Shown here piece by piece: positions 1 to 64,000 of a stretch of DNA of 64,000 nt (positions are counted from its first letter, which is position 1; each line of letters starts with the position of its first letter). The notes below the pieces were generated by a model. It worked only from the letters and a program-made list of their open reading frames with translations. It was not told the DNA's origin and did not search any database. A program made the position numbers and the translations under genes. Source of the DNA: Antedon mediterranea (lineage: Eukaryota > Echinodermata > Crinoidea > Comatulida > Antedonidae); assembly GCF_964355755.1 (NCBI RefSeq), contig NC_092672.1, positions 35,646,501 to 35,710,500 of the forward strand. The letters are read 5' to 3'.

Positions 1-212
1 TTCTTTATTTTATGTACTTTCACTATTATATATTCATATTTTAGTCTACTCTGTAGCAATGTTAGTATACTTAGGCATACGGGAGTCACGACTTAAAGTT
101 CAGTGAACTTACTGTGACTTCCATCCACCCACATTTAATATATGTTATGTAAATGTAAATGATATATATATATATATAAGTGAGTGGAAAAAATAAATAA
201 ACGAAACGAAAC
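1..212 (+). repeat. 3' tail of a LINE-like element
   Basis: Non-coding AT-rich sequence ends at about 190-212 in a short (acgaa)n run preceded by AATAAATAA, the kind of simple-repeat tail seen at the 3' end of CR1/L2-like LINEs. A second LINE fragment begins directly after it. The element enters from outside the window, so its coding part is not visible. Confidence 0.4.
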
Positions 213-1060
213 GAATAGTTGTATCTGATAAAAGTGTCGCCAATATACAAAATGTATTGTCAAAAGAATTAAAATCTATTAATTCTTGGTTATTAGATAA
301 TAGATTGTCATTGCATCTAGGCAAAACGTATTCAATTCTATTTGGATCTAAACGTAAACTCAGAAATCAACAAGAATTGAAAGTTACATGTAATGATCAT
401 ATAATCACAAACAAGCCGACAGTAAGTTATCTAGGACTTGAACTCGATAACAATCTAACTGGAGATTATATAGGTAAATCAGTTATAAAGAAAGTAAACT
501 CAAGGGTTAAATTTTTATATAGAAATAGAAAGTACTTAACTTTCAGAGATCTTAAGTTACTAGCAAATAGTTTGGTGTTGCCTTTATGATTATGCTTATC
601 TGGATTAAAAAAACAATTAAAAATTAAATTGCAAACTGCACGAAATAAGACAGTCAGATGTATTCTTGGTCTTGAAACAAGGGATCACATTAGGGCTAAT
701 GAATTAAACAAACTGAATTGGCTCTCAGTAGATTTAACAGTTAAACAGATAAAACTTTGTCACATGTATCGTATTATTAATGGATTAAGCCCTACGTTTA
801 TGAATGGTGGTATTAGTAGAGCAAATGTAATTCACCAGTACAATACTAGATTTGCAACTCAATCAATTTATAGACCATATATAGGTAACCACTCCCAAAC
901 AACCTTTGTTAACACGGCAATAACGTCATGGAATCATCTGCCAAAATTGATACAGTGTTCAGAAACCATCAATCAATTCAAAAGAAATATCAGGAAACAT
1001 CTCAAAGAGGTTATGCTTGAAAGATTATAACTTAATTGTACTTGTTATTAAATGAATCAT
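213..1060 (+). mobile_element. LINE reverse transcriptase C-terminal fragment (broken)
   Basis: Two open stretches (257-586 and 629-1030) lie in the same frame and together read as the end of a non-LTR reverse transcriptase: the post-palm stretch with SYLGLELDNNL, then the basic segment after TARNKTVRCILGLETR, then the typical ending with SWNHLP and a basic tail. A stop at 587-589 interrupts the frame, and the catalytic YADD region is absent because the copy is 5' truncated. It is a dead copy, inserted upstream of sialyltransferase copy 1 or in its lost first intron. The family is CR1/L2/Jockey-like by general appearance; the clade cannot be fixed by eye. Confidence 0.8.
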
Positions 1061-1477
1061 TTGCCATTATTTTTGTGTTTCTTGGATGTACGGCTTAGGA
1101 ATCAGACATTATCTGAGGTAAAATGTCACATTTCAAATGGTCTCAAATCTTTTATACGAATCTTTTATATCCATACCAAATGCTATGCTTCTAACCCAAT
1201 TTGAATCACACAAGCTTTACATCGAAATATAACCTTTTACTTAATAAATTTAGGTTTTCTTAAATATCGATTTTTAGATTATTTGCAAATGTAAAGGTGA
1301 TGAAGCCTGCGAGAAATTCATTACAAAGGATAATCGATATTCGACGACTCTTAGACAAACAAATTAACGAAACAGCGGCAAATACAACAAGGTAAACTTG
1401 CCTGATTATTTTTTTTTTATTTATGTTTTTTTTTATGTCTTTAGGCAATTTGGCCAAGGATTACCAATAGTAAATTA

Positions 1478-1775
1478 ATCACTGTCGTATCAGATAGGTG
1501 GTAATCCCCCTGATACAGGGGCTATTTTGTGAACCAGTTCACCGGGGGAATCCCCTAGGCCTACTCTCCTCGAATAATGAACTGGATTTTTTTAAATGCA
1601 CACAGATTATAACTGTGAACACTGGACCTATACGGTTTATAAATTATAGTCCTTATCCGAGAAGACTTGTTCCACCACCAGAACTAGGATCAAGTCGGTC
1701 TCGAACCCTTGCCGATGTTGTTGGCTCTTTCGGTACGCCCCTGCCTTAACCGCTCGGCCATTTGACTCGCTCAAG
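1478..1775 (-). mobile_element. tRNA(Leu/Ser)-like SINE, copy S1
   Basis: Read on the minus strand the head is tRNA-like. It has a box A segment GGCCGAGCGGTTAAGGCAG and a box B segment GGTTCGAGACC, separated as in class II (Leu/Ser) tRNAs, followed by a body that ends near 1478. The same family occurs at 7452-7795 (+), 22435-22640 (-) and 36393-36708 (-). S1 sits at the position equivalent to the 22435 copy, so it was present before the 1-5 kb / 22-27 kb duplication. Confidence 0.75.
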
Positions 1776-2049
1776 AATAATATAGTTACAGACAGACAGA
1801 CAGACCGACAGACTCTGTACCGCTTTCTATGATAGCATTTGATGTGTAATTAAAATGACTCTTGTCCATCAGTATTGTCTAATCTTAGAGTTTTTCAGAA
1901 ACTGAATTCGTAATGCAAATCCTCCTTCTGAAATTGCGGTGTGTGGGGATTGCGTTGAGGCGCAACATTTCGTTAGATCGTACTATAGCTATATTACTAT
2001 ATAGCTATCGCATATATTATGCCTATAATTATAGCTTTCTTTTCTGCAG

Positions 2050-3223
2050 AAACACATTGAATGAGTCTTCGCCGATCAGATTGCTCCGTGTTTATCCTAA
2101 CGATCAGATATCAAACCAAACTTACACCGAAACAGCTCAAGCCAATGGGGAACCATGGATAAAGATGTTGGAACCAGAAAGATGTTGGAACAAGAACAAA
2201 ATTAGTGACAATAAACAATGAAGAGGGAAGACTTTACGACTGGTGCTCACAGAATAAAAATGATAGCTGTTACAAAACGACGTATCGTTATCTGAACAAT
2301 TTGAATAATTCCACTATTATATGGTTGACAAAAGCAAGCGGTTATTATATATATATTATATATATTATATATTATCTCAAGATGAGTATGGTCAATACTC
2401 TACGACTGTTTAAGCCAAACATTGTATTAGCACGACCAAAAAGATTACTGAGCAAATATGTTAGAAGGTAAAGATCTATATCTATCTATACAAAATTATA
2501 ATAGCACTAAGCCGAAAACAATGTGTTCCTTTATATGTCTAACCGGATACTAGCGCCGTTCGAGTTAGGGCACCTTTTATCCATCTAGAACCGCAAATTT
2601 GTACGAAAAATGTATCATTTAATTCAAAGAGGCCTAGGAAATAATCAATTGGCTCAAATGTACATCGAGTGGTCCGACTGGTTGTTTGTCCTCCAGCTTT
2701 CCAATTTGGTAGTAGACCGTGTTTTTTTTCATATGAGCTATGACCATTGCCGTCAGTACAGACATCAAACATGCATACTCAGTGTTTTAAAGATCGTCAC
2801 AAATCGACTGAAAAAAGGGGTATGCCTACACCACATTTCAGGTTGATATTATGATTTCCACACTAATGCATTATTTGGTATGCTCTTTCAGTTAAAATAA
2901 TCACTAGGCCTACATATACTGTACCTTTGTTTTTGTATCTTTTTTTTAGGAGGTGGAATATTAAAAAGCCATCGTCAGGCCTTTACTTATTTTCGCTCGC
3001 TGGAAATATGTGTAGTAAAGTATCATTGTATGGATTTTACCCTTTCAATCAAACAGCCGAAGGAAAACCCGTCACGTACAATTATTACGGAAACGCATTT
3101 TTTAAAAATGGTCACAACATACCAGAGGAATATAAAATTTTAAAACAGCTGAATGCGTCTAGTAGTATTAGGTTGGTTACATCGCCTTGTAGGCCTACAT
3201 CAAAACGTGTAAGGTCTAAGTGA
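2050..3223 (+). pseudogene. Sialyltransferase copy 1 (ST8Sia-like), inactivated
   Basis: The equivalents of exons 2 (2050-2467) and 3 (2950-3223) of an alpha-2,8-sialyltransferase-like gene are present. Exon 2 has lost the segment that in the sister copies carries sialylmotif L, the donor-sugar binding core. The sequence jumps from the EPWIK codons to a partly repeated aaagatgttgga stretch, which shifts the frame, and a TA-rich insertion at about 2342-2372 interrupts the later part. Exon 3 keeps motif S (PSSGLYLFSLAGNMC), motif III (YNYYGN) and the VS-type H-x4-E (HNIPEE), and still has consensus splice sites. No first exon with a membrane anchor is visible in the window. Exon 3 changes stop position and ends with KRVRSK. 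I infer a pseudogene; a truncated motif-L-less product cannot be formally excluded. Confidence 0.85.
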
Positions 3224-3607
3224 TGGCGGTGGCCTACTGCTTTTTGTGTTTCCGCTCTCGACTCGGACGTCTTTGTTTTGCATATGGCGTGCCCCGACTT
3301 CAATTGTATCAGGGAGGTACTGATTGTATATTCAAGTTTTAAACATAGCTCCACGTTTATACTACTTTTTTAAAAATTTTAATATGTATTATCCGCTGTT
3401 ATTGGTATGGAGAAATACAAAAATGAATAAATAAGCAAATCAATAGTTGACATGGAGTTGATTAAAAAAGAGATACAATAACGTTATTATTATTATTACA
3501 CGGACCGTCCGTTTGCTTTGTTTGTTTGGAGAAGTCTACCAAACCACATTGTTCCCCTGCTGGGATAAAGTTGTTTTTACACTTTGTAAATCCGCACTTA
3601 TTACACG

Positions 3608-3720
3608 TCAAAAGCCTTGTCTACACTATAAAACTTTATGCGACAAAAAAATGTGATGTGCCCATATGGATATGATGATATTAATTTAAGCATATCACTA
3701 CCATTTGCGACAGTAAAAAT
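3608..3720. mobile_element. MITE of the 'tctacactatcaaac' family, partial
   Basis: Begins with a terminal segment like ttgtctacactataaaac and continues with atgtgatgtgcccatatgg and aagcatatcactaccat, the internal pattern of a palindromic MITE found many times in this window (for example 41226-41392 and 56006-56166). The right terminus is missing. Confidence 0.7.
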
Positions 3721-3788
3721 CTATTTTAAGTTTATTTACGACAATGTAATGTATTATTTTAACATTTTATCATTTGTAAACTATTTTT

Positions 3789-4086
3789 AAATGTATGTAT
3801 CTATTTTTAGATGGAGCACTGTGGCGCATTGGTTAGAGCCTTGAACTTGCAGTGCAGTGTTGAGTCCTTGAGCAAGATTTTTATCCACAGGTGATTGAAA
3901 TGGGTACCGGTATGTAAAAAGTACTGGGAAGGTAAAGCAGACTCGTTTGTGCGGGAGGAGTGGCGTACCCCCCACAAACATACACACTTAGTGGAGTCTG
4001 GCCCAAACGCTAAAGAAATGGAGATGGGCACCACGGCCGTTAGCATTAGCTTAGGTTTCGACTTTACCTTTACCTAAATGTATGTA
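3789..4086 (+). mobile_element. tRNA-derived SINE with 11-bp target-site duplication
   Basis: The insert at 3800-4075 is flanked by perfect 11-bp direct repeats AAATGTATGTA (3789-3799 and 4076-4086). Its head holds a box-A-like tggcgcattggttagagcc, followed by a body with aaatgggtaccgg and a (tttacc)n tail. In the duplicated block the equivalent position near 25200-25215 is empty, so this copy inserted after the duplication. This gives a clean filled-site/empty-site pair. Confidence 0.8.
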
Positions 4087-4175
4087 CACTGTCTGCTTTT
4101 AACGATGTTCTCATGAGTGATCTACATGAACAATAACCGAATACTCGGGCATTGTTATATATTCATTGTTGGTGA

Positions 4176-4874
4176 GTAGTTGAGTTAACCTCACTTACTG
4201 TAATATTATTTGGGGTAATACATACCCGTCCTACTTAAACAAACTGTTATTGATCCAAAAGAAAACCGTAAGATACATAGCAAATGCTCCTCTTTTATCC
4301 CATTCCAATCCTTTATTTTCTTCATTTGGTCTTCTTAAAATTCAGGATATTAACCATCTTCAACAAAGTGTTTTCCTCTATTCATGGCTAAACTCGATCC
4401 TACCATCACACTTTGATGATTTATTTAGTTTCAATCTTAATTTTCATAACCACAGTACTCGGAGCGCAAATCAAATACGTATTCCTTTTTTTAAAACTAC
4501 TTCTTTTAAACATAGCATTAAGTTCACTGGTCCTAAACTTTGGGATAACGTACCAGTTAATATAAAAAGTGCTTTGTCTAAGAAGAGTTTTTCTTTTAAA
4601 TTGAAACGGCACCTCTTATCTAGTTATGTTTAATTATCCTTTCACTCATTGTAGTTTTGATATTTAGTCTTTTCGGTACCCCGAATCTAAAAGTCTTCAT
4701 TACTGTTTTTGTCCTGTTTCCGGTTCCCGTGTTGTCCTGTTTTTGTTTTTTTTTTTCATTTTCTATGGGCTGCCTTATACAAGCTTTGCTTTTTAGGAAT
4801 GTTGCCCCTCTTATTTTAATAATTTTTACTGTTAATTTTTATTTTCTATGAAAGACAAGAGAAATAAATGTTAC

Positions 4875-4908
<34 letters not shown>
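4176..4908 (+). mobile_element. LINE 3' fragment (RT C-terminus) with (attg)n tail
   Basis: An open frame runs from about 4180 to 4633 and reads as a reverse transcriptase C-terminal region: TYCNIIWGN, then IQKKTVRYIANAP, HSTRSANQIRIP, and SIKFTGPKLWDNVP before a basic end. A 3' UTR follows, ending in a (attg)n run at about 4878-4906, typical of CR1/L2-like LINEs. It is 5' truncated, lacks the catalytic core, and is absent from the partner block. Confidence 0.8.
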
Positions 4909-4910
<2 letters not shown>

Positions 4911-5369
4911 GTTAAAGGTTTGAAAGTTAAGTTGAAAAAGTAACACAGAAAAGTTCCAAGCACAATTCCGTCGTCTGAGCGAAAGACGTTGCTCTACGTG
5001 TGTGTCATTACATAATATTGGCATAATACGTCTAGTAAATAAATGTGTTATTTTTTATGAAATGTAGAGGGGCCAATTTAGAGCTAAATAAATTGTTTTT
5101 GAAAAGAAGTTTCGATTAAAATTTAGGTAAAATAAATATAAATTAGGAAAAATAGGAATTTAAACAAAATAAATAATATAGAACCTACATGATTTATTAC
5201 ACCGTTAAAAGTTTTTTTTTTTAATACGCCATTTTAATCTTTACTTTTCGTGTTTTTGGGGGACATCTTTAAACAGAAATTATCGGGCATTACTAATTAC
5301 CAAGCTTTAAAAGGTATTCATTGTTGGTGCATTGATGGGAAATATGCAAGTTTGACATTGTTTGTTTCT

Positions 5370-5777
5370 CAAGTTGGAACCAAGTTGTTTGGTTTTTAAG
5401 TTGGGAACCAAGTTGTTTGGTTCCCAAGTTGGAACCAAGTTGTTTGGTTCCTAAGTTGGAACCAAGTTGTTTGGTTCCCAAGTTGGAACGAAGTTGTTTG
5501 GTTCCTAAGTTGGAACCAAGTTGTTTGGTTCCCAAGTTGGAACCAAGTTATTTGGTTTCTAAGTTGGAACCAAATTGTTTGGTTCCTAAGTTGGAACCAA
5601 GTTGTTTGGTTCCCAAGTTGGAACTAAGTTGTTTGGTTCCCAAGTTGGAACCAAGTTCTTTGGTTCTTAAGTTGGAACCAAGTTGTTTGTTTCTCAAGTT
5701 GGAACCAAGTTGTTTGGTTTCCAGGTTGGAACCAAGTTGTTTGGTTTCCAGGTTGGAACCAAGTTGTTTGGTTCCCA
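5370..5777. repeat. 27-bp palindromic minisatellite
   Basis: About 15 units of 27 bp. Each unit contains the near-perfect palindrome TTGGTTCC-CAAGTT-GGAACCAA, so both strands can fold into hairpins. Because 27 is divisible by three, both strands stay open and give meaningless 9-residue repeats. The same unit, shortened to 26 bp, recurs at 8788-9082, and about two units lie at 6906-6951. All are around or inside intron 1 of sialyltransferase copy 2. Confidence 0.95.
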
Positions 5778-5829
5778 TTGACTCAGCTTATATTATTCAT
5801 TTACTTCCGCCATGATCGTATTGTAGTTA

Positions 5830-6060
5830 TTATAACAAATACGCAAATCGTATTGAAAAGACATTAGTGGCATACATGAATAAACAGAGGTGTCGATACA
5901 GGTTCATATAAAAGAATATTTCTATTCGACGGTGGTGAAGCAGAAAGATAATAAAGCCTTAAATATAGTGAAATAAGCCTTTTGTTAAGGAAGTGCGTAT
6001 AATGTTATAAAAGAAAATGTATAATGTGTTTCAATTACTTTAATTATTTTTGTAACAAGG
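5830..6060. repeat. Diverged duplicate of 8130-8390
   Basis: Shared landmarks in the same order are the aaaagacatta stretch, a cataaaagaat stretch, the gtgaaataagccttt segment and aaggaagtg...ataatgttat. This places one copy upstream of copy 2 exon 1 and the other inside its intron 1. No gene is seen in either. Confidence 0.6.
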
Positions 6061-6173
6061 CCATGGCAGTCACGTTCTCAAATTTGAGTTAGTGTTTACC
6101 GACCGACCAACCGACCGATATAGTGAGCTGTAGAGTCGCGTTGCACGCGACTAATAAAATAGTTCTTTTTCTT

Positions 6174-6217
6174 TGTTGGTTACATCGCCTTGTAATCGTC
6201 ATCCTAAAACATTCTGA
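6174..6217 (+). pseudogene. Remnant of a sialyltransferase last exon
   Basis: Forty-odd bases match the last codons of copy 2 exon 3, from ttggttacatcgc to the stop of the aaaacattctga stretch, with the following 3' flank also matching 10900-11220. Everything upstream of it is missing. It is evidence for a further tandem copy that was mostly deleted, and it lies just 460 bp ahead of copy 2 exon 1. Confidence 0.8.
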
Positions 6218-6560
6218 CATCCATAGGCCTACGAGTTGCATTTAACCTTATCAATTAATCTGTTCATTGGACGCCCAACACAACGACGTAATCAACGCAG
6301 ATGAGTTGACCAATCACAACCGATAATACGGATGATCCATCGCGTCCTTTTTGGCCAAATTGCTTGCGTGCGCTTACGTCCTTGCGTTGCGCGCCAAGTG
6401 GAAACCAAGCACCTGAATAAAATAATTATATGGTGCACGAAAAGAAACTTTATTACATACAAATATGTCCTTCGGTGAAAAAATACTTTTTAGGTAGGCC
6501 TAGTTTTGGCTAAACACAAGACAGAAAATAAAAGTGTGCCAAAATAATCTATCTTTTTAC
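6174..6560. repeat. Duplicated 3' flank block (partner 10855-11220)
   Basis: The block contains the sialyltransferase tail remnant, a palindromic cttggttcccactag-type MITE, and the stretch from ggtgcacgaaaagaaac to gctaaacacaagacagaaaata. All recur in order after copy 2. It marks the boundary of a tandem duplication unit distinct from the 1-5 kb block. Confidence 0.75.
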
Positions 6561-6677
6561 CAAATTAAATAGTATAGACAGGGATTAAGTATACATGAAT
6601 AGTTGAGCATGATTAATAATGTATAGCCCCCTCAATCTGATCCTCTTTTTTGCAGAGTTACATTTTATTAATTTGCG

Positions 6678-9600
6678 ATGGCGTCGGCCAGTACAAAGTG
6701 TGTGTTTATTGTTTCTCTTGCATTAATTATATACACATTAATTTACTTGTATTCACCGCCGCATACTACAAGTTTTGATTCAGGATTTAGGTACGTATGT
6801 AGAAATTAAGAAATCAAATGGCGAAATTATTAACTGAATTTTCGTGCGATCTAGGAACAAGTAGAGTTAGCAGTTTACGTGATGTGTCGTCAGTCGCCTG
6901 GACAAAGTCGTTTGGTTCTCAAGTTGGAACCAAGTTGTTTGGTTCTCAAGTTAAAACAAAGCTACTGGTTCTCACTTGGGTGGTGTTCGCGCGCCGTGAG
7001 TTGACAAATCACAAGCGACATCGTGTCGTGATAAAAGTTAAAATTACACGCACTTGTGTTGCGTCGTCCTAGTGGGGAACCAAGAGAAGGCACGTCCCAC
7101 AATGCGCAGAAATAATAATAATTTATTTGGAGTTTAAACTTTTACAACAGTGGCACTCGACCAAATGGAAGGTGCATCCATAAGAAATATACACAAAAAA
7201 CATGATACTGTATCAATCAATCTATCAATTACAATAAAAAGTCGATGTAGTCAACGTCAAAACAATTCGACTACAGTAACTACAATACCATTAATAATCA
7301 CTAAATCAGCAGGAAACCCACTGACACCTACAAATACAAAACTACAAGAAATAAACATAGGCCTATAGAATAAGTTAAAAACTGTACAATATAAAATGAA
7401 TTGGGAAACAATGTAGGCCCAGACCTAACACTATACTGAGATAGATATCATATGGCCGAGCGGTTAAGGCAGGGGCGCCGTTTACCGTACCTAAAGAGCC
7501 AACAACAACATCGGCAAGGGTTCGAGGCCGACTCGCTCCTAGTTCTGGTGGTGGAACAAGTCTTCTCGGATAAGGACTATAAACCGTAGGTCCAGTGTAC
7601 ACAGTTATAACCTGTGTGTACTTTAAGGAACCCAGTTCATTATTCGAAAAAGAGTAGGGGGTTACCCCGGTGAACTGGTTCAATAGCCCCTGTATCAGGG
7701 GGATTACCACCTATCTGATAGGACAGTGATTAATTCACTATTGGTAATCCTTGGCCACATTGCCTAAAGACATAAAATAAAATAAAAAAATAAATAAAAT
7801 ATCAACCATTTAGTTTAATTGATATGAACATTACTCGCCCAGAGCAACACATCTGTGTGCCCATATTCTTTTAACATAGTGCTTACAGTAAAGACATTTG
7901 ATATGGAATCGACGTCATACATATAATAATTAAAATGACCAAGTTGCGCGACGACGACGACAATTCAATTTACATCTCTGCTCTCTCCGATCGAAATTGT
8001 GCATCTGTGATTCCTTTTCAGTCACTGGTCTTACGAGTATTTAGTATAGTTTTTTTGCACATCAATACTTTAATCATAATTATAATATTCATAGTTTTCT
8101 TCCTTCGTGATCCACACGTATATCGTACCGTATGTAAAAGACATTAATAATGGTATATTAAGATGTGGCGATAGGCCTATACAACATAAAAGAATGTTTC
8201 TATTGTTTATTATAAATAAAAACCGCACTTATTTTTCGAAGGCGTTGAAGCAGAATGAGCATTATAATTATTGTGAAATAAGCCTTTTCAAATTCACATT
8301 TCAAATATTTACATTGTTAAAGGCCTCGATTTAAGGAAGTGATTATAATGTTATGTTAGAAACTGTTTTTCAATTACTACAATCGTGAACCGGTAACTAG
8401 TTTTGTAAATAAAATAGTCTTTCCTTGTAAAATTGGTTGTTCTTTTGATTGATTTATTTACTTTTTCCGTAAGAAAAACTACTTAATTAATAAACACTGT
8501 TTTATTTAGCATCTACATCTTTAGCATCGTTATGTTTTTGTTCACCTTTCTTGCCTGTTGTTGTCTTCTGACTAGGCTAGGAGGCACCGGGTCCCTGAAA
8601 AGATCAAGACTTAACCGATTCTAGTAACTGGGGTCCTTATACACTGATCCCCAGTTAGCGATGATGGTGTATCCCATACTCCAGTTTGGGTGCTAGCTTG
8701 GTGTTTTTGTCTTTTTGTTCTCTTCCTTTTGGTTTCCACTCTTTCTCTTTATTGTCGAGCGCATGGAGACATCGTTTATCAAGTTATTCGTTCCCAAGTT
8801 GGAACCAAGCTATTGGTTCCCAAGTTGGAACCAAGCTATTGGTTCCCAAGTTGGAACCAAGCTATTCGTTCCCAAGTTGGAACCAAGCTATTGGTTCCCA
8901 AGTTGGAACCAAGCTATAATTGGTTCCCAAGTTGGAACCAAGCTGTTGGTTCCCAAGTTGGAACCAAGCTGTTGGGTCCCAAGTTGGAACCAAGCTATTG
9001 GTTCCCAAGTTGGAACCAAGCTATTGGTTCCCAAGTTGGAACCAAGATATTGGTTCCCCAGTTGGAACCAAGTTATTGGTTTCCAAGTTATAACTTATGT
9101 TCCTTTTTTTAAACTCAGAAAAAGTCAATTATTTATCACTGTAACAGCTAGTCTGCATTTGTGGAAAAGACTAGAAAATGATATTAAACAATCTGTTTCG
9201 TTTTCTTGATCCGAACAATAACAATACCATACTATTATTATTATTGAATAAAAGTTATTGAACTTGAACTTATAGGTATTAGAGAATTGTATTATAAGAT
9301 AACATTATTCAGAAATGAAACATGGATATCTGAAACTGAATCATATACAAATTGAGAATGTTATAACAAGGGTCAAAGGTTAATACTGTAGGCCTATACC
9401 GTACGCTAAATCAACTATCAGTAATTTTGATAACTTCAACGGAGCTTTGTTGGTTTGAGGATATGTTAGGCCTACGGATTAATAGATTGAATATGATATG
9501 TTTTCATTTGATTTGTTTTTTTCTTCTTTTTTGTTGCTATTTCTGTATGTAAAATTTGCACTACAAATGCATCTTTGTACTGTAAGTGGGCTACCGATCT

Positions 9601-10900
9601 AATGGTGTATCCAAATAAATAAACATGAAAGTCAATTCAACTTTCCTATATTTTTATAGATAGAAAAAGGAAAGATATTTAGGCGGGAACATGAAGTCAA
9701 AATGTTTTGCTGGATGTGTACGTTGAGGCAACTATATTTCGTTTATTCAGTAAAGCATGTCTTTTTTTTCTACAGAAAAAGTTTAAAGGGGTTTTCGCCG
9801 ATTAGATTGCTCCGTGTCTATCCTAACGAGCTGATACAAACTCAAACTTACACCGAAACAGCTCAACCCAATGGGGAACCATGGATAAAACCTGCGAACA
9901 CGTGCGCTGTCATCGGAAACTCTGGAATCCTGCAGGGGAGTAATTGCGGATTGGAAATTGATGCGCATGATCACGTGTTTCGTTCAAATATGGCGCCACT
10001 GGAAGGTTTCCAGAAAGATGTTGGAACAAGAACAAGTTTAGTAACAATAAACAATCAAGAGGGAAGACATTACGGCTGGTGCTCACAAAATAAAAATGAT
10101 AGCTGTTACAAAACGATATATCGTTATCTGAACAATTTGAATAATTCCACTATTATATGGGTGACAAAAGCAAGCGCTTGGTCTCCCAAGATGGATATTG
10201 TCAATGTCATGCGCACATTCAAGCCAAGCATTGTATTAGCACGACCAAGTAAATCACTTAGACAGTCGATTGCGAGGTAATCTACAATATACATATTTGG
10301 GCACATCACTACCATATTTGGGCACATCCCTACCACATTTGGGCACATCAACAAATTTTTTGGTCAAATTGATTAGTTTGGACAGATCTTTAGTACCGTA
10401 CTTTTTATAAAGAAAAGAATGAATTGAAGTCGAAGATCACACCGAGCCGACACATTGAGCTCAATGTGAACGTTCAGCCTAACTACAGGTTTCCACAGGA
10501 CAATATAAGTAGTCCCCAACCGGGTTTCTTTGCCTTGCCGCGCAAGCACGGGGAAGGCCAATATTGAATATACTAATGGAAAATAGGCATATAAGGCGCC
10601 CACTTGGATAAAACAAAATTCTTTCGTTTTTTTAGGAGGTGGAAAATTTCATCGCCATCGTCGGGCCTTTACGTATTTTCGCTTGCTGGAAATATGTGTA
10701 GTAAAGTATCATTGTATGGATTTTACCCTTTCAATCAAACAGCCGAAGGGAAACCCGTCACGTACCATTATTACGGAAACGCATCTTTTAAAAATGGACA
10801 CCACATGCCAGAGGAATTTAAAGTTTTAAAACAGCTGAATGCGTCTGGTGTTATTAGGTTGGTTACATCGCATTGTAATCATCATCCTAAAACATTCTGA
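6678..10900 (+). CDS. Alpha-2,8-sialyltransferase-like protein, copy 2 (292 aa, 3 exons)
   Basis: Exons 6678-6790, 9776-10276 and 10636-10900, all with GT-AG junctions and phase 2 at both introns, give one open frame of 292 codons plus stop. The product looks like a type II Golgi enzyme that transfers sialic acid from CMP-sialic acid to glycans. A short cytosolic start is followed by one membrane segment (about residues 8-25) and almost no stem. Sialylmotif L follows the PANTCAVIGNSGILQGSNCG segment and runs to KDVGTRT, then motif S (PSSGLYVFSLAGNMC to YGFYPF), motif III (YHYYGN) and the VS motif H-x4-E (HHMPEE). CAVIGNSGIL, NMAP and DVGTRT...LVTIN point to the ST8Sia family rather than ST3 or ST6. 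It is shorter than typical ST8Sia proteins (about 350-380 aa). Acceptor and linkage cannot be read from sequence. Intron 1 (3 kb) holds two palindromic minisatellites and a SINE. Confidence 0.88.
6906..6951. repeat. Two units of the palindromic ggttccc/ggaacc minisatellite
   Basis: Just inside intron 1 of copy 2, about two units of the TTGGTTCTCAAGTTGGAACC repeat appear, a short seed form of the arrays at 5370-5777 and 8788-9082. Confidence 0.8.
6960..7082. mobile_element. Palindromic MITE, 'ttggttcccactag' family
   Basis: Its end segments resemble tggttctcac and gtcctagtggggaaccaag, with gagttgacaaatcacaagcg and gtcgtgat inside. The family (ends cttggttcccactag / ctagtgggaaccaag, interior rich in cgcaacgcaacgacg) recurs at 6240-6420, 10935-11090, 11355-11607, 20391-20605, 20630-20720, 21421-21607, 27209-27480 and 57443-57573. 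No coding capacity. Confidence 0.65.
7452..7795 (+). mobile_element. tRNA(Leu/Ser)-like SINE, copy S2 (most complete)
   Basis: Box A ggccgagcggttaaggcag (from about 7453) and box B gggttcgaggcc (about 7517) are spaced as in a class II tRNA. The tRNA-unrelated body includes ctcggataaggactataaaccg and gggggattaccacctatctg. The tail is AT-rich with taaaataaaataaaaaaat. It lies inside intron 1 of sialyltransferase copy 2. Copies at 1478, 22435 and 36393 are inverted relative to it. Confidence 0.8.
8130..8390. repeat. Diverged duplicate of 5830-6060
   Basis: See the partner block for landmarks. This copy lies in intron 1 of sialyltransferase copy 2. Short open frames here are not supported as genes. 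Confidence 0.55.
8788..9082. repeat. 26-bp palindromic minisatellite
   Basis: About 11 units of 26 bp, aagttggaaccaagctattg followed by gttccc, each containing the GGTTCC-CAAGTT-GGAACC inverted repeat. Since 26 is not a multiple of three, the three forward frames cycle through the same peptides and stay open, which explains several spurious long ORFs here. A LINE-like tail (about 9100-9265) follows. Confidence 0.95.
9100..9265 (+). mobile_element. Short LINE 3' end
   Basis: A short frame ends with the WKRLENDIKQS-type sequence commonly found at the C-terminus of LINE reverse transcriptases. It is followed by a UTR with (tta)n and AATAAAAGTTATTGAACTTG, a LINE-like 3' terminus. Strongly truncated. 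Confidence 0.5.
10297..10373. mobile_element. Right part of a 'tctacactatcaaac' MITE
   Basis: The repeated gggcacatc...accatatttg units followed by tttttggtcaaattgattagtttg and a degenerate terminal segment match the right half of the MITE family. It lies in intron 2 of sialyltransferase copy 2. Confidence 0.55.
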
Positions 10901-10934
10901 CGTCATATAGGCCTACAAGTTGTTAATTAATTAA

Positions 10935-11607
10935 CCTGTTCATTGGACGCACAACACAACGACGTAGCCACAACGCAAGTGAGTTGACACAAGTGATAAT
11001 ACATGATTCATCATGTCCTGATTGGTCAAATTACTTGAGTGCGCTTAAGTACTTGAGTGCGCTTAAGTACTTGCGTTCACCAGTGGAAAGAAAAGCGTTT
11101 GTATAAAAAATGGTGCACAAAGAAACAGGAAAGTTAGTACATAAAAAGATGTCCTCCGGTGAAAAATACTCTGTAACAATTTGTTTTAATAGGCTATTTA
11201 GTGTTGGCTAAACACAAGACAGAAAATAGAAAAATAAATACAAATGTACGTGTCTAATTTTAACAATTGCTTTTTTTATTTAAAACTTCATTAATCGTTC
11301 ATTAAACATGTTGCATTTTTCTATTCAAGTTAAACTATTAAAATATATCTAAAGTTTGGTTCCCACTAGGACGCAATGACGTTAGCGCAACGCGAGCGAG
11401 TTGACCATATGACACGCGAAAGTTAATGATCTATCGTGTCGTGATTGGTCAAATTACTTGCGTTTCCCTTACGTCCTTATGCTGCGTCCTAGTGGGAATC
11501 AAGCTTAATGACCAGGGCGGCGCGATAGATCATCCTAGTCGCTTCTGATTGGTTAACTCGTTTGCGTTTTGTTATTATGACGTCCTTGCGTCCTGGAAAC
11601 CAAGCAT
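10935..11607. mobile_element. Cluster of three GC-rich palindromic MITEs
   Basis: Three neighbouring members of the ttggttcccactag family (about 10935-11090, 11355-11505, 11510-11607) each carry interior cgcaacg / cgttgcg arms and a gattggtcaa core. They fill the spacer downstream of sialyltransferase copy 2. No gene is seen between 10900 and the LINE ORF at 12314. Confidence 0.65.
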
Positions 11608-11777
11608 ATGATTTGGTCTCGGTGCTCCGATCCTAAAAACCCTCTTGAACAATAAACGCCCGGGTAGTTTATTCAAATAAATATCGGTATGCAGATGTCC
11701 TAACTAGATCACCGAGCGGTTTAGAATGTGGTGTCTGTTAATTTAGCTCTAGTTAATTTACACGTTGTTGTAAGTAC

Positions 11778-11843
11778 TGTCAAAGAATATATATCACAAG
11801 AATGAGTAATCCGCGGTTTTCCCTGTAACAGTAATATTGTCCA
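11778..11843 (+). mobile_element. Left fragment of the 7-bp-TSD transposon, cut by a later insertion
   Basis: The terminus CAAAGAATATATATCACAAG and the first 60 bases match 16525 and 27583. After attgtcca the match stops because the CAGAGCC element is inserted there. The continuation (attgtccattcggtagggag, gccgccttaag) is found at 17481, 5.6 kb away. Confidence 0.75.
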
Positions 11844-11912
11844 CAGAGCCATATAGAGAGAGTTACGGCATTGCGTTCAAGGATTTTAGAAAGTCACGTG
11901 GTGTGCACGCCG

Positions 11913-14495
11913 GCCATGTTTGTGTCCAACTATGCCTATGTAGCGTATGGAGTCGAGTCATTTGCTTAAAAAATGTATAACATTCACAAGGCTTTAAATA
12001 TCGAATTTAATATCAAAACAATCAAAGGTTTTTGTTAAGATAATAACGAAATCATAAAGTTACTGCGAACATGATTTTAAACAACAAAATGTAAAAACAA
12101 TGCATTACTATAGAGAATCGCTGTACAAACTAAACGCGCACGTACAGCGTGCATGGAGCGCACAACCAGAGCCGTTCCGAAATTGCTATTTTTGTTGTTT
12201 AAAATCATGTTCGCAGTAAGTTTATAATTTTTTTATTATTTTAACAAAAACCTTTAAACAAATTGATTGTTTTGATATTAAATTCGATAATTAAAGCCTT
12301 TTGAACGTTATACACGTGACAAACACGCACCACCGAAAAAGAGAACAGTAAAGGTCCGACCAAACACTAGTTGGTATAACAGTGACATCTATGCTGAGAA
12401 AAGAACAAAGCGTAAGCTTGAAAAGAAATGGAGAATCTCTCATCTGGAAATAGATCGTCAAGCTTACATTGCACAGAAGAGGAATGTAAATTCCATGGTA
12501 AGAAAGGCAAAGGCCAACTACTACATTGGCTTGTGTGAAGAACATGCAGCAGATCAGAAAGGACTTTTTAAAATTGTTAACCAACTCCTTCATCATCGCC
12601 AGGTATCACCCCTCCCAGATAGTCTTTCTGACTTAGATCTTGCGAACAGGTTCTGTCAGTTTTTCACAGACAAGATCAAGATCATCAGAGACGACTTCAA
12701 GATTGATGACATGTCATTTAATGAGCCTGTGACAGCTGTTCATCAGCATCTCACAACATTTACACCAGCATCTCAAGATGAGATCCGCAACATTCTGATG
12801 AAATCACCAACAAAATCATGCAGGTTAGATCCAGTTCCTACTTCTATACTGAAGAAGTGTATAGACGCAGTCGTTCCAATAATAACGGAAATAATTAACC
12901 ATTCTCTTAATACCGGCATAGTGCCAGATGAACTGAAAATTGCTCACGTTCGTCCTTTAATAAAAAAGCAAAACTTGGATCATAACACGCTGAAAAATTA
13001 CCGCCCGGTGTCGAATCTTTCTTTTCTTGGAAAGACTCTGGAGCGTGTAGTGACATCACGCATTACTCCATATCTTCAAAAGCATAATTTAAATGAGAAT
13101 TACCAGTCGGCATATCGTGCATGTCATAGCACGGAGAGTTCCCTTTTAAAGGTACAGAATGATTTGTTACAAGGAATGAATGATGGGAAAATAACGCTAT
13201 TGGTGTTGTTGGATTTGTCAGCAGCGTTTGATACAGTTGATCACCAAAGACTGATAACCCGTCTGAGAAATCGCATTGGCATAAATGGTGTTGCTCTTAA
13301 CTGGTTCCAGTCATATCTTACAGGAAGACGTCAGCTAGTCTGTATCAATGATGCATTCTCAGATGAAGCTTGCCTGGAATATGGTGTACCACAGGGGTCA
13401 GTAATTGGGCCTGGCCAGTTTTCCATTTATACGCTTCCCCTTGGTGACATTATTCGCAAACACAGTCTACATTTCCATTTCTATGCAGATGATACACAGA
13501 TTTATGTGTCAGTAAATCCAGTGCAAAGGGATGTTGCTGCAGCAATCAGTAAGATGGAAGCCTGTATAGAAGATGTTCGCAATTGGATGACAACAAATTA
13601 CCTAAAGTTGAATGATGGAAAGACAGAGTTTATTATCGTCGGGTCTAAATGTAACATCTCCAAAATCAACATCACACATATCAGAATCGGAAACTCTAAC
13701 ATCGCTCCCTCATCGGTGGTCCGGAATCTGGGAATCATGCTGGATAGTAATCTCACTATGGAAGCACAAATAACAACTGTATCCAAAGCAGCATGCATAT
13801 CGATTAGGAACCTTGGTCGTATTCGCGGTAATCTTAACAAGAAAACAGCTGAATTGATTGTACACTCATTTGTCACTTCTAAAATTGACATTGGTAATGC
13901 CTTGTTGTTTGGCATACCAAAATCTCAAATACAACGTTTGCAGCGCTTGCAAAATATGGCAGCTAGAATTGTAACTTATACAAAATCAAACGCTCACATA
14001 ACTCCTGTCCTGATGGATTTGCATTGGTTGCCTGTTCAACAACGTATTAAGTACAAACTTGCGTTGTTTGTATTCAAGATCCTAAATGACAGTGCTCCTG
14101 CTTATTTATCTGACCTTGTGGATCGTTACGAATCATCCCGCAGAGGCCTACGATCATTGTCACAAAACCTTCAAGAGCGTAGAGCGAAAAATCAGTGGGG
14201 TCAGAGATCTTTCTACGTTGCGGCCGCAAGTGTATGGAACAGCTTACCAGCAACAGTTAAATGCTCAACTAGTCTAAACAGTTTCAAGACCAACCTAAAG
14301 ACGTCGCTATTCGCTGATGTTCTCGCACGTTGTTAATGCACAAAGCGCCATGAGCGCCACATGGGTGGAGGATACCGGCGCTATATAAGTTTTCATTTAT
14401 TATTATTATTATTATTATACATTTTGAAAACAAAAGACTCAATAACTTCATACGCTACATAGGAATAGTTGGACACAAACACGGCTTCTAATCCA
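11913..14495. repeat. Long inverted repeat interrupted by a LINE
   Basis: The left arm (about 11913-12095) is complementary to the right arm, which is split into 12185-12313 and 14415-14495. Shared landmarks are gtttgtgtccaactat, atgtagcgtatg, gcgaacatgattttaaacaa and the gctttaaat/atcgaatttaatatcaaaac stretch. The uninterrupted left arm shows that the right arm was one piece before the LINE entered at a ttatac site. Confidence 0.8.
12314..14414 (+). mobile_element. 5'-truncated LINE with intact reverse transcriptase frame
   Basis: An open frame runs from inside the element (12495 is the first ATG, but the frame is open from 12314) to the stop at 14334-14336. From the ATG it is 613 codons. 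It encodes the reverse transcriptase half of a non-LTR ORF2: the linker with TKSCRLDPVPTSILK, NYRPVSNLSFLGKTLERV, LDLSAAFDTVDH with the first catalytic Asp, YGVPQGSVIGP, and FHFYADDTQIY with the YADD box. The thumb and C-terminal basic region follow. The endonuclease domain is missing. The 3' end is (att)n at about 14395-14414, flanked by ttatac on both sides. A CR1/L2-like clade is likely. The intact frame suggests a recent insertion, although the copy lacks the endonuclease and so cannot act alone. Confidence 0.9.
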
Positions 14496-14502
14496 TTCAA
14501 TG

Positions 14503-16517
14503 TCGAAACCAATACTATAGCGCCACGAAGTGGCGCAAGATAGGGAAGTCCTATCTCTTATACACTGCGCATGAGTGAAATTCCATGGACAGCCATTCCG
14601 GCAATTAAGCAAGTTACGCGATCACATACCCCAGAAGTGTATAATAAACCATTGAACCACATCCACGTGTGACGTGTTATTGTTTGTTCGGGAAGTTTTC
14701 TCGTGTTGTATTGGGTAAATTGTAGTGGTAAGTTTTTAGAATATATATTTTTTTGTTAGTAAACATTAACAAAATTATTAAATTGTTGTTTAAATTTAGT
14801 TCAGGCAGGCGTTTCTGCGCAATCCGATCTAGGGCCTAGATAGTAGTAGGCCTAGGCATATTTAATGCCGAATACTAGGCCTAGTTTAGTTAGTATGATT
14901 AATAACAAAAAAGTCTGGGAGGATGAATGATATTGATTGGCGTCTTGATAGGGGTATCAAGATGGATCAAACAAGGCTTGGATGGATGGAAGATTAAGGA
15001 AAAAACTGAAGCTGTTCGGGAATTAGGAGTTTTTAATAAAAATGTACAAGACAATATAGCGTTTTATTAATAATAACATTAACAGAAATAATTAAATGTA
15101 ATGAAATAAAAAATCGTGAGGATGTTATTGTTTGTTTTTTTTTTATTTAATAAATTTAAATTATAAATTTGATCCTCATATTTATTTTGTTCTTCATCTT
15201 TATTTGAAAAATATTTAGTTAATTAATGTAAATATTATTTTTGAATACTTACAATATTAATAAATAGTAGGCTATTGACTTTTGTTTTGAATTTAAAAAT
15301 GTATAGTATTTTAAAATACTATAATAAGTAATCAAATGATTATGTAACAGTTCGAAAAGTGACCAAATAATTTAATGATATATTTTTCCCTATTTCAGAA
15401 AGATGTCTGTCATCATACTGTAAAATCGAGAAGATAGATGATTGAGTGCAAAGTGGTATTTTACACAAGAATTAAATACAAAGGCCAGAACTGATGGACA
15501 ATTATATTTTAATAGTAATAATAGTTTATATTTTTGATTCTTGAAAAGGAGCAGTATCCTATGGGATTACAAATAAAATCACTATTTTCACACACCTCAT
15601 ACTTTAAAGTGAAAGGAAATAACCAGAATTCAGTTATTATCAGTACTGTTGTTTAGGCCTATTGGCTTCTTTTGTAATACAAGAAATCAAAATAATAGAA
15701 TTTTCCTTGTATTTAAGAAGGCTAAAACCATACATTCGTAATTTATTTATTGAGTGTTTTTAATTATTCCATCATTATTTATTAATATTGTATAAAGTGA
15801 GATTTTTCAGTATTTTTATTGCATTTTAATCCTGTCTGTAATATTGAAAGTTGAGCTAATAAAAGTGGGTTGAAAAGAACAAATTATGATTATGAATTTT
15901 TAAAATTAATATTTAATACTTTTACTTTTTTTAAATTAAAAAAATGCAACAATTGTTTTTGTATCTAGTAATGTATGTACAGTATACTACAGTTGTGGCA
16001 GATCGTAGTAAAATTCCCCTTGCAATGAAATAACTTTGTAGGCCTGAAGCACACACAATAGAAAGAGAGGGTCCGAACAGGGGAAAGAACATCCCCCTGC
16101 CCATCAATTTAAAAAAAAAATAAAAATTAAAAAGACAGTTTTGGACAATATATTTGGCAATTATTACAATTCATCTCCAAAAAATGCTTCTCTCGCACAT
16201 AAACTAAGCCATCATCCCAGCCTAGGCCAAACGCGGCCGACCTTGGGCGTGAAGTGCGTAGCATCGCGCTGCGCCCCGCGACACTATTTATAACTATGCC
16301 TCAACCGACTGCCTACAAAATTCGTCCTCCATACAGTCAGTGTTTATTCTGTAGCCGTTTGAGGTTGGACAGTGATATACGCATATGTAAGTGTAATATC
16401 AAATGGAGTAAATCTATATAATCGAATTTTATATAGATGTTCTTTCATTTTGACGCGAAAGATAAAATAAAGTCGTACTGTTTATCGCGTAGATGTAAAT
16501 CCTATTTGTTTACATTG
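14503..16517. other. Spacer with transposon debris, no gene seen
   Basis: The first ~110 bases (cgaaaccaatac, gaagtggcgcaagata, acagccattccggcaa) are the inverted counterpart of 17345-17460. The rest is AT-rich and lacks open frames, splice-supported exons or repeats that I could match elsewhere in the window. Confidence 0.5.
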
Positions 16518-17331
16518 ATTTGGTCAAAGAATATATATCACAAGAATGAGTAATCCGCGATTTTCACTGTAACAGTAATATTGTCCATGTGGTAGGGCGC
16601 CGCCATAAGTGTGGATGTATCTGGGATGTATACAACTTTTTGTGACGGTTTCACTAATCAAAGGCTGGACCACCGGTAGTATTTTCATGATAAAAAATGT
16701 TATCAAATACATGCCAACATCATGTTAAATACTATTTGGATATTTAATTGTTCGTTTAATGCAATTTATTTAGTAAAAACTGCCGTATAAACAGTTTGCT
16801 TTATCAATCGGGCGCTACGATAGCGTGACCGGGCGTGTTGCTGTTTACGCGTTTTCACGAAGGATAGTTTAATAATATTCCTATATTTAACTTGTTTCTG
16901 GTAAAACAAATAAATGTTAATGACATTTAACATTTTCTCTTATTAATAACATGTGTTTTATACTAATTTATATCATAAAAACAATACTTAATTTACCGGG
17001 CGTACAGTAGTACACGGCAATGGTAAAGAATAGGTCGTGCTGAGTAATATTCGTTGATTTTTGGTGTTGCTGTGTTAGGCCTTTTTTGTGAACTAACTTA
17101 GCATGTTAGTAAATAATTGTCTGTAAAAGTGAATAAACACTAGTTTGTTAATAAATATGTATTATAAAATAGTTTACAATTGCAAAAACTATCTTCATAA
17201 TTCTATTTATTTAGTATGTATACATCCGCCCTTATGAGGGCGGGCATCACTCACTGGAGCTCTCTGTTACAAATTTCTCATGCAAAAATTGCGGAATACT
17301 CATTCTTGTGATATATATTCTTTGATTTGGT
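16518..17331. mobile_element. Nonautonomous DNA transposon with 7-bp TSD ATTTGGT, copy 1
   Basis: The element 16525-17324 (800 bp) starts CAAAGAATATATATCACAAG and ends with the inverse CTTGTGATATATATTCTTTG. It is flanked by perfect 7-bp repeats ATTTGGT (16518-16524, 17325-17331). The terminal inverted repeats are imperfect beyond about 35 bp. No transposase frame. Copy 2 at 27583-29240 has the same ends and a different perfect 7-bp TSD, so the boundaries are firm. Confidence 0.88.
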
Positions 17332-17480
17332 GGCGTGCCGCATTGCCTACTGGGTAATCCGCTTGCCGGAATGGCTGCCCATGCAATTATCATTTTTCGA
17401 GCGTCAGTTCCATATCTTGCGCCACTACGTGGCGCGCTATACGATCTTTGGTCGAAACTCTCTCTTATAATATGGCTCTG

Positions 17481-17555
17481 ATTGTCCATTCGGTAGGGAG
17501 CCGCCTTAAGTCAACAGGATGAATACAAAAAGTGCTTTGCCTTTGTGGTCTGTCA
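17481..17555 (+). mobile_element. Displaced continuation of the 11778 transposon fragment
   Basis: The sequence attgtccattcggtagggag followed by ccgccttaag corresponds to attgtccatgtggtagggcg and ccgccataag inside the 7-bp-TSD transposon. It is the other side of the insertion at 11844-17480, and is itself cut at 17556 by the CAGAGCC array. Confidence 0.65.
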
Positions 17556-19993
17556 CAGAGCCATATACAGGTATAAAGAGTTACGACATTGGATTGTAGT
17601 CACGTGATATGAAGATCAAAATGTGTCATGTAAAGTATAGGAGCAACAAAATATTTTCAATTTTTTCTTATATTTCAAAAAATGTAATTGGTCATTTTAC
17701 GATGAAATATCAATGTGCACAGCGTACAGAAGTACTTGTGGCAAAGAATATTGCGCGCGCGTGCGCTAGTACATTATAGCAGCGTTCGATTGATTGATTT
17801 TGGAACAAAACATCCCATAACTACGTCCCATTAATAACAATTATGTACTATTTTTAATTCATTAATTAATTTAATTGTGTGAATATGATTTATATAGTGT
17901 GCGTGACAGTTGTGGGCCACCATAGAAAGGGGTATGAACAATATTAAAATAATAATGGCAAATTATTACAAATGAAATGATGAACGAGTCTCTGAATTTT
18001 AATAACGTTGGCGGCGAAGTTTGTTCAAAAACACACAGAAAGCCATATACTGCATAATAAGAGGAGTGAATTTGTGTGTTTTTTGTATTGGTTCATTATT
18101 TGATGTATCCTAACTTCCATGTAGGCCCTAGCATTTATTTTTTTGTTATTATAACAAATATATATAAATTTTAACAAATCAATACCATTAATAAAATTAA
18201 TTACTAAAATAAAAACGGAATCTAAGCGTTATTTCACGGACAACAAAATCTAAAAATAATGCATGGAACTACAGGAAAACGCTATATAAAAAACAGAGCC
18301 ATATGAAATATGAAATATGGCTCTGATACAAAACAGAGCCATTATTATATAAAGAGTTACGACATTGGATTATAGTCACGTGATATGCAGATCAAATTGT
18401 GTCAAACTTGTCTCCATTAAATGCATGTAAAGTATAGGAGCAACAAAATACTTTCAACTTTTTCTTATATTTCAAAAAATGTAATTGCACATTTTACGGT
18501 GAAATATCGACGTGCACAGCGTACAGAAGTACTTGCGTCAAAGAATATTGCGCGCGCGTGCTCTAGTACATTATAACGTTCGATTGATTGATTTTGGAAC
18601 AAAACATCCCATAACTACGTCCCATTAATAACAATTATGTAATATTTTAATACATGCTTTCATGACTAAATAAAATAATAAAGTGTCGTGGATATATTTG
18701 TTAATATATTGAATAGGGTATGAACAATAATAAAATAATAAAGGCAAATTATTACAAATGAAATGATGAACGAGTCTCTGAAAGTTTGTGTCAAAAACAC
18801 ACAGAGAGCCATATACCATGGAGGTCCATGCATAATATACTGTATAAAAAGAGGGGTGAATTTGTGTGTTTTTTGTATTGGTTCATGCTTTGATGTATCC
18901 TGACTTGCAGGTCGGTCCTAGCATTTATTCTTTTGTTACTATAGACACAATATATATATGTTACCAAATTAATATCATTAATAAAATTAATTACTAAAAT
19001 AAAAACGGAATATAAGCGTTATTTCATAGACAAAAAAAATCTAAAAATAATGCATGAACTATAGGAAAACGCTATACAAAAGAGATGCGCGCGCCCTCAG
19101 CGTGCGAATTCTTTGACACAAAAATGGCTTCTAATTTTCAATGTCGTAACTCTTTATGGCTCTGATCGATACAAAACAGAGCCATAATAAAGAGTTACGA
19201 CATTGGATTTAAGTCACGTGATATGCAGATCAATTTGTGTCAAACTTGTCTCCGTTAATGCATGTAAAGTATAGGAGCAAGAAATTACTTTAAACTTTTT
19301 CTTATATTAAAAAAAATGTAATTGCACATTTTACGGTGGAATATCGACGTGCACAGCGTAAAGAACCACTTGCGCCAAAGAATGTTGCGCGCGCGTACGC
19401 TAGTACATTATAACGTTCGATTGATTGATTTTGGAACAAAACATCCCATAACTACGTCCCATAATAACAATTATGTAATATTTTCAATTCATAATGCATG
19501 CTTTGATGACTAAATAAAATAATAAAGTATCGTGGATATATTTGTTAATATATTGAATAGGTATGAACAATATTAAAATAATAAAGGCAAATTATTACAA
19601 ATGAAATGATGAACGAGTCTCTGAAAGTTTGTGTCAAAAACACACAGAGAGCCATATACTGTATAAAAAGAGGGGTGAATTTGTGTGTTTTTTGTATTGG
19701 TTCATGCTTTGATATATCCTGACTTGCATGTAGGCCCTAGCATTTATTCTTTTGTTATTATAGACACAATATATATATGTTACCAAATTAATACCATTAA
19801 TAACTTTATTTACTAAAATAAAAACGGAATCTAAGCGTTATTTCATTGACAACAAAATCTAAAAATAATGCATGGAACTACAGGAAAACGCTATACAAAA
19901 GAGACGCGCGCGCCCTCAGCGTGCGAATTCTTTGACACAAAAATGGCTTCTAATTTTCAATGTCGTAACTCTTTATATATAATTATGGCTCTG
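17556..19993. mobile_element. Three-member array of CAGAGCC-ended transposons, self-nested
   Basis: Copy A is 17556-18325 with its right part replaced, B is 18334-19164 (831 bp) and C is 19177-19993 (817 bp). All start CAGAGCC and end GGCTCTG, with inner arms aaagagttacgacattgg / ccaatgtcgtaactcttt-like. The spacers are atacaaaa (18326-18333) and atcgatacaaaa (19165-19176). Copies B and C contain ctatacaaaagag at the point where A is broken, so the spacers look like 8-bp target duplications from insertion of the element into its own relative. The outer flanks ggtctgtca and ggtctgtaa also nearly match. No transposase frame is seen, so this is a nonautonomous, probably hAT-like family. Confidence 0.75.
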
Positions 19994-20187
19994 GGTCTGT
20001 AATAGTCAGAGCGCCACCAGCGTCGTTTGCTTGACTCACTTCTGGAACCAAAGCGATGGCTCAGTATGATCATCATACTACTGTGTTCACACGACACACA
20101 GAGTTACGAGTGCATAGAACAGTGCCAAGCTGATCTACATCATATCCTAGTTAAAAAACGAAGGGGAAATTTACAATTTTGGTGGTA

Positions 20188-23100
20188 ATGATGGCGGTCA
20201 AGAAGAAGTGTTTATGTGCGTTTATTGTCAGTCCAGTATGTATGTACATTTACTTGTATTCACCATTCACTACTACCATGTATGTTGCAAGTATGTCCTA
20301 TTCAGACAACTTCACTCAAAAGTAAGTAGGTCTATGTTGTACTTTAAACTCTAGAGGAGCTGGGGTATCATGCACCAGTAGTGCTTTAAGCGTGGTTCCT
20401 CCCCACTAGAACGCAACGCAGCGACGTATCGACGCAAAGTGCTGTATTGCGTAATCACAAGTGGGAACCGACGACGACGCAATATAGTGCTGCAAACATC
20501 GTAGATTTTATTTCAGGCAGGCAGGGGCAAACGCAATGATTGGAAGGGCATTTTCTTACGTTGTGTCGTGCGTTACGTTGCGTCGCTAGTGGGAACCAAG
20601 CTTTATAGTGTGAATGGCCCTGCTCAAGTTAAGTTTTGTTCCCACTACAGGACATAGCGCAAGGACGTAAACCGCAACGCAAGTTACCAATTGACAAGCA
20701 ATACTTCGAATAATCCATCGCTTTTGATTTGTCGTTTGTTTGATAGATATTCAAATATTCAACTCCCAAATATTTTCAAACAATTCTTCATAAAAAAAAG
20801 TAATGAATTTCACAACGCCAACAAATACGCCACAATAAATTCAAACCATAACACAGTCCGGAATTCTTTAAGATATCCTGGTCCTTTAAGTCATTTCCTT
20901 ACTAAATTCTAATAACTTAAATTCAAGTCCAATCAAAATATTTCCTCTTATCACAGTACAGATCTCATTAATTTTGTTCTCTTACTGCAAATAAATATGA
21001 TACAGTAATCTTTACGTTTGTCCTCTTGCTGCTGTGTTTGTGTTGTCCTGTAACATAATTGTGTAATTTTTTTAAATTTTTTTTTTTACAAATATTTTTA
21101 TATTACTACTACTACTTGTCTGATCTTACTTACATAAATTTATGAATTGCTTATTTTTATTTGATACTTTTATTATTTGTAGTTATTTTGTTCTGGTGAA
21201 ACCAGGCTTAAAGCTTCATTGAGCTTATTTGATCTTGTCCAGGCTTTGCATTTTTTATTTACTTTAAATTAATCTGTAACAACTTATCAAGTGTGACGAA
21301 ATAAAACGAATAAATGAATGAAATTGGAAATTTTAGGCAATTGATTAGAACATTGGCTTGAGGCAGACCGTTTAACCAGGGAAGAGTAAATAATGTTTAA
21401 CACGTTTTTCAGGGCTTCTTAAAGCGTGGTTCCCACTAAAACGCAACGCAGCGACGTATTGACGCAAAGTGATGTATTGCGTAATCACAAGTGGGAACCG
21501 ATGACGCAACAGTGCTGCAAAAAGCGCGCAAACGCAATTATTGGAAGGGTATTTTCTTACGTTGCGTAGGTTGCGTTACGTTGCGTCGCTAGTGGGAACC
21601 AAGTTTTACTTGGTGGTATGATCACTGATTTTTGGAGAAAAGATTAAATCTAGCGTCAAACATGTGGAATGATCCCCCTCAGAATTCTGATACGTTCAAG
21701 ACTGAGAAAGGGCAACACGGTATTGCGATGGACCAGATTGAATATTTCATATGTGGGGTATATGACGCTAGTTTTTTTCACCAAAAAGAAAGGAGGGCTG
21801 GTTTAAAATGTTCAAAGTATTTGGAATTTTAAATTAAGATACAAACAGTTAATAATAAAAAGAATGATTTCCCTCTTATTTTGTTGACATTATTGCTGTA
21901 GTGGTGATACCAATACAATGTCAAAACGCGGTAAAATAAGTCCAGATCTATTATTTTTAAATAACTCTTAAAGTATTGAGTTAAATGCATTTATTTCTAT
22001 TAAACATGAATAGAAAATAGTACATCTGCATCATTTGCCATTATTTTCGTGCTTCTAGGATGTACGGTTTAGGAATCAGACGTTATCTGAGGTCAAATGT
22101 CACATTTTAAATGGCCGATTTTTTTATACGAGTTGCCATACCAAATGTTGTGCTTCTAAACCACTTACGCTACAAGCTCGATATTCGTTTATTTATTTTT
22201 TTTGAAAAAATATAACTTTTACGAAATATAACCTTTTACGTCATTTATTTAGGGTTTTTTTTAATATCGATTTTTAGATTACTTGCAAATGTAAAGGTGA
22301 TGAAGCCTGCGAGAAATTCGTTACAAAGCATCATCGATATTCGACAACTCTTAGATAGACACATTAACGAAACAGCGGCAAATACAACAAGGTAAACTTG
22401 CCTGAATATTTTTTTATTTTTATTTTATTTTATGTCTTATGATTACCAATAGTAGATTAATCACTGTCCTATCAGATAGGTGGTAATCCCTCTGTTTATA
22501 GTCCTTATCCGAGAAGACTTGTTCCATCACCAGAACTAGGAGCGAGTCGGTCTCGAACCCTTGCCGATGTTTAGGTACGGTCTTAACCGCTCGCTCGGTT
22601 ACCGCCTTAACCGCTCGGCCATTTAACTCGCTCAAGAATAATAGTTACAGACAGACAGACCGACAGACCAGCTCCCCGTACCGTTTTCTATGATAGCATT
22701 TGATTTGAAGTAAAATTACTCTTCTCCATCAGTATTGTCTAAATTCTACAGTTTTTCAGAAACTGAATTCGTAAGCAAATCCTGATTGCGGTGTGTGGGG
22801 ATTGCCACCGCGTTGAGGAGCAACATTTCGTTAGTTCATACTATAGCTATATTTGTACTATATCTATATTCGTACTATAGCTATATTCATACTATAGCTA
22901 TATTCGTACTATATCTATACTCGTACTATAGCTATATTCGTACTATATCTATATTCGTACTATAGCTATATTCGTACTATAGCTATATTCGTACTATATC
23001 TATACTCGTACTATAGCTATATTCGTACTATAGCTATATTCGTACTATAGCTATACTCGTACTATAGCTATATTCGTACTATAGCTATATTCGTACTATA

Positions 23101-24390
23101 GCTATATTTGTACTATAGCTATATTTGCACTATAGCTCGCATATATTATAATTATAGCTTTCTTTTCTGCAGAAACACTTTGAATGAGTTTTCGCCGATT
23201 AGATTGCTCCGTGTCTATCCTAACGATCAGATATCAAACCAAACTTACACCGAAACAGCTCAAGCCAATGGGGAACCATGGATAAAACCTGCGAACACGT
23301 GCGCTGTCATCGGAAACTCTGGAATCCTGCAGGGGAGTAATTGCGGATTGGAAATTGATGCGCATGATTACGTGTTTCGTTCAAATATGGCGCCACTGGA
23401 AGGTTTCGAGAAAGATGTTGGAACAAGAACAAAATTAGTGACAATAAACAATGAAGAGGGAAGACATTACGACTGGTGCTCACATAATAAAAATGATAGC
23501 TGTTACCAAACGACGTATCGCTATCTGAACAATTTGAATAATTCCACTATTATATGGTTGACAAAAGCAAGCGGTTATTATCTCAAGATGAGTATGGTCA
23601 ATACTCTACGACTGTTTAAACCAAACATTGTATTAGCACGACCAAAAAGACTACTGAGCAAATATGTTAGAAGGTAAAGATCTATCTATACAAAATTATA
23701 ATAGCACTAAGCCGAAAACAATGTGTTTCTCTATCTCCTTAACCGGATACTAGCGCCGTTCTTTTATTCATCTATTTTAGAACCGCAAATTTGTACGAAA
23801 AATGTATCCATTGGACGGGTACCTACTAGTATCATTTAATTTAAAAAGTAGGCCTAGGAAATACCCAATGGCTCAAATGTACATCGAGCGGTCCGGCTGG
23901 TTTGTTGTCCTCAAGCTTTCCAATTTGGTAGTAGACCGTGTTTTTTTTTCATATGAGCTATGACCATTGTTTTAAAGTTGTCTAGACACGATCGTGACGA
24001 CTCGACTGGAAAACATGGGTAGGCCTACACCACATATTCGGGTTGATATTTATTATAATTTTCACATTCATGCATTGTTTGGTATGCTCTTTTAGTTAAA
24101 ATAATCACTACATATACATTTGTTTTCTTTCTAGGAGGTGGAATATTAGTAAGCCATCGTCGGGCCTTTACGTATTTTCGCTCGCTGGAAATATGTGTAG
24201 TAAAGTATCATTGTATGGATTTTACCCTTTCAATCAAACAGCCGAAGGGAAACCCGTCACATACCATTATTACGGAAACGCATCTTTTCATAATGGTCAC
24301 AATATACCAGAGGAATTTAAACTTTTAAAACAGCTGAATGCGTCTGGTGTTATTAGGTTGGTTACATCGCCTTGTAGGCCTACATCATAA
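20188..24390 (+). CDS. Alpha-2,8-sialyltransferase-like protein, copy 3 (296 aa, 3 exons)
   Basis: Exons 20188-20321, 23173-23673 and 24135-24390 join in phase 2 at both introns to a 296-aa open frame. Exon 1 starts with two Met codons, a KKK cytosolic stretch and a membrane segment (about residues 8-25) that differs clearly from copy 2. The catalytic part follows: motif L from about residue 84 with CAVIGNSGILQGSNCG and KDVGTRTKLVTIN, motif S at 219-244 (PSSGLYVFSLAGNMC, YGFYPF), motif III YHYYGN (255-260), and the VS pair His267 / Glu272. The C-terminus ends SPCRPTS. The family transfers sialic acid in alpha-2,8 linkage in the Golgi; the acceptor is unknown. Intron 1 contains MITEs, a LINE fragment, SINE S3 and, just before the exon 2 acceptor, a 17-bp minisatellite. 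Confidence 0.88.
20391..20720. mobile_element. Two palindromic MITEs, 'ttggttcccactag' family
   Basis: The region 20391-20605 is bounded by cgtggttcc...cccactagaac and gtcgctagtgggaaccaagc, with gacgcaaagtgctgtattgc inside. A partial relative follows at 20630-20720. A close relative of the first lies at 21421-21607. All are in intron 1 of sialyltransferase copy 3. Confidence 0.7.
20736..21325 (+). mobile_element. LINE 3' fragment
   Basis: A frame ending at 20912 reads LFDRYSNIQLPNIFKQFF and later RNSLRYPGPLSHF, the conserved end of LINE reverse transcriptases in this window. A 3' UTR follows with aagcttcattgagctt and a tail like acgaaataaaacgaataaat. Truncated and inactive. Confidence 0.65.
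21421..21607. mobile_element. Palindromic MITE, 'ttggttcccactag' family
   Basis: The ends gcgtggttcccactaaaacg and cgtcgctagtgggaaccaag are inverted, with a GC-rich core containing gacgcaaagtgatgtattgc. It is similar to the member at 20391. Confidence 0.7.
22435..22640 (-). mobile_element. tRNA(Leu/Ser)-like SINE, copy S3, internally deleted
   Basis: The same insertion as S1 by position within the duplicated block. Box A (gccgagcggttaagg) and box B (ggttcgagaccg) are visible on the minus strand, but most of the body between the head and the tail is gone. Confidence 0.75.
22840..23135. repeat. 17-bp minisatellite in intron 1 of copy 3
   Basis: About 16-17 units of actatagctatattcgt with an actatatct variant. 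The array ends some 40 bp before the exon 2 acceptor at 23171-23172, and so covers the expected branch-point region. The paralogous position in copy 1 (about 1978-2010) has only about two units, so the expansion is specific to this copy. Confidence 0.93.
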
Positions 24391-24758
24391 CATGTTGGTG
24401 TAAGGTCTGAGTGATGGCTACTGCTTTTTGTGTTTTTCCGCTCGACTAGGACGTCTTTATTTGTATGGCGTGCATCGACGTCAAATTGTATATTCAAGTT
24501 GTATACAGCTCCACGTATATAGGCCTACTATTTTTTTAAATCTTAATATGTATTATCCGCTGTTATTGGTATGGAGGAAATTAAAATGAATAAATAATTA
24601 AAGCAAATCAATAATTGAGTTGATTACACGGACCGTCCATTAGTTTATTACTTTGTTTGCTCGTGGGAGAAGTCTACCAAACCAACTAAACCATCATGCT
24701 CCCCTGCTGGGATAAAGTTGTTTTCACATTTTTTAAATTCGCACTTATTACCCGTCTA

Positions 24759-24970
24759 AAGCTGTGTCTACACTATCAAACCATGGAGAAATTTTCTCCA
24801 TGAACAAACTTTATGCGACAAAAAATGTGATGTGCCCATATGGATATGATGTCACAGTACTGCCATATTTAAGCATATCACTACCATATTTAAGCATATC
24901 ACTACCATATTTAAGCATATCACTACCATTATTTGGGCACATCACACTTTTTTTGTCAAACTAGTTTACT
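24759..24970. mobile_element. 'tctacactatcaaac' MITE with internal 21-bp repeat
   Basis: Starts with gctgtgtctacactatcaaa and ends near gtcaaactagttta. The core carries about 3.5 copies of the 21-bp unit atttaagcatatcactacca, an expansion of a motif present once or twice in other members. Partner of the partial element at 3608. Confidence 0.7.
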
Positions 24971-26168
24971 AAACACATCAGAGTACCCTTGTGTCCCTGT
25001 TTTAAATCTGGCACATTCTGACAATTTTTCATTTATCAAATCTATTATTTTAGACCCAAATACTGTGTCGCATAACATATTCTGCTGATCATGGAATTTG
25101 TGTGACAACAGTATAAATCTGTTTTAAGTTTATTTACGACGATATACCCACGGTAGTACACAACAATGTAAATTATTATTATTTATCATTTATAAACTAT
25201 TTTTAAATATGTATACACTGTCTGATTTTCTGGGTTTTTTTTATATAAGATGAAATAAAAAAATTAAATACTGTACATAAATACATGTGTTGATAATATA
25301 AATTTCAACCCGACAAGGGCTGTTCTAAAGAGATAAGAAAAACGCTAAACCTTGATGTTGAAATTAGGACTGTACCTGCAGTACTGTGTGAATGAGTAGT
25401 TAATATTTGTATAAAAATGTTATTTTGTTTAGGAAATGTAGCTACTTAAAGGAAAGCAAATTATTTTTGGGTAAAGTGAAAGAAGTTTAGATATGAATGT
25501 AATTTTTTTTAGGCCTATATCAATTTAATTTAGGTAAAATATTGTATCTGGGAAAAACTCAATAGGGCCTAAATAATTTAATATATGCCGACATGCACCG
25601 TTAAACCTTGATACAATTTCCTTAGGCCGTAACAGTAACAATAACCGAAATACTCTGGCATTGTGATTTATGCTACGCTTTTAAGCGTTTCATTGTTGGT
25701 GTATTAGGGCTGTATGATGATGCTAAACCTTTATCTGGCAATGGTGAACTGTGATTGCACCTGAAGACTAGTTATATATTTGAAAGTTAAGTTGAAAATA
25801 TTGTTGGGTTACCAGATTAAGCAAAAAGTTAAATCGATAAAGTAAAACAGAAAAGTACAAAGCTTGAAAACACAATTCCTTCGTCAGAGCGAAAGACGTT
25901 GGTCTACGTGCGTGTGTAAGGATCATTACATAATATTGGCATAAATACGTCTTAGTAAATAAAGGTATTATTGTTTATGAAATGTAGAGGGGCCTACTTG
26001 GAGCTAAATAAATTTTTTGTGAAAAGAAGTTTCGATTAAAATGTAATTTTGTTTATATCAATTTAATTTATGTAAAATATCTAGAAATTTAAACAAAATA
26101 AATAATATAGGACCTACCTAATTTAATACACCGTTAAACCTAGCTCAATTTCCTCCATTTTAAATGCA

Positions 26169-26884
26169 TTAAAGATGTATTGTTTCCCCCTGACAAAATA
26201 ATTCTTAAAATGTTTTTTTTAATACGCCATTTTAATGTCGTACCCTAATAGTTATCCACTTTGATAAAAAAAATGGATCGAAAAAAAAATGTATTTACCT
26301 AAAAAACTGTAATTTAAAGCAAAAAATAGTCAAAAATGGCTGCCAGTCGATGGGTTTTTGGTTGAATTTAACCAAGTATTGCCTATAGAGGGGCAAATAT
26401 TTGGAACCGTTTACCTGAAAACATAAAGTGTGAAACTAAAATCGGAAAATTTAAAAAGAAAATACAACAACTATTAATAAATAAATACTCACTCATGTAG
26501 AGTGCACTTTTGTTACTTTTACTTTTTATTTCTATTTGTACTTGTATTGTTTCATTTGCTAATTAGATATCTGTATTATAGGGTAATGCGTTTAAGAGCT
26601 TCGGCTCGTTGCATAACCCGTTTTGTATCAAATACGTTTTCCGTTCATTATGATTTAGATTAAACTTATAGAAATATTCTTGTAAAAGAAATACTGTGTA
26701 TATATATTTTGTTGATACAAATAAATGGTACGTATAGTACCGCGAATGATGATGATTTATTTGGTCATTTTATAAGTGAAACATTAATTTTTATTTTTTT
26801 TTTTTTAACGGAACAGAATAACATATTCAATGTCTGATTTATTAATCTTTACTTTTCATGTTTTTGGGGGACAATACATCTTTA
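26169..26884. mobile_element. 'ttaaagatgtattgtcccc' MITE interrupted by a LINE end
   Basis: The termini ttaaagatgtattgtttccc and ggggacaatacatctttaaa are inverted. The uninterrupted family members are 32560-32865 (opposite orientation) and 33260-33575. The interior match breaks near 26377 and resumes near 26755 around a LINE fragment. Confidence 0.75.
26377..26755 (+). mobile_element. LINE 3' end inserted in a MITE
   Basis: A frame from 26381 to the stop at 26498-26500 reads AYRGANIWNRLPENIKC followed by a basic end, the terminal segment of a LINE reverse transcriptase. The UTR after it contains agcttcggctcgttgcat and ends near gatacaaataaatgg. Confidence 0.7.
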
Positions 26885-27208
26885 AACCGAAATCATCCGG
26901 CATTGCTATTACCAAGCTTTAAAGTGTATTCATTGTTGGTGCATTCATGGGAAATATCCAAGTTTGACCATGCATGGATTAATTCATTGTTTGACAAAAA
27001 GATTCTTTTATTTTGCATTTCCATGGCAGAGGTCACTACGTAAAAATGGGGTTGGTCGCATGAGAGAATGACAAAAGAGTATAAAGTAAACATCATAAAA
27101 ATTCAAGAAAATAATATGGAAGGCAATCGCCGCCAAAAATGCAATTAAAAACACAACTTATTCGCGGAAATATACAACGTCATACGCGCAGAAACAACGA
27201 ACATTAAG

Positions 27209-27480
27209 CTTGGTTCCCACTAGCGACGTAACGCAACGCAACCTACGTAAGAACATGTCTTTCCAATACATGTTTGGTCCCGCCTGCGACTGTTTGGGTC
27301 GTCGGTTCCCACTTGTCGCAATACAGTACTTTTGTGATTACGCGTTGCAATACAGTACTTTGTGCGTCGCTGCGTTACGTCGCTAGTGGCAATCACGCTT
27401 CAATACGTCGCTGCGTTGCGTTACGTCGCTAGTGGCAATCACGCTTCAATATGTATGTCGTTGCGTTGCGTTGTTTGTGA
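27209..27480. mobile_element. Palindromic MITE, 'ttggttcccactag' family, with internal repeats
   Basis: Begins agcttggttcccactagcga and ends with the gttgcgttacgtcgctagtg repeats before a tttgtgagaaccacgcttt end. A cgtcgctgcgttgcgttacg unit is repeated about three times near 27365-27470. Confidence 0.6.
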
Positions 27481-27575
27481 GAACCACGCTTTACTCGCGT
27501 AGAAAAACGTAAAGCGGTAAAGCAGAAACGTAAAACGTACTCGCAGAAACGTACAACGTACACGCAGAAACGTAC

Positions 27576-29247
27576 ATCGTACCAAAGAATATATATCACA
27601 AGAATGAGTAATCCGCGATTTTCCCTGTAACAGTAATATTGTCCATGTGGTAGGGCGCCGCCATAAGTGTGGATATATCTGGGATGTATACAACTTTTTG
27701 TGACGGTTTCACTAATCAAAGGCTGGACCACCGGTAGTATTTTCATGATAAAAAATGTTATCAACTACATGCCAACATCATGTTAAATACTATTTGGATA
27801 TTTAATTGTTCGTTTTATGCAATTTATTTAGTAAAAACTGCCGTATAAACAGTTTGCTTTATCAACCGGGCGCTACGATAGCGTGACCGGGCGTGTTGGT
27901 GTTTACGCGTTTTCACGAAGGATAGTTTAATAATATTCCTATATTTAACTTGTTTCTGGTAAAACAAATAAATGTTAACGACATTTAACATTTTGTCCTA
28001 TTAATAACATGTATTTTATACTAATTTATATCATAAAAACAATACTTAATTTACCGGGCGTAGAGTAGTACACGGCAATGGTAAAGAATAGGCCGTGCTG
28101 AGTAACGATTCGTTGATTTTTGGTGTTGCTGTGGTTAGGCCTTTTTTGTGAACTAACTTAGCATGTTAGTAAATAATTGTCTGTAAAAGTGAATGTACAC
28201 TAGTTTGTTAATAAATATGTATTATAAAATAGTTTGCAATTGCAAAAACTATCATCATAATTCTATTTAATGTGACATGTATAATATCTATTAAATCAAG
28301 TAAAAAAAAAACATTTATTTGTTCAACAATGGCATTATATACAGTATAATATATATAGATGTGTACATAAATGAAAACATTAGTAATAATAATTTGGGGT
28401 CTTCTCTAGAAGAAATCAAGTTTCTTGTCTCGAGAAAGACCCCAGAAACAATACACATACGTCATTTAAACTAATACAATTTACTACATAAAATAATAAA
28501 TAAAAACGATGAAATAAAAATAGATACTTTCAGTGTACTACAATCATAATAATATTAAAATTAGTATAAAGAAATAAGATATTTTTTAAAATTGTTACGA
28601 AAAGTATAAAGAGATTTAAAATGCTTTAGTTTGTCATCAAGATCATTCCAGATTCGCGGTCCTGAAACAGAAATAAAATATTCGGAAATTTTCAGTCTAA
28701 AAGGAGGTACATCAAGATACTGAAATTTATTGTCGATACGTAAATTGTACTTGTGTGATTTTGTATGATGACTTAATAGATTAGACATTGTCACAGGGAG
28801 TTTGGTATTAAAGAATTGAAAAATAAAGGAAGCAATTTGTGTTGTAAATAGATCATGTAGACTAAGGATATTGAGTTTTTTAAGTAAAGGTTGGGAAGGG
28901 GCGAGATAGTGAGAGAAAGTAATAATACGGGCAGCACGTTTAATTTGTTTATTAAGTTTTTCTAAATTTGATGGGTAGTCGGCTGCCCAAATAATGTTGC
29001 AATAAAGAAGATGAGGTTGTATAAGGGTGTTATATAACAAGAGTAAGATATGTTGTGGAAAAAAATGTCTTAATTTACAAAGGATGCCAATTACTTTAGA
29101 TATCTTTTTAGATACATACGCTTATTTAGTATGTATACATCCGCTTTATGAGGGCGGGCATCACTCACTGGAGCTCTCTCTTACAAATTTCTCATGCAAA
29201 AATCGCGGAATACTCATTCTTGTGATATATATATTCTTTGATCGTAC
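27576..29247. mobile_element. Nonautonomous DNA transposon, copy 2, 7-bp TSD ATCGTAC
   Basis: The element 27583-29240 has the same ends as copy 1 (CAAAGAATATATATCACAAG) and perfect 7-bp flanks ATCGTAC (27576-27582 and 29241-29247). It follows copy 1 closely up to ttctattta at 28269, then contains an inserted LINE end, and resumes at ttatttagtatgtatacatc (about 29122). Without the LINE it would be about 0.8 kb, like copy 1. Confidence 0.9.
28270..29121 (-). mobile_element. LINE 3' fragment on the minus strand
   Basis: A 159-codon frame (29040-28561) reads as the end of a LINE reverse transcriptase: LLYCNIIWAADYPSNLEK, LNKQIKRAARIITFSHY, and SVSGPRIWNDLDDKLKHF with a basic end. The 3' UTR continues to about 28270. 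Comparison with copy 1 of the host transposon gives both boundaries. The catalytic core is absent. Confidence 0.85.
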
Positions 29248-29923
29248 TCACAGAAACATACAGCGTACTCGCAGAAACGTACGACGTACTCGCAGTACAA
29301 CGTACACGCAGAAACGTACAACGTACACGCAGAAACGTAAAATGTACTCGCAAAAACGTACAGCGTACTCGCAGAATCATACAACGTACTCGCCGAAACG
29401 TACAGCTTACTCGCAAAAACGTACAACGTAGGCCTACTTGCAGAAACGTAGGCCTACTTGCAGAAACGTACAACGTACTCGCAGAATCATACAACCTACT
29501 CGCAGAATCGTACAGCGTACTCGCAGAAACGTACTGCGTACTCGCAGAAACGTACAGCGTACTCGCAGAAACTCGCAGGCAAGACTTTGGGCTTTAAAGG
29601 ATGCCAGGTACGGGCAAAAAATTCTATTGATCATACTAATAATTATCGATTATAATAATATATTATGTTTCATCATTTTGGCGATTTTCATTGTGCCGCA
29701 CGATTTTGTTGAAACAAGCACGAATGTGCAATACTCGGGGTACAGCGAAAGAAGCTGTAATGACGTAACTACATAACTACATAGCGCTGTGGTGTGTGTC
29801 ACACATTGTGGCTTCCTAATTAAACAAATTAATTAACAAAAAAGCACGAATGTGCAATACTCGGGGTACAGAGAAAGAAGCTGTATACAGCAGACGTATA
29901 CAGTTAAAGTTAAAGAAAAATAG

Positions 29924-29998
29924 GTTTCGCCAGGGCTCTAACCGGGACCTTCTGCGTGTTAAGCAGACTTGACAATCACTACACTACTACGAAACCCA
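29924..29998 (-). pseudogene. tRNA-Val(AAC)-like sequence, degenerate
   Basis: On the minus strand it starts GGTTTCG and ends CGAAACC, a perfect 7-bp acceptor pairing. The anticodon arm is ctgcttaacacgcag with AAC in the loop, as in metazoan tRNA-Val. Box B is damaged (ggttagagccc instead of ggttcgagccc) and the D-arm side has extra bases. It is probably a tRNA pseudogene or tRNA-derived repeat. Confidence 0.55.
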
Positions 29999-30211
29999 CT
30001 TACACTAAAAATGTGGGTTACAGAAAGTTTTTTAATCCATTTAAATTACAAATAAATATGGTAATAAGCACAAAGAAAAATAAATGTGTAAAAGTGATAA
30101 TTACCGATTACACAAAATAAGTATTTAAAAAAATAATAAAAATAAGATATACTGTGTATAATTATCATATTGCGTATACAGTACTTTTCACCATAAAGTT
30201 TTAAAAAAAAG

Positions 30212-30285
30212 GTTTCGTCCGGGCTCGAACCAGGTACCATCTGCGTGTTAAGCAAACGTGATAACCACTACGCCAAGAAGCCGCA
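30212..30285 (-). tRNA. tRNA-Val(AAC)-like sequence with intact box B
   Basis: Minus strand: box A ggcgtagtggttatcac, anticodon arm tgcttaacacgca with AAC, and box B ggttcgagccc are all good. The acceptor stem (ggcttct against cgaaacc) has two mismatches. Flanks (tacataacgctgtggtgtg, cacattgtggcttct) repeat those of the 29924 copy, so the two arose by local duplication. It may be a gene with a drifted acceptor or a pseudogene. Confidence 0.45.
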
Positions 30286-31125
30286 TATAACCATATAACT
30301 ACATAACGCTGTGGTGTGTGTCACACATTGTGGCTTCTTAATTAACAAAAAATTAAAAATCCGGCTCTATAGCTTTGAGGACATGTCCCTGTAGTATATT
30401 CATGCCAAATCCCAGCTCAATACTACAACTAATAATGGAGGAGTAGTACTTTAAAAATCGCACTTTTTACTCAATAGTGTCCAGATGGAGCTGAGGAGGA
30501 GAAAATGAGTAAGTCCTAGACTCGGGTACCCCGAGTAAAAAAGGATTGTCCTAGGATAGTTCAAACATGGAGTTATAAATTCAAATTACACAGTAAAATC
30601 CCTATTCTTTTGTACACAAATGCTGTAAATAGATACTGCAGTTCTAAACAATTACTGTGTAAAAAATATTATCAGATGACTAAAATATAGGTAAAATAAC
30701 TTAAATTTTACGTTTCTTTGCGTTTTTATTCAACTTCATAGTATTTTTTTATTATCATGCTAGGCCTCAGCGAAATTATTAACTTTATACCCACCAACTT
30801 TTTTTCACTTTCTAGGGAGTCACCAAATAATGGTATCACATTGAGTAAACTACCTAACTACTTATAAAGTCTGTCTGGCTTTTAGAGCAGAATTTTTCTA
30901 AATATTATTTTATTTATTTTCTTCGTGATTTCTGTTGCACATATTTGTTTTATGTACATTTAACCATATCCTGATGATGATATAAAAATAATATTTTTAT
31001 ACCTCCTGATGATTATTTAACCAGATATATTATAATTATTTTTAATTCGTGCCTGACGTATGAGCTGCTTTTGGTTTCTTCAAAGATCTTATATACTATA
31101 CTTTGGTTTCTTCCAAATAAAAGTT

Positions 31126-31136
31126 GAGGGCGCTAT
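31126..31136 (+). promoter_or_regulatory. GAGGGCGCTAT promoter-proximal motif (TXNDC17)
   Basis: The exact 11-mer lies 149 bp before the TXNDC17 start codon. The same or nearly the same motif lies just upstream of NOC4L (40707), the membrane-protein gene (48516), CENPQ (62517) and the vWA gene (47932). It resembles the core of CTCF-type sites; its role here is inferred from position only. Confidence 0.45.
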
Positions 31137-31284
31137 TTTGGGACTTTCCCTTTTTGGTCATTTCGTTCTTCTTCTTCCCGATCTGCTGCTGCTGCTGTAC
31201 GCGTGGAGTCCAAGCTAGTTAGCTAGGCCAAGTAGGTGCACCTAACTTAATAAATCTCAGCTGCTCTGATAACTGATATACACG

Positions 31285-32131
31285 ATGGTTACTACTAGGA
31301 CTGTTGAAGGAATAGAAAGCCTACTATCTACACTTGATGAGTACAAGTCTTCTCAAGATGTGTACGTGTTGTTTTGCGGAGGCATCGACCCAGCTACTGG
31401 TAAAAGTTGGTGCCCGGATTGCGTGACAGGTGAGGCTAGGACCGGAGAGCGTTTGCGGCGCAGCGAATGTTTTAAGCTTCGGGCCTAGTAGGCCTAGTTT
31501 CTGACACTCACTAGCCTAGAGGCTACTGCACTCCTGCTTATGTTCTAACCTCCAATCAATGTATCATTTTCAGCTGAACCAATTGTTGAAGAGGGATTGA
31601 AAAAGGCAGCTGAATGCAGCATTTTTATACACTGTAATGTTGGTGATCGATCATAGTAAGTTACAAAATTAACAATTCATTAGTCCCACTTTTCTTGAGC
31701 CGAACGATTCGTCTCCGATTCAACATGCTATACTTGTTATGTTATACTGTATTCTTAGCAGAATTATTGCATTTATGTTCTTTAAACGATGTCTATTTCT
31801 AGCTGGAAAGATCCTAACAATGAGTTTCGAAAACATCCAGAATTTAAACTTACAGCTGTGCCTACACTGTTAAAACATGGAACGGTAAGCGCGCCGTCTG
31901 GCATTAGTTATTTTCATAATTTTTATGTAAAGCTCTGTCTACGCTATATCGTTGGCTACAATCCGCCCCTCAGAGATGGAACAGTTCCGTATTGATATAA
32001 TCTCCTTAAACTAGAAATATGTTATTTTATTGTTTTTTAAATTTATATTTTTTTTTTCGCAGCCGAATCGTTTAGTTGAAGATGAGTGTGCAAAGAAGGA
32101 ACTAGTTGAAATGTTGTTTGAGGAAGATTGA
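31285..32131 (+). CDS. TXNDC17: Thioredoxin domain-containing protein 17 (TRP14), 4 exons
   Basis: Exons 31285-31429, 31574-31655, 31803-31884 and 32063-32131 join with consistent phase to 125 codons plus stop, against 123 aa in human. The family is a small cytosolic thioredoxin-like oxidoreductase, reduced by thioredoxin reductase 1, that acts on low-molecular disulfides and in NF-kB-related signalling. The active site is KSWCPDCV (the WCPDC motif typical of this family rather than WCGPC), at the end of exon 1. Further hallmarks are [16 protein letters not shown], the cis-Pro loop in [11 protein letters not shown], and the end [16 protein letters not shown] overlaps the stop region at 32131-32137 and may be the polyadenylation signal. 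A GAGGGCGCTAT motif lies 149 bp upstream of the ATG. Transcription converges on NOC4L. Confidence 0.96.
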
Positions 32132-32559
32132 AATAAAGTAGATGAACGATTCCAGTTTACACCAATTTTATAATTTACAAATACAAGTAATTACTCTGTG
32201 TATGTCAACAATTTAATTTGATATGTATAAGTAAATTAACTGCATTACATTATAAGATCTTTATTTAGTTTAGTAAATTTAGTTTTGTCCACCAGCTTAC
32301 AAAAAAAAAGATTTGAAGTACTCGTTTTGGTTAACAGCTCTACTCGACGATACTGCAGTCTTTGCGGATAAGGACTTAATATCTGGTTTGTGTGTACTTT
32401 AAGAACCAGTATGTCTTTCGGAAGAAGACAACAGATGAATGACCGCAGCCGTTTGGTTTAAACTTCAGGCAAATGGAAGTTGTATTTATTTATCTTTGAG
32501 ATGATTGTTTGTGTATAAAGCGCATTTTAAATACGAATATAATAATATTCTGTTAAATT

Positions 32560-32865
32560 TTAAAGATGTATTGTCCCCAAAACATGAAAAATGAAGATTA
32601 ATTAAATTAGACTTTGAATAGGTTATTTTGTAGTTTTAATACAGTTAATCACTTCTGTAGAAAATGACAAAATAAATGGTTTAATCAACCAAAAACCCAT
32701 GGCTGGCAGCCAATTTTACTTTTTTTAATTACAGTTTTTTTCAGGTAAATAATTTTTTAGATCAAATTTTTGGTCAAAGTGGATAAATATTATGTGACAT
32801 TAAAATGGCATATTCAACAACAACATTTTAAATAGTTATTTTTTCAGGGGGACAATACATCTTTA
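32560..32865. mobile_element. 'ttaaagatgtattgtcccc' MITE, complete
   Basis: The ends ttttaaagatgtattgtccc and gggggacaatacatctttaa are inverted, the size is about 305 bp, and the interior has accaaaaacccatggctggc. It lies in the tail-to-tail space between TXNDC17 and NOC4L. The second complete copy at 33260 is in the opposite orientation, inside NOC4L intron 10. Confidence 0.8.
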
Positions 32866-32997
32866 AATGAATAAAATATTGATTGACTTCTCAATCTAGA
32901 CTTGCACAGGATTCTCAAAGGCTTAGATAAACCAAGTTAATGGAAAGCCTCACCTTTTAATGCAGATCTCTTGTGTTACTGTTTTCAAACCTACAAA

Positions 32998-35900
32998 TCA
33001 TTCTAAAAGCCAGTAGTTGTTAAATTTATCCAGTTTGCCTGAAAACAATCCAGAGGGCGCTTCAAACTCCAGCGGGACATGCTTCACTTTCTTGTTGATT
33101 TCGGTTGTAAACATCTAAAAAGGGGAACATAAAAGAACACAAGAATGAAAAAATATAATTAATTTGATTATACTGTACTGTCTTTACTACTTTATAAAAT
33201 CAGATTGTCTTCTACACTCGTTTCTGGGTTCGAATCGTAAAGCAATCATACTGTACTTAGAAATAATATTGTCCCCCTAAAAAACAATTTTTTTGTTGAA
33301 TATGCCATTTTAATGTCACATAATAGTTATTCACTTTGACCAAAAACTGGATTGAAAAAAAATTATTTTCCTGAAAAAATGTAATTAAAAAAAAAAATTA
33401 AAAATACCTAAATTGTCTGTCAAACAATGGTTTTTGGTTAAAATTAACCGTTTCTTAAATAATTATTTTTTTTGATTTTTTTTAAACAGAAGTGAATAAA
33501 TTTATTAAAACTGCGAAATGGCCTATTCAAAGTCTGATTTGTTTAATCTTTATTTTTGGGGACAATACATCTTTAATTATTATTGTGGTGACCCTATATG
33601 AATGACACTAATTCTGTAGAACCAGATTTACTTTTCTAAAAGGAATGTGTTTACAAACCTCATCATAAGAACTTTCATAAAAATCCGTTAAATCCCATTC
33701 AACTTTTGGAAATGGTCTTTCAATGCTGCCTGCTGTAGTGGCTACACTAGGAAGATAGTGATGCTTTAGTGTTTTTAACTCCCAGAGGGAGCTCGCTAAT
33801 GCTCTGCATTTAGACGGGTCTGTCTCATCCGCCAGGAATGGGTCATCTGGTGAATATAAAATAATTTGTTGTCAGGGAACGATCCAGGATTTCCAGGAAC
33901 GGGGGAGTGCTAACATAATAATAAGTTTTAATATCAAAAATAAATATCAAAAAGTAGTTCATAATTTTATTTTAGCGGTCTTTATAATTCGTCGGCTTAG
34001 AAAAGAAGATCCAAATTGGCATTTTAAGGAAATAAAACTTAATAGAAACTTTCTCATGTGATGCTTCCTCACAAATTTTAAGAAGATTCTTTTTTATCTT
34101 TAAATGTTGACGTTTTAGTTGTTTCGCCCAGGGGCGCTCAATTTAAAGCTTGCTTGCTGTGGCGTCCCTTTTCCACTTATATATTTCTTTTCTTGCATTA
34201 TATTCATTATGTTACTCTGTATTTTGTTCTATTATTTGTGAAAATAAATATTATTATTTTATAAGTATTTTATATATAATAAAGTATTCACGCGATATGC
34301 AAATTAGAATGTACATACCTTTCATAGCTTCCGTGTCTCTTGCAATGAGTGTCTTACAAGTTGGATGACGCTTGATTAAGTTGCAAACAAACGGGACAAC
34401 AAGCATCACAGCTGGTGGGGGCGCTGTCAGTGCTAAGCTCGACAATTTTTTAGCAAAGGCTGCAACTAAATATGCTGGTAAATGCCTATAAAGAAATAAA
34501 TAATTGTATTTATTAAGCACTATTGAACTAGTTTGATAAAAAAAAAGTGTGCTCACAATATGGTAGTGATGCTTAAATATGGTAGTGATATGATATCATC
34601 ATGTCCATATAAGGGCACATCACATTTTTTGATAGTGTAGACAGAGCTTTACTTTGCTGAATTTAGTAAACATTTACATTCAAAATTCACACAACCAAAT
34701 GTACATTGGGTATATTTTAGGTTATAAGTCAAGAATCTTGCATTATTTTCAAATATATATTCAAATGGTACAGTAATACCGAGTGCAAAGATCAAATTAA
34801 GTATTGAACCAAATGAAGGCGTATATTGGAAGAATGTGAGCATAATACTTACGAAGACGAGAGGAAAAGGTTGGTCAGGTAAAAAAAACGTGCTTTGTAT
34901 TTCACATGGAATATTGAAGGCTCCAGTAACGAGTACAGCTTCTTGTAAAACTCTGGATATTCTCTACAAAAAATATGATCAAAGAAATGTATCAAAAACA
35001 TAAAATATTAAGTAAGTTCGCCCAGGTTTATCGGCAATAGCGTGCACAACACATGTGGGAAGGATTTGGGAGCAAACGTCACAACGCGTACGTACTTGAT
35101 TTGTTGCTTGGACATACGTGTGATGATGTTTGCTACCAACTCTTCCCATTGCATTGCATTGTGAAATGAAGTTCCTTGCAAAATTTGTTTATTTGTGATA
35201 AATCTTACGTAAAGTGGAGGGGCATAACATCAGCATGAAATAAGAGTTTACAAATGATGATGAATGGTATGCTACTTACAGATTATGTTGAGTCATCAAG
35301 ATGAAGATAGCATTTAGGGCCAATAGGCTAATAGCGCCACCTGTCAAAGAATAAAAATATAGAAATCTATTTGACCTATTATAGCAGAAACGATGGAGAG
35401 TCAAAATCCAACGGTATCGCGGATACGTCAACTTGTATCAGAGAGCCAGTGGCGTTATAGAGAGGCCCCTAGTATAGGAACCCTAAGTGGCACACCAACG
35501 CTGGATGCCTCGGGCGTTTTTAGCCTTTTTCGACATATTTTAATGCCGGTTTTCTTTCTCTGGGAACTGCTCCGGGCACTGCTCCGGGGCCCCTGGGTTA
35601 GCCAGCAAGCGCTCACAGCTGTGAGCTCTCACAACGGCTGTGAGCGCGAGAGAAACCCTGGAATCGACATGCTAATGTTTTCGTCCAGCAGTGTGGACAG
35701 ACAATGGGTGATTATCTGCATTCTATATTTGGTGGGATTATTTTAAAGAATCGCTGATAAATAAAATGCCTGTAATGTTTACTTACCAATATTATATGAT
35801 GCCGTTAAGAAATCTGTTAGCATAACTGGACTGCAATGTTTACTTACCAATATTATATGATGCCGTTAAGAAATCTGTTAGCATAACTGGACTGCAATGT

Positions 35901-38900
35901 TTACTTACCAATATTATATGATGCAGTTAAGAAATCTGTTAGCATAACTGGACCGCAATGTTTACTTACCAATATTATATGATGCCGTTAAGAAATCTGT
36001 TAGCATAACTGGACCGCAATGTTTACTTACCAATATTATATGATGCCGTTAAGAAATCTGTTAGCATAACTGGACTGCAATGTTTACTTACCAATATTAT
36101 ATGATGCCGTTAAGAAATCTGTTAGCATAACTGGACTGCAATGTTTACTTACCAATATTATATGATGCCGTTAAGAAATCTGTTAGCATAACTGGACTGC
36201 AATGTTTACTTACCAATATTATATGATGCTGTTAAGAAATCTGTCAGCATAACTGGACTGCAATGTTTACTTACCAATATTATATGATGCCGTTAAGAAA
36301 TCTGTCAGCATAACTGGACTGCAATGATTACTTACCAATATTATATGATGCCGTTAAGAAATCTGTTAGCATAACTGAATTGAAATTTATATTTATACTG
36401 GGTAACCTCTTCAGTCAAAGACTGGTCTCCCAGAGGGCCCAGTTGGTGATCAGTGGCTGTGATGTACTAATACACCGGGGTAACCCCCTACTCGTCTCGA
36501 AAGATGTACTAGGTTCTTTAAAGTGCACACGAGCTAGATGTGTACACTGGACCTACGGTTTATAGTCCTTATCCGAGAAGACTCGTTCTACCACCAGAAC
36601 CATGGAGTGAGTGAGCCTCGAACCCCTGCCGATGTTATGGCTACGTAATTACGGTTCCACTGTCTTAACCGCTCGGCCACTCACACTTAACCGCTCGGCC
36701 ACTCACACTGGACTGGACTGCAATGTTTACTTACCAATATTATATGATGTCGTTAAGAAATCTGTTAGCATAACTGGACTGCAATGTTTACTTACCAATA
36801 TTATATGATGCCGTTAAGAAATCTGTTAGCATAACTGGACTGCAATGTTTACTTACCAATATTATATGATGCCGTTAAGAAATCTGTCAGCATAACTGGA
36901 CTGCTCATATGAGGAATAACCTTATCGTGCATCATAAACAGAACAGTTTTGTAGGTTTGGAGCGGGAGTGATAATAGAAGGAACGATAACCACGCATTTG
37001 AGAATGCTTTACGCTGCTCCTGCAAAAAACAAGACATATACTTATTTTATTTTTTTTATTTAAAACATAATTAGACAGGATAAAACCTATCTATGGTACT
37101 GGTCGTACTGGTTCAAATAACCGTCTCACAGAGACATCTGGTAGCCATTGACTTAAAGTTGGCATTTGGATGTGTTACTTTTAAATGTACAGTATGTTTT
37201 TGTCATGGCATTTTTTATCGGTATAGATATTGCACCTGTTTTACATATTGTCCTGTTTATTAGAGCAATAGATTAAAAACATTCATAAAAGAAAAGCTTA
37301 AAATAAAACTTTAAAACCACAATACAAAGACAGACAAGAATTACAATGTTAAAAAGATATGAAAAATAAAAGGGAAATATAAAATTAATTGTTTACAAAT
37401 ATAGTAATAGAATAGTCTAAAAAAAGAAAATTTCACATTTCATTTGTTGTTATGAGATTTGGATTTTTTGCTTGTTATGCAAATTCACACAACCTTTGAC
37501 CCACCACTTGGGGTGGGGGGGAGAGAGGGTTATGGTTTGGGTAATGGAATATCAAATTGAACAGAATTGTACTGTAAAAGTTGTAACCTACAGCTGAAGA
37601 ACACCAACAATTATCCCTCAGAGATTCTAACCTTTAATTGTGTTGCCCTAATTTCCTCATCATCAGGTGGCAGCGGAGTTAAGAAATTACTTAGACAGTC
37701 TTCTGTTGGCATGGTAACCTGTTCCAGTAAACAAAGTGTGTTCTTACAGAAAAGTTCTTCTTCCATCTATTGAGAAAAAAAAAAAAAATTCAAATAAATT
37801 TGATTCTCCCATGAACTATGGAATTATAACGATAGTGAATTATAATGGGGATGTGGTTGCGGACTAGTCCATTATGGTCCAGGAGTGTTATAGGAACTTT
37901 TACATTTCGTATCTAAGCCCTCCCTCTGGCTATTGTCGGTTTATCCAGGTAAGCTAGGCACGATATAGACACTGAATTATAATGAGGATTTTGGAAATGA
38001 ATAGCAACCATGTCAAAATTATTATACTGCAATTAATGCAGTAAATAAAGTTAACCCGTTTATACAATGATTTAGAAAGTCTTTTGTTTGTTGTAATCAT
38101 ACACATAATTATTTTCAGTAACTGCCTCATAAAGTTCTATATTGAAATAAGCTGAAATCATGATATAAATTGTAGTTACTGCAGTAACTGCAGTAGAAAA
38201 GTTGACATGATGTCGAAATACCTTTTTCTGGGCAGCATCCAGTTTCTGTACTCTGCTGTTAGTTTCGCGAATCTTTCCACTTACAACTTCTAATGTATAA
38301 AATCTCATGTCATCATATTCTAAATATTCCTGGAACCTGTTCATCAAATGAGTGAAATCCTGCATACTTGATAAAAGGCACGTCAACAATTTCTGTAAAA
38401 ACAATCCAACATGTAATTAATTGAGGTACATTGCAGAGATATAGCTAGAATCAAATATAAGGCATTTAAACATTGAAGGTTTTATACAAATCCTTCTTAA
38501 GTCCTGTTCAGACTACGGAGTTACACTTGTGTATTGTACGCTGAGTACAACTACATAGGTTTGAACCAGGAAAAGATTAGTGGAAGGCATAACTACACGG
38601 ATCTGATCATACCCATAGCTAGAATAAAATATAAGGTTTTATACAAATCCCTCTAAAGGCATGTTCAGACTACGGAGTTATGCTTTTGTATCGTACTACT
38701 CCATAGGTCTGAACCTGGAAAGGATTAGTGGAAGGCATAACTACACAGATCTGATCATACCCATAGCTAGAATAAAATATAAGGCATTGAAGGTTTTATA
38801 CAAATCCCTCAAAAGGTACCTGTTCAGACTACGGAGTTATGCCTTCGTATCGTACTACTCCATAGGTCTGAACCAGGAAAGGATTAGTGGAAGGCATAAC

Positions 38901-40674
38901 TTCTTGGATCTGAACATACCCACAGCTAGAATAAAATAAGGCATTTAAACATTCAATCTTATATACAAATCTAAGTTAGACATTTCCATTCCATAATTTG
39001 GAATTTTACAAATTATTCCTTTTCAAATCAATTTCGAATCATTTTTTATATGTATATATTTTATATGTATTTATATGAATAAAGTAATTGGTGAATATAT
39101 GCTTTCTCCTTGGAATTTATATTTAAAAAAATTAACGATGGTTTAAAAATAATGTACAGTACCTCTAAGGGTGACCTTGGAAAGAAATAACCTTGGTTCT
39201 GCTTCAATGGATTCCTAGACTCTGCCTCCAGAAGTTTTACAATGGTGCACATAGCAAGCTCCTGAGGAATGAAATAGATTATAATAATATGATGGTGTGG
39301 TTTTAATACTTTAGTGTATTTAGGGAGTTTAGCTAGAAAATTAGCATAAATATTTGGTAACATTTATAGAAAAGCAATTCAGTAGACTCTCTCTGTTAGT
39401 ATTCTAGTGAGCATTTTGATTTTTGTCTGCAAACTAGATTCTAGGTAAAGTATGAAAGGCCAAATGTGCCAAAATGTCTATCTTTTTACCAATGTCAAAT
39501 TGGCACCAAAAAGAGTACTGTAGTTTACAGAAAACTAAATCAACCCCACTATACTGTAACTCTATAAGTGAACGTCACTCTATAGAGGGCGTTTAGGGTG
39601 AGACCTCATGGGTTTAAAGATGGAGAGACCCATGTTTTAAATTCATGTTGGAACAACCCAATAAAGTTTTGTATTTATAGCTGGATATCAAGACTTTAGT
39701 GATTGATTACTACCACGATACGATCATAAGTTACAATACCATCCTTCCAGTCCCCATCGACCCCGACCCCCATTTCTCCTTCGCTTGTGCCATTCCTCAC
39801 CTGTGTGATTGGTTTGCTATTTTTGTTTGCAATCACATCAATGAGACATTGAATGCAGTCCTTGTATCTATCTTGTAACCATTGTTTATATTTCTTATCC
39901 TCTTCATCTTCTTTAATAATCATCTCTTGTTTAGCAAGAAGCATGGTGAATATTCTACTGAGACCTTTAATGGCAGCTGTGACAATTGATTTATCTGCAT
40001 CCTGTTGGTGTAAAAATTAAAAAACTACAATATTAGTAATTACCATTATTACTGGCAATAAACAAAACATTTTAAATTTCTTTCAATTTAAATTTATACT
40101 TCTTACTTTAAATGAAATTAGCCATACAGTAACAATTTAAATTTGTTTTAAAACACACACAATAATCGCATATACTACTTTCTATAGACCAGCTATTCAT
40201 ATTGCTCCTGCAAAATTCAGTTCCTTGATTCTTAAACAAAAACTTGATAAATAGTAAACACCCTAAAAATGTATATAATATTAAAAAGCATTGGTTTGGA
40301 CTAATTGAGACGTTCTGGCTCACAAAGTGGGACGTTTCGACCCAATAGTAAGCCGATTTGTTAAACCCGAAATGGGCAGAATCGTCCCGGATTCAATTTT
40401 CCTGGGCCAGGTAGTACTACAGTACTTCTACTAATACTTAGTAATAATAGGCCTAGCTAAGCGCTAGTAGTAGGCCTGTCTAGCGGCCAAGTCTAGTTGC
40501 TATATATGCTCATTGTTGAATTTATTAAAGAAATACACTTACATGTGTCAACTTCAATATGTCTATTATACAATTTGAATTCTTCTTTCCAGATAATGAC
40601 TGCTCTACTTTGCTTTTTATCCCTTTTAAAAGCTGTTTTTTTAAGTCGCACATTGCTTTACTGGGCGCAGCCAT
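32998..40674 (-). CDS. NOC4L: Nucleolar complex protein 4 homologue, 11 exons (514 aa)
   Basis: Exons in transcript order are 40674-40543, 40001-39801, 39261-39163, 38392-38222, 37766-37632, 37019-36857, 35340-35280, 34963-34853, 34485-34319, 33846-33659 and 33114-32998. All have GT-AG borders and consistent phase, giving 514 codons plus stop (human about 516). NOC4 pairs with NOP14 in the nucleolus for small ribosomal subunit assembly and export. Family landmarks are KYKQWLQDRYKDC (exon 2), RFQEYLEYDDMRFYTLE (exon 4), FSNAWLSFL and KVIPHMSSPVMLTDFLTAS (exon 6), ISLLALNAIFILM (exon 7), EYPEFYKKLYSLLEPS with FHVKYKARFFYL (exon 8), and HLPAYLVAAFAKKLSSLALT with CNLIKRHPTCK (exon 9). The acidic stretch and SSLWELKTLKHHY follow in exon 10, and VPLEFEAPSGLF in exon 11. 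The start codon is followed by MAAPSK. The last 44 bases of exon 6 with the donor site are copied about 12 more times in intron 6. Confidence 0.96.
33260..33575. mobile_element. 'ttaaagatgtattgtcccc' MITE, complete, in NOC4L intron 10
   Basis: Starts near aataatattgtccccct and ends ggggacaatacatctttaat. The interior matches 32560-32865 in inverse orientation (attgtctgtcaaacaatgg replaces the ggctgccagccatgg form). Confidence 0.75.
34558..34651. mobile_element. 'tctacactatcaaac' MITE, half copy
   Basis: Carries tatggtagtgatgcttaaat, catcatgtccatataagggc and the terminus gatagtgtagacagagcttt. The opposite terminus is missing. Located in NOC4L intron 8. Confidence 0.65.
35393..35746 (+). CDS. 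Possible nested intronless gene, 117-aa hydrophobic protein
   Basis: An uninterrupted frame lies inside NOC4L intron 6, on the opposite strand, starting 52 bp beyond exon 7. It is clearly richer in G+C than the surrounding intron. The predicted protein has a polar start (MESQNPTVSRIRQLVSES), a hydrophobic middle stretch (SLFRHILMPVFFLWELLRAL), a polar loop with HNGCERERN, and a hydrophobic C-terminal end (WVIICILYLVGLF) that would suit a tail anchor. An AATAAA follows at about 35759, just before the 61-bp minisatellite. I do not recognise the family. It could be a retrocopy, a young gene or a chance frame. Confidence 0.35.
   Translation: MESQNPTVSRIRQLVSESQWRYREAPSIGTLSGTPTLDASGVFSLFRHILMPVFFLWELLRALLRGPWVSQQALTAVSSHNGCERERNPGIDMLMFSSSSVDRQWVIICILYLVGLF
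35766..36377. repeat. 61-bp minisatellite made of NOC4L exon 6 end plus 5' splice site (10 units)
   Basis: Ten tandem units of 61 bp. On the minus strand each unit contains the last 44 bases of NOC4L exon 6 (codons for MLTDFLTASYNI and one base) followed by a perfect donor gtaagt and about 10 further intron bases. Units differ by single bases only (for example gttag/gtcag, gccg/gcag/gctg). A SINE separates these ten from three more units at 36714-36905, the last of which is the true exon end. Confidence 0.95.
36393..36708 (-). mobile_element. tRNA(Leu/Ser)-like SINE, copy S4, inserted in the 61-bp array
   Basis: Minus-strand head with the box A region gtggccgagcggttaaga and box B ggttcgaggct. 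The body is like S2 (ctcggataaggactataaac) but the tail is diverged. The gccgagcggttaag head piece occurs twice (near 36670 and 36690), a small tandem duplication. It interrupts the NOC4L intron 6 minisatellite. Confidence 0.75.
36714..36905. repeat. 61-bp minisatellite, 3 exon-proximal units
   Basis: Three units directly adjoin NOC4L exon 6. The rightmost one contains the genuine exon 6 end with the donor at 36856-36851. It shows that the array grew from the exon border into intron 6. Confidence 0.95.
38443..38945. repeat. Tandem repeat of about 150-170 bp in NOC4L intron 3
   Basis: About 3.3 units, each starting agctagaataaaatataagg and containing gttcagactacggagttatg, gtactactccataggtctga and aggattagtggaaggcataa. 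Open frames over it are by-products of the repeat. Confidence 0.88.
40314..40420. repeat. Fragment related to the 61057 'cgattcggccc' element
   Basis: The stretch with cacaaagtgggacgtttcga and cagaatcgtcccggattcaa resembles the inner and terminal parts of the element at 61057-61618. It lies in NOC4L intron 1. Confidence 0.45.
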
Positions 40675-40706
40675 TTTACTTAATATGATACTTCAATTCT
40701 AAAACT

Positions 40707-40717
40707 GAGGGCGCAAT
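40707..40717. promoter_or_regulatory. GAGGGCGCAAT motif at the NOC4L start
   Basis: Located 33 bp upstream of the NOC4L ATG (40674-40672). One base differs from the 11-mer near TXNDC17 and the membrane-protein gene. Confidence 0.4.
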
Positions 40718-41225
40718 TGTCAAACGAAATAGGGTATTGAAAAATATTATCATATATTAAATTTAAAAGGATATGCCTATCTGGTTTCAAATAAGCTTAA
40801 TTTTAAATTTATTTTTAATATATTATATACATTTTAAAAAAAATTACTGTGTGTATTAAAAAGATATTCATTAAAATAATTACAAACAAAGTTTGAAAGG
40901 CTTATTATAGCTTGAGAACTCTATCAAATGAATCCATTCCAGATTTGGACCAAGACCTTGCATGCAAATTAAAAAACAACATTTTCTTTTCTACCAACAG
41001 TACTGGTATGTCAATGCCAGGTAAACAAACACAAGACAATTTTGATTTCTAATAAGCATCTATTCCTTTATTAAATTTCAAATGATACAAAAAAAATTAT
41101 AAAAGAAATTAAGCAATAATCAAATGAATATTCATATTTTAAAATCAAAATAGTTATTTATGGTAAGCAGCTTTTTGATATCGTTGAAAGGTTAAAGTTC
41201 ACTGTTAATTAATGGTATCTGTTAA

Positions 41226-41392
41226 GCCTTTTCACGTCTACACTATCAAACTTTATGTGACAAAAAATGTGATGTGCCCATATATAAACATGAGAGATGT
41301 CATATCTACCATATTTGGGCATATCACTATCATATTTGGACACATCACACTTTTTTTGTCAAATTAGTTTGATAGGTGTAGACAGAGCTTTA
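41226..41392. mobile_element. 'tctacactatcaaac' MITE, complete
   Basis: The ends cacgtctacactatcaaact and aggtgtagacagagctttac form the terminal inverted repeats. The interior is palindromic around acatgagagatgtcatatc. About 165 bp. Confidence 0.8.
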
Positions 41393-41399
41393 CACATTC

Positions 41400-44300
41400 T
41401 ATGATAAATTTAACAATCTATTTGAAATGCGTCATAGTACAAACATTCTGGTGTGAGTTCCACTTGGCACGAGCTACACAACATTTTAAAAATATTGATT
41501 TGTAATTATACTATAAAAAAAAACATTGACAGCTGTATATAATGACCTGGTTCTGTGGAAATATGTTTACATTATCATTTTGCATTAAAACATATGGTGT
41601 TTAAATGACATATCAAACATAACAGCATGGTATTGAATAGTTGGTATTACATACACAAACAATTATTATTGTTATTTCTACATTTACTGTAAAGAAATTG
41701 ATTCATTATTCAACCTGCTTTTTTTCATGTATTTTTCAATTTTCATAAATATTATAAAAGACATATAGCACGTATCCACTGTAAAATGATCCATAGATTC
41801 TAGTATAAGCCCACCCATTAAATTTGGGGTAGTGATTTGTTCAGATATGAGCTCAACCACCTAAAAATTCCAGGTTTTAAGCTGCCACAATATGAGTTTG
41901 TAGTCAATGAAGATGAGGCTACGATATTCAAGATGCTCTAAACAAATTCTTGTTATTTTTTAAACATAAATTGATACATTATTAAATGTACATAAATATC
42001 AAATGATAAGTAATAATTAAAAAATCAAAATTAATAAGTCTTATGTTATCGGAAGTACAACCGATACATATACATTTTTCTTAAATCATACATTATTATA
42101 TAAACAAACATACATTGATAAATTATTAAATGCACATAAATACCAATTATAAGTAATTAATTAAAAAATCAAAATTAATAAGTCTGATATTATCGGAAGT
42201 ACAACTGATATATATAAATTTCATCAAGGTATTAAAATTGCACGTTAATTATTAAAAATAAATAATTGGTTTGAGGATTAATTAAGTACATTATCTTAAT
42301 TACATGGATAAAGTATGAAATAAATAATAATCATATTTCAAATTATAAGATTAACCTTAATATTAATTTACATAGGAAGGACGAAAGACCGTACAGGATT
42401 AAGTACATGATAATTATATGCATGAGAATGAAATATATAATATATAAAAGTTGCATTCATAATTCTAATTTACAGGATAAATATTAACTATTAATAGACA
42501 TAAATTTACAAGACAGTATTGAGTTCATTACTTATTAAATTTCGTACTTAAAAAGATCATTAATATTTTAATTACATGCATAATTGAAGTGTCTTAAATA
42601 ATACAATATAGTTTTCAAGTAACTAATAAGTACACTACTTTTTATGGCTTCTTTAATGGGAAAAAATTATATTAATATTAACAGGGGCAGGGTGAGGATA
42701 GCACTATTTATTAATATTTTAATATCTATTTTTGAAAGAAATACTGGATCCGCTCGGATTAATTTAATATAACGCTATACTGTATGAATTAAATTTATAC
42801 TTAAATAATAATCTTTTTTAATTAACCGATCTGTACACCAGTACTTTTCTAAATTCATACTGCACATAATAATTATAGATTTAATAATAAGTTTTATAAT
42901 CCTTGCTTGTGCACTCACAAATTATTTAAAAATATTACACACACACTTGATTAGAAATTGACAGTACTACATAAGTAGTACTGATACTAAATTAGTGGTC
43001 CCTAGTTGGAGGCTTTAATATAGCACACAGCACACAGCAGTGAATTGAATCCTCTTTAATGGGACCACTATCTAGGTGAAAAAATGTGTTCAATATTATG
43101 TTTTTTAACAAAAAAATATCAACCATACGTGCACTTGACACACACAATTATTAATTCCTAGTAAAGTCTACCACAAAGCGGCCTTGTTTATTAGTATTAT
43201 TCAGTTTGGAAATTAGCAATAGAGCATCGATCTTTCGTTTTATAATTAAGTGACAAATAATGAACACATTATACTTTGATCAGTTTCAACGAGGGACCTC
43301 TTCAAACTACCTTATTCTCAGACTGTATGGACAACATTCTGGAAGATGATAATACTAATGTACCAGGATTTGAAGTAATAATAATAATAATAATAATAAA
43401 CTTTATTTAACAAATGTATCACATCAGCGGCACACATTTACAAGGCAATATAAAACAAAAAGAAAAGTAACATTTCATATTATTAATAGAACATACATAT
43501 ATTAATATCTCTATGAGTAGATTGACATATTTAATATTAATATATTCTGTATTTAATTTTAGCTATAAAAAAAATTGGGGAGGGAGGGTGGGGGGAGTGT
43601 GCACCGCTAATGACCCCCTGGATTTTTGTAATTATTCTTTCATTTTTATGATGAAAATTATAAAAAATCAATATAAAAAATACATAATTTTGAATTATAT
43701 AAAATAAAATGTGTTTAAAAGTTTATTCCATGAAAATAACCATCTTTTAGACATTGTATTATTTCCTGGGAGTATTGTTAAATTTGATCATAGAGATTAC
43801 AGCAGATTCAGTAAAAATAATCAAAATTAGATGATCTGTAATGTAGTCATCCACAATGATGAATAAGATTTAGAATGTGCATTATTTATATAATATTGGA
43901 TATTGTATACATTGGAACTATGGGTTGTTGTATTAAACAAAGACATCAAACAGAGCAGCATACTATTTCCTCAATCAACCTTAGAAATAAAAACCTAAAA
44001 AATCCCCCAAATTATTTGTCTTATCATGACTGTACTTAGCTGATTTTTTTAGTTTAGGCAAATTTCATAAATTTCACAGTAACATAGGCACATCCGGCCT
44101 CAATGTTTTCTTGCATAGCTACTATAACCAAACATTTTCATCATATATATTTATATATACAGATACATGTACTGTAATTAAATACCTGCATCACTCTTTT
44201 TTATCTGTGTTTTGCTAGGAAAATTGATTGTTAATTTTTGTATTATTCTCTAGTTGTATTATAATTTTTGTAATGTATTATTGAAATGAAAGATTGAAAG

Positions 44301-45560
44301 AAAAACAAAATGTTCACAGTAACATAGGGACATCCCTCAATACAGCGTTACATGTGACATTTTTCACTATGTCTCCAAATAATCACTAATTTTGTGGGTT
44401 AAATTGGGGAGAGGAAACATCATATCACTGTCCATTATGTATATAATATTGGATATTGTGGGGTGAGGGGAGGAAACATCATCATATCACTGTCCATTAT
44501 TTATAAAAATATTGGATATTGTGGGGGTCGGGGAAAGGAAACATCATCATATCACTTATTGTCTTAAGCGATTGAAGATAATACTACTTTTGACAACAAA
44601 TGACAAATAGAAAGTATAATGCATTATTCATCGTATGGTTTGATGTCAAAAGTAGATTATCTTGGAATAATATTCATATAAAGCACACATAGTACATCAA
44701 AAACATTGGAACATTATTCAAATGTAATTACTCAGTTGATTAAAGTGTTGTAGAAAGGTAAATGGATGCAGAATGACAATTTTACACATTGGTGTTGTTT
44801 TTTTTCTGGAAAGGATTTAAGTAATTACGAAAAAAAAAGCAGATGAGGATAGAAATAAAAAGTGATTTTGGAAAGTTTACAAGGCTTTTAAAAAAAATTG
44901 ATAAAAAAAAAATTCCACTAGCATTGCAAACTTTTGCCAAACAAGGAAGCAAATTAAAAAATGCACATAAAAGTTGAATTAAATACAGAAATTGACACCT
45001 TTTATAGAAAAGTAACTATTTAAAAAAAAATTACAACCAACAGCTACCTAAGTTTATGAATATTATGAATCTCATTAGCTAGGTTTGAAAGTTTCTATAA
45101 AATTGAAAAATCTGTCCATTGATAAGATAAATTCCAAGCTCTGATACAGAGAGTGGTGTTGATGATTATAAATAATAAATACTGGAAATAATTTTAGGCT
45201 GTCCTGAATTCATTCATACATACACACTACTGATGGTATACAGTTTACAATATAATCTATTTTAAGGTACAATTATTTTTAAAAGATTTGATGTAAATTT
45301 AAACAACAAAAGTTAATTTACAATATAATAAATTTTATTTTAAATTATTCTACTTATTGTTATTACACATTTTCTTGCTAATTTCAAATATAAATTGCAT
45401 CTATCTATTAATTTTCTAGAAATTAATTTGTATTGTACAGAAATATTATGCTATAATCTACAATCATACATTATACTGTATAATAAATTTTCTTTTAATT
45501 ATTTTACTTAATGCACAATGAATTTCTAAATCAAACTTTGCATGTTGAACCAAAAAAATA
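41400..45560. other. AT-rich region, possibly long 3' UTR of the vWA gene
   Basis: No supported exon is seen. It contains a tandem duplication of about 125 bp (41962-42088 and 42111-42230, sharing ttaaaaaatcaaaattaata and tatcggaagtacaac), an (aat)n run at 43377-43400 that looks like the 3' end of a minus-strand LINE, and about 2.5 copies of a 72-bp repeat at 44403-44560 (aggaaacatcatcatatcac). It could be transcribed as a long 3' UTR, but nothing in the sequence proves that. Confidence 0.4.
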
Positions 45561-45564
45561 ATAT

Positions 45565-46557
45565 TTAAATTAATTTTTCTTCCTCAAAGCATTGCTTATC
45601 TTCTTGCTTGGTGTCTGATGGTAATTGGTTTAGATATCCCAGCGTCCTTATTGCTTGATACTGATCTGGGATCTCCATAAGAACGTTCAACGCAAACGCA
45701 GCTTCTGCATATTTTGATTTAGTATAAACTTCATGAAAATTTACAAACTGAAAATTATCAAATTTTCTCCTTGGTAGATTATCATCAAAATTGACAAGGT
45801 TGTGCCAGGGACCATCCCCAACGCCGATAACAACGATACTAATAGGGTACGACGATGCTTCAATGATCGCGTTTGCCGTTAAGTCTTCGTCTTTAACTTG
45901 GCCGTCTGTTATTATCAAAACTATATGGTACGACCGCTTTTCTTTTACTATACATATGGCTTTGCGTATAATAGGTGCAAAACTTGTTGGTCCTCCAAGA
46001 GCAACCTTCGACACCATTTCGTTGTAATATTCAAGCACCTCCATAAAACCGTTACATGGAGTACCGTTTGATTTGAAAGGGAACACGTTCTTGTCTTTAA
46101 CTTTTGCATCTCCAAAACCGTATGCAGGGATTAAATGATCAGAATCAAAGTTTTCAAGGGTAGCACCGATACAAGCGATCACTTTTTGATACGGGTTAAA
46201 CAATTTGCCGTTTACGAGTTCGTGAAGACAACGCGCATTGAACGTTTTCCGTCCTTGCCATTCGTTACTTGCGGTAAAATCCACGGCAATGATAATATCG
46301 CTTCTTTCCATTCCCGCTTTTTTAATAGCAAACGCGACTTCATCATAAGTTTTGAACTTATCTGCAAAAGCAGTAAACGTTTCGCATTCATTCTGCTTAA
46401 AACCGAGACTTTCAAATAAACTGGTCTCGGTGAATCTAGTTTCTCTTTTACTTGATATTTCATCGTGTTCTTTCTGATTCTTAGGCTGGTAGAAATGTAT
46501 CAGGACAAGATAGAGAAAAAATCCTGTTAGAAATAAAAGAGCAGACATATTGACCAA
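45565..46557 (-). CDS. Membrane-anchored copine/RGLG-type vWA-domain protein (330 aa)
   Basis: A single coding exon of 330 codons. Residues 4-22 form a hydrophobic anchor. From about residue 50 (SLFESLGFKQNECETF) to 290 runs the vWA domain of the copine/RGLG class, with the MIDAS residues DFTAS (93-97), Thr in GGPTSF (188-193) and Asp in ITDGQ (216-220). The signature SIVVIGVGDGPW (240-251) and the FQFVNFHEVY helix follow. These domains bind metal and partner proteins. Plant RGLG proteins add a C-terminal RING that makes them ubiquitin ligases, and copines carry N-terminal C2 domains; neither is present here. The C-terminus is acidic and ends EEEKLI. A splice acceptor at 46586-46587 implies a 5' UTR exon, probably the one with a donor at 47785 (GTGAGT). 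The gene is head-to-head with the one at 48586. Confidence 0.85.
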   Translation of the reverse strand: MVNMSALLFLTGFFLYLVLIHFYQPKNQKEHDEISSKRETRFTETSLFESLGFKQNECETFTAFADKFKTYDEVAFAIKKAGMERSDIIIAVDFTASNEWQGRKTFNARCLHELVNGKLFNPYQKVIACIGATLENFDSDHLIPAYGFGDAKVKDKNVFPFKSNGTPCNGFMEVLEYYNEMVSKVALGGPTSFAPIIRKAICIVKEKRSYHIVLIITDGQVKDEDLTANAIIEASSYPISIVVIGVGDGPWHNLVNFDDNLPRRKFDNFQFVNFHEVYTKSKYAEAAFALNVLMEIPDQYQAIRTLGYLNQLPSDTKQEDKQCFEEEKLI

Positions 46558-47034
46558 CTATCTCAATCATCGTCTGACTTACTACCTGAAAAGAGAATAA
46601 ATTCTATTATTTCATATTACAGGTTAAAAAGATATCATTAATCCAAAATAATACCAAGGTTTATAGGTTTATGGCGTTGTTACCATGGAAACCTAAACTA
46701 AATGGTAATCTACTTGAATTTGTCTTGGCACTAATTGCTTCGTTTTTAATTTGAAAATTAACCAAGCTACGGCAAATATTGGTTTTGTAAATGATAGACG
46801 CGCTTAACAAATTTGGTTTCATTTCTGTGTTACACTTTCTTTTCGAAGTGAATATGCCTGCTTAATTTTTTAAGCCATGGAATTGGAAATTATGTATGTT
46901 CATATTTAAATTACCGGTTACCGGACTGCCAAATAAATAAGTTTGTGATTATTCGAATGGCATCATGTATTTAGTATTGTTAATCTGCATTTCTACAGAC
47001 AGACTATATAATATGGTATGTTAGTGCTTTCCAG

Positions 47035-47165
47035 TTAAAGAAATCCTGGATCCGCCCCTGCTGGACCCGCCCCTCCTGGATCCGCCTCTCCTGAACCGCG
47101 CCCCCGCTAGGCCCGCCCCTGCTGGACATGCCTTTCCAGGACCCACCCCTCCTGGATCCGCCCTG
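47035..47165. repeat. GC-rich minisatellite of about 14-15 bp
   Basis: About eight degenerate units of ctggatccgcccct / ctggacccgcccct. It lies in the inferred 5' UTR intron of the vWA gene and is much more GC-rich than the surroundings. Confidence 0.85.
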
Positions 47166-47785
47166 TCCCCTGTAACCACATCCTTCCATGCTGTAACCAA
47201 GACACGTCAGTGCACTTAATCGACTGTAGGTACTAAATACACAACACAAAGCCATACTTACTACAAAGGTTAAGTTTATGCAAACATTTTAGTTCTGTGT
47301 CCATCACACTACTACGATAGAAAAACATATTGAAAATCAATTTACCAGCAGGTCACTCAATATATCAAGTCAATAGTCACACTAACTCTCTCAGGAACAT
47401 CAGTTAGTTAGCGCAAACAATACACAGCAAAACCATTTTATTGTGTTAACAGTGTTCTAATTTTAGTGGTAAACGAAGTATTAAAACAAAAATCCACCAA
47501 TTGATAAGATCTATATACTGGAGTATCCGGTATTATGTTTCTTCATCTTCATAGAGGAAGTAACTACAAGGCATATACCATAATTATGAATTAAATTCCT
47601 CCATCACCATCATAATATGGCTGTCCATCCATTCCATGCTTCAAATATTATAATCGGGACAACCATAAAATAGGAGCTGCATCTCTTTTTATAATTATCT
47701 TCACAAAATCGAACGTTAATTTACACACTGATTTGAAACGCGTATTTTTTTAAATAATTAAAAATGTAGGCCTATATATACTCAC

Positions 47786-47870
47786 GGAACTATATTCCAA
47801 AATGCCGGATTATCAGGTGAATTGAAAGAGAATGCATCTCCGGTGCCTTCTTTGCTTACGATAGTGATAG
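47786..47870 (-). other. Inferred 5' UTR exon of the vWA gene
   Basis: On the minus strand a stretch ending with ttggaatatagttcc is followed by a consensus donor gtgagt at 47785. The next acceptor in the same direction is at 46586-46587, 28 bp before the vWA start codon. The transcription start is not determined; a GAGGGCGGCAAT motif lies at 47932-47943. Confidence 0.4.
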
Positions 47871-48299
47871 TCTGATCTTATCTCAAAACATAAACAAGGC
47901 GGTAGATAACTTGCTTAGCATCCACCCGATAGAGGGCGGCAATATCATTTTTTAATTAAACAGATAACATTTTTCTTGCAATAATACAAATACTGTATAT
48001 AAACAATAATTTTAATAATATAATATTTTATTATATAAGTTGTACCAATTAGGTAGGATTTATATTAATATTTAGTTTTCAATGGAACATTTTTTAATAA
48101 TCAGTGAAGGTGGGGAGGGGGAAATTTAAATAGTAAAGAATTACAATATATAATAGTAAAATATGACAAATTAAAATTAATAAAATAATAGATAAATAGG
48201 CCATTTAAAACACAAACAAATAAAATTATTATAAAAGACAAAAGAATGCAACTAAGCTGTAGAGGTCTTAAAATAAACCGTTCAATTTAATTAATCTAT

Positions 48300-48455
48300 A
48301 CTTTTTTGTTTTAATTACAGGGGGATTTTTCAGTTAAATAATTTATTTGTCGATCCAATTTTTGGTCAGCGAAATAAATAACTATCCTGTGACATTAAAA
48401 TATCATATTCAACAAAACAAATTGTTATAAAAAAGTTTTTTTAAGAGGACATAAA
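48300..48455. mobile_element. Half copy of the 'ttaaagatgtattgtcccc' MITE
   Basis: Contains aattacagggggatttttca, ttggtcagcgaaataaataa and aggacataaatcttaac, matching the second half of 32560-32865. It lies in the shared upstream region of the vWA and membrane-protein genes. Confidence 0.6.
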
Positions 48456-48515
48456 TCTTAACACACACAAAAATTTTTTTTCGTTTGATAATACAGACAA
48501 AATTTAATGGGAATT

Positions 48516-48526
48516 GAGGGCGCTAT
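48516..48526 (+). promoter_or_regulatory. GAGGGCGCTAT motif upstream of the membrane-protein gene
   Basis: Identical to the 11-mer upstream of TXNDC17, 60 bp before the start codon at 48586. Confidence 0.45.
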
Positions 48527-48585
48527 ACAATAAAGAACGGGGAAAATCAGAAAAATGAAAACACGTATCCAAGTTTTTCACAACT

Positions 48586-51500
48586 ATGGAAATCTTTCTA
48601 CAATTTATGGTATTTTATCTGTTTCTAGGGGTAACATGTATAGAATCGATACGAAAAGTTGAATCTAATCAGAAAAATGTACATCGTACTCATATTTTTA
48701 ACAAGTTACACAAGGCAGACGTTAAACTTTTGTGGAATAAAGAGGTAAAGCCTAAAGGAGGCTAGGCCTACTAGCTGTTTACAGTTTACTCTCTTCAGCA
48801 GCAGCACTTCTACCTTGACAAACAGTCAACTACACAACAATGATTAGTCATGATTGAACTAGGCCTACTAGTAATACTTATTAATTACTAATGGCGTAGT
48901 AGGGCTAGCTAGAGTTGGCAGTAGGAAGGAAGTCTAAAGGAAAAAGAGTAAAATATTAATAGTGAATTTTATTGTATAAATTATCTTTCATTTATGACAT
49001 GTATGATGGGAATCCTGTATGATGTGTACTCTACTTTTTTTTTTATAGATGTTGCAGCAAACGAAGAAACCAATACATTCCAACGCAATTAATACAAAAA
49101 ATAGAGAAAGTACTACAAACTATTATTTTAATATTAACGAAAATTATGCTACACAAAAGCCTTTGAAGAATTTACGAAAAAGACAATTTTTTGGAGTTGG
49201 TTTTCCTTACCAAAGAAAGTTTAGAAAACTGGATTTTGAGGCTGACCATAAAAGAATATCAGGAAATGTTGTGTTACAAAATGCTGAGAAAAGTGGAAAA
49301 AAAAGAACAAACAGTAAACAAATTGAGAATCGACATCACATGGATAAAAGAGAGGTGCTTCCAGACTCTAAGGAAAATAAGAACGAAAACATACCTTCCA
49401 TCAAACCACCTTCCGACAATCCATCAATGACCACAGTAAAAGAAGCTGAACATACAACCCCTACCATAAACAAACATTACAGTACATTATTGGATGTTAA
49501 ACCTATAGCACATACAACAACACGTACAACAACACTAGATAAAACAACACAAAAAGAACCACATAAAACTCCACTACATAAAACAACAACACAAAAAGCA
49601 CCACTTCTTAAAACAACACATATAACACCACATTTACACACTGAAATGAAAAGTAAATCTAGCAGAGCCATACGCAAGACATTACCCGTCACTGCTATTC
49701 CGCAACAAACCACGAAAAAAATCTTACATGGCGCCCCTACAGACGGTATCCACTCAAATGTGGAAGAGCTTCAAGAACGTAAGACCCAGTGTAAAGACGG
49801 ACATTGCTTTTTGTCAAATGCCCCTGGATCCCGATTCAGTGATGGAACTTGGGCCGTTGCCAGTATGATGTTCATTTTATTGTTGTTGACGTTTTCTGTA
49901 TTGTACACAGGCTTGTGGAAGAAAAGAAATAGTTTTATTTACGGATTTAAAAACAGAGATGATGGTGCTGCCTCTCAACAGTATAATAAAACTACCGTTT
50001 CTGGTAAATAACATTCAATTTTGATTTATAATTATTTTTCATACAAAATTCAGTCACAACACGGGTTAGTTGCTACAGTGTCTTGTCATGTAACCATGTA
50101 CCTATAAATTAGATTTATTTATAGGTCCATGATGAAACCCAAAGCATGTTTTGTCACATGTGTGTGTTTGGCCAATCACAAGTCAGCATCTGATAAACAC
50201 ACAGTATACTAAAACAATATCCTTTTCTATCATCAATTGTACAATACATAGCATTTTATTGTATTACAAAAACATCAGCTGTTTATACATACGGTAGTCT
50301 ATTCTGGCTCTGCTAATTTTTCTGGCTGTTTTACTTTATTGTTTTGATTTAGCTTTTCGCTTTTTTTTTGTATCTCCATTGGGATCCAGCCACTGATACC
50401 CACAACATTGTCATTTTTTCAGTGCTTATTTTATTTTGTATCTCCATTAAGATCCAGCCACTGATACCCACAGCATTGTCATTTTGTATCTCCATTGGGA
50501 TCCAGCCACTGATACCCACAGCAGTGTCATTTTTTCAGTGCTTATTTTATTTTGTATCTCCATTAAGATCCAGCCACTGATACCCACAGCATTGTCATTT
50601 TTTCAGTGCTTTTTTTATTTTGTATCACCATTGAGATCCAGCCTCTGATACCCACAGCATTGTCATTTTTTCAGTGCTTATTTTATTTTGTATCTCCATT
50701 GAGATCCAGCCACTGATACCCACAGCATTGTCATTTTTTCAGTGCTTTTTTTATTTTGTATCACCATTGAGATCCAGCCTCTGATACCCACAGCATTGTC
50801 ATTTTTTCAGTGCTTATTTTATTTTGTATCTCCATTGAGATCCAGCCACTGATACCCACAGCATTGTCATTTTTTCAGTGCTTTTTTTATTTTGTATCAC
50901 CATTGAGATCCAGCCTCTGATACCCACAGCATTGTCATTTTTTCAGTGCTTATTTTATTTTGTATCTCCATTGAGATCCAGCCTCTGATACCCACAGCAT
51001 TGTCATTTTTTCAGTGCTTATTTTATTTTGTATCTCCATTGAGATCCAGCCACTGATACCCACAGCATTGTCATTTTTTTTAGTAATTTACCTTTAGATT
51101 TTTAGTCCATTCTATTAACACAGGTTTTCATCACTACTCTTGCTCAACTGGCATTTAATACATAATTTGTTATACATAATAATACAGAAATTCATAGCAT
51201 TCATACTTACAATTATTAAATACTGTATTGATTAAAGAACATGACGGCTGTGAAACCTAAGCCATCCTTTAAGGTCATTGGTGGCATAATAAGAACAAAA
51301 AGTAGCGGCAGCTGGTAACACATGCTATCTCACACCATGTTATAAAAATAACTATTGCGTTAAATAATATTTCAATGCTTTGAATTGAATGTAGTACATT
51401 TACAGATTATTTTGAGTGTTAAGATTATTCTTAATGAAAACCTTTCGTTGTTAACATTTTCTATTCGAATTATTATTATTATCTTTATGTGGATTTGAAA

Positions 51501-51858
51501 GGAAAAATTTTAATAAAAAAATAATAATTTATTTTTTGCTGTGGAAAGACACAATCCTACCTGAGTTTATAACAAAACATGGTACTATTACATTCATTCA
51601 TCTTTTATTTCGGAATACCATGACACAATTATATCCATAGCAACAACAAAATAATCTAAAAACTCATAGGGGTTACATACAAGTAACTATTTTGCTTAAA
51701 TACGTAAATTTTCTTTTTTTTTCTTAGATGTCCTCAGACGATTTAACGTAACAAAAAAGAAGGAAATGCTTCGGTTAAAACGCATGTTTGGTGGTAAATA
51801 TAACAGATTACCGTTACACGAAGGCAGCGATATTGAAGAAGATGAAAACAGTGTGTAA
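48586..51858 (+). CDS. Unrecognised type I membrane protein, 3 exons (414 aa)
   Basis: Exons 48586-48744, 49049-50003 and 51728-51858 join in phase 0 and phase 1 to 414 codons plus stop. Residues 1-19 look like a signal peptide (MEIFLQFMVFYLFLGVTC). The luminal part is basic and rich in Thr, Lys, Pro and His, with an LRKRQ furin-like site and a mucin-like TTxxKT region in the middle, then a Cys pair (QCKDGHCF). One membrane segment follows (WAVASMMFILLLLTFSVLY), then a cytosolic tail. Exon 3 gives a basic helix (RRFNVTKKKEMLRLKRM), then YNRLPLHEGSDIEEDENSV, which has an acidic cluster of the type used in trafficking. Without splicing at 50003 the frame stops after SGK, giving a 373-aa form with a shorter tail. 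I do not recognise the family. It converges on CENPQ. Confidence 0.75.
50306..51083. repeat. Minisatellite of about 68 bp, left array (11 units)
   Basis: Eleven units, most 66-70 bp and a few about 46 bp, containing gtatctccattgagatccag, ccactgatacccacagcatt and gtcattttttcagtgc. Variants ccactg and cctctg alternate in part of the array, so there is a dimeric higher-order form. The flank 50306-50378 (tctggctgttttac, gatttagcttttcgc) also belongs to the repeated unit. The inverse array is at 56276-56873. It lies in intron 2 of the membrane-protein gene. Confidence 0.95.
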
Positions 51859-51886
51859 TGTTACAACACCAAGAGACTGCTTTAAA

Positions 51887-51993
51887 GGTCTGTCTACACT
51901 ATCAACAAAATATGATGTGCCCATATATAGACATGATGATGTCAACACACTTTCTTTTTGTCAAACTAGTTGATAGTGCAAACAGAGCTTTAG
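51887..51993. mobile_element. 'tctacactatcaaac' MITE in the 3' UTR
   Basis: The ends ggtctgtctacactatcaac and gttgatagtgcaaacagagc are inverted repeats. It lies 29 bp after the stop of the membrane-protein gene and is therefore probably part of its 3' UTR. Confidence 0.75.
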
Positions 51994-52280
51994 CTATTAA
52001 CATTTTAAATAATTCCGGTACCCAGGTCACACTGTTGGGTTAATCAGAATTTGGATGTTTTGATTTTCTATTCTCACTGTGAGAGTTGTATTACTCGGTG
52101 TGAAAGGGGGTGTACATAGTGTACAGATTGTGGTTTATAAAATACAAATGTTGTGATGTGTGAAGGAGATGTAGTGAATTGAACTATACTTATACAAATA
52201 ATTTTACATAAAAATGAATCAAAATAAGACACAGTAAATTTAGTACAATATTTATATGACCTTTTTAATATTACTTAACG

Positions 52281-52412
52281 CTGTCTACACTATCATACTT
52301 GTGATGTGCCCATATATGGACATGATGATGTCATAGCACTACAATATTTAGGCATATCACTACCATATACCACTTTTTTTGTCAAACTAGTTTGATAGTG
52401 TAGACAGAGCTT
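52281..52412. mobile_element. 'tctacactatcaaac' MITE
   Basis: The ends cgctgtctacactatcatac and agtttgatagtgtagacaga bracket tgatgtgcccatatatggac. One of three family members within 1.1 kb (with 51887 and 52890). Confidence 0.8.
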
Positions 52413-52889
52413 AGGTGTAGGCTCTATATACTGTAAGTATGTGAGACAGCAAATGAAAGTATATGTATTTTATATGCTATGCCTTGTTGATTTCTGTAAA
52501 TGAAGTACCATAATTTTATAAAATAAACAAAACTAAAAAGAGAGATCTGCCTTGATAGAGTGCCTTTGACAGATCAAATGACAAATTTGTTTAATATTTA
52601 AATATACCGTATACTGTTTATTTTTCAATTTATATGGACAAATATTTACACGATATACATTAATTTGATATACGTTAATTTGTATAGCTCCAGGTAGTAT
52701 GTCTCTAGGGTTAAGTTTGATATGCTTATAATACAGTACATTGTTTTTAACAGTAAATGCTGATTATTAAATAGTGGGTATGATGATACTATACAGGTAG
52801 AACGATTTACATCAAAAACAAATAAGTATTACTACTAATTAGTATCAGTAAGATTGTTCTTCCAATGGAGTGCTATATTTAATTTTAAA

Positions 52890-52988
52890 TCTCTGTCTAC
52901 ACTATCAAACTTTATGTAACAATCATCATGTCCATATGGGCATCACATTTTTTTTGACACAAAGTTTAACAGTGTAAACAGAGCTTAA
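52890..52988. mobile_element. 'tctacactatcaaac' MITE, short form
   Basis: The ends ctctgtctacactatcaaac and aagtttaacagtgtaaacag. The core is reduced to about 40 bp (atcatgtccatatgggcatc). Confidence 0.75.
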
Positions 52989-52999
52989 CAGAGGCTACT

Positions 53000-54119
53000 C
53001 TACTGAATATCTTTCAAAAGCATGTTTTAATGCTAAATTTAAAGTCTCATCTGAAATGTTGTTATAACTCTTTCGACTTCTGAGTCTGTCATTGTAAAGT
53101 GCAATCCTTACAATATTTATGTATATAGCAAATCTAGCACCGTATCTGACAGAGTATAATCACATCCTCGAGTATAATCCCACCCTCTCATTTAGGCTAA
53201 ATTCAGATAAGAATTAATATAATCCACTGTAGTGTCAATCCAGATATAATCCCACCCCCAAATCTTCATTCATACTTTGTCATATACGGTAATTATAAAA
53301 TGTTGAGACATATGAAACTTGATTATTAAAATACTGAAATAAATAAATTACGGTGCAGTAAAAACAAACTTTTGGGAAAAGATTTTTGAGAGTTGGTAGA
53401 CATTGATATAATATCGATGATTTGTTTAAATATTATTATTTTGTAAGCATGAATACTTGTAGTAATCTATGTTTTGTTGAATTTTAAAATGAAAATAAGT
53501 AGCAATATTTTTTTGATAATTTGCTGTGAAGGCAAATATTTTTGTCTTTTAATTATTTTGTTTTTGTAATTAAAATAATTTACAATTGTGTGTACTATTA
53601 TAAACCCCCACCCATCTTTTGTATGTTATTTTGTTATATTGTAATATATTGTTATTGTAATTTTAATGAATAAGTTCATAAGTTATAACTCTCCCAATGT
53701 TTAGCCTTAAAATACTGGTTTATCCTGGAAGGAGGAGGGAGGGTTGGTTAATGGAGTGTTGACAACGGTGGTGATATTAAGTTTTAATTTTAAAAAATTG
53801 TATAATTGCAATACATTTAATTTATTATAAAAATATAATAAAAAAACATTCACCTATGCTTTTTAATTTAATTTTGTGGTGGTTATTGTTTGTAAAAATA
53901 TTTAAATTGATGTGTAAATATGAAAACATAATTTTGAATACTCAGTAATAAAAACAGTATTATATTAATACTAAATATATAAATATACCTGATTAAATTA
54001 TAGTGTTAAATTTATGTTTTTTTGTCCAATTTAATTAAATGTGTTTATTTTTCTAAATTATATTTGTATAAATTACAATACAATAGCCTGTTGTACCAAT
54101 GTCTTCTGATACATACAAG
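53000..54119. other. Intergenic AT-rich spacer
   Basis: Between the convergent ends of the membrane-protein gene and CENPQ no exon, RNA gene or recognisable transposon is seen here. Three short taatcccacc-type repeats occur near 53155-53265. Confidence 0.5.
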
Positions 54120-54189
54120 AGCGAATACAGTAGACCTCTATTAAGAGGACACCGTCAGGACCCAACAAAGTGTCCCTTTAATATGGGTG

Positions 54190-54955
54190 TCCTCTGAGTA
54201 GGGGTTGGCCGTAGTGTTAAAACATATATTGCATTTATTACACAGGAAAGCGTTCCCTGAATATAAGGGGTATCTACTTAGGGGTGTCTACTTAGGGGTG
54301 TGTCCCTGAATATGGGGGTATCTACTTAGGGGCGTGTCCCTGAATATGGGGGTATCTACTTAGGGGTGTGTCTCTGAATATGGGGGTATCTACTAAGGGG
54401 TGTGTCCCTGAATATAGGGGTATCTACTAAGGGGTGTGTCTCTGAATATGGGGGTATCTACTAAGGGGTGTGTCCCTGAATATGGGGGTATCTACTAAGG
54501 GGTGTGTCCCTTAATATGGGGATATCTACTTAGGGGTGTGTCCCTGAATATAGGGGTATCCACGTTGGGGTGTGTTCCCTGAATATAGGGGTATCCACTT
54601 AGGAGTGTGTCCCTGAATATAGGGATATCTACTAAGGGGTGTGTCACTGAATATGGGGGTATCCATGTTGGGGTGTGTCCCTGAATATAGGGGTATCCAC
54701 GTTGGGGTGTGTTCCCTGAATTTAGGGGTATCTACTAAGGGGTGTGTCCCTGAATATAGGGATATCTACTTAGGGGTGTGTCCCTGAATATAGGGATATC
54801 TACTTAGGGGTGTGTCCCTGAATATAGGGGTATCCACGTTGGGGTGTGTTCCCTGAATATAGGGGTATCCACATTGGGGTGTGTTCCCTGAATATAGGGG
54901 TATCCACTTTGGGGTGTGTTCCCTGAATATAGGGGTATCCACCTTGGGGTGTCTC
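54190..54955. repeat. 34-bp G-rich minisatellite (about 22 units)
   Basis: Units of ggggtgtgtccctgaatata followed by ggggtatctactta, with actta, actaa, acgtt and acctt variants. Each unit has two GGGG runs on the + strand. The ends join to sequence with agaggacaccgtcagg (54150) and gtgtctcagaggagatac (54947), suggesting that the array grew inside an older repeat. Confidence 0.93.
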
Positions 54956-55649
54956 AGAGGAGATACAGTATGATATTAATCAATGTATAGTGTGTGATTG
55001 GCACTTCCTTTTTTATGCTCCAACAAAGTTTCTATGTAAAATGTTATATCTTGAATAAATAATCTTTTAATATCAATCTGTGCTATATAATATGTTTCTG
55101 TGTGGATTAGTAAAACATTGAACAACATATAAATAATTACCATATATGATTGAGTTTAGTCTTAAGAAACATTATTATAACACACACACACAAAAGGTTA
55201 CAGTACTACACTTGGCAAAATAGAATTAATTTTGCCAAGTACTAAAAGAAAATACTAAGTCATAGGGTATGAGATTATAGTCGGATTGGATTAACAATTT
55301 AATTATTAATAACTTGTGTCATAAATTAGGTGGGATATACTTGAGCATGGAATTATATTTAGTCATTAAACAGTCAACAATTCCAACAAAAAAATAAGTG
55401 ACTGAATTAATTATTATATTGCATTTCTAGTATAATACTAAAGGTCACTCTCACAATACTACAGAGTGAATGAGATCAGCCTTGCTAAAAACAAACAAGG
55501 TAATTAGCATAATGTTACAGGTGGCATGAAATACAAATGTGTTATTATGAATCCAGTTTGGTATCATCAATTATTGGATCAGAGGTCACTCCAATCAATT
55601 TATACACGTGAATATTCTGATTCATTTTTGTATGGAAGTATTTCAAAGC

Positions 55650-58600
55650 TTATGAGTATTCCTGATGTAATAGTGAATTCATATAATGTGAGATTTCTTG
55701 ACAATCTGGAGATTGTAACATGTTCACTTGCAAGTTTAAATCGTTCTCCACTTGTTTTTTATCCTACAAAATAAAAGATGCAAATATCATTGTGCGGTGC
55801 TTAGTATTATTACGATAAATTAAGTTCCACACTTGATTATTTTCCACAAACAAATTAAAAATAACATTTGGTATACTTTGTTCTGTTCATTGAGGTTTGG
55901 TGTTAACAAGGAATTGGGTTCATGCTTACAAATATGTATAACCCAAGGGCCCAATCTATATTGAATGTTGTGGGGGGAGGGGGAGACAGAAACTTAGGGA
56001 GTAAAGCTCTGTCTACACTATCAAACTAGTTCAACAAAAAAATGTGATGTGCCCAAATATGGTAGTGATATCCTTAAATATGGTAGTGATATGACATCAT
56101 CATGTCCATATATAGGCACATTACATTTTTTGTCACACAAAATTTGATAGTTTAGACAGAGCTTAAAAAACATTAATATACAAAAAAAAATGGAAACAAT
56201 TCGAGACTTAGAACACCATTCAAGTTCTAGATAATTAGCAACGAATATATAATATAAAAGATAAATCCCAAGGCAAAGTACTGAAAAAATGACAATGCTG
56301 TGGGTATCAGTGGCTGGATCTCAATGGAGATACAAAAATAAAAAAAGCACTAAAAAAATGACAATGCTGTGGGTATCAGAGGCTGGATCTCAATGGTGAT
56401 ACAAAATAAAATAAGCACTGAAAAAATGACAATGCTGTGGGTATCAGTGGCTGGATCTCAATGGAGATACAAAATAAAAAAAGCACTGAAAAAATGACAA
56501 TGCTGTGGGTATCAGAGGCTGGATCTCAATGGTGATACAAAATAAAAAAAGCACTGAAAAAATGACAATGCTGTGGGTATCAGTGGCTGGATCTCAATGG
56601 AGATACAAAATAAAATAAGCACTGAAAAAATGACAATGTTGTGGGTATCAGTGGCTGGATCTCACTGGAGATACAAAATAAAATAAGCACTGAAAAAATG
56701 ACAATGTTGTGGGTATCAGTGGCTGGATCTCAATGGAGGTACAAAATAAAATAAGCACTGAAAAAATGACAATGCTGTGGGTATCAGTGGCTGGATCTCA
56801 ATGGAGATACAAAAAAAAAGCGAAAAGCTAAATCAAAACGAGAAGTAAAACAGCCAGAAAAGTTAGCAGAGCTTTATATAAAAGATAAAATATATAATAA
56901 ATGGTCAAACAAATAGTGTCATTATAGTACATGTGATTTAAGAGAATTTAAATTGCAAAAAATTTCTAAAGTAAAAGAATTTTTAATATTTAAAAAAAAT
57001 GAAAACCTTTTATTTTTTCATTATTGACTGAAAGAAACAATTGTATAACTTACAGCAAAATAACCGACAGGATTTGGCAGTGGTGGTAGGCCCAGCTGAT
57101 CTACATAAGGATCCTCTAAGACTGGATGTATCTTAGAAAAGAAACAAGAAATTTGTTTGCTAAATATACAAATAATTATAATATTCTTTCTTTTTTTTAT
57201 TTCAGAAATATCATCCAATATTAAAAATACAATTAACAATATCAAAACTAGTTGTTTATAAATTAAAATATTTGAAAGTTAACTTACTCCTATATCATTA
57301 TTATTTTCAGCATCCCCAACTCTATTTTCAAAAGTTGTTAACTCTTCTTCTTTTGCTTCTATCAATCTTAAATGAAATTTTACGGATCAAATAAAATTCC
57401 GAGGACAAACTTTTACGCTATCATTAAACTAGGACATTAGTAATGCATGGTTCCCACAATGACATAACGCAACATAAGGGGTTTGACCAATCACAAGCGA
57501 TGAATTATTCAAACTGTTGCTTGTCATTTGTCAAATTTCTTGCGTCTCTGTCTTTGCGCTGCGTCCTATTGGTTAACTTTATTAAAACTGCAAAATGGCC
57601 CATTCAAAGTCTTTCTGAAAATAATTTCATTTTTCCTGTTTTTGGTTAATGATAAAACATTTTTTATTAAGGATTTTCTTATCGTTTCTGTTTATAGATT
57701 TCTCATTCATAATAATACTGCATGTGACCTACTTTTCCATTCGTTCAATTTCTTCATCCAGTGCTTCTGATTGTACTTTATTTTCTACAAGTGTTTCTTC
57801 TAGTATACTCTGAAACAATAGGCAAGAAAAATAAATAAAAGATAAAATAATTTGCAGAGAGAAGAGGATGAAACACAGTGCTAGTTCTATGAGAGATTTG
57901 TTGGTTCAAATTGCTCCTTCATTAGTACTGTACCTCCATGGGTCAATGGCTAATACAAACCCATGACGACAAGAATATAAACCCTCTTGGTAACTGGTCA
58001 GTTTTACGAAATTTAATATCTACATTACAAGCTCTGTCTGCATTATCAAACTTTATTTGACAAAAAAATGTGATTATGATATGGACATGATGATGTCATA
58101 TCACTACCATATTTAGGCATATTGCTACCATATTTGGGTGCATCACACTTTTGATAGTGTAGACAGGACTACTAATGTCTAGCATAACTGAATTCGGGCT
58201 AAAAAAATGTGATGATATGGACATGATGATGTCATATCACTACCATATTTAGGCATATTGCTACCATATTTGGGTGCATCACACTTTTGATAGTGTAGAC
58301 AGGACTACTAATGTCTAGCATAACTGAATTCGGGCTAAAAAAATGTGATGATATGGACATGATGTCATATCACTACCATATTTAGGCATATTGCTACCAT
58401 ATTTGGGTGCATCACACTTTTGATAGTGTAGACAGGACTACTAATGTCTAGCATAACTGAATTCGGGCTAAAAAAATGTGATGATATGGACATGATGATG
58501 TCATATCACTACCATATTTAGGCATATTGCTACCATATTTGGGTGCATCACACTTTTGATAGTGTAGACAGGACTACTAATGTCTAGCATAACTGAATTC

Positions 58601-61600
58601 GGGCTAAAAAAATGTGATGATATGGACATGATGATGTCATATCACTACCATATTTAGGCATATTGCTACCATATTTGGGTGCATCACACTTTTGATAGTG
58701 TAGACAGGACTACTAATGTCTAGCATAACTGAATTCGGGCTAGTACTGGCATGATAGTTATTATTATGATGACCATGTGCTCCATGAGCTACTATTAAAT
58801 ACTTACACATTGTTGTTGTAGTTTCTTGTAATCTTTCATGGGTGGCACTTTCAAACTTGTTAGGTTTCTCATTATCCTAATGGATAAAATAAAAGAAAGG
58901 AGAAATCATAGATTATAAACATTACCTAACAAGTTTTTTATAATACACATGTACACTGACCAACTGCTTTATGTCCCATCAGAAGGATGAGGCAATGAGA
59001 TTAAAGTATCTTGCCTAAGAATACAAGTAATATGGCACAAACAGGTCTCAAACCTATGCCTCTCACATGTCAGATATTCATTACTATTACGCCACACCAC
59101 TCTTAAAATCTTGGTTGGTTGAGTCAAGGCAATCTAACAACAGGACACAGAGCTCGCCTTGCTGAGATAGGAACTCGTAAAAGTCCTTTGATCTTATGTC
59201 AGACAAATACCAACAGTACTGTACTATGTTCATATTCTCCATGACATGCAATCTCGGTTAAAGGGGCGTGGAACTGATCATGTTGCAGCCACAGATAAAC
59301 CCTTTGATCTCCGGAGCTCAGCATCATGTTGTTAGAATGCCTTGGTTTGGTTATGTGTTAGGTGAGAAAGCGGTCAAATCATTGGCCTACCTCTGTTTTA
59401 GTTGGCCCAGTTGAGCTTGTATCTCCTGGTATGAAGAGTCTTTGACTTTAACAAGGACACAGCTACAGTACCATGACAGACAAAAGATAGAATAGTTATT
59501 TGTAAATATTATTCAAACATGTAATCTATACTATAAGAGAGAGCGTATTTGTATTTTTGTTTATTCTATTATTTTACACGTATCCATACACATGTCTTGT
59601 CTTGTCTTCTTCTTTATTGTATCAAACAAAAACAATTTCAATACAAAAGGTAGCCAAGATATAGCAGAAGCTAATCAAGCTTGGTACCTTTTATCTTAAC
59701 TAACTTAAGCTACGAAATTAACAAATAAATAACAGAACTTAAAAGAAAATTAAAAAAACGTCAAAAACAAAACAAAACATTTTGAATAATAAATAAATAA
59801 CATAACATAAAGTTCTGTATGTACTGTACTGTAATAAACAAAACCATATCAGTTCAATAGATAATATCTGATGGATTAACAATATATAAAACATTGTAAA
59901 TTATAGATTATTCTTTTATATACTTAAATAAAAGTAATTAGTTGTTTAGAGAAAGCAAATCTAGATGTAATTGTTCGTAATTCTAAAGGTAAATCATTCC
60001 AAAGTACAGTACTGCGAAAATTACAATTAAAAACCAGTGGGTTTATTTGGGTACAACAGATCTGACAACATTGTACCATGACTATAATTCACCAACTATA
60101 CGACCCCGGGAGATGTGCATCATGGATTGTGTAATTTACAAAGAGTTATTGACGTAGGGGTCCTTAAAAAAAACAAAATCGTACGTCACATCAAAACAAT
60201 GGTGTGTCAATTGCCCGTCACTTTACCACTCACTATATCATGAACAACATGGTCACAATATGTCATTATTCAAGTTTCAATTTATTTATCGAACACAAGA
60301 AGTAATACAGGTGATAAAATAAGAAGCATTGTGAACGAAAGGAAGACCAAAAGAGCATAGCTCGTAACAGATGGTCAACAAAGGAATAAATAAAACAAAA
60401 ATATTCTTCAAAATGGGTGCGTTTTTTATGCAGGGGTGCGTCATGGTATTCATAAGGTATGACAAACATAACACACCTCAAAAGGCTTCTTTTTCTCCAT
60501 AGTCCTACCTGATTACACTGTCCAATATTGTGATGATCTGTTCTTGACTGGCCTTTGTCATCACTTTCCATCGGGACAGCACCTTCCCTGATACCATCCT
60601 TTCCTTGTACGGTTCTATAGTTGAGTTGGCACTGATATTTGATTGACTAGTTTCAGTACTTAATATCTGTAAATTTAAAAACCAAACCTACTAAATATGT
60701 GAGATATTTGTTGCTTAAATATGTGAGATTTTCATTGACTAAATATGTGAGATTTTCAATGTCTAAATATGTGAGATTTTCAATGCCTAAATATGTGAGA
60801 TTTTCAATGCCTAAATATGTGAGATTTGCAATGCCTAAATATGTGAGATTTTTAATGCCAAAATATGCGAGATTTTCAATGCCTAAATACGTGAGATTTT
60901 CAATGCCTGTGATTTTTCATTGTCTAAACTCTAAATAAGTTTCTTTCTCTAAAATATGTGACATTTTCGTTGTCTAAATATTTGATTTTCATTCTCTAAA
61001 ACATGTGACATTTTCGTTGTCTAAATAAATGATGGATGTCTGTATTGAATAATTCAGGGACGATTCGGCCCTGAGACGATTCGGCCCGGGACTATTCGGC
61101 CCACTTTTGGGCCAAAACATCCCACTTTGTGGACCGCAAAGGTCTCACTTTAGACCAAATTCATATTCATTTTTTTTTGTATTTATCAAGTTTTTAAAGG
61201 TTTTTAACAATCCGTATTTTATTTATATTGACAATTTTGATATAATATATATAATAAATTACTAAAAAAACGTAATTTTATATTCAATTTATTACTTCGA
61301 AAACCTTGTTTATTTCGTGAATTCGCCAAGCGGTCAACAGAGGGCGTAACTTGTTTACATCGTGCGCGTGACTAAAAAATGATCAATGTTTTCAAAATGT
61401 TTGCTTTATTGCATCTTTATCCCTAGTAGTGCTACCCCATATTCTCTCTGAAAATAAAGTTTGGGGAAAAAAGCTTATTTTATACTTATAAATGCATATC
61501 AAAGCCGATAAATTTAAGTGTGCCGAATCGTCTCAGGGCCGAATCGTCCCGGGCCGAATAGTCCTGGGCTGAATCGTCCCAGGGCCAAATCGTCTCAGGG

Positions 61601-62379
61601 CCGAATCGTCCCGTTACCGAAATGGCCGTATTGAATGAAGTGCTGATCTGAACCTAAGCCTTATTAATACATCTTATTTTGCATTGTAAATTTCATTACT
61701 TTTTTAGTCCCATATAGGTAGAAATACAAACCTTTGTTGCTGGGTGGTTTTTAACGGCAGCAGCACTAACCCTTTTTGGTTTTTTTCGTGACGCATTTCC
61801 ATCTTTAGATTTCTTTTTTCTTTCTGTAACTTTGTAAATAATTACAGTAATTGATTTGATTACTCAATGCATTATCAACTGAGTGATAAGACCTTTTTTT
61901 GAGAAGTTGAACTAATAATAATGTACGCCACCAAATTGTCTAAAAAATATTAATTAAATAATTTTTACATAATTATACTAAAACATTTTTAATAGGCCTA
62001 GGTATGTGACTATGTCTCATAGGCTAGGCCTATAGGCCCTAGCTAGCTAGGCCCTTTGGCCTTTATGTAGTACTAGCCTAGGCCTAGCCTAGTAGGCGAC
62101 GCAGAGTACTATAGGCCTGGCTAGCAAAATAAAAGTTAGTAAGGCCTATCCACTAGGCCTACCTTAGGCCTACTAGCTAGTCCTAGTTAGGCTACCTAGT
62201 CGGTGTGTGACCCCGAAACGGCCACCGACTGAAACGGTCTAACAAACTGAAAAGGCCTAGCCGGCCTAGCCTAGGCCTAGCTAGCCTAGAGGCCTTACTT
62301 AACTTGTTTGCTAATATATAATAATATTCAAGCTACCTTTACTGACATCTGTAATGTTACTACGTGCAGTTGGTTTCAT
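55650..62379 (-). CDS. CENPQ: Centromere protein Q homologue, 9 exons (260 aa)
   Basis: Exons in transcript order are 62379-62337, 61823-61732, 60666-60509, 59462-59391, 58876-58807, 57809-57733, 57366-57288, 57131-57054 and 55763-55650. Phases agree throughout, giving 260 codons plus stop (human 268). CENP-Q belongs to the CENP-O/P/Q/U/R group of the constitutive centromere network at the inner kinetochore. The N-terminus is basic and disordered (ERKKKSKDGNASRKKPKR). Exon 3 has RWKVMTKASQEQIITILDSV, matching the family's W..LS..T...L...MESVI helix. Exons 4-5 give QAQLGQLKQR then LTSLKVPPMKDYKKLQQQC, corresponding to the human ETLKVPPKKMEDL stretch. Exons 6-7 are coiled coil, exon 8 is LPPLPNPVGYF and exon 9 is the last helix. 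Exon 4 was set by the acceptor at 59463-59464, the only one that keeps the frame. The introns hold MITE and minisatellite arrays. Confidence 0.9.
56006..56166. mobile_element. 'tctacactatcaaac' MITE, complete, in CENPQ intron 8
   Basis: The ends aagctctgtctacactatca and tttgatagtttagacagagc are inverted. The interior is tgatgtgcccaaatatggta, catcatgtccatatatagg and so on. About 160 bp. Confidence 0.85.
56276..56873. repeat. Minisatellite of about 68 bp, right array (8 units), inverted
   Basis: Eight units that are the reverse complement of the array at 50306-51083, including the outer flank (gcgaaaagctaaatcaaaac, aaaacagccagaaaagttag). The inner flanks are also related (agtaatttacctttagattt against the inverse of aaatcccaaggcaaagtact). 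Located in CENPQ intron 8. Confidence 0.95.
57443..57573. mobile_element. Palindromic MITE, 'ttggttcccactag' family, degenerate
   Basis: Begins atgcatggttcccacaatga and ends ctttgcgctgcgtcctattg, with gaccaatcacaagcgatgaa inside. It is in CENPQ intron 6, followed by a fragment (57575-57655) of the ttaaagatgtattgtcccc MITE. Confidence 0.55.
58029..58741. repeat. 136-bp tandem array derived from a MITE (5 units)
   Basis: A member of the tctacactatcaaac family (58029-58172) continues into five nearly identical units of about 136 bp (one is 133 bp), each with the MITE interior, one terminus gatagtgtagacaggactac and about 35 bp of outside sequence ending gcataactgaattcgggcta. The outside part is repeated too, so the array arose by tandem duplication of half a MITE with its flank. 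It lies in CENPQ intron 5. Confidence 0.93.
58965..59105 (-). mobile_element. tRNA-derived SINE, second family
   Basis: On the minus strand the head has a box-A-like tggcgtaatagtaatgaa and box B ggtttgagacc, followed by ggcaagatactttaatctca and tgatgggacataaagcagt, an element type familiar from invertebrate SINEs. Located in CENPQ intron 4. Confidence 0.65.
59598..60060 (-). repeat. Probable LINE-like 3' region, minus strand
   Basis: The minus-strand sequence ends with AATAAAGAAGAAGACAAGACAAG near 59598-59625, a simple-repeat tail, and is preceded by a UTR-like stretch. No reading frame is preserved. A similar minus-strand 3' end may start at 60275. Confidence 0.35.
60690..60925. repeat. 24-bp minisatellite in CENPQ intron 2
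   Basis: About ten units of taaatatgtgagattttcaa followed by tgcc, grading into diverged units up to about 61030. As 24 is divisible by three, the + strand stays open and gives an 8-residue repeat, not a gene. Confidence 0.93.
61057..61618. mobile_element. TIR element with 'gacgattcggccc' subrepeats
   Basis: The left end has three tandem copies of a gacgattcggccc-like unit and the right end has five in inverse orientation (gggccgaatcgtccc). In between lies 400 bp of AT-rich sequence without a reading frame. It is about 560 bp, in CENPQ intron 2. A related fragment lies at 40314-40420. Confidence 0.75.
61990..62310. repeat. Dense cluster of AGGCCTA / CTAGGC palindromes
   Basis: About 300 bases at the start of CENPQ intron 1 are built largely from aggcctag, ctagctag and taggccta words. 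The hexamer AGGCCT, common in the whole window, reaches its highest density here. No clean repeat unit is visible. Confidence 0.8.
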
Positions 62380-62516
62380 TTTGATGTTGTCAATTATTTA
62401 AATTTGTTTTTACCGCTAATTTTCTTATCTACTCTCCATCTTTCAACAATTGGCTGAGCAGTATATACTCCCTCTCTCGTTTTAGCTCCGATTCTGCAAT
62501 CTAAATTTGGGCGAAT

Positions 62517-62527
62517 GGTGGCGCTAT
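62517..62527 (+). promoter_or_regulatory. GGTGGCGCTAT motif upstream of CENPQ
   Basis: It shares GGCGCTAT with the motif upstream of TXNDC17 and the membrane-protein gene and lies about 140 bp before the CENPQ start codon. Confidence 0.35.
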
Positions 62528-62529
62528 TC

Positions 62530-63900
62530 AAATTATACCAAGAACATATCCAACTTATTATTAGTCTATAAAATAAGCTCAGGTTTGTATTCAAATTTCT
62601 ATTTTATTTATTGCAATTTATGCATTATCATTATTATTTTTTTAATTAAATATTAATAGCAACATATTTGAACAACAATATTTTGTGTCATTTTTTATTT
62701 CAAAGCATATAACTGACATAACAACATCATCAAATTGTCAATTGACCCAGAACCAGGGAGTTGTTTTTAAGTTTTAACAACTCCCTCCCTGGCCAACACT
62801 ACCCTTCTTTACATCTATTATTTCTCAAACACAAATATAATTTGTAAACATTAGAAATATAATGGATAAACAGAAACCTTTTTTAATAAGTCTATTACCT
62901 ATCTCAAGTAAAACTTTTCAACAATTAACAAAATGTTTTCCTCATGGATAAAAATGAACATAAAAAGTAAAAATATTTAACATTAGTAATATTTCATTCT
63001 TACTACACACAAACATACTGACCTCCAGAACTGTTTTTTTTGTTTATATATTTTAAAATATGTAATTATGTATTGCCAAAAGAAAATCAAATTTTCTGAT
63101 ACTTGACCAATAAAGAATCGTGATTCTTGACATAATGATAGTCAGTGCAACATTTACTTTCAAGCACTATTATGATTTAACAGTTAAGTTACCCTCATTA
63201 ATTTCTATCTTGGGTCCCATACTTTACTCCCTTAAAAGTGCAGAAAAATATGTTGTACTCATAATTATATTTCTATACTATTTTTTTTCACTCCTTAAGG
63301 TAATGTGAACTACCATTTATGGTAGAAAATATGAAAAGAAAAAATACATGGGCCGGTTTGCGGCCAACGACGTTCGTAGTAATACACAGTACTTTCAAAA
63401 CATAAGCATGGCAACTAAACAAAGTTAAAAATCCTCTTTATTGGGAGGAAAATACAATTGCACCATTTTTCTTTCTTTTGAAGATCCTCTTTTTATATCC
63501 TCTTTAAGAATTGTACACATATACCCTATGCTGTCTTATTTCTCCAGTATTGTTGTGATGTTTATCTGTTTATCATTAAATTGTTGTTTTCTTGCACATA
63601 AATATGTATTTATATTATCATCATGTTTTTGGTAATTAATATGTACATTATAAACGTCCAAGTGGACCATACAAAGAAACAATCTTTAAAATGAAATAAA
63701 AAAATAATATTAAAGTACCAATATACTCAATTATTTTTTGTTTGTTTTCTTAGTGAGTTTAATTTCTCACTAAATCATAACCACACTGGCAATATCAATA
63801 ACTTAGTTACTACGGGGTGCAACTAAGATATTATTGTTGTCCATTTCAGATAGTGATGATACAGCCATTTATCCTAAATGTGTAAAACACAAGCAAGAAC
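62530..63900. other. Spacer upstream of CENPQ
   Basis: AT-rich, no supported gene. A hairpin of about 14 bp (accagggagttgtt ... aacaactccctccctgg) lies at 62751-62794. Short open frames at 63120-63308 and 63441-63635 have no recognisable content. Confidence 0.45.
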
Positions 63901-63901
63901 A

Positions 63902-63982
63902 TTAGGCTCGAAGCGCCCTCACATTTAAGCAACGTTTAGCAAGTTCAAAGACTGTGTCATCAAGCCATTCGTCTCCATAAAA
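63902..63982 (-). CDS. Possible last exon of a gene leaving the window
   Basis: On the minus strand an acceptor (cttctag) at 63983-63984 is followed by 26 codons and a stop. The peptide includes YGDEWLDDTVFELAKRC and ends NVRALRA. The alternation of Leu/Val and the AKRC segment would fit the end of a leucine-rich repeat such as in F-box/LRR proteins, but the piece is too short to be sure. The rest of the gene, if real, lies beyond position 64000. Confidence 0.3.
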   Translation of the reverse strand, partial: FYGDEWLDDTVFELAKRCLNVRALRA

Positions 63983-64000
63983 CTAGAAGCCTTTTGATTG

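Follow-up and report, generated by a model that had tools for sequence, protein, structure and literature searches.

A minisatellite in the genome of Antedon mediterranea has taken up the end of a coding exon together with its 5' splice site. At the end of exon 6 of NOC4L, 13 minus-strand copies of ATTG|GTAAGT lie at 61-bp spacing and form an array at positions 35774-36904 of the window, by which we mean the whole 64-kb stretch of DNA that was analysed. The real donor (G at 36856) is followed downstream by 12 perfect decoy donors. The array has an anatomy of the IFI6 kind and is most likely a tolerated by-product, and its value is as one of at least three natural donor series.

The array at the end of NOC4L exon 6

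The gene was modelled by homology and reading frame, and the features discussed below are as follows.

32998-40674, minus strand: NOC4L gene, 11 coding exons, 514 aa, ATG at 40674 (homology and frame model)
36857-37019, minus strand: exon 6, 163 nt, ending ...TCATATAATATTG, phase 1 (splice-site and frame model, and NOC4L match across the exon 6/7 junction)
35341-36856, minus strand: intron 6, 1516 nt; decoy units and a SINE make up about 1070 nt
35280-35340, minus strand: exon 7 (GGAISLLALNAIFILMTQHNL)
36844-36904, minus strand: unit 1, with the real exon end (48 nt), the real donor GTAAGT at 36856 and 13 intronic nt
36722-36843, minus strand: units 2-3, with decoy donors at 36795 and 36734
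36378-36711, minus strand: young SINE at the edge of a unit, splitting the array 3+10, with a 22-bp head repeat
35774-36377, minus strand: units 4-13, with decoy donors at 36335, 36274, 36213, 36152, 36091, 36030, 35969, 35908, 35847 and 35786

An earlier note on this DNA had named the gene as NOC4L, and searches bear the name out. The product matches the human NOC4L chain 7mq8_SU (E 4e-88) and fungal Noc4 (E 1e-86), the homology to Noc4 is full length, and the CBF/Mak21 domain is recognized by Pfam (CBF, PF03914; E 7e-48). The reading frame is intact and open throughout. Moreover, the alignment is continuous over the exon 6/7 junction, where DFLTASYNIG|GAISLLAL stands against DFLTRACDLG|GALSLLAL. 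NOC4L is single copy by protein search of the genome, and the 61-bp unit matches these 13 sites alone in the 354-Mb assembly. A paralogue or retrocopy as the source of the units was ruled out, as unit and gene are both single-copy.

TRF divides the array into blocks of 10.0 and 3.2 copies with a period of 61 and a 98% match. The donor is perfect in 13 of 13 units, as the earlier note had described, and identical over positions -3 to +6. The true end of exon 6 lies in the exon-proximal unit, in agreement with the splice-site and frame model. Thus, as also claimed, the donor itself was amplified into intron 6. The edges of the array are clean: the exon flank reads ATGA|GCAGTCC and the intron flank AACATT|ACAGGC, as compared with AACATT|GCAGTCC at the junctions between units. 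Those edges set the copied segment at 48 exonic bases (GCAGTCC...ATATTG) plus 13 intronic bases (GTAAGTAAACATT), rather than the 44 coding bases per unit given previously. Each unit contains gtaagtaaacattgcag, in which the donor stands 17 nt from an AG, a distance below intron length and with no pyrimidine tract; splicing from one unit to another may nevertheless occur.

Whether the units match exon 6 was one of the points on which the earlier note had let its reading stand or fall, and they do match, at 93-100% likeness to the exon copy. The exon copy (donor 36856) differs from most decoys by one synonymous change, CTG versus CTA. The unit with the decoy at 36274 is the same as the exon copy over all 61 bp, and the two units adjoining the exon differ from it, which indicates that turnover has reshuffled the units. 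The case shows that the end of a coding exon can become part of minisatellite turnover and have sequence variants in common with its copies in the intron.

The SINE separates the two blocks, as previously reported, and is about 335 bp long; its match to other copies stops at 36706, and positions 36707-36711 are an ambiguous junction. The family is high-copy and very young, and among 40 copies scored from 2376 candidates, many were 99-100% identical, such that the insertion into the array is probably recent. A canonical tRNA or Rfam family was rejected for the element, as the comparisons gave no match. From box-like motifs, its head may be tRNA-like. Genome-wide, copies of 99-100% identity occur on most contigs, and some carry a duplicated 22-bp head.

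Outcome of decoy use and choice of donor

Every decoy leads to the same dead end. Translation that continues beyond the real donor meets ATT GGT AAG TAA, an immediate in-frame stop, and hence the frame model gives one identical 302-residue truncation, ending ...YNIGK*, for all 12 decoys. The earlier note had explained unproductive decoys by a unit length that is not divisible by three. That the decoys are unproductive holds, but the cause is the in-frame TAA and the added length is irrelevant: for three decoys the added length (582, 765 and 948 nt) is divisible by three, and the stop is met all the same. Transcripts derived from decoys would be expected to undergo nonsense-mediated decay.

The minisatellite of IFI6 is built from a short unit of 12 bp. 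Like the NOC4L array, the IFI6 (6-16, G1P3) minisatellite is an exon-end repeat with a consensus donor in each unit, the real donor being followed by copies of itself, and two downstream units serve as donors, so that three mRNA species arise and different isoforms are encoded (Turri, Cuin and Porter 1995, Nucleic Acids Res 23:1854, as related in PMC4526556). IFI6 is the clear precedent for the NOC4L array and the closest one. The NOC4L array differs from IFI6 in that its unit is 61 bp and holds 48 nt of coding exon, and in that every decoy leads to an immediate stop whereas the IFI6 donors lead to isoforms. NOC4L decoys offer no alternative coding products and all end at ...YNIGK*, and we therefore class the array by its anatomy, as a donor-bearing exon-end minisatellite and not as an isoform generator.

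Neither donor strength nor predicted RNA structure distinguishes the real donor from its copies. The exon 6 donor has a U1 pairing energy of -10.7 kcal/mol, second strongest of the ten NOC4L donors, and the decoys share that donor. Hiding of the decoys by structure was considered and rejected, as predicted 9-nt accessibility was 0.052 for the real donor and 0.007-0.085 for the decoys, with no clear separation.

Position may decide. Carranza et al. 2022 placed two identical donors in minigenes in human cells and found that, with flanking introns of 365 nt, the upstream donor was used exclusively, and short introns favored the downstream donor instead (PMC9225289). Introns 5 and 6 of NOC4L (612 and 1516 nt) are both long by that measure. 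The minigenes resemble NOC4L in that isogenic donors differ in position alone in an exon-defined setting, but they carry two designed donors in human cells, whereas NOC4L, DHX8 and eIF3L (the latter two described below) present 13, 22 and 14 natural copies, respectively, in an animal genome. Donor choice set by exon definition fits both the minigene results and the need for intact NOC4L. Only the first donor yields an intact core ribosome-assembly factor, and it is thus most likely that splicing relies mainly on that donor. Some use of decoys is plausible, given that two of the downstream units act as donors in IFI6.

Other exon-end arrays and the minisatellite load

The NOC4L locus, on the sequences compared, is not singular in kind. 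A scan was made for arrays with at least three strong donor words, and 13 other array regions were inspected. Among these, two further exon-end donor arrays were found, in DHX8 and eIF3L, such that the genome has at least three, the three found all lying in conserved core genes. By reading-frame inspection of the stretches covered, the other 11 regions lacked an end of a coding exon within the array; in three of the 11 (L081, L082 and L087) the array reaches an edge of the stretch covered. The DHX8 and eIF3L arrays are independent of the one in NOC4L.

The array in DHX8, a Prp22 homologue (C1:17774800-17778600, L085), repeats a 37-bp unit in which about 31 nt of exon end are joined to GTAAGT, and its 22 donors occupy nearly the whole intron. 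The exon ends ...ITVMQIHLTEPPG and the following exon reads DILMFLTGQEEID...; once joined, the two exons match human DHX8 with an E value of 3e-198. Here too read-through reaches a stop (GKLYANSFN*). About 87 nt separate the last DHX8 decoy from the acceptor. At that distance an intron-definition rule would favor the decoy, and the site offers a sharp test of intron definition versus exon definition. The array in eIF3L (C1:18594500-18597900, L086) consists of 29- and 55-bp units that begin at the real donor and contain 14 donors; its exons match human eIF3L with an E value of 2e-43.

Arrays are abundant in this genome. With a period of at least 10 and at least 4 copies, 14 arrays fill 8% of the 64-kb window, and in a small sample around SINE copies arrays make up 10%. 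Rough extrapolation from the one window gives a genome load on the order of 77,000 arrays, and if these were seeded uniformly and neutrally over 75,000-200,000 introns (gene and intron counts assumed), several hundred to two thousand arrays would span a donor. Arrays with a triple GGTAAGT gave 1536 matches against 2297 for the reversed word, and thus no excess; donor words were not enriched in arrays overall, with longer words giving mixed results dominated by a few large arrays. A high array load with no excess of donor words argues that chance seeding on exon ends suffices and that no special donor-capture mechanism is needed.

Selection that degrades decoys was also considered. None was seen in NOC4L, where 0 of 9 donor columns vary across units versus 8 of 52 other columns, and none was clear in DHX8, where the counts are 2 of 9 and 12 of 28. 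Coding constraint on the decoys was likewise rejected, as the exonic columns that vary include all codon positions.

Explanations for the array

We consider it likely that the array arose by chance as a by-product of a very minisatellite-rich genome, and that it is tolerated since the exon-proximal donor wins and the decoys leave with the intron. On this reading a 61-bp segment across the boundary of exon 6 and intron 6 (48 plus 13 bases) was duplicated in tandem, ordinary minisatellite turnover brought the array to 13 units or more, and a young SINE inserted later. The exon-proximal donor would win by exon definition and by being transcribed first, and the decoys would be removed together with intron 6. 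We infer that splicing takes the first donor, and that decoys are seldom used and the resulting transcripts cleared by nonsense-mediated decay. Exon-end donor arrays are probably a recurring by-product of repeat formation in A. mediterranea. Tandem duplication across exon-intron boundaries is known from intron gain, where, as in NOC4L, the duplicated segment carries splice signals along (PMC4974935). In that case one duplication on the acceptor side made a new intron, whereas in NOC4L the donor side is present 13 times in an existing intron and no new one was needed.

Alternatively, splicing into decoys could be regulated, with some transcripts taking decoys to the common TAA-terminated product and the ratio tuning NOC4L output. 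In favor of regulation, 12 of 12 decoys are perfect donors with one common premature stop, they are as strong as a real donor that ranks second in its gene, and donors in the IFI6 array are used. Similar arrays in unrelated housekeeping genes and the lack of a donor excess in arrays point to chance instead, however; an array of volatile size makes a poor regulator, and the minigene results favor the upstream donor (PMC9225289). We regard regulation as unlikely. We are equally doubtful of a broader proposal, that exon-end donor arrays are widespread in this genome and their decoys are sampled by the spliceosome, resulting in unproductive splicing that depends on copy number and varies between individuals.

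Perhaps the repeats act as a platform for U1, and the binding of multiple U1 snRNPs helps exon 6 to be recognized or keeps intron 6 from premature polyadenylation. There are indeed 13 identical U1 sites in 1.1 kb and one AATAAA/ATTAAA signal within intron 6, but the real donor is strong already and that single motif is all there is to guard against, and we give a U1 platform very little chance. Finally, the array might have been wrongly expanded during assembly, as tandem arrays are commonly mis-sized and this one is known from one assembly. The units carry distinguishing variants, the junction with the SINE is unique and both edges of the array are clean, which makes an artefact highly improbable, though the copy number could still be off.

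How one donor is chosen among identical ones is a long-standing question in splicing and has been studied mostly with designed minigenes. The three arrays, each in a conserved gene of the same genome, are natural isogenic series with 13, 22 and 14 donors, of which the first alone gives a full protein. RNA-seq of A. mediterranea could read out the donor-choice rule directly.

Other arrays were noted in passing. In the window, one 68-bp unit forms two arrays in opposite orientation, at 50481-51079 and 56276-56819, 5 kb apart. Elsewhere, long arrays about 0.9 Mb apart in the C1:2482500 and C1:3417100 regions (L081 and L082) are built from a common 66-bp unit that bears GGTAAGT, which suggests that some arrays are dispersed families. 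Candidate exon-end arrays with repeated strong donors also lie at C11:21294135-21294428, C5:18870157-18870844 and C4:35201091-35201374, and further such candidates at C6:30480007-30481557 and C6:30503553-30504144.
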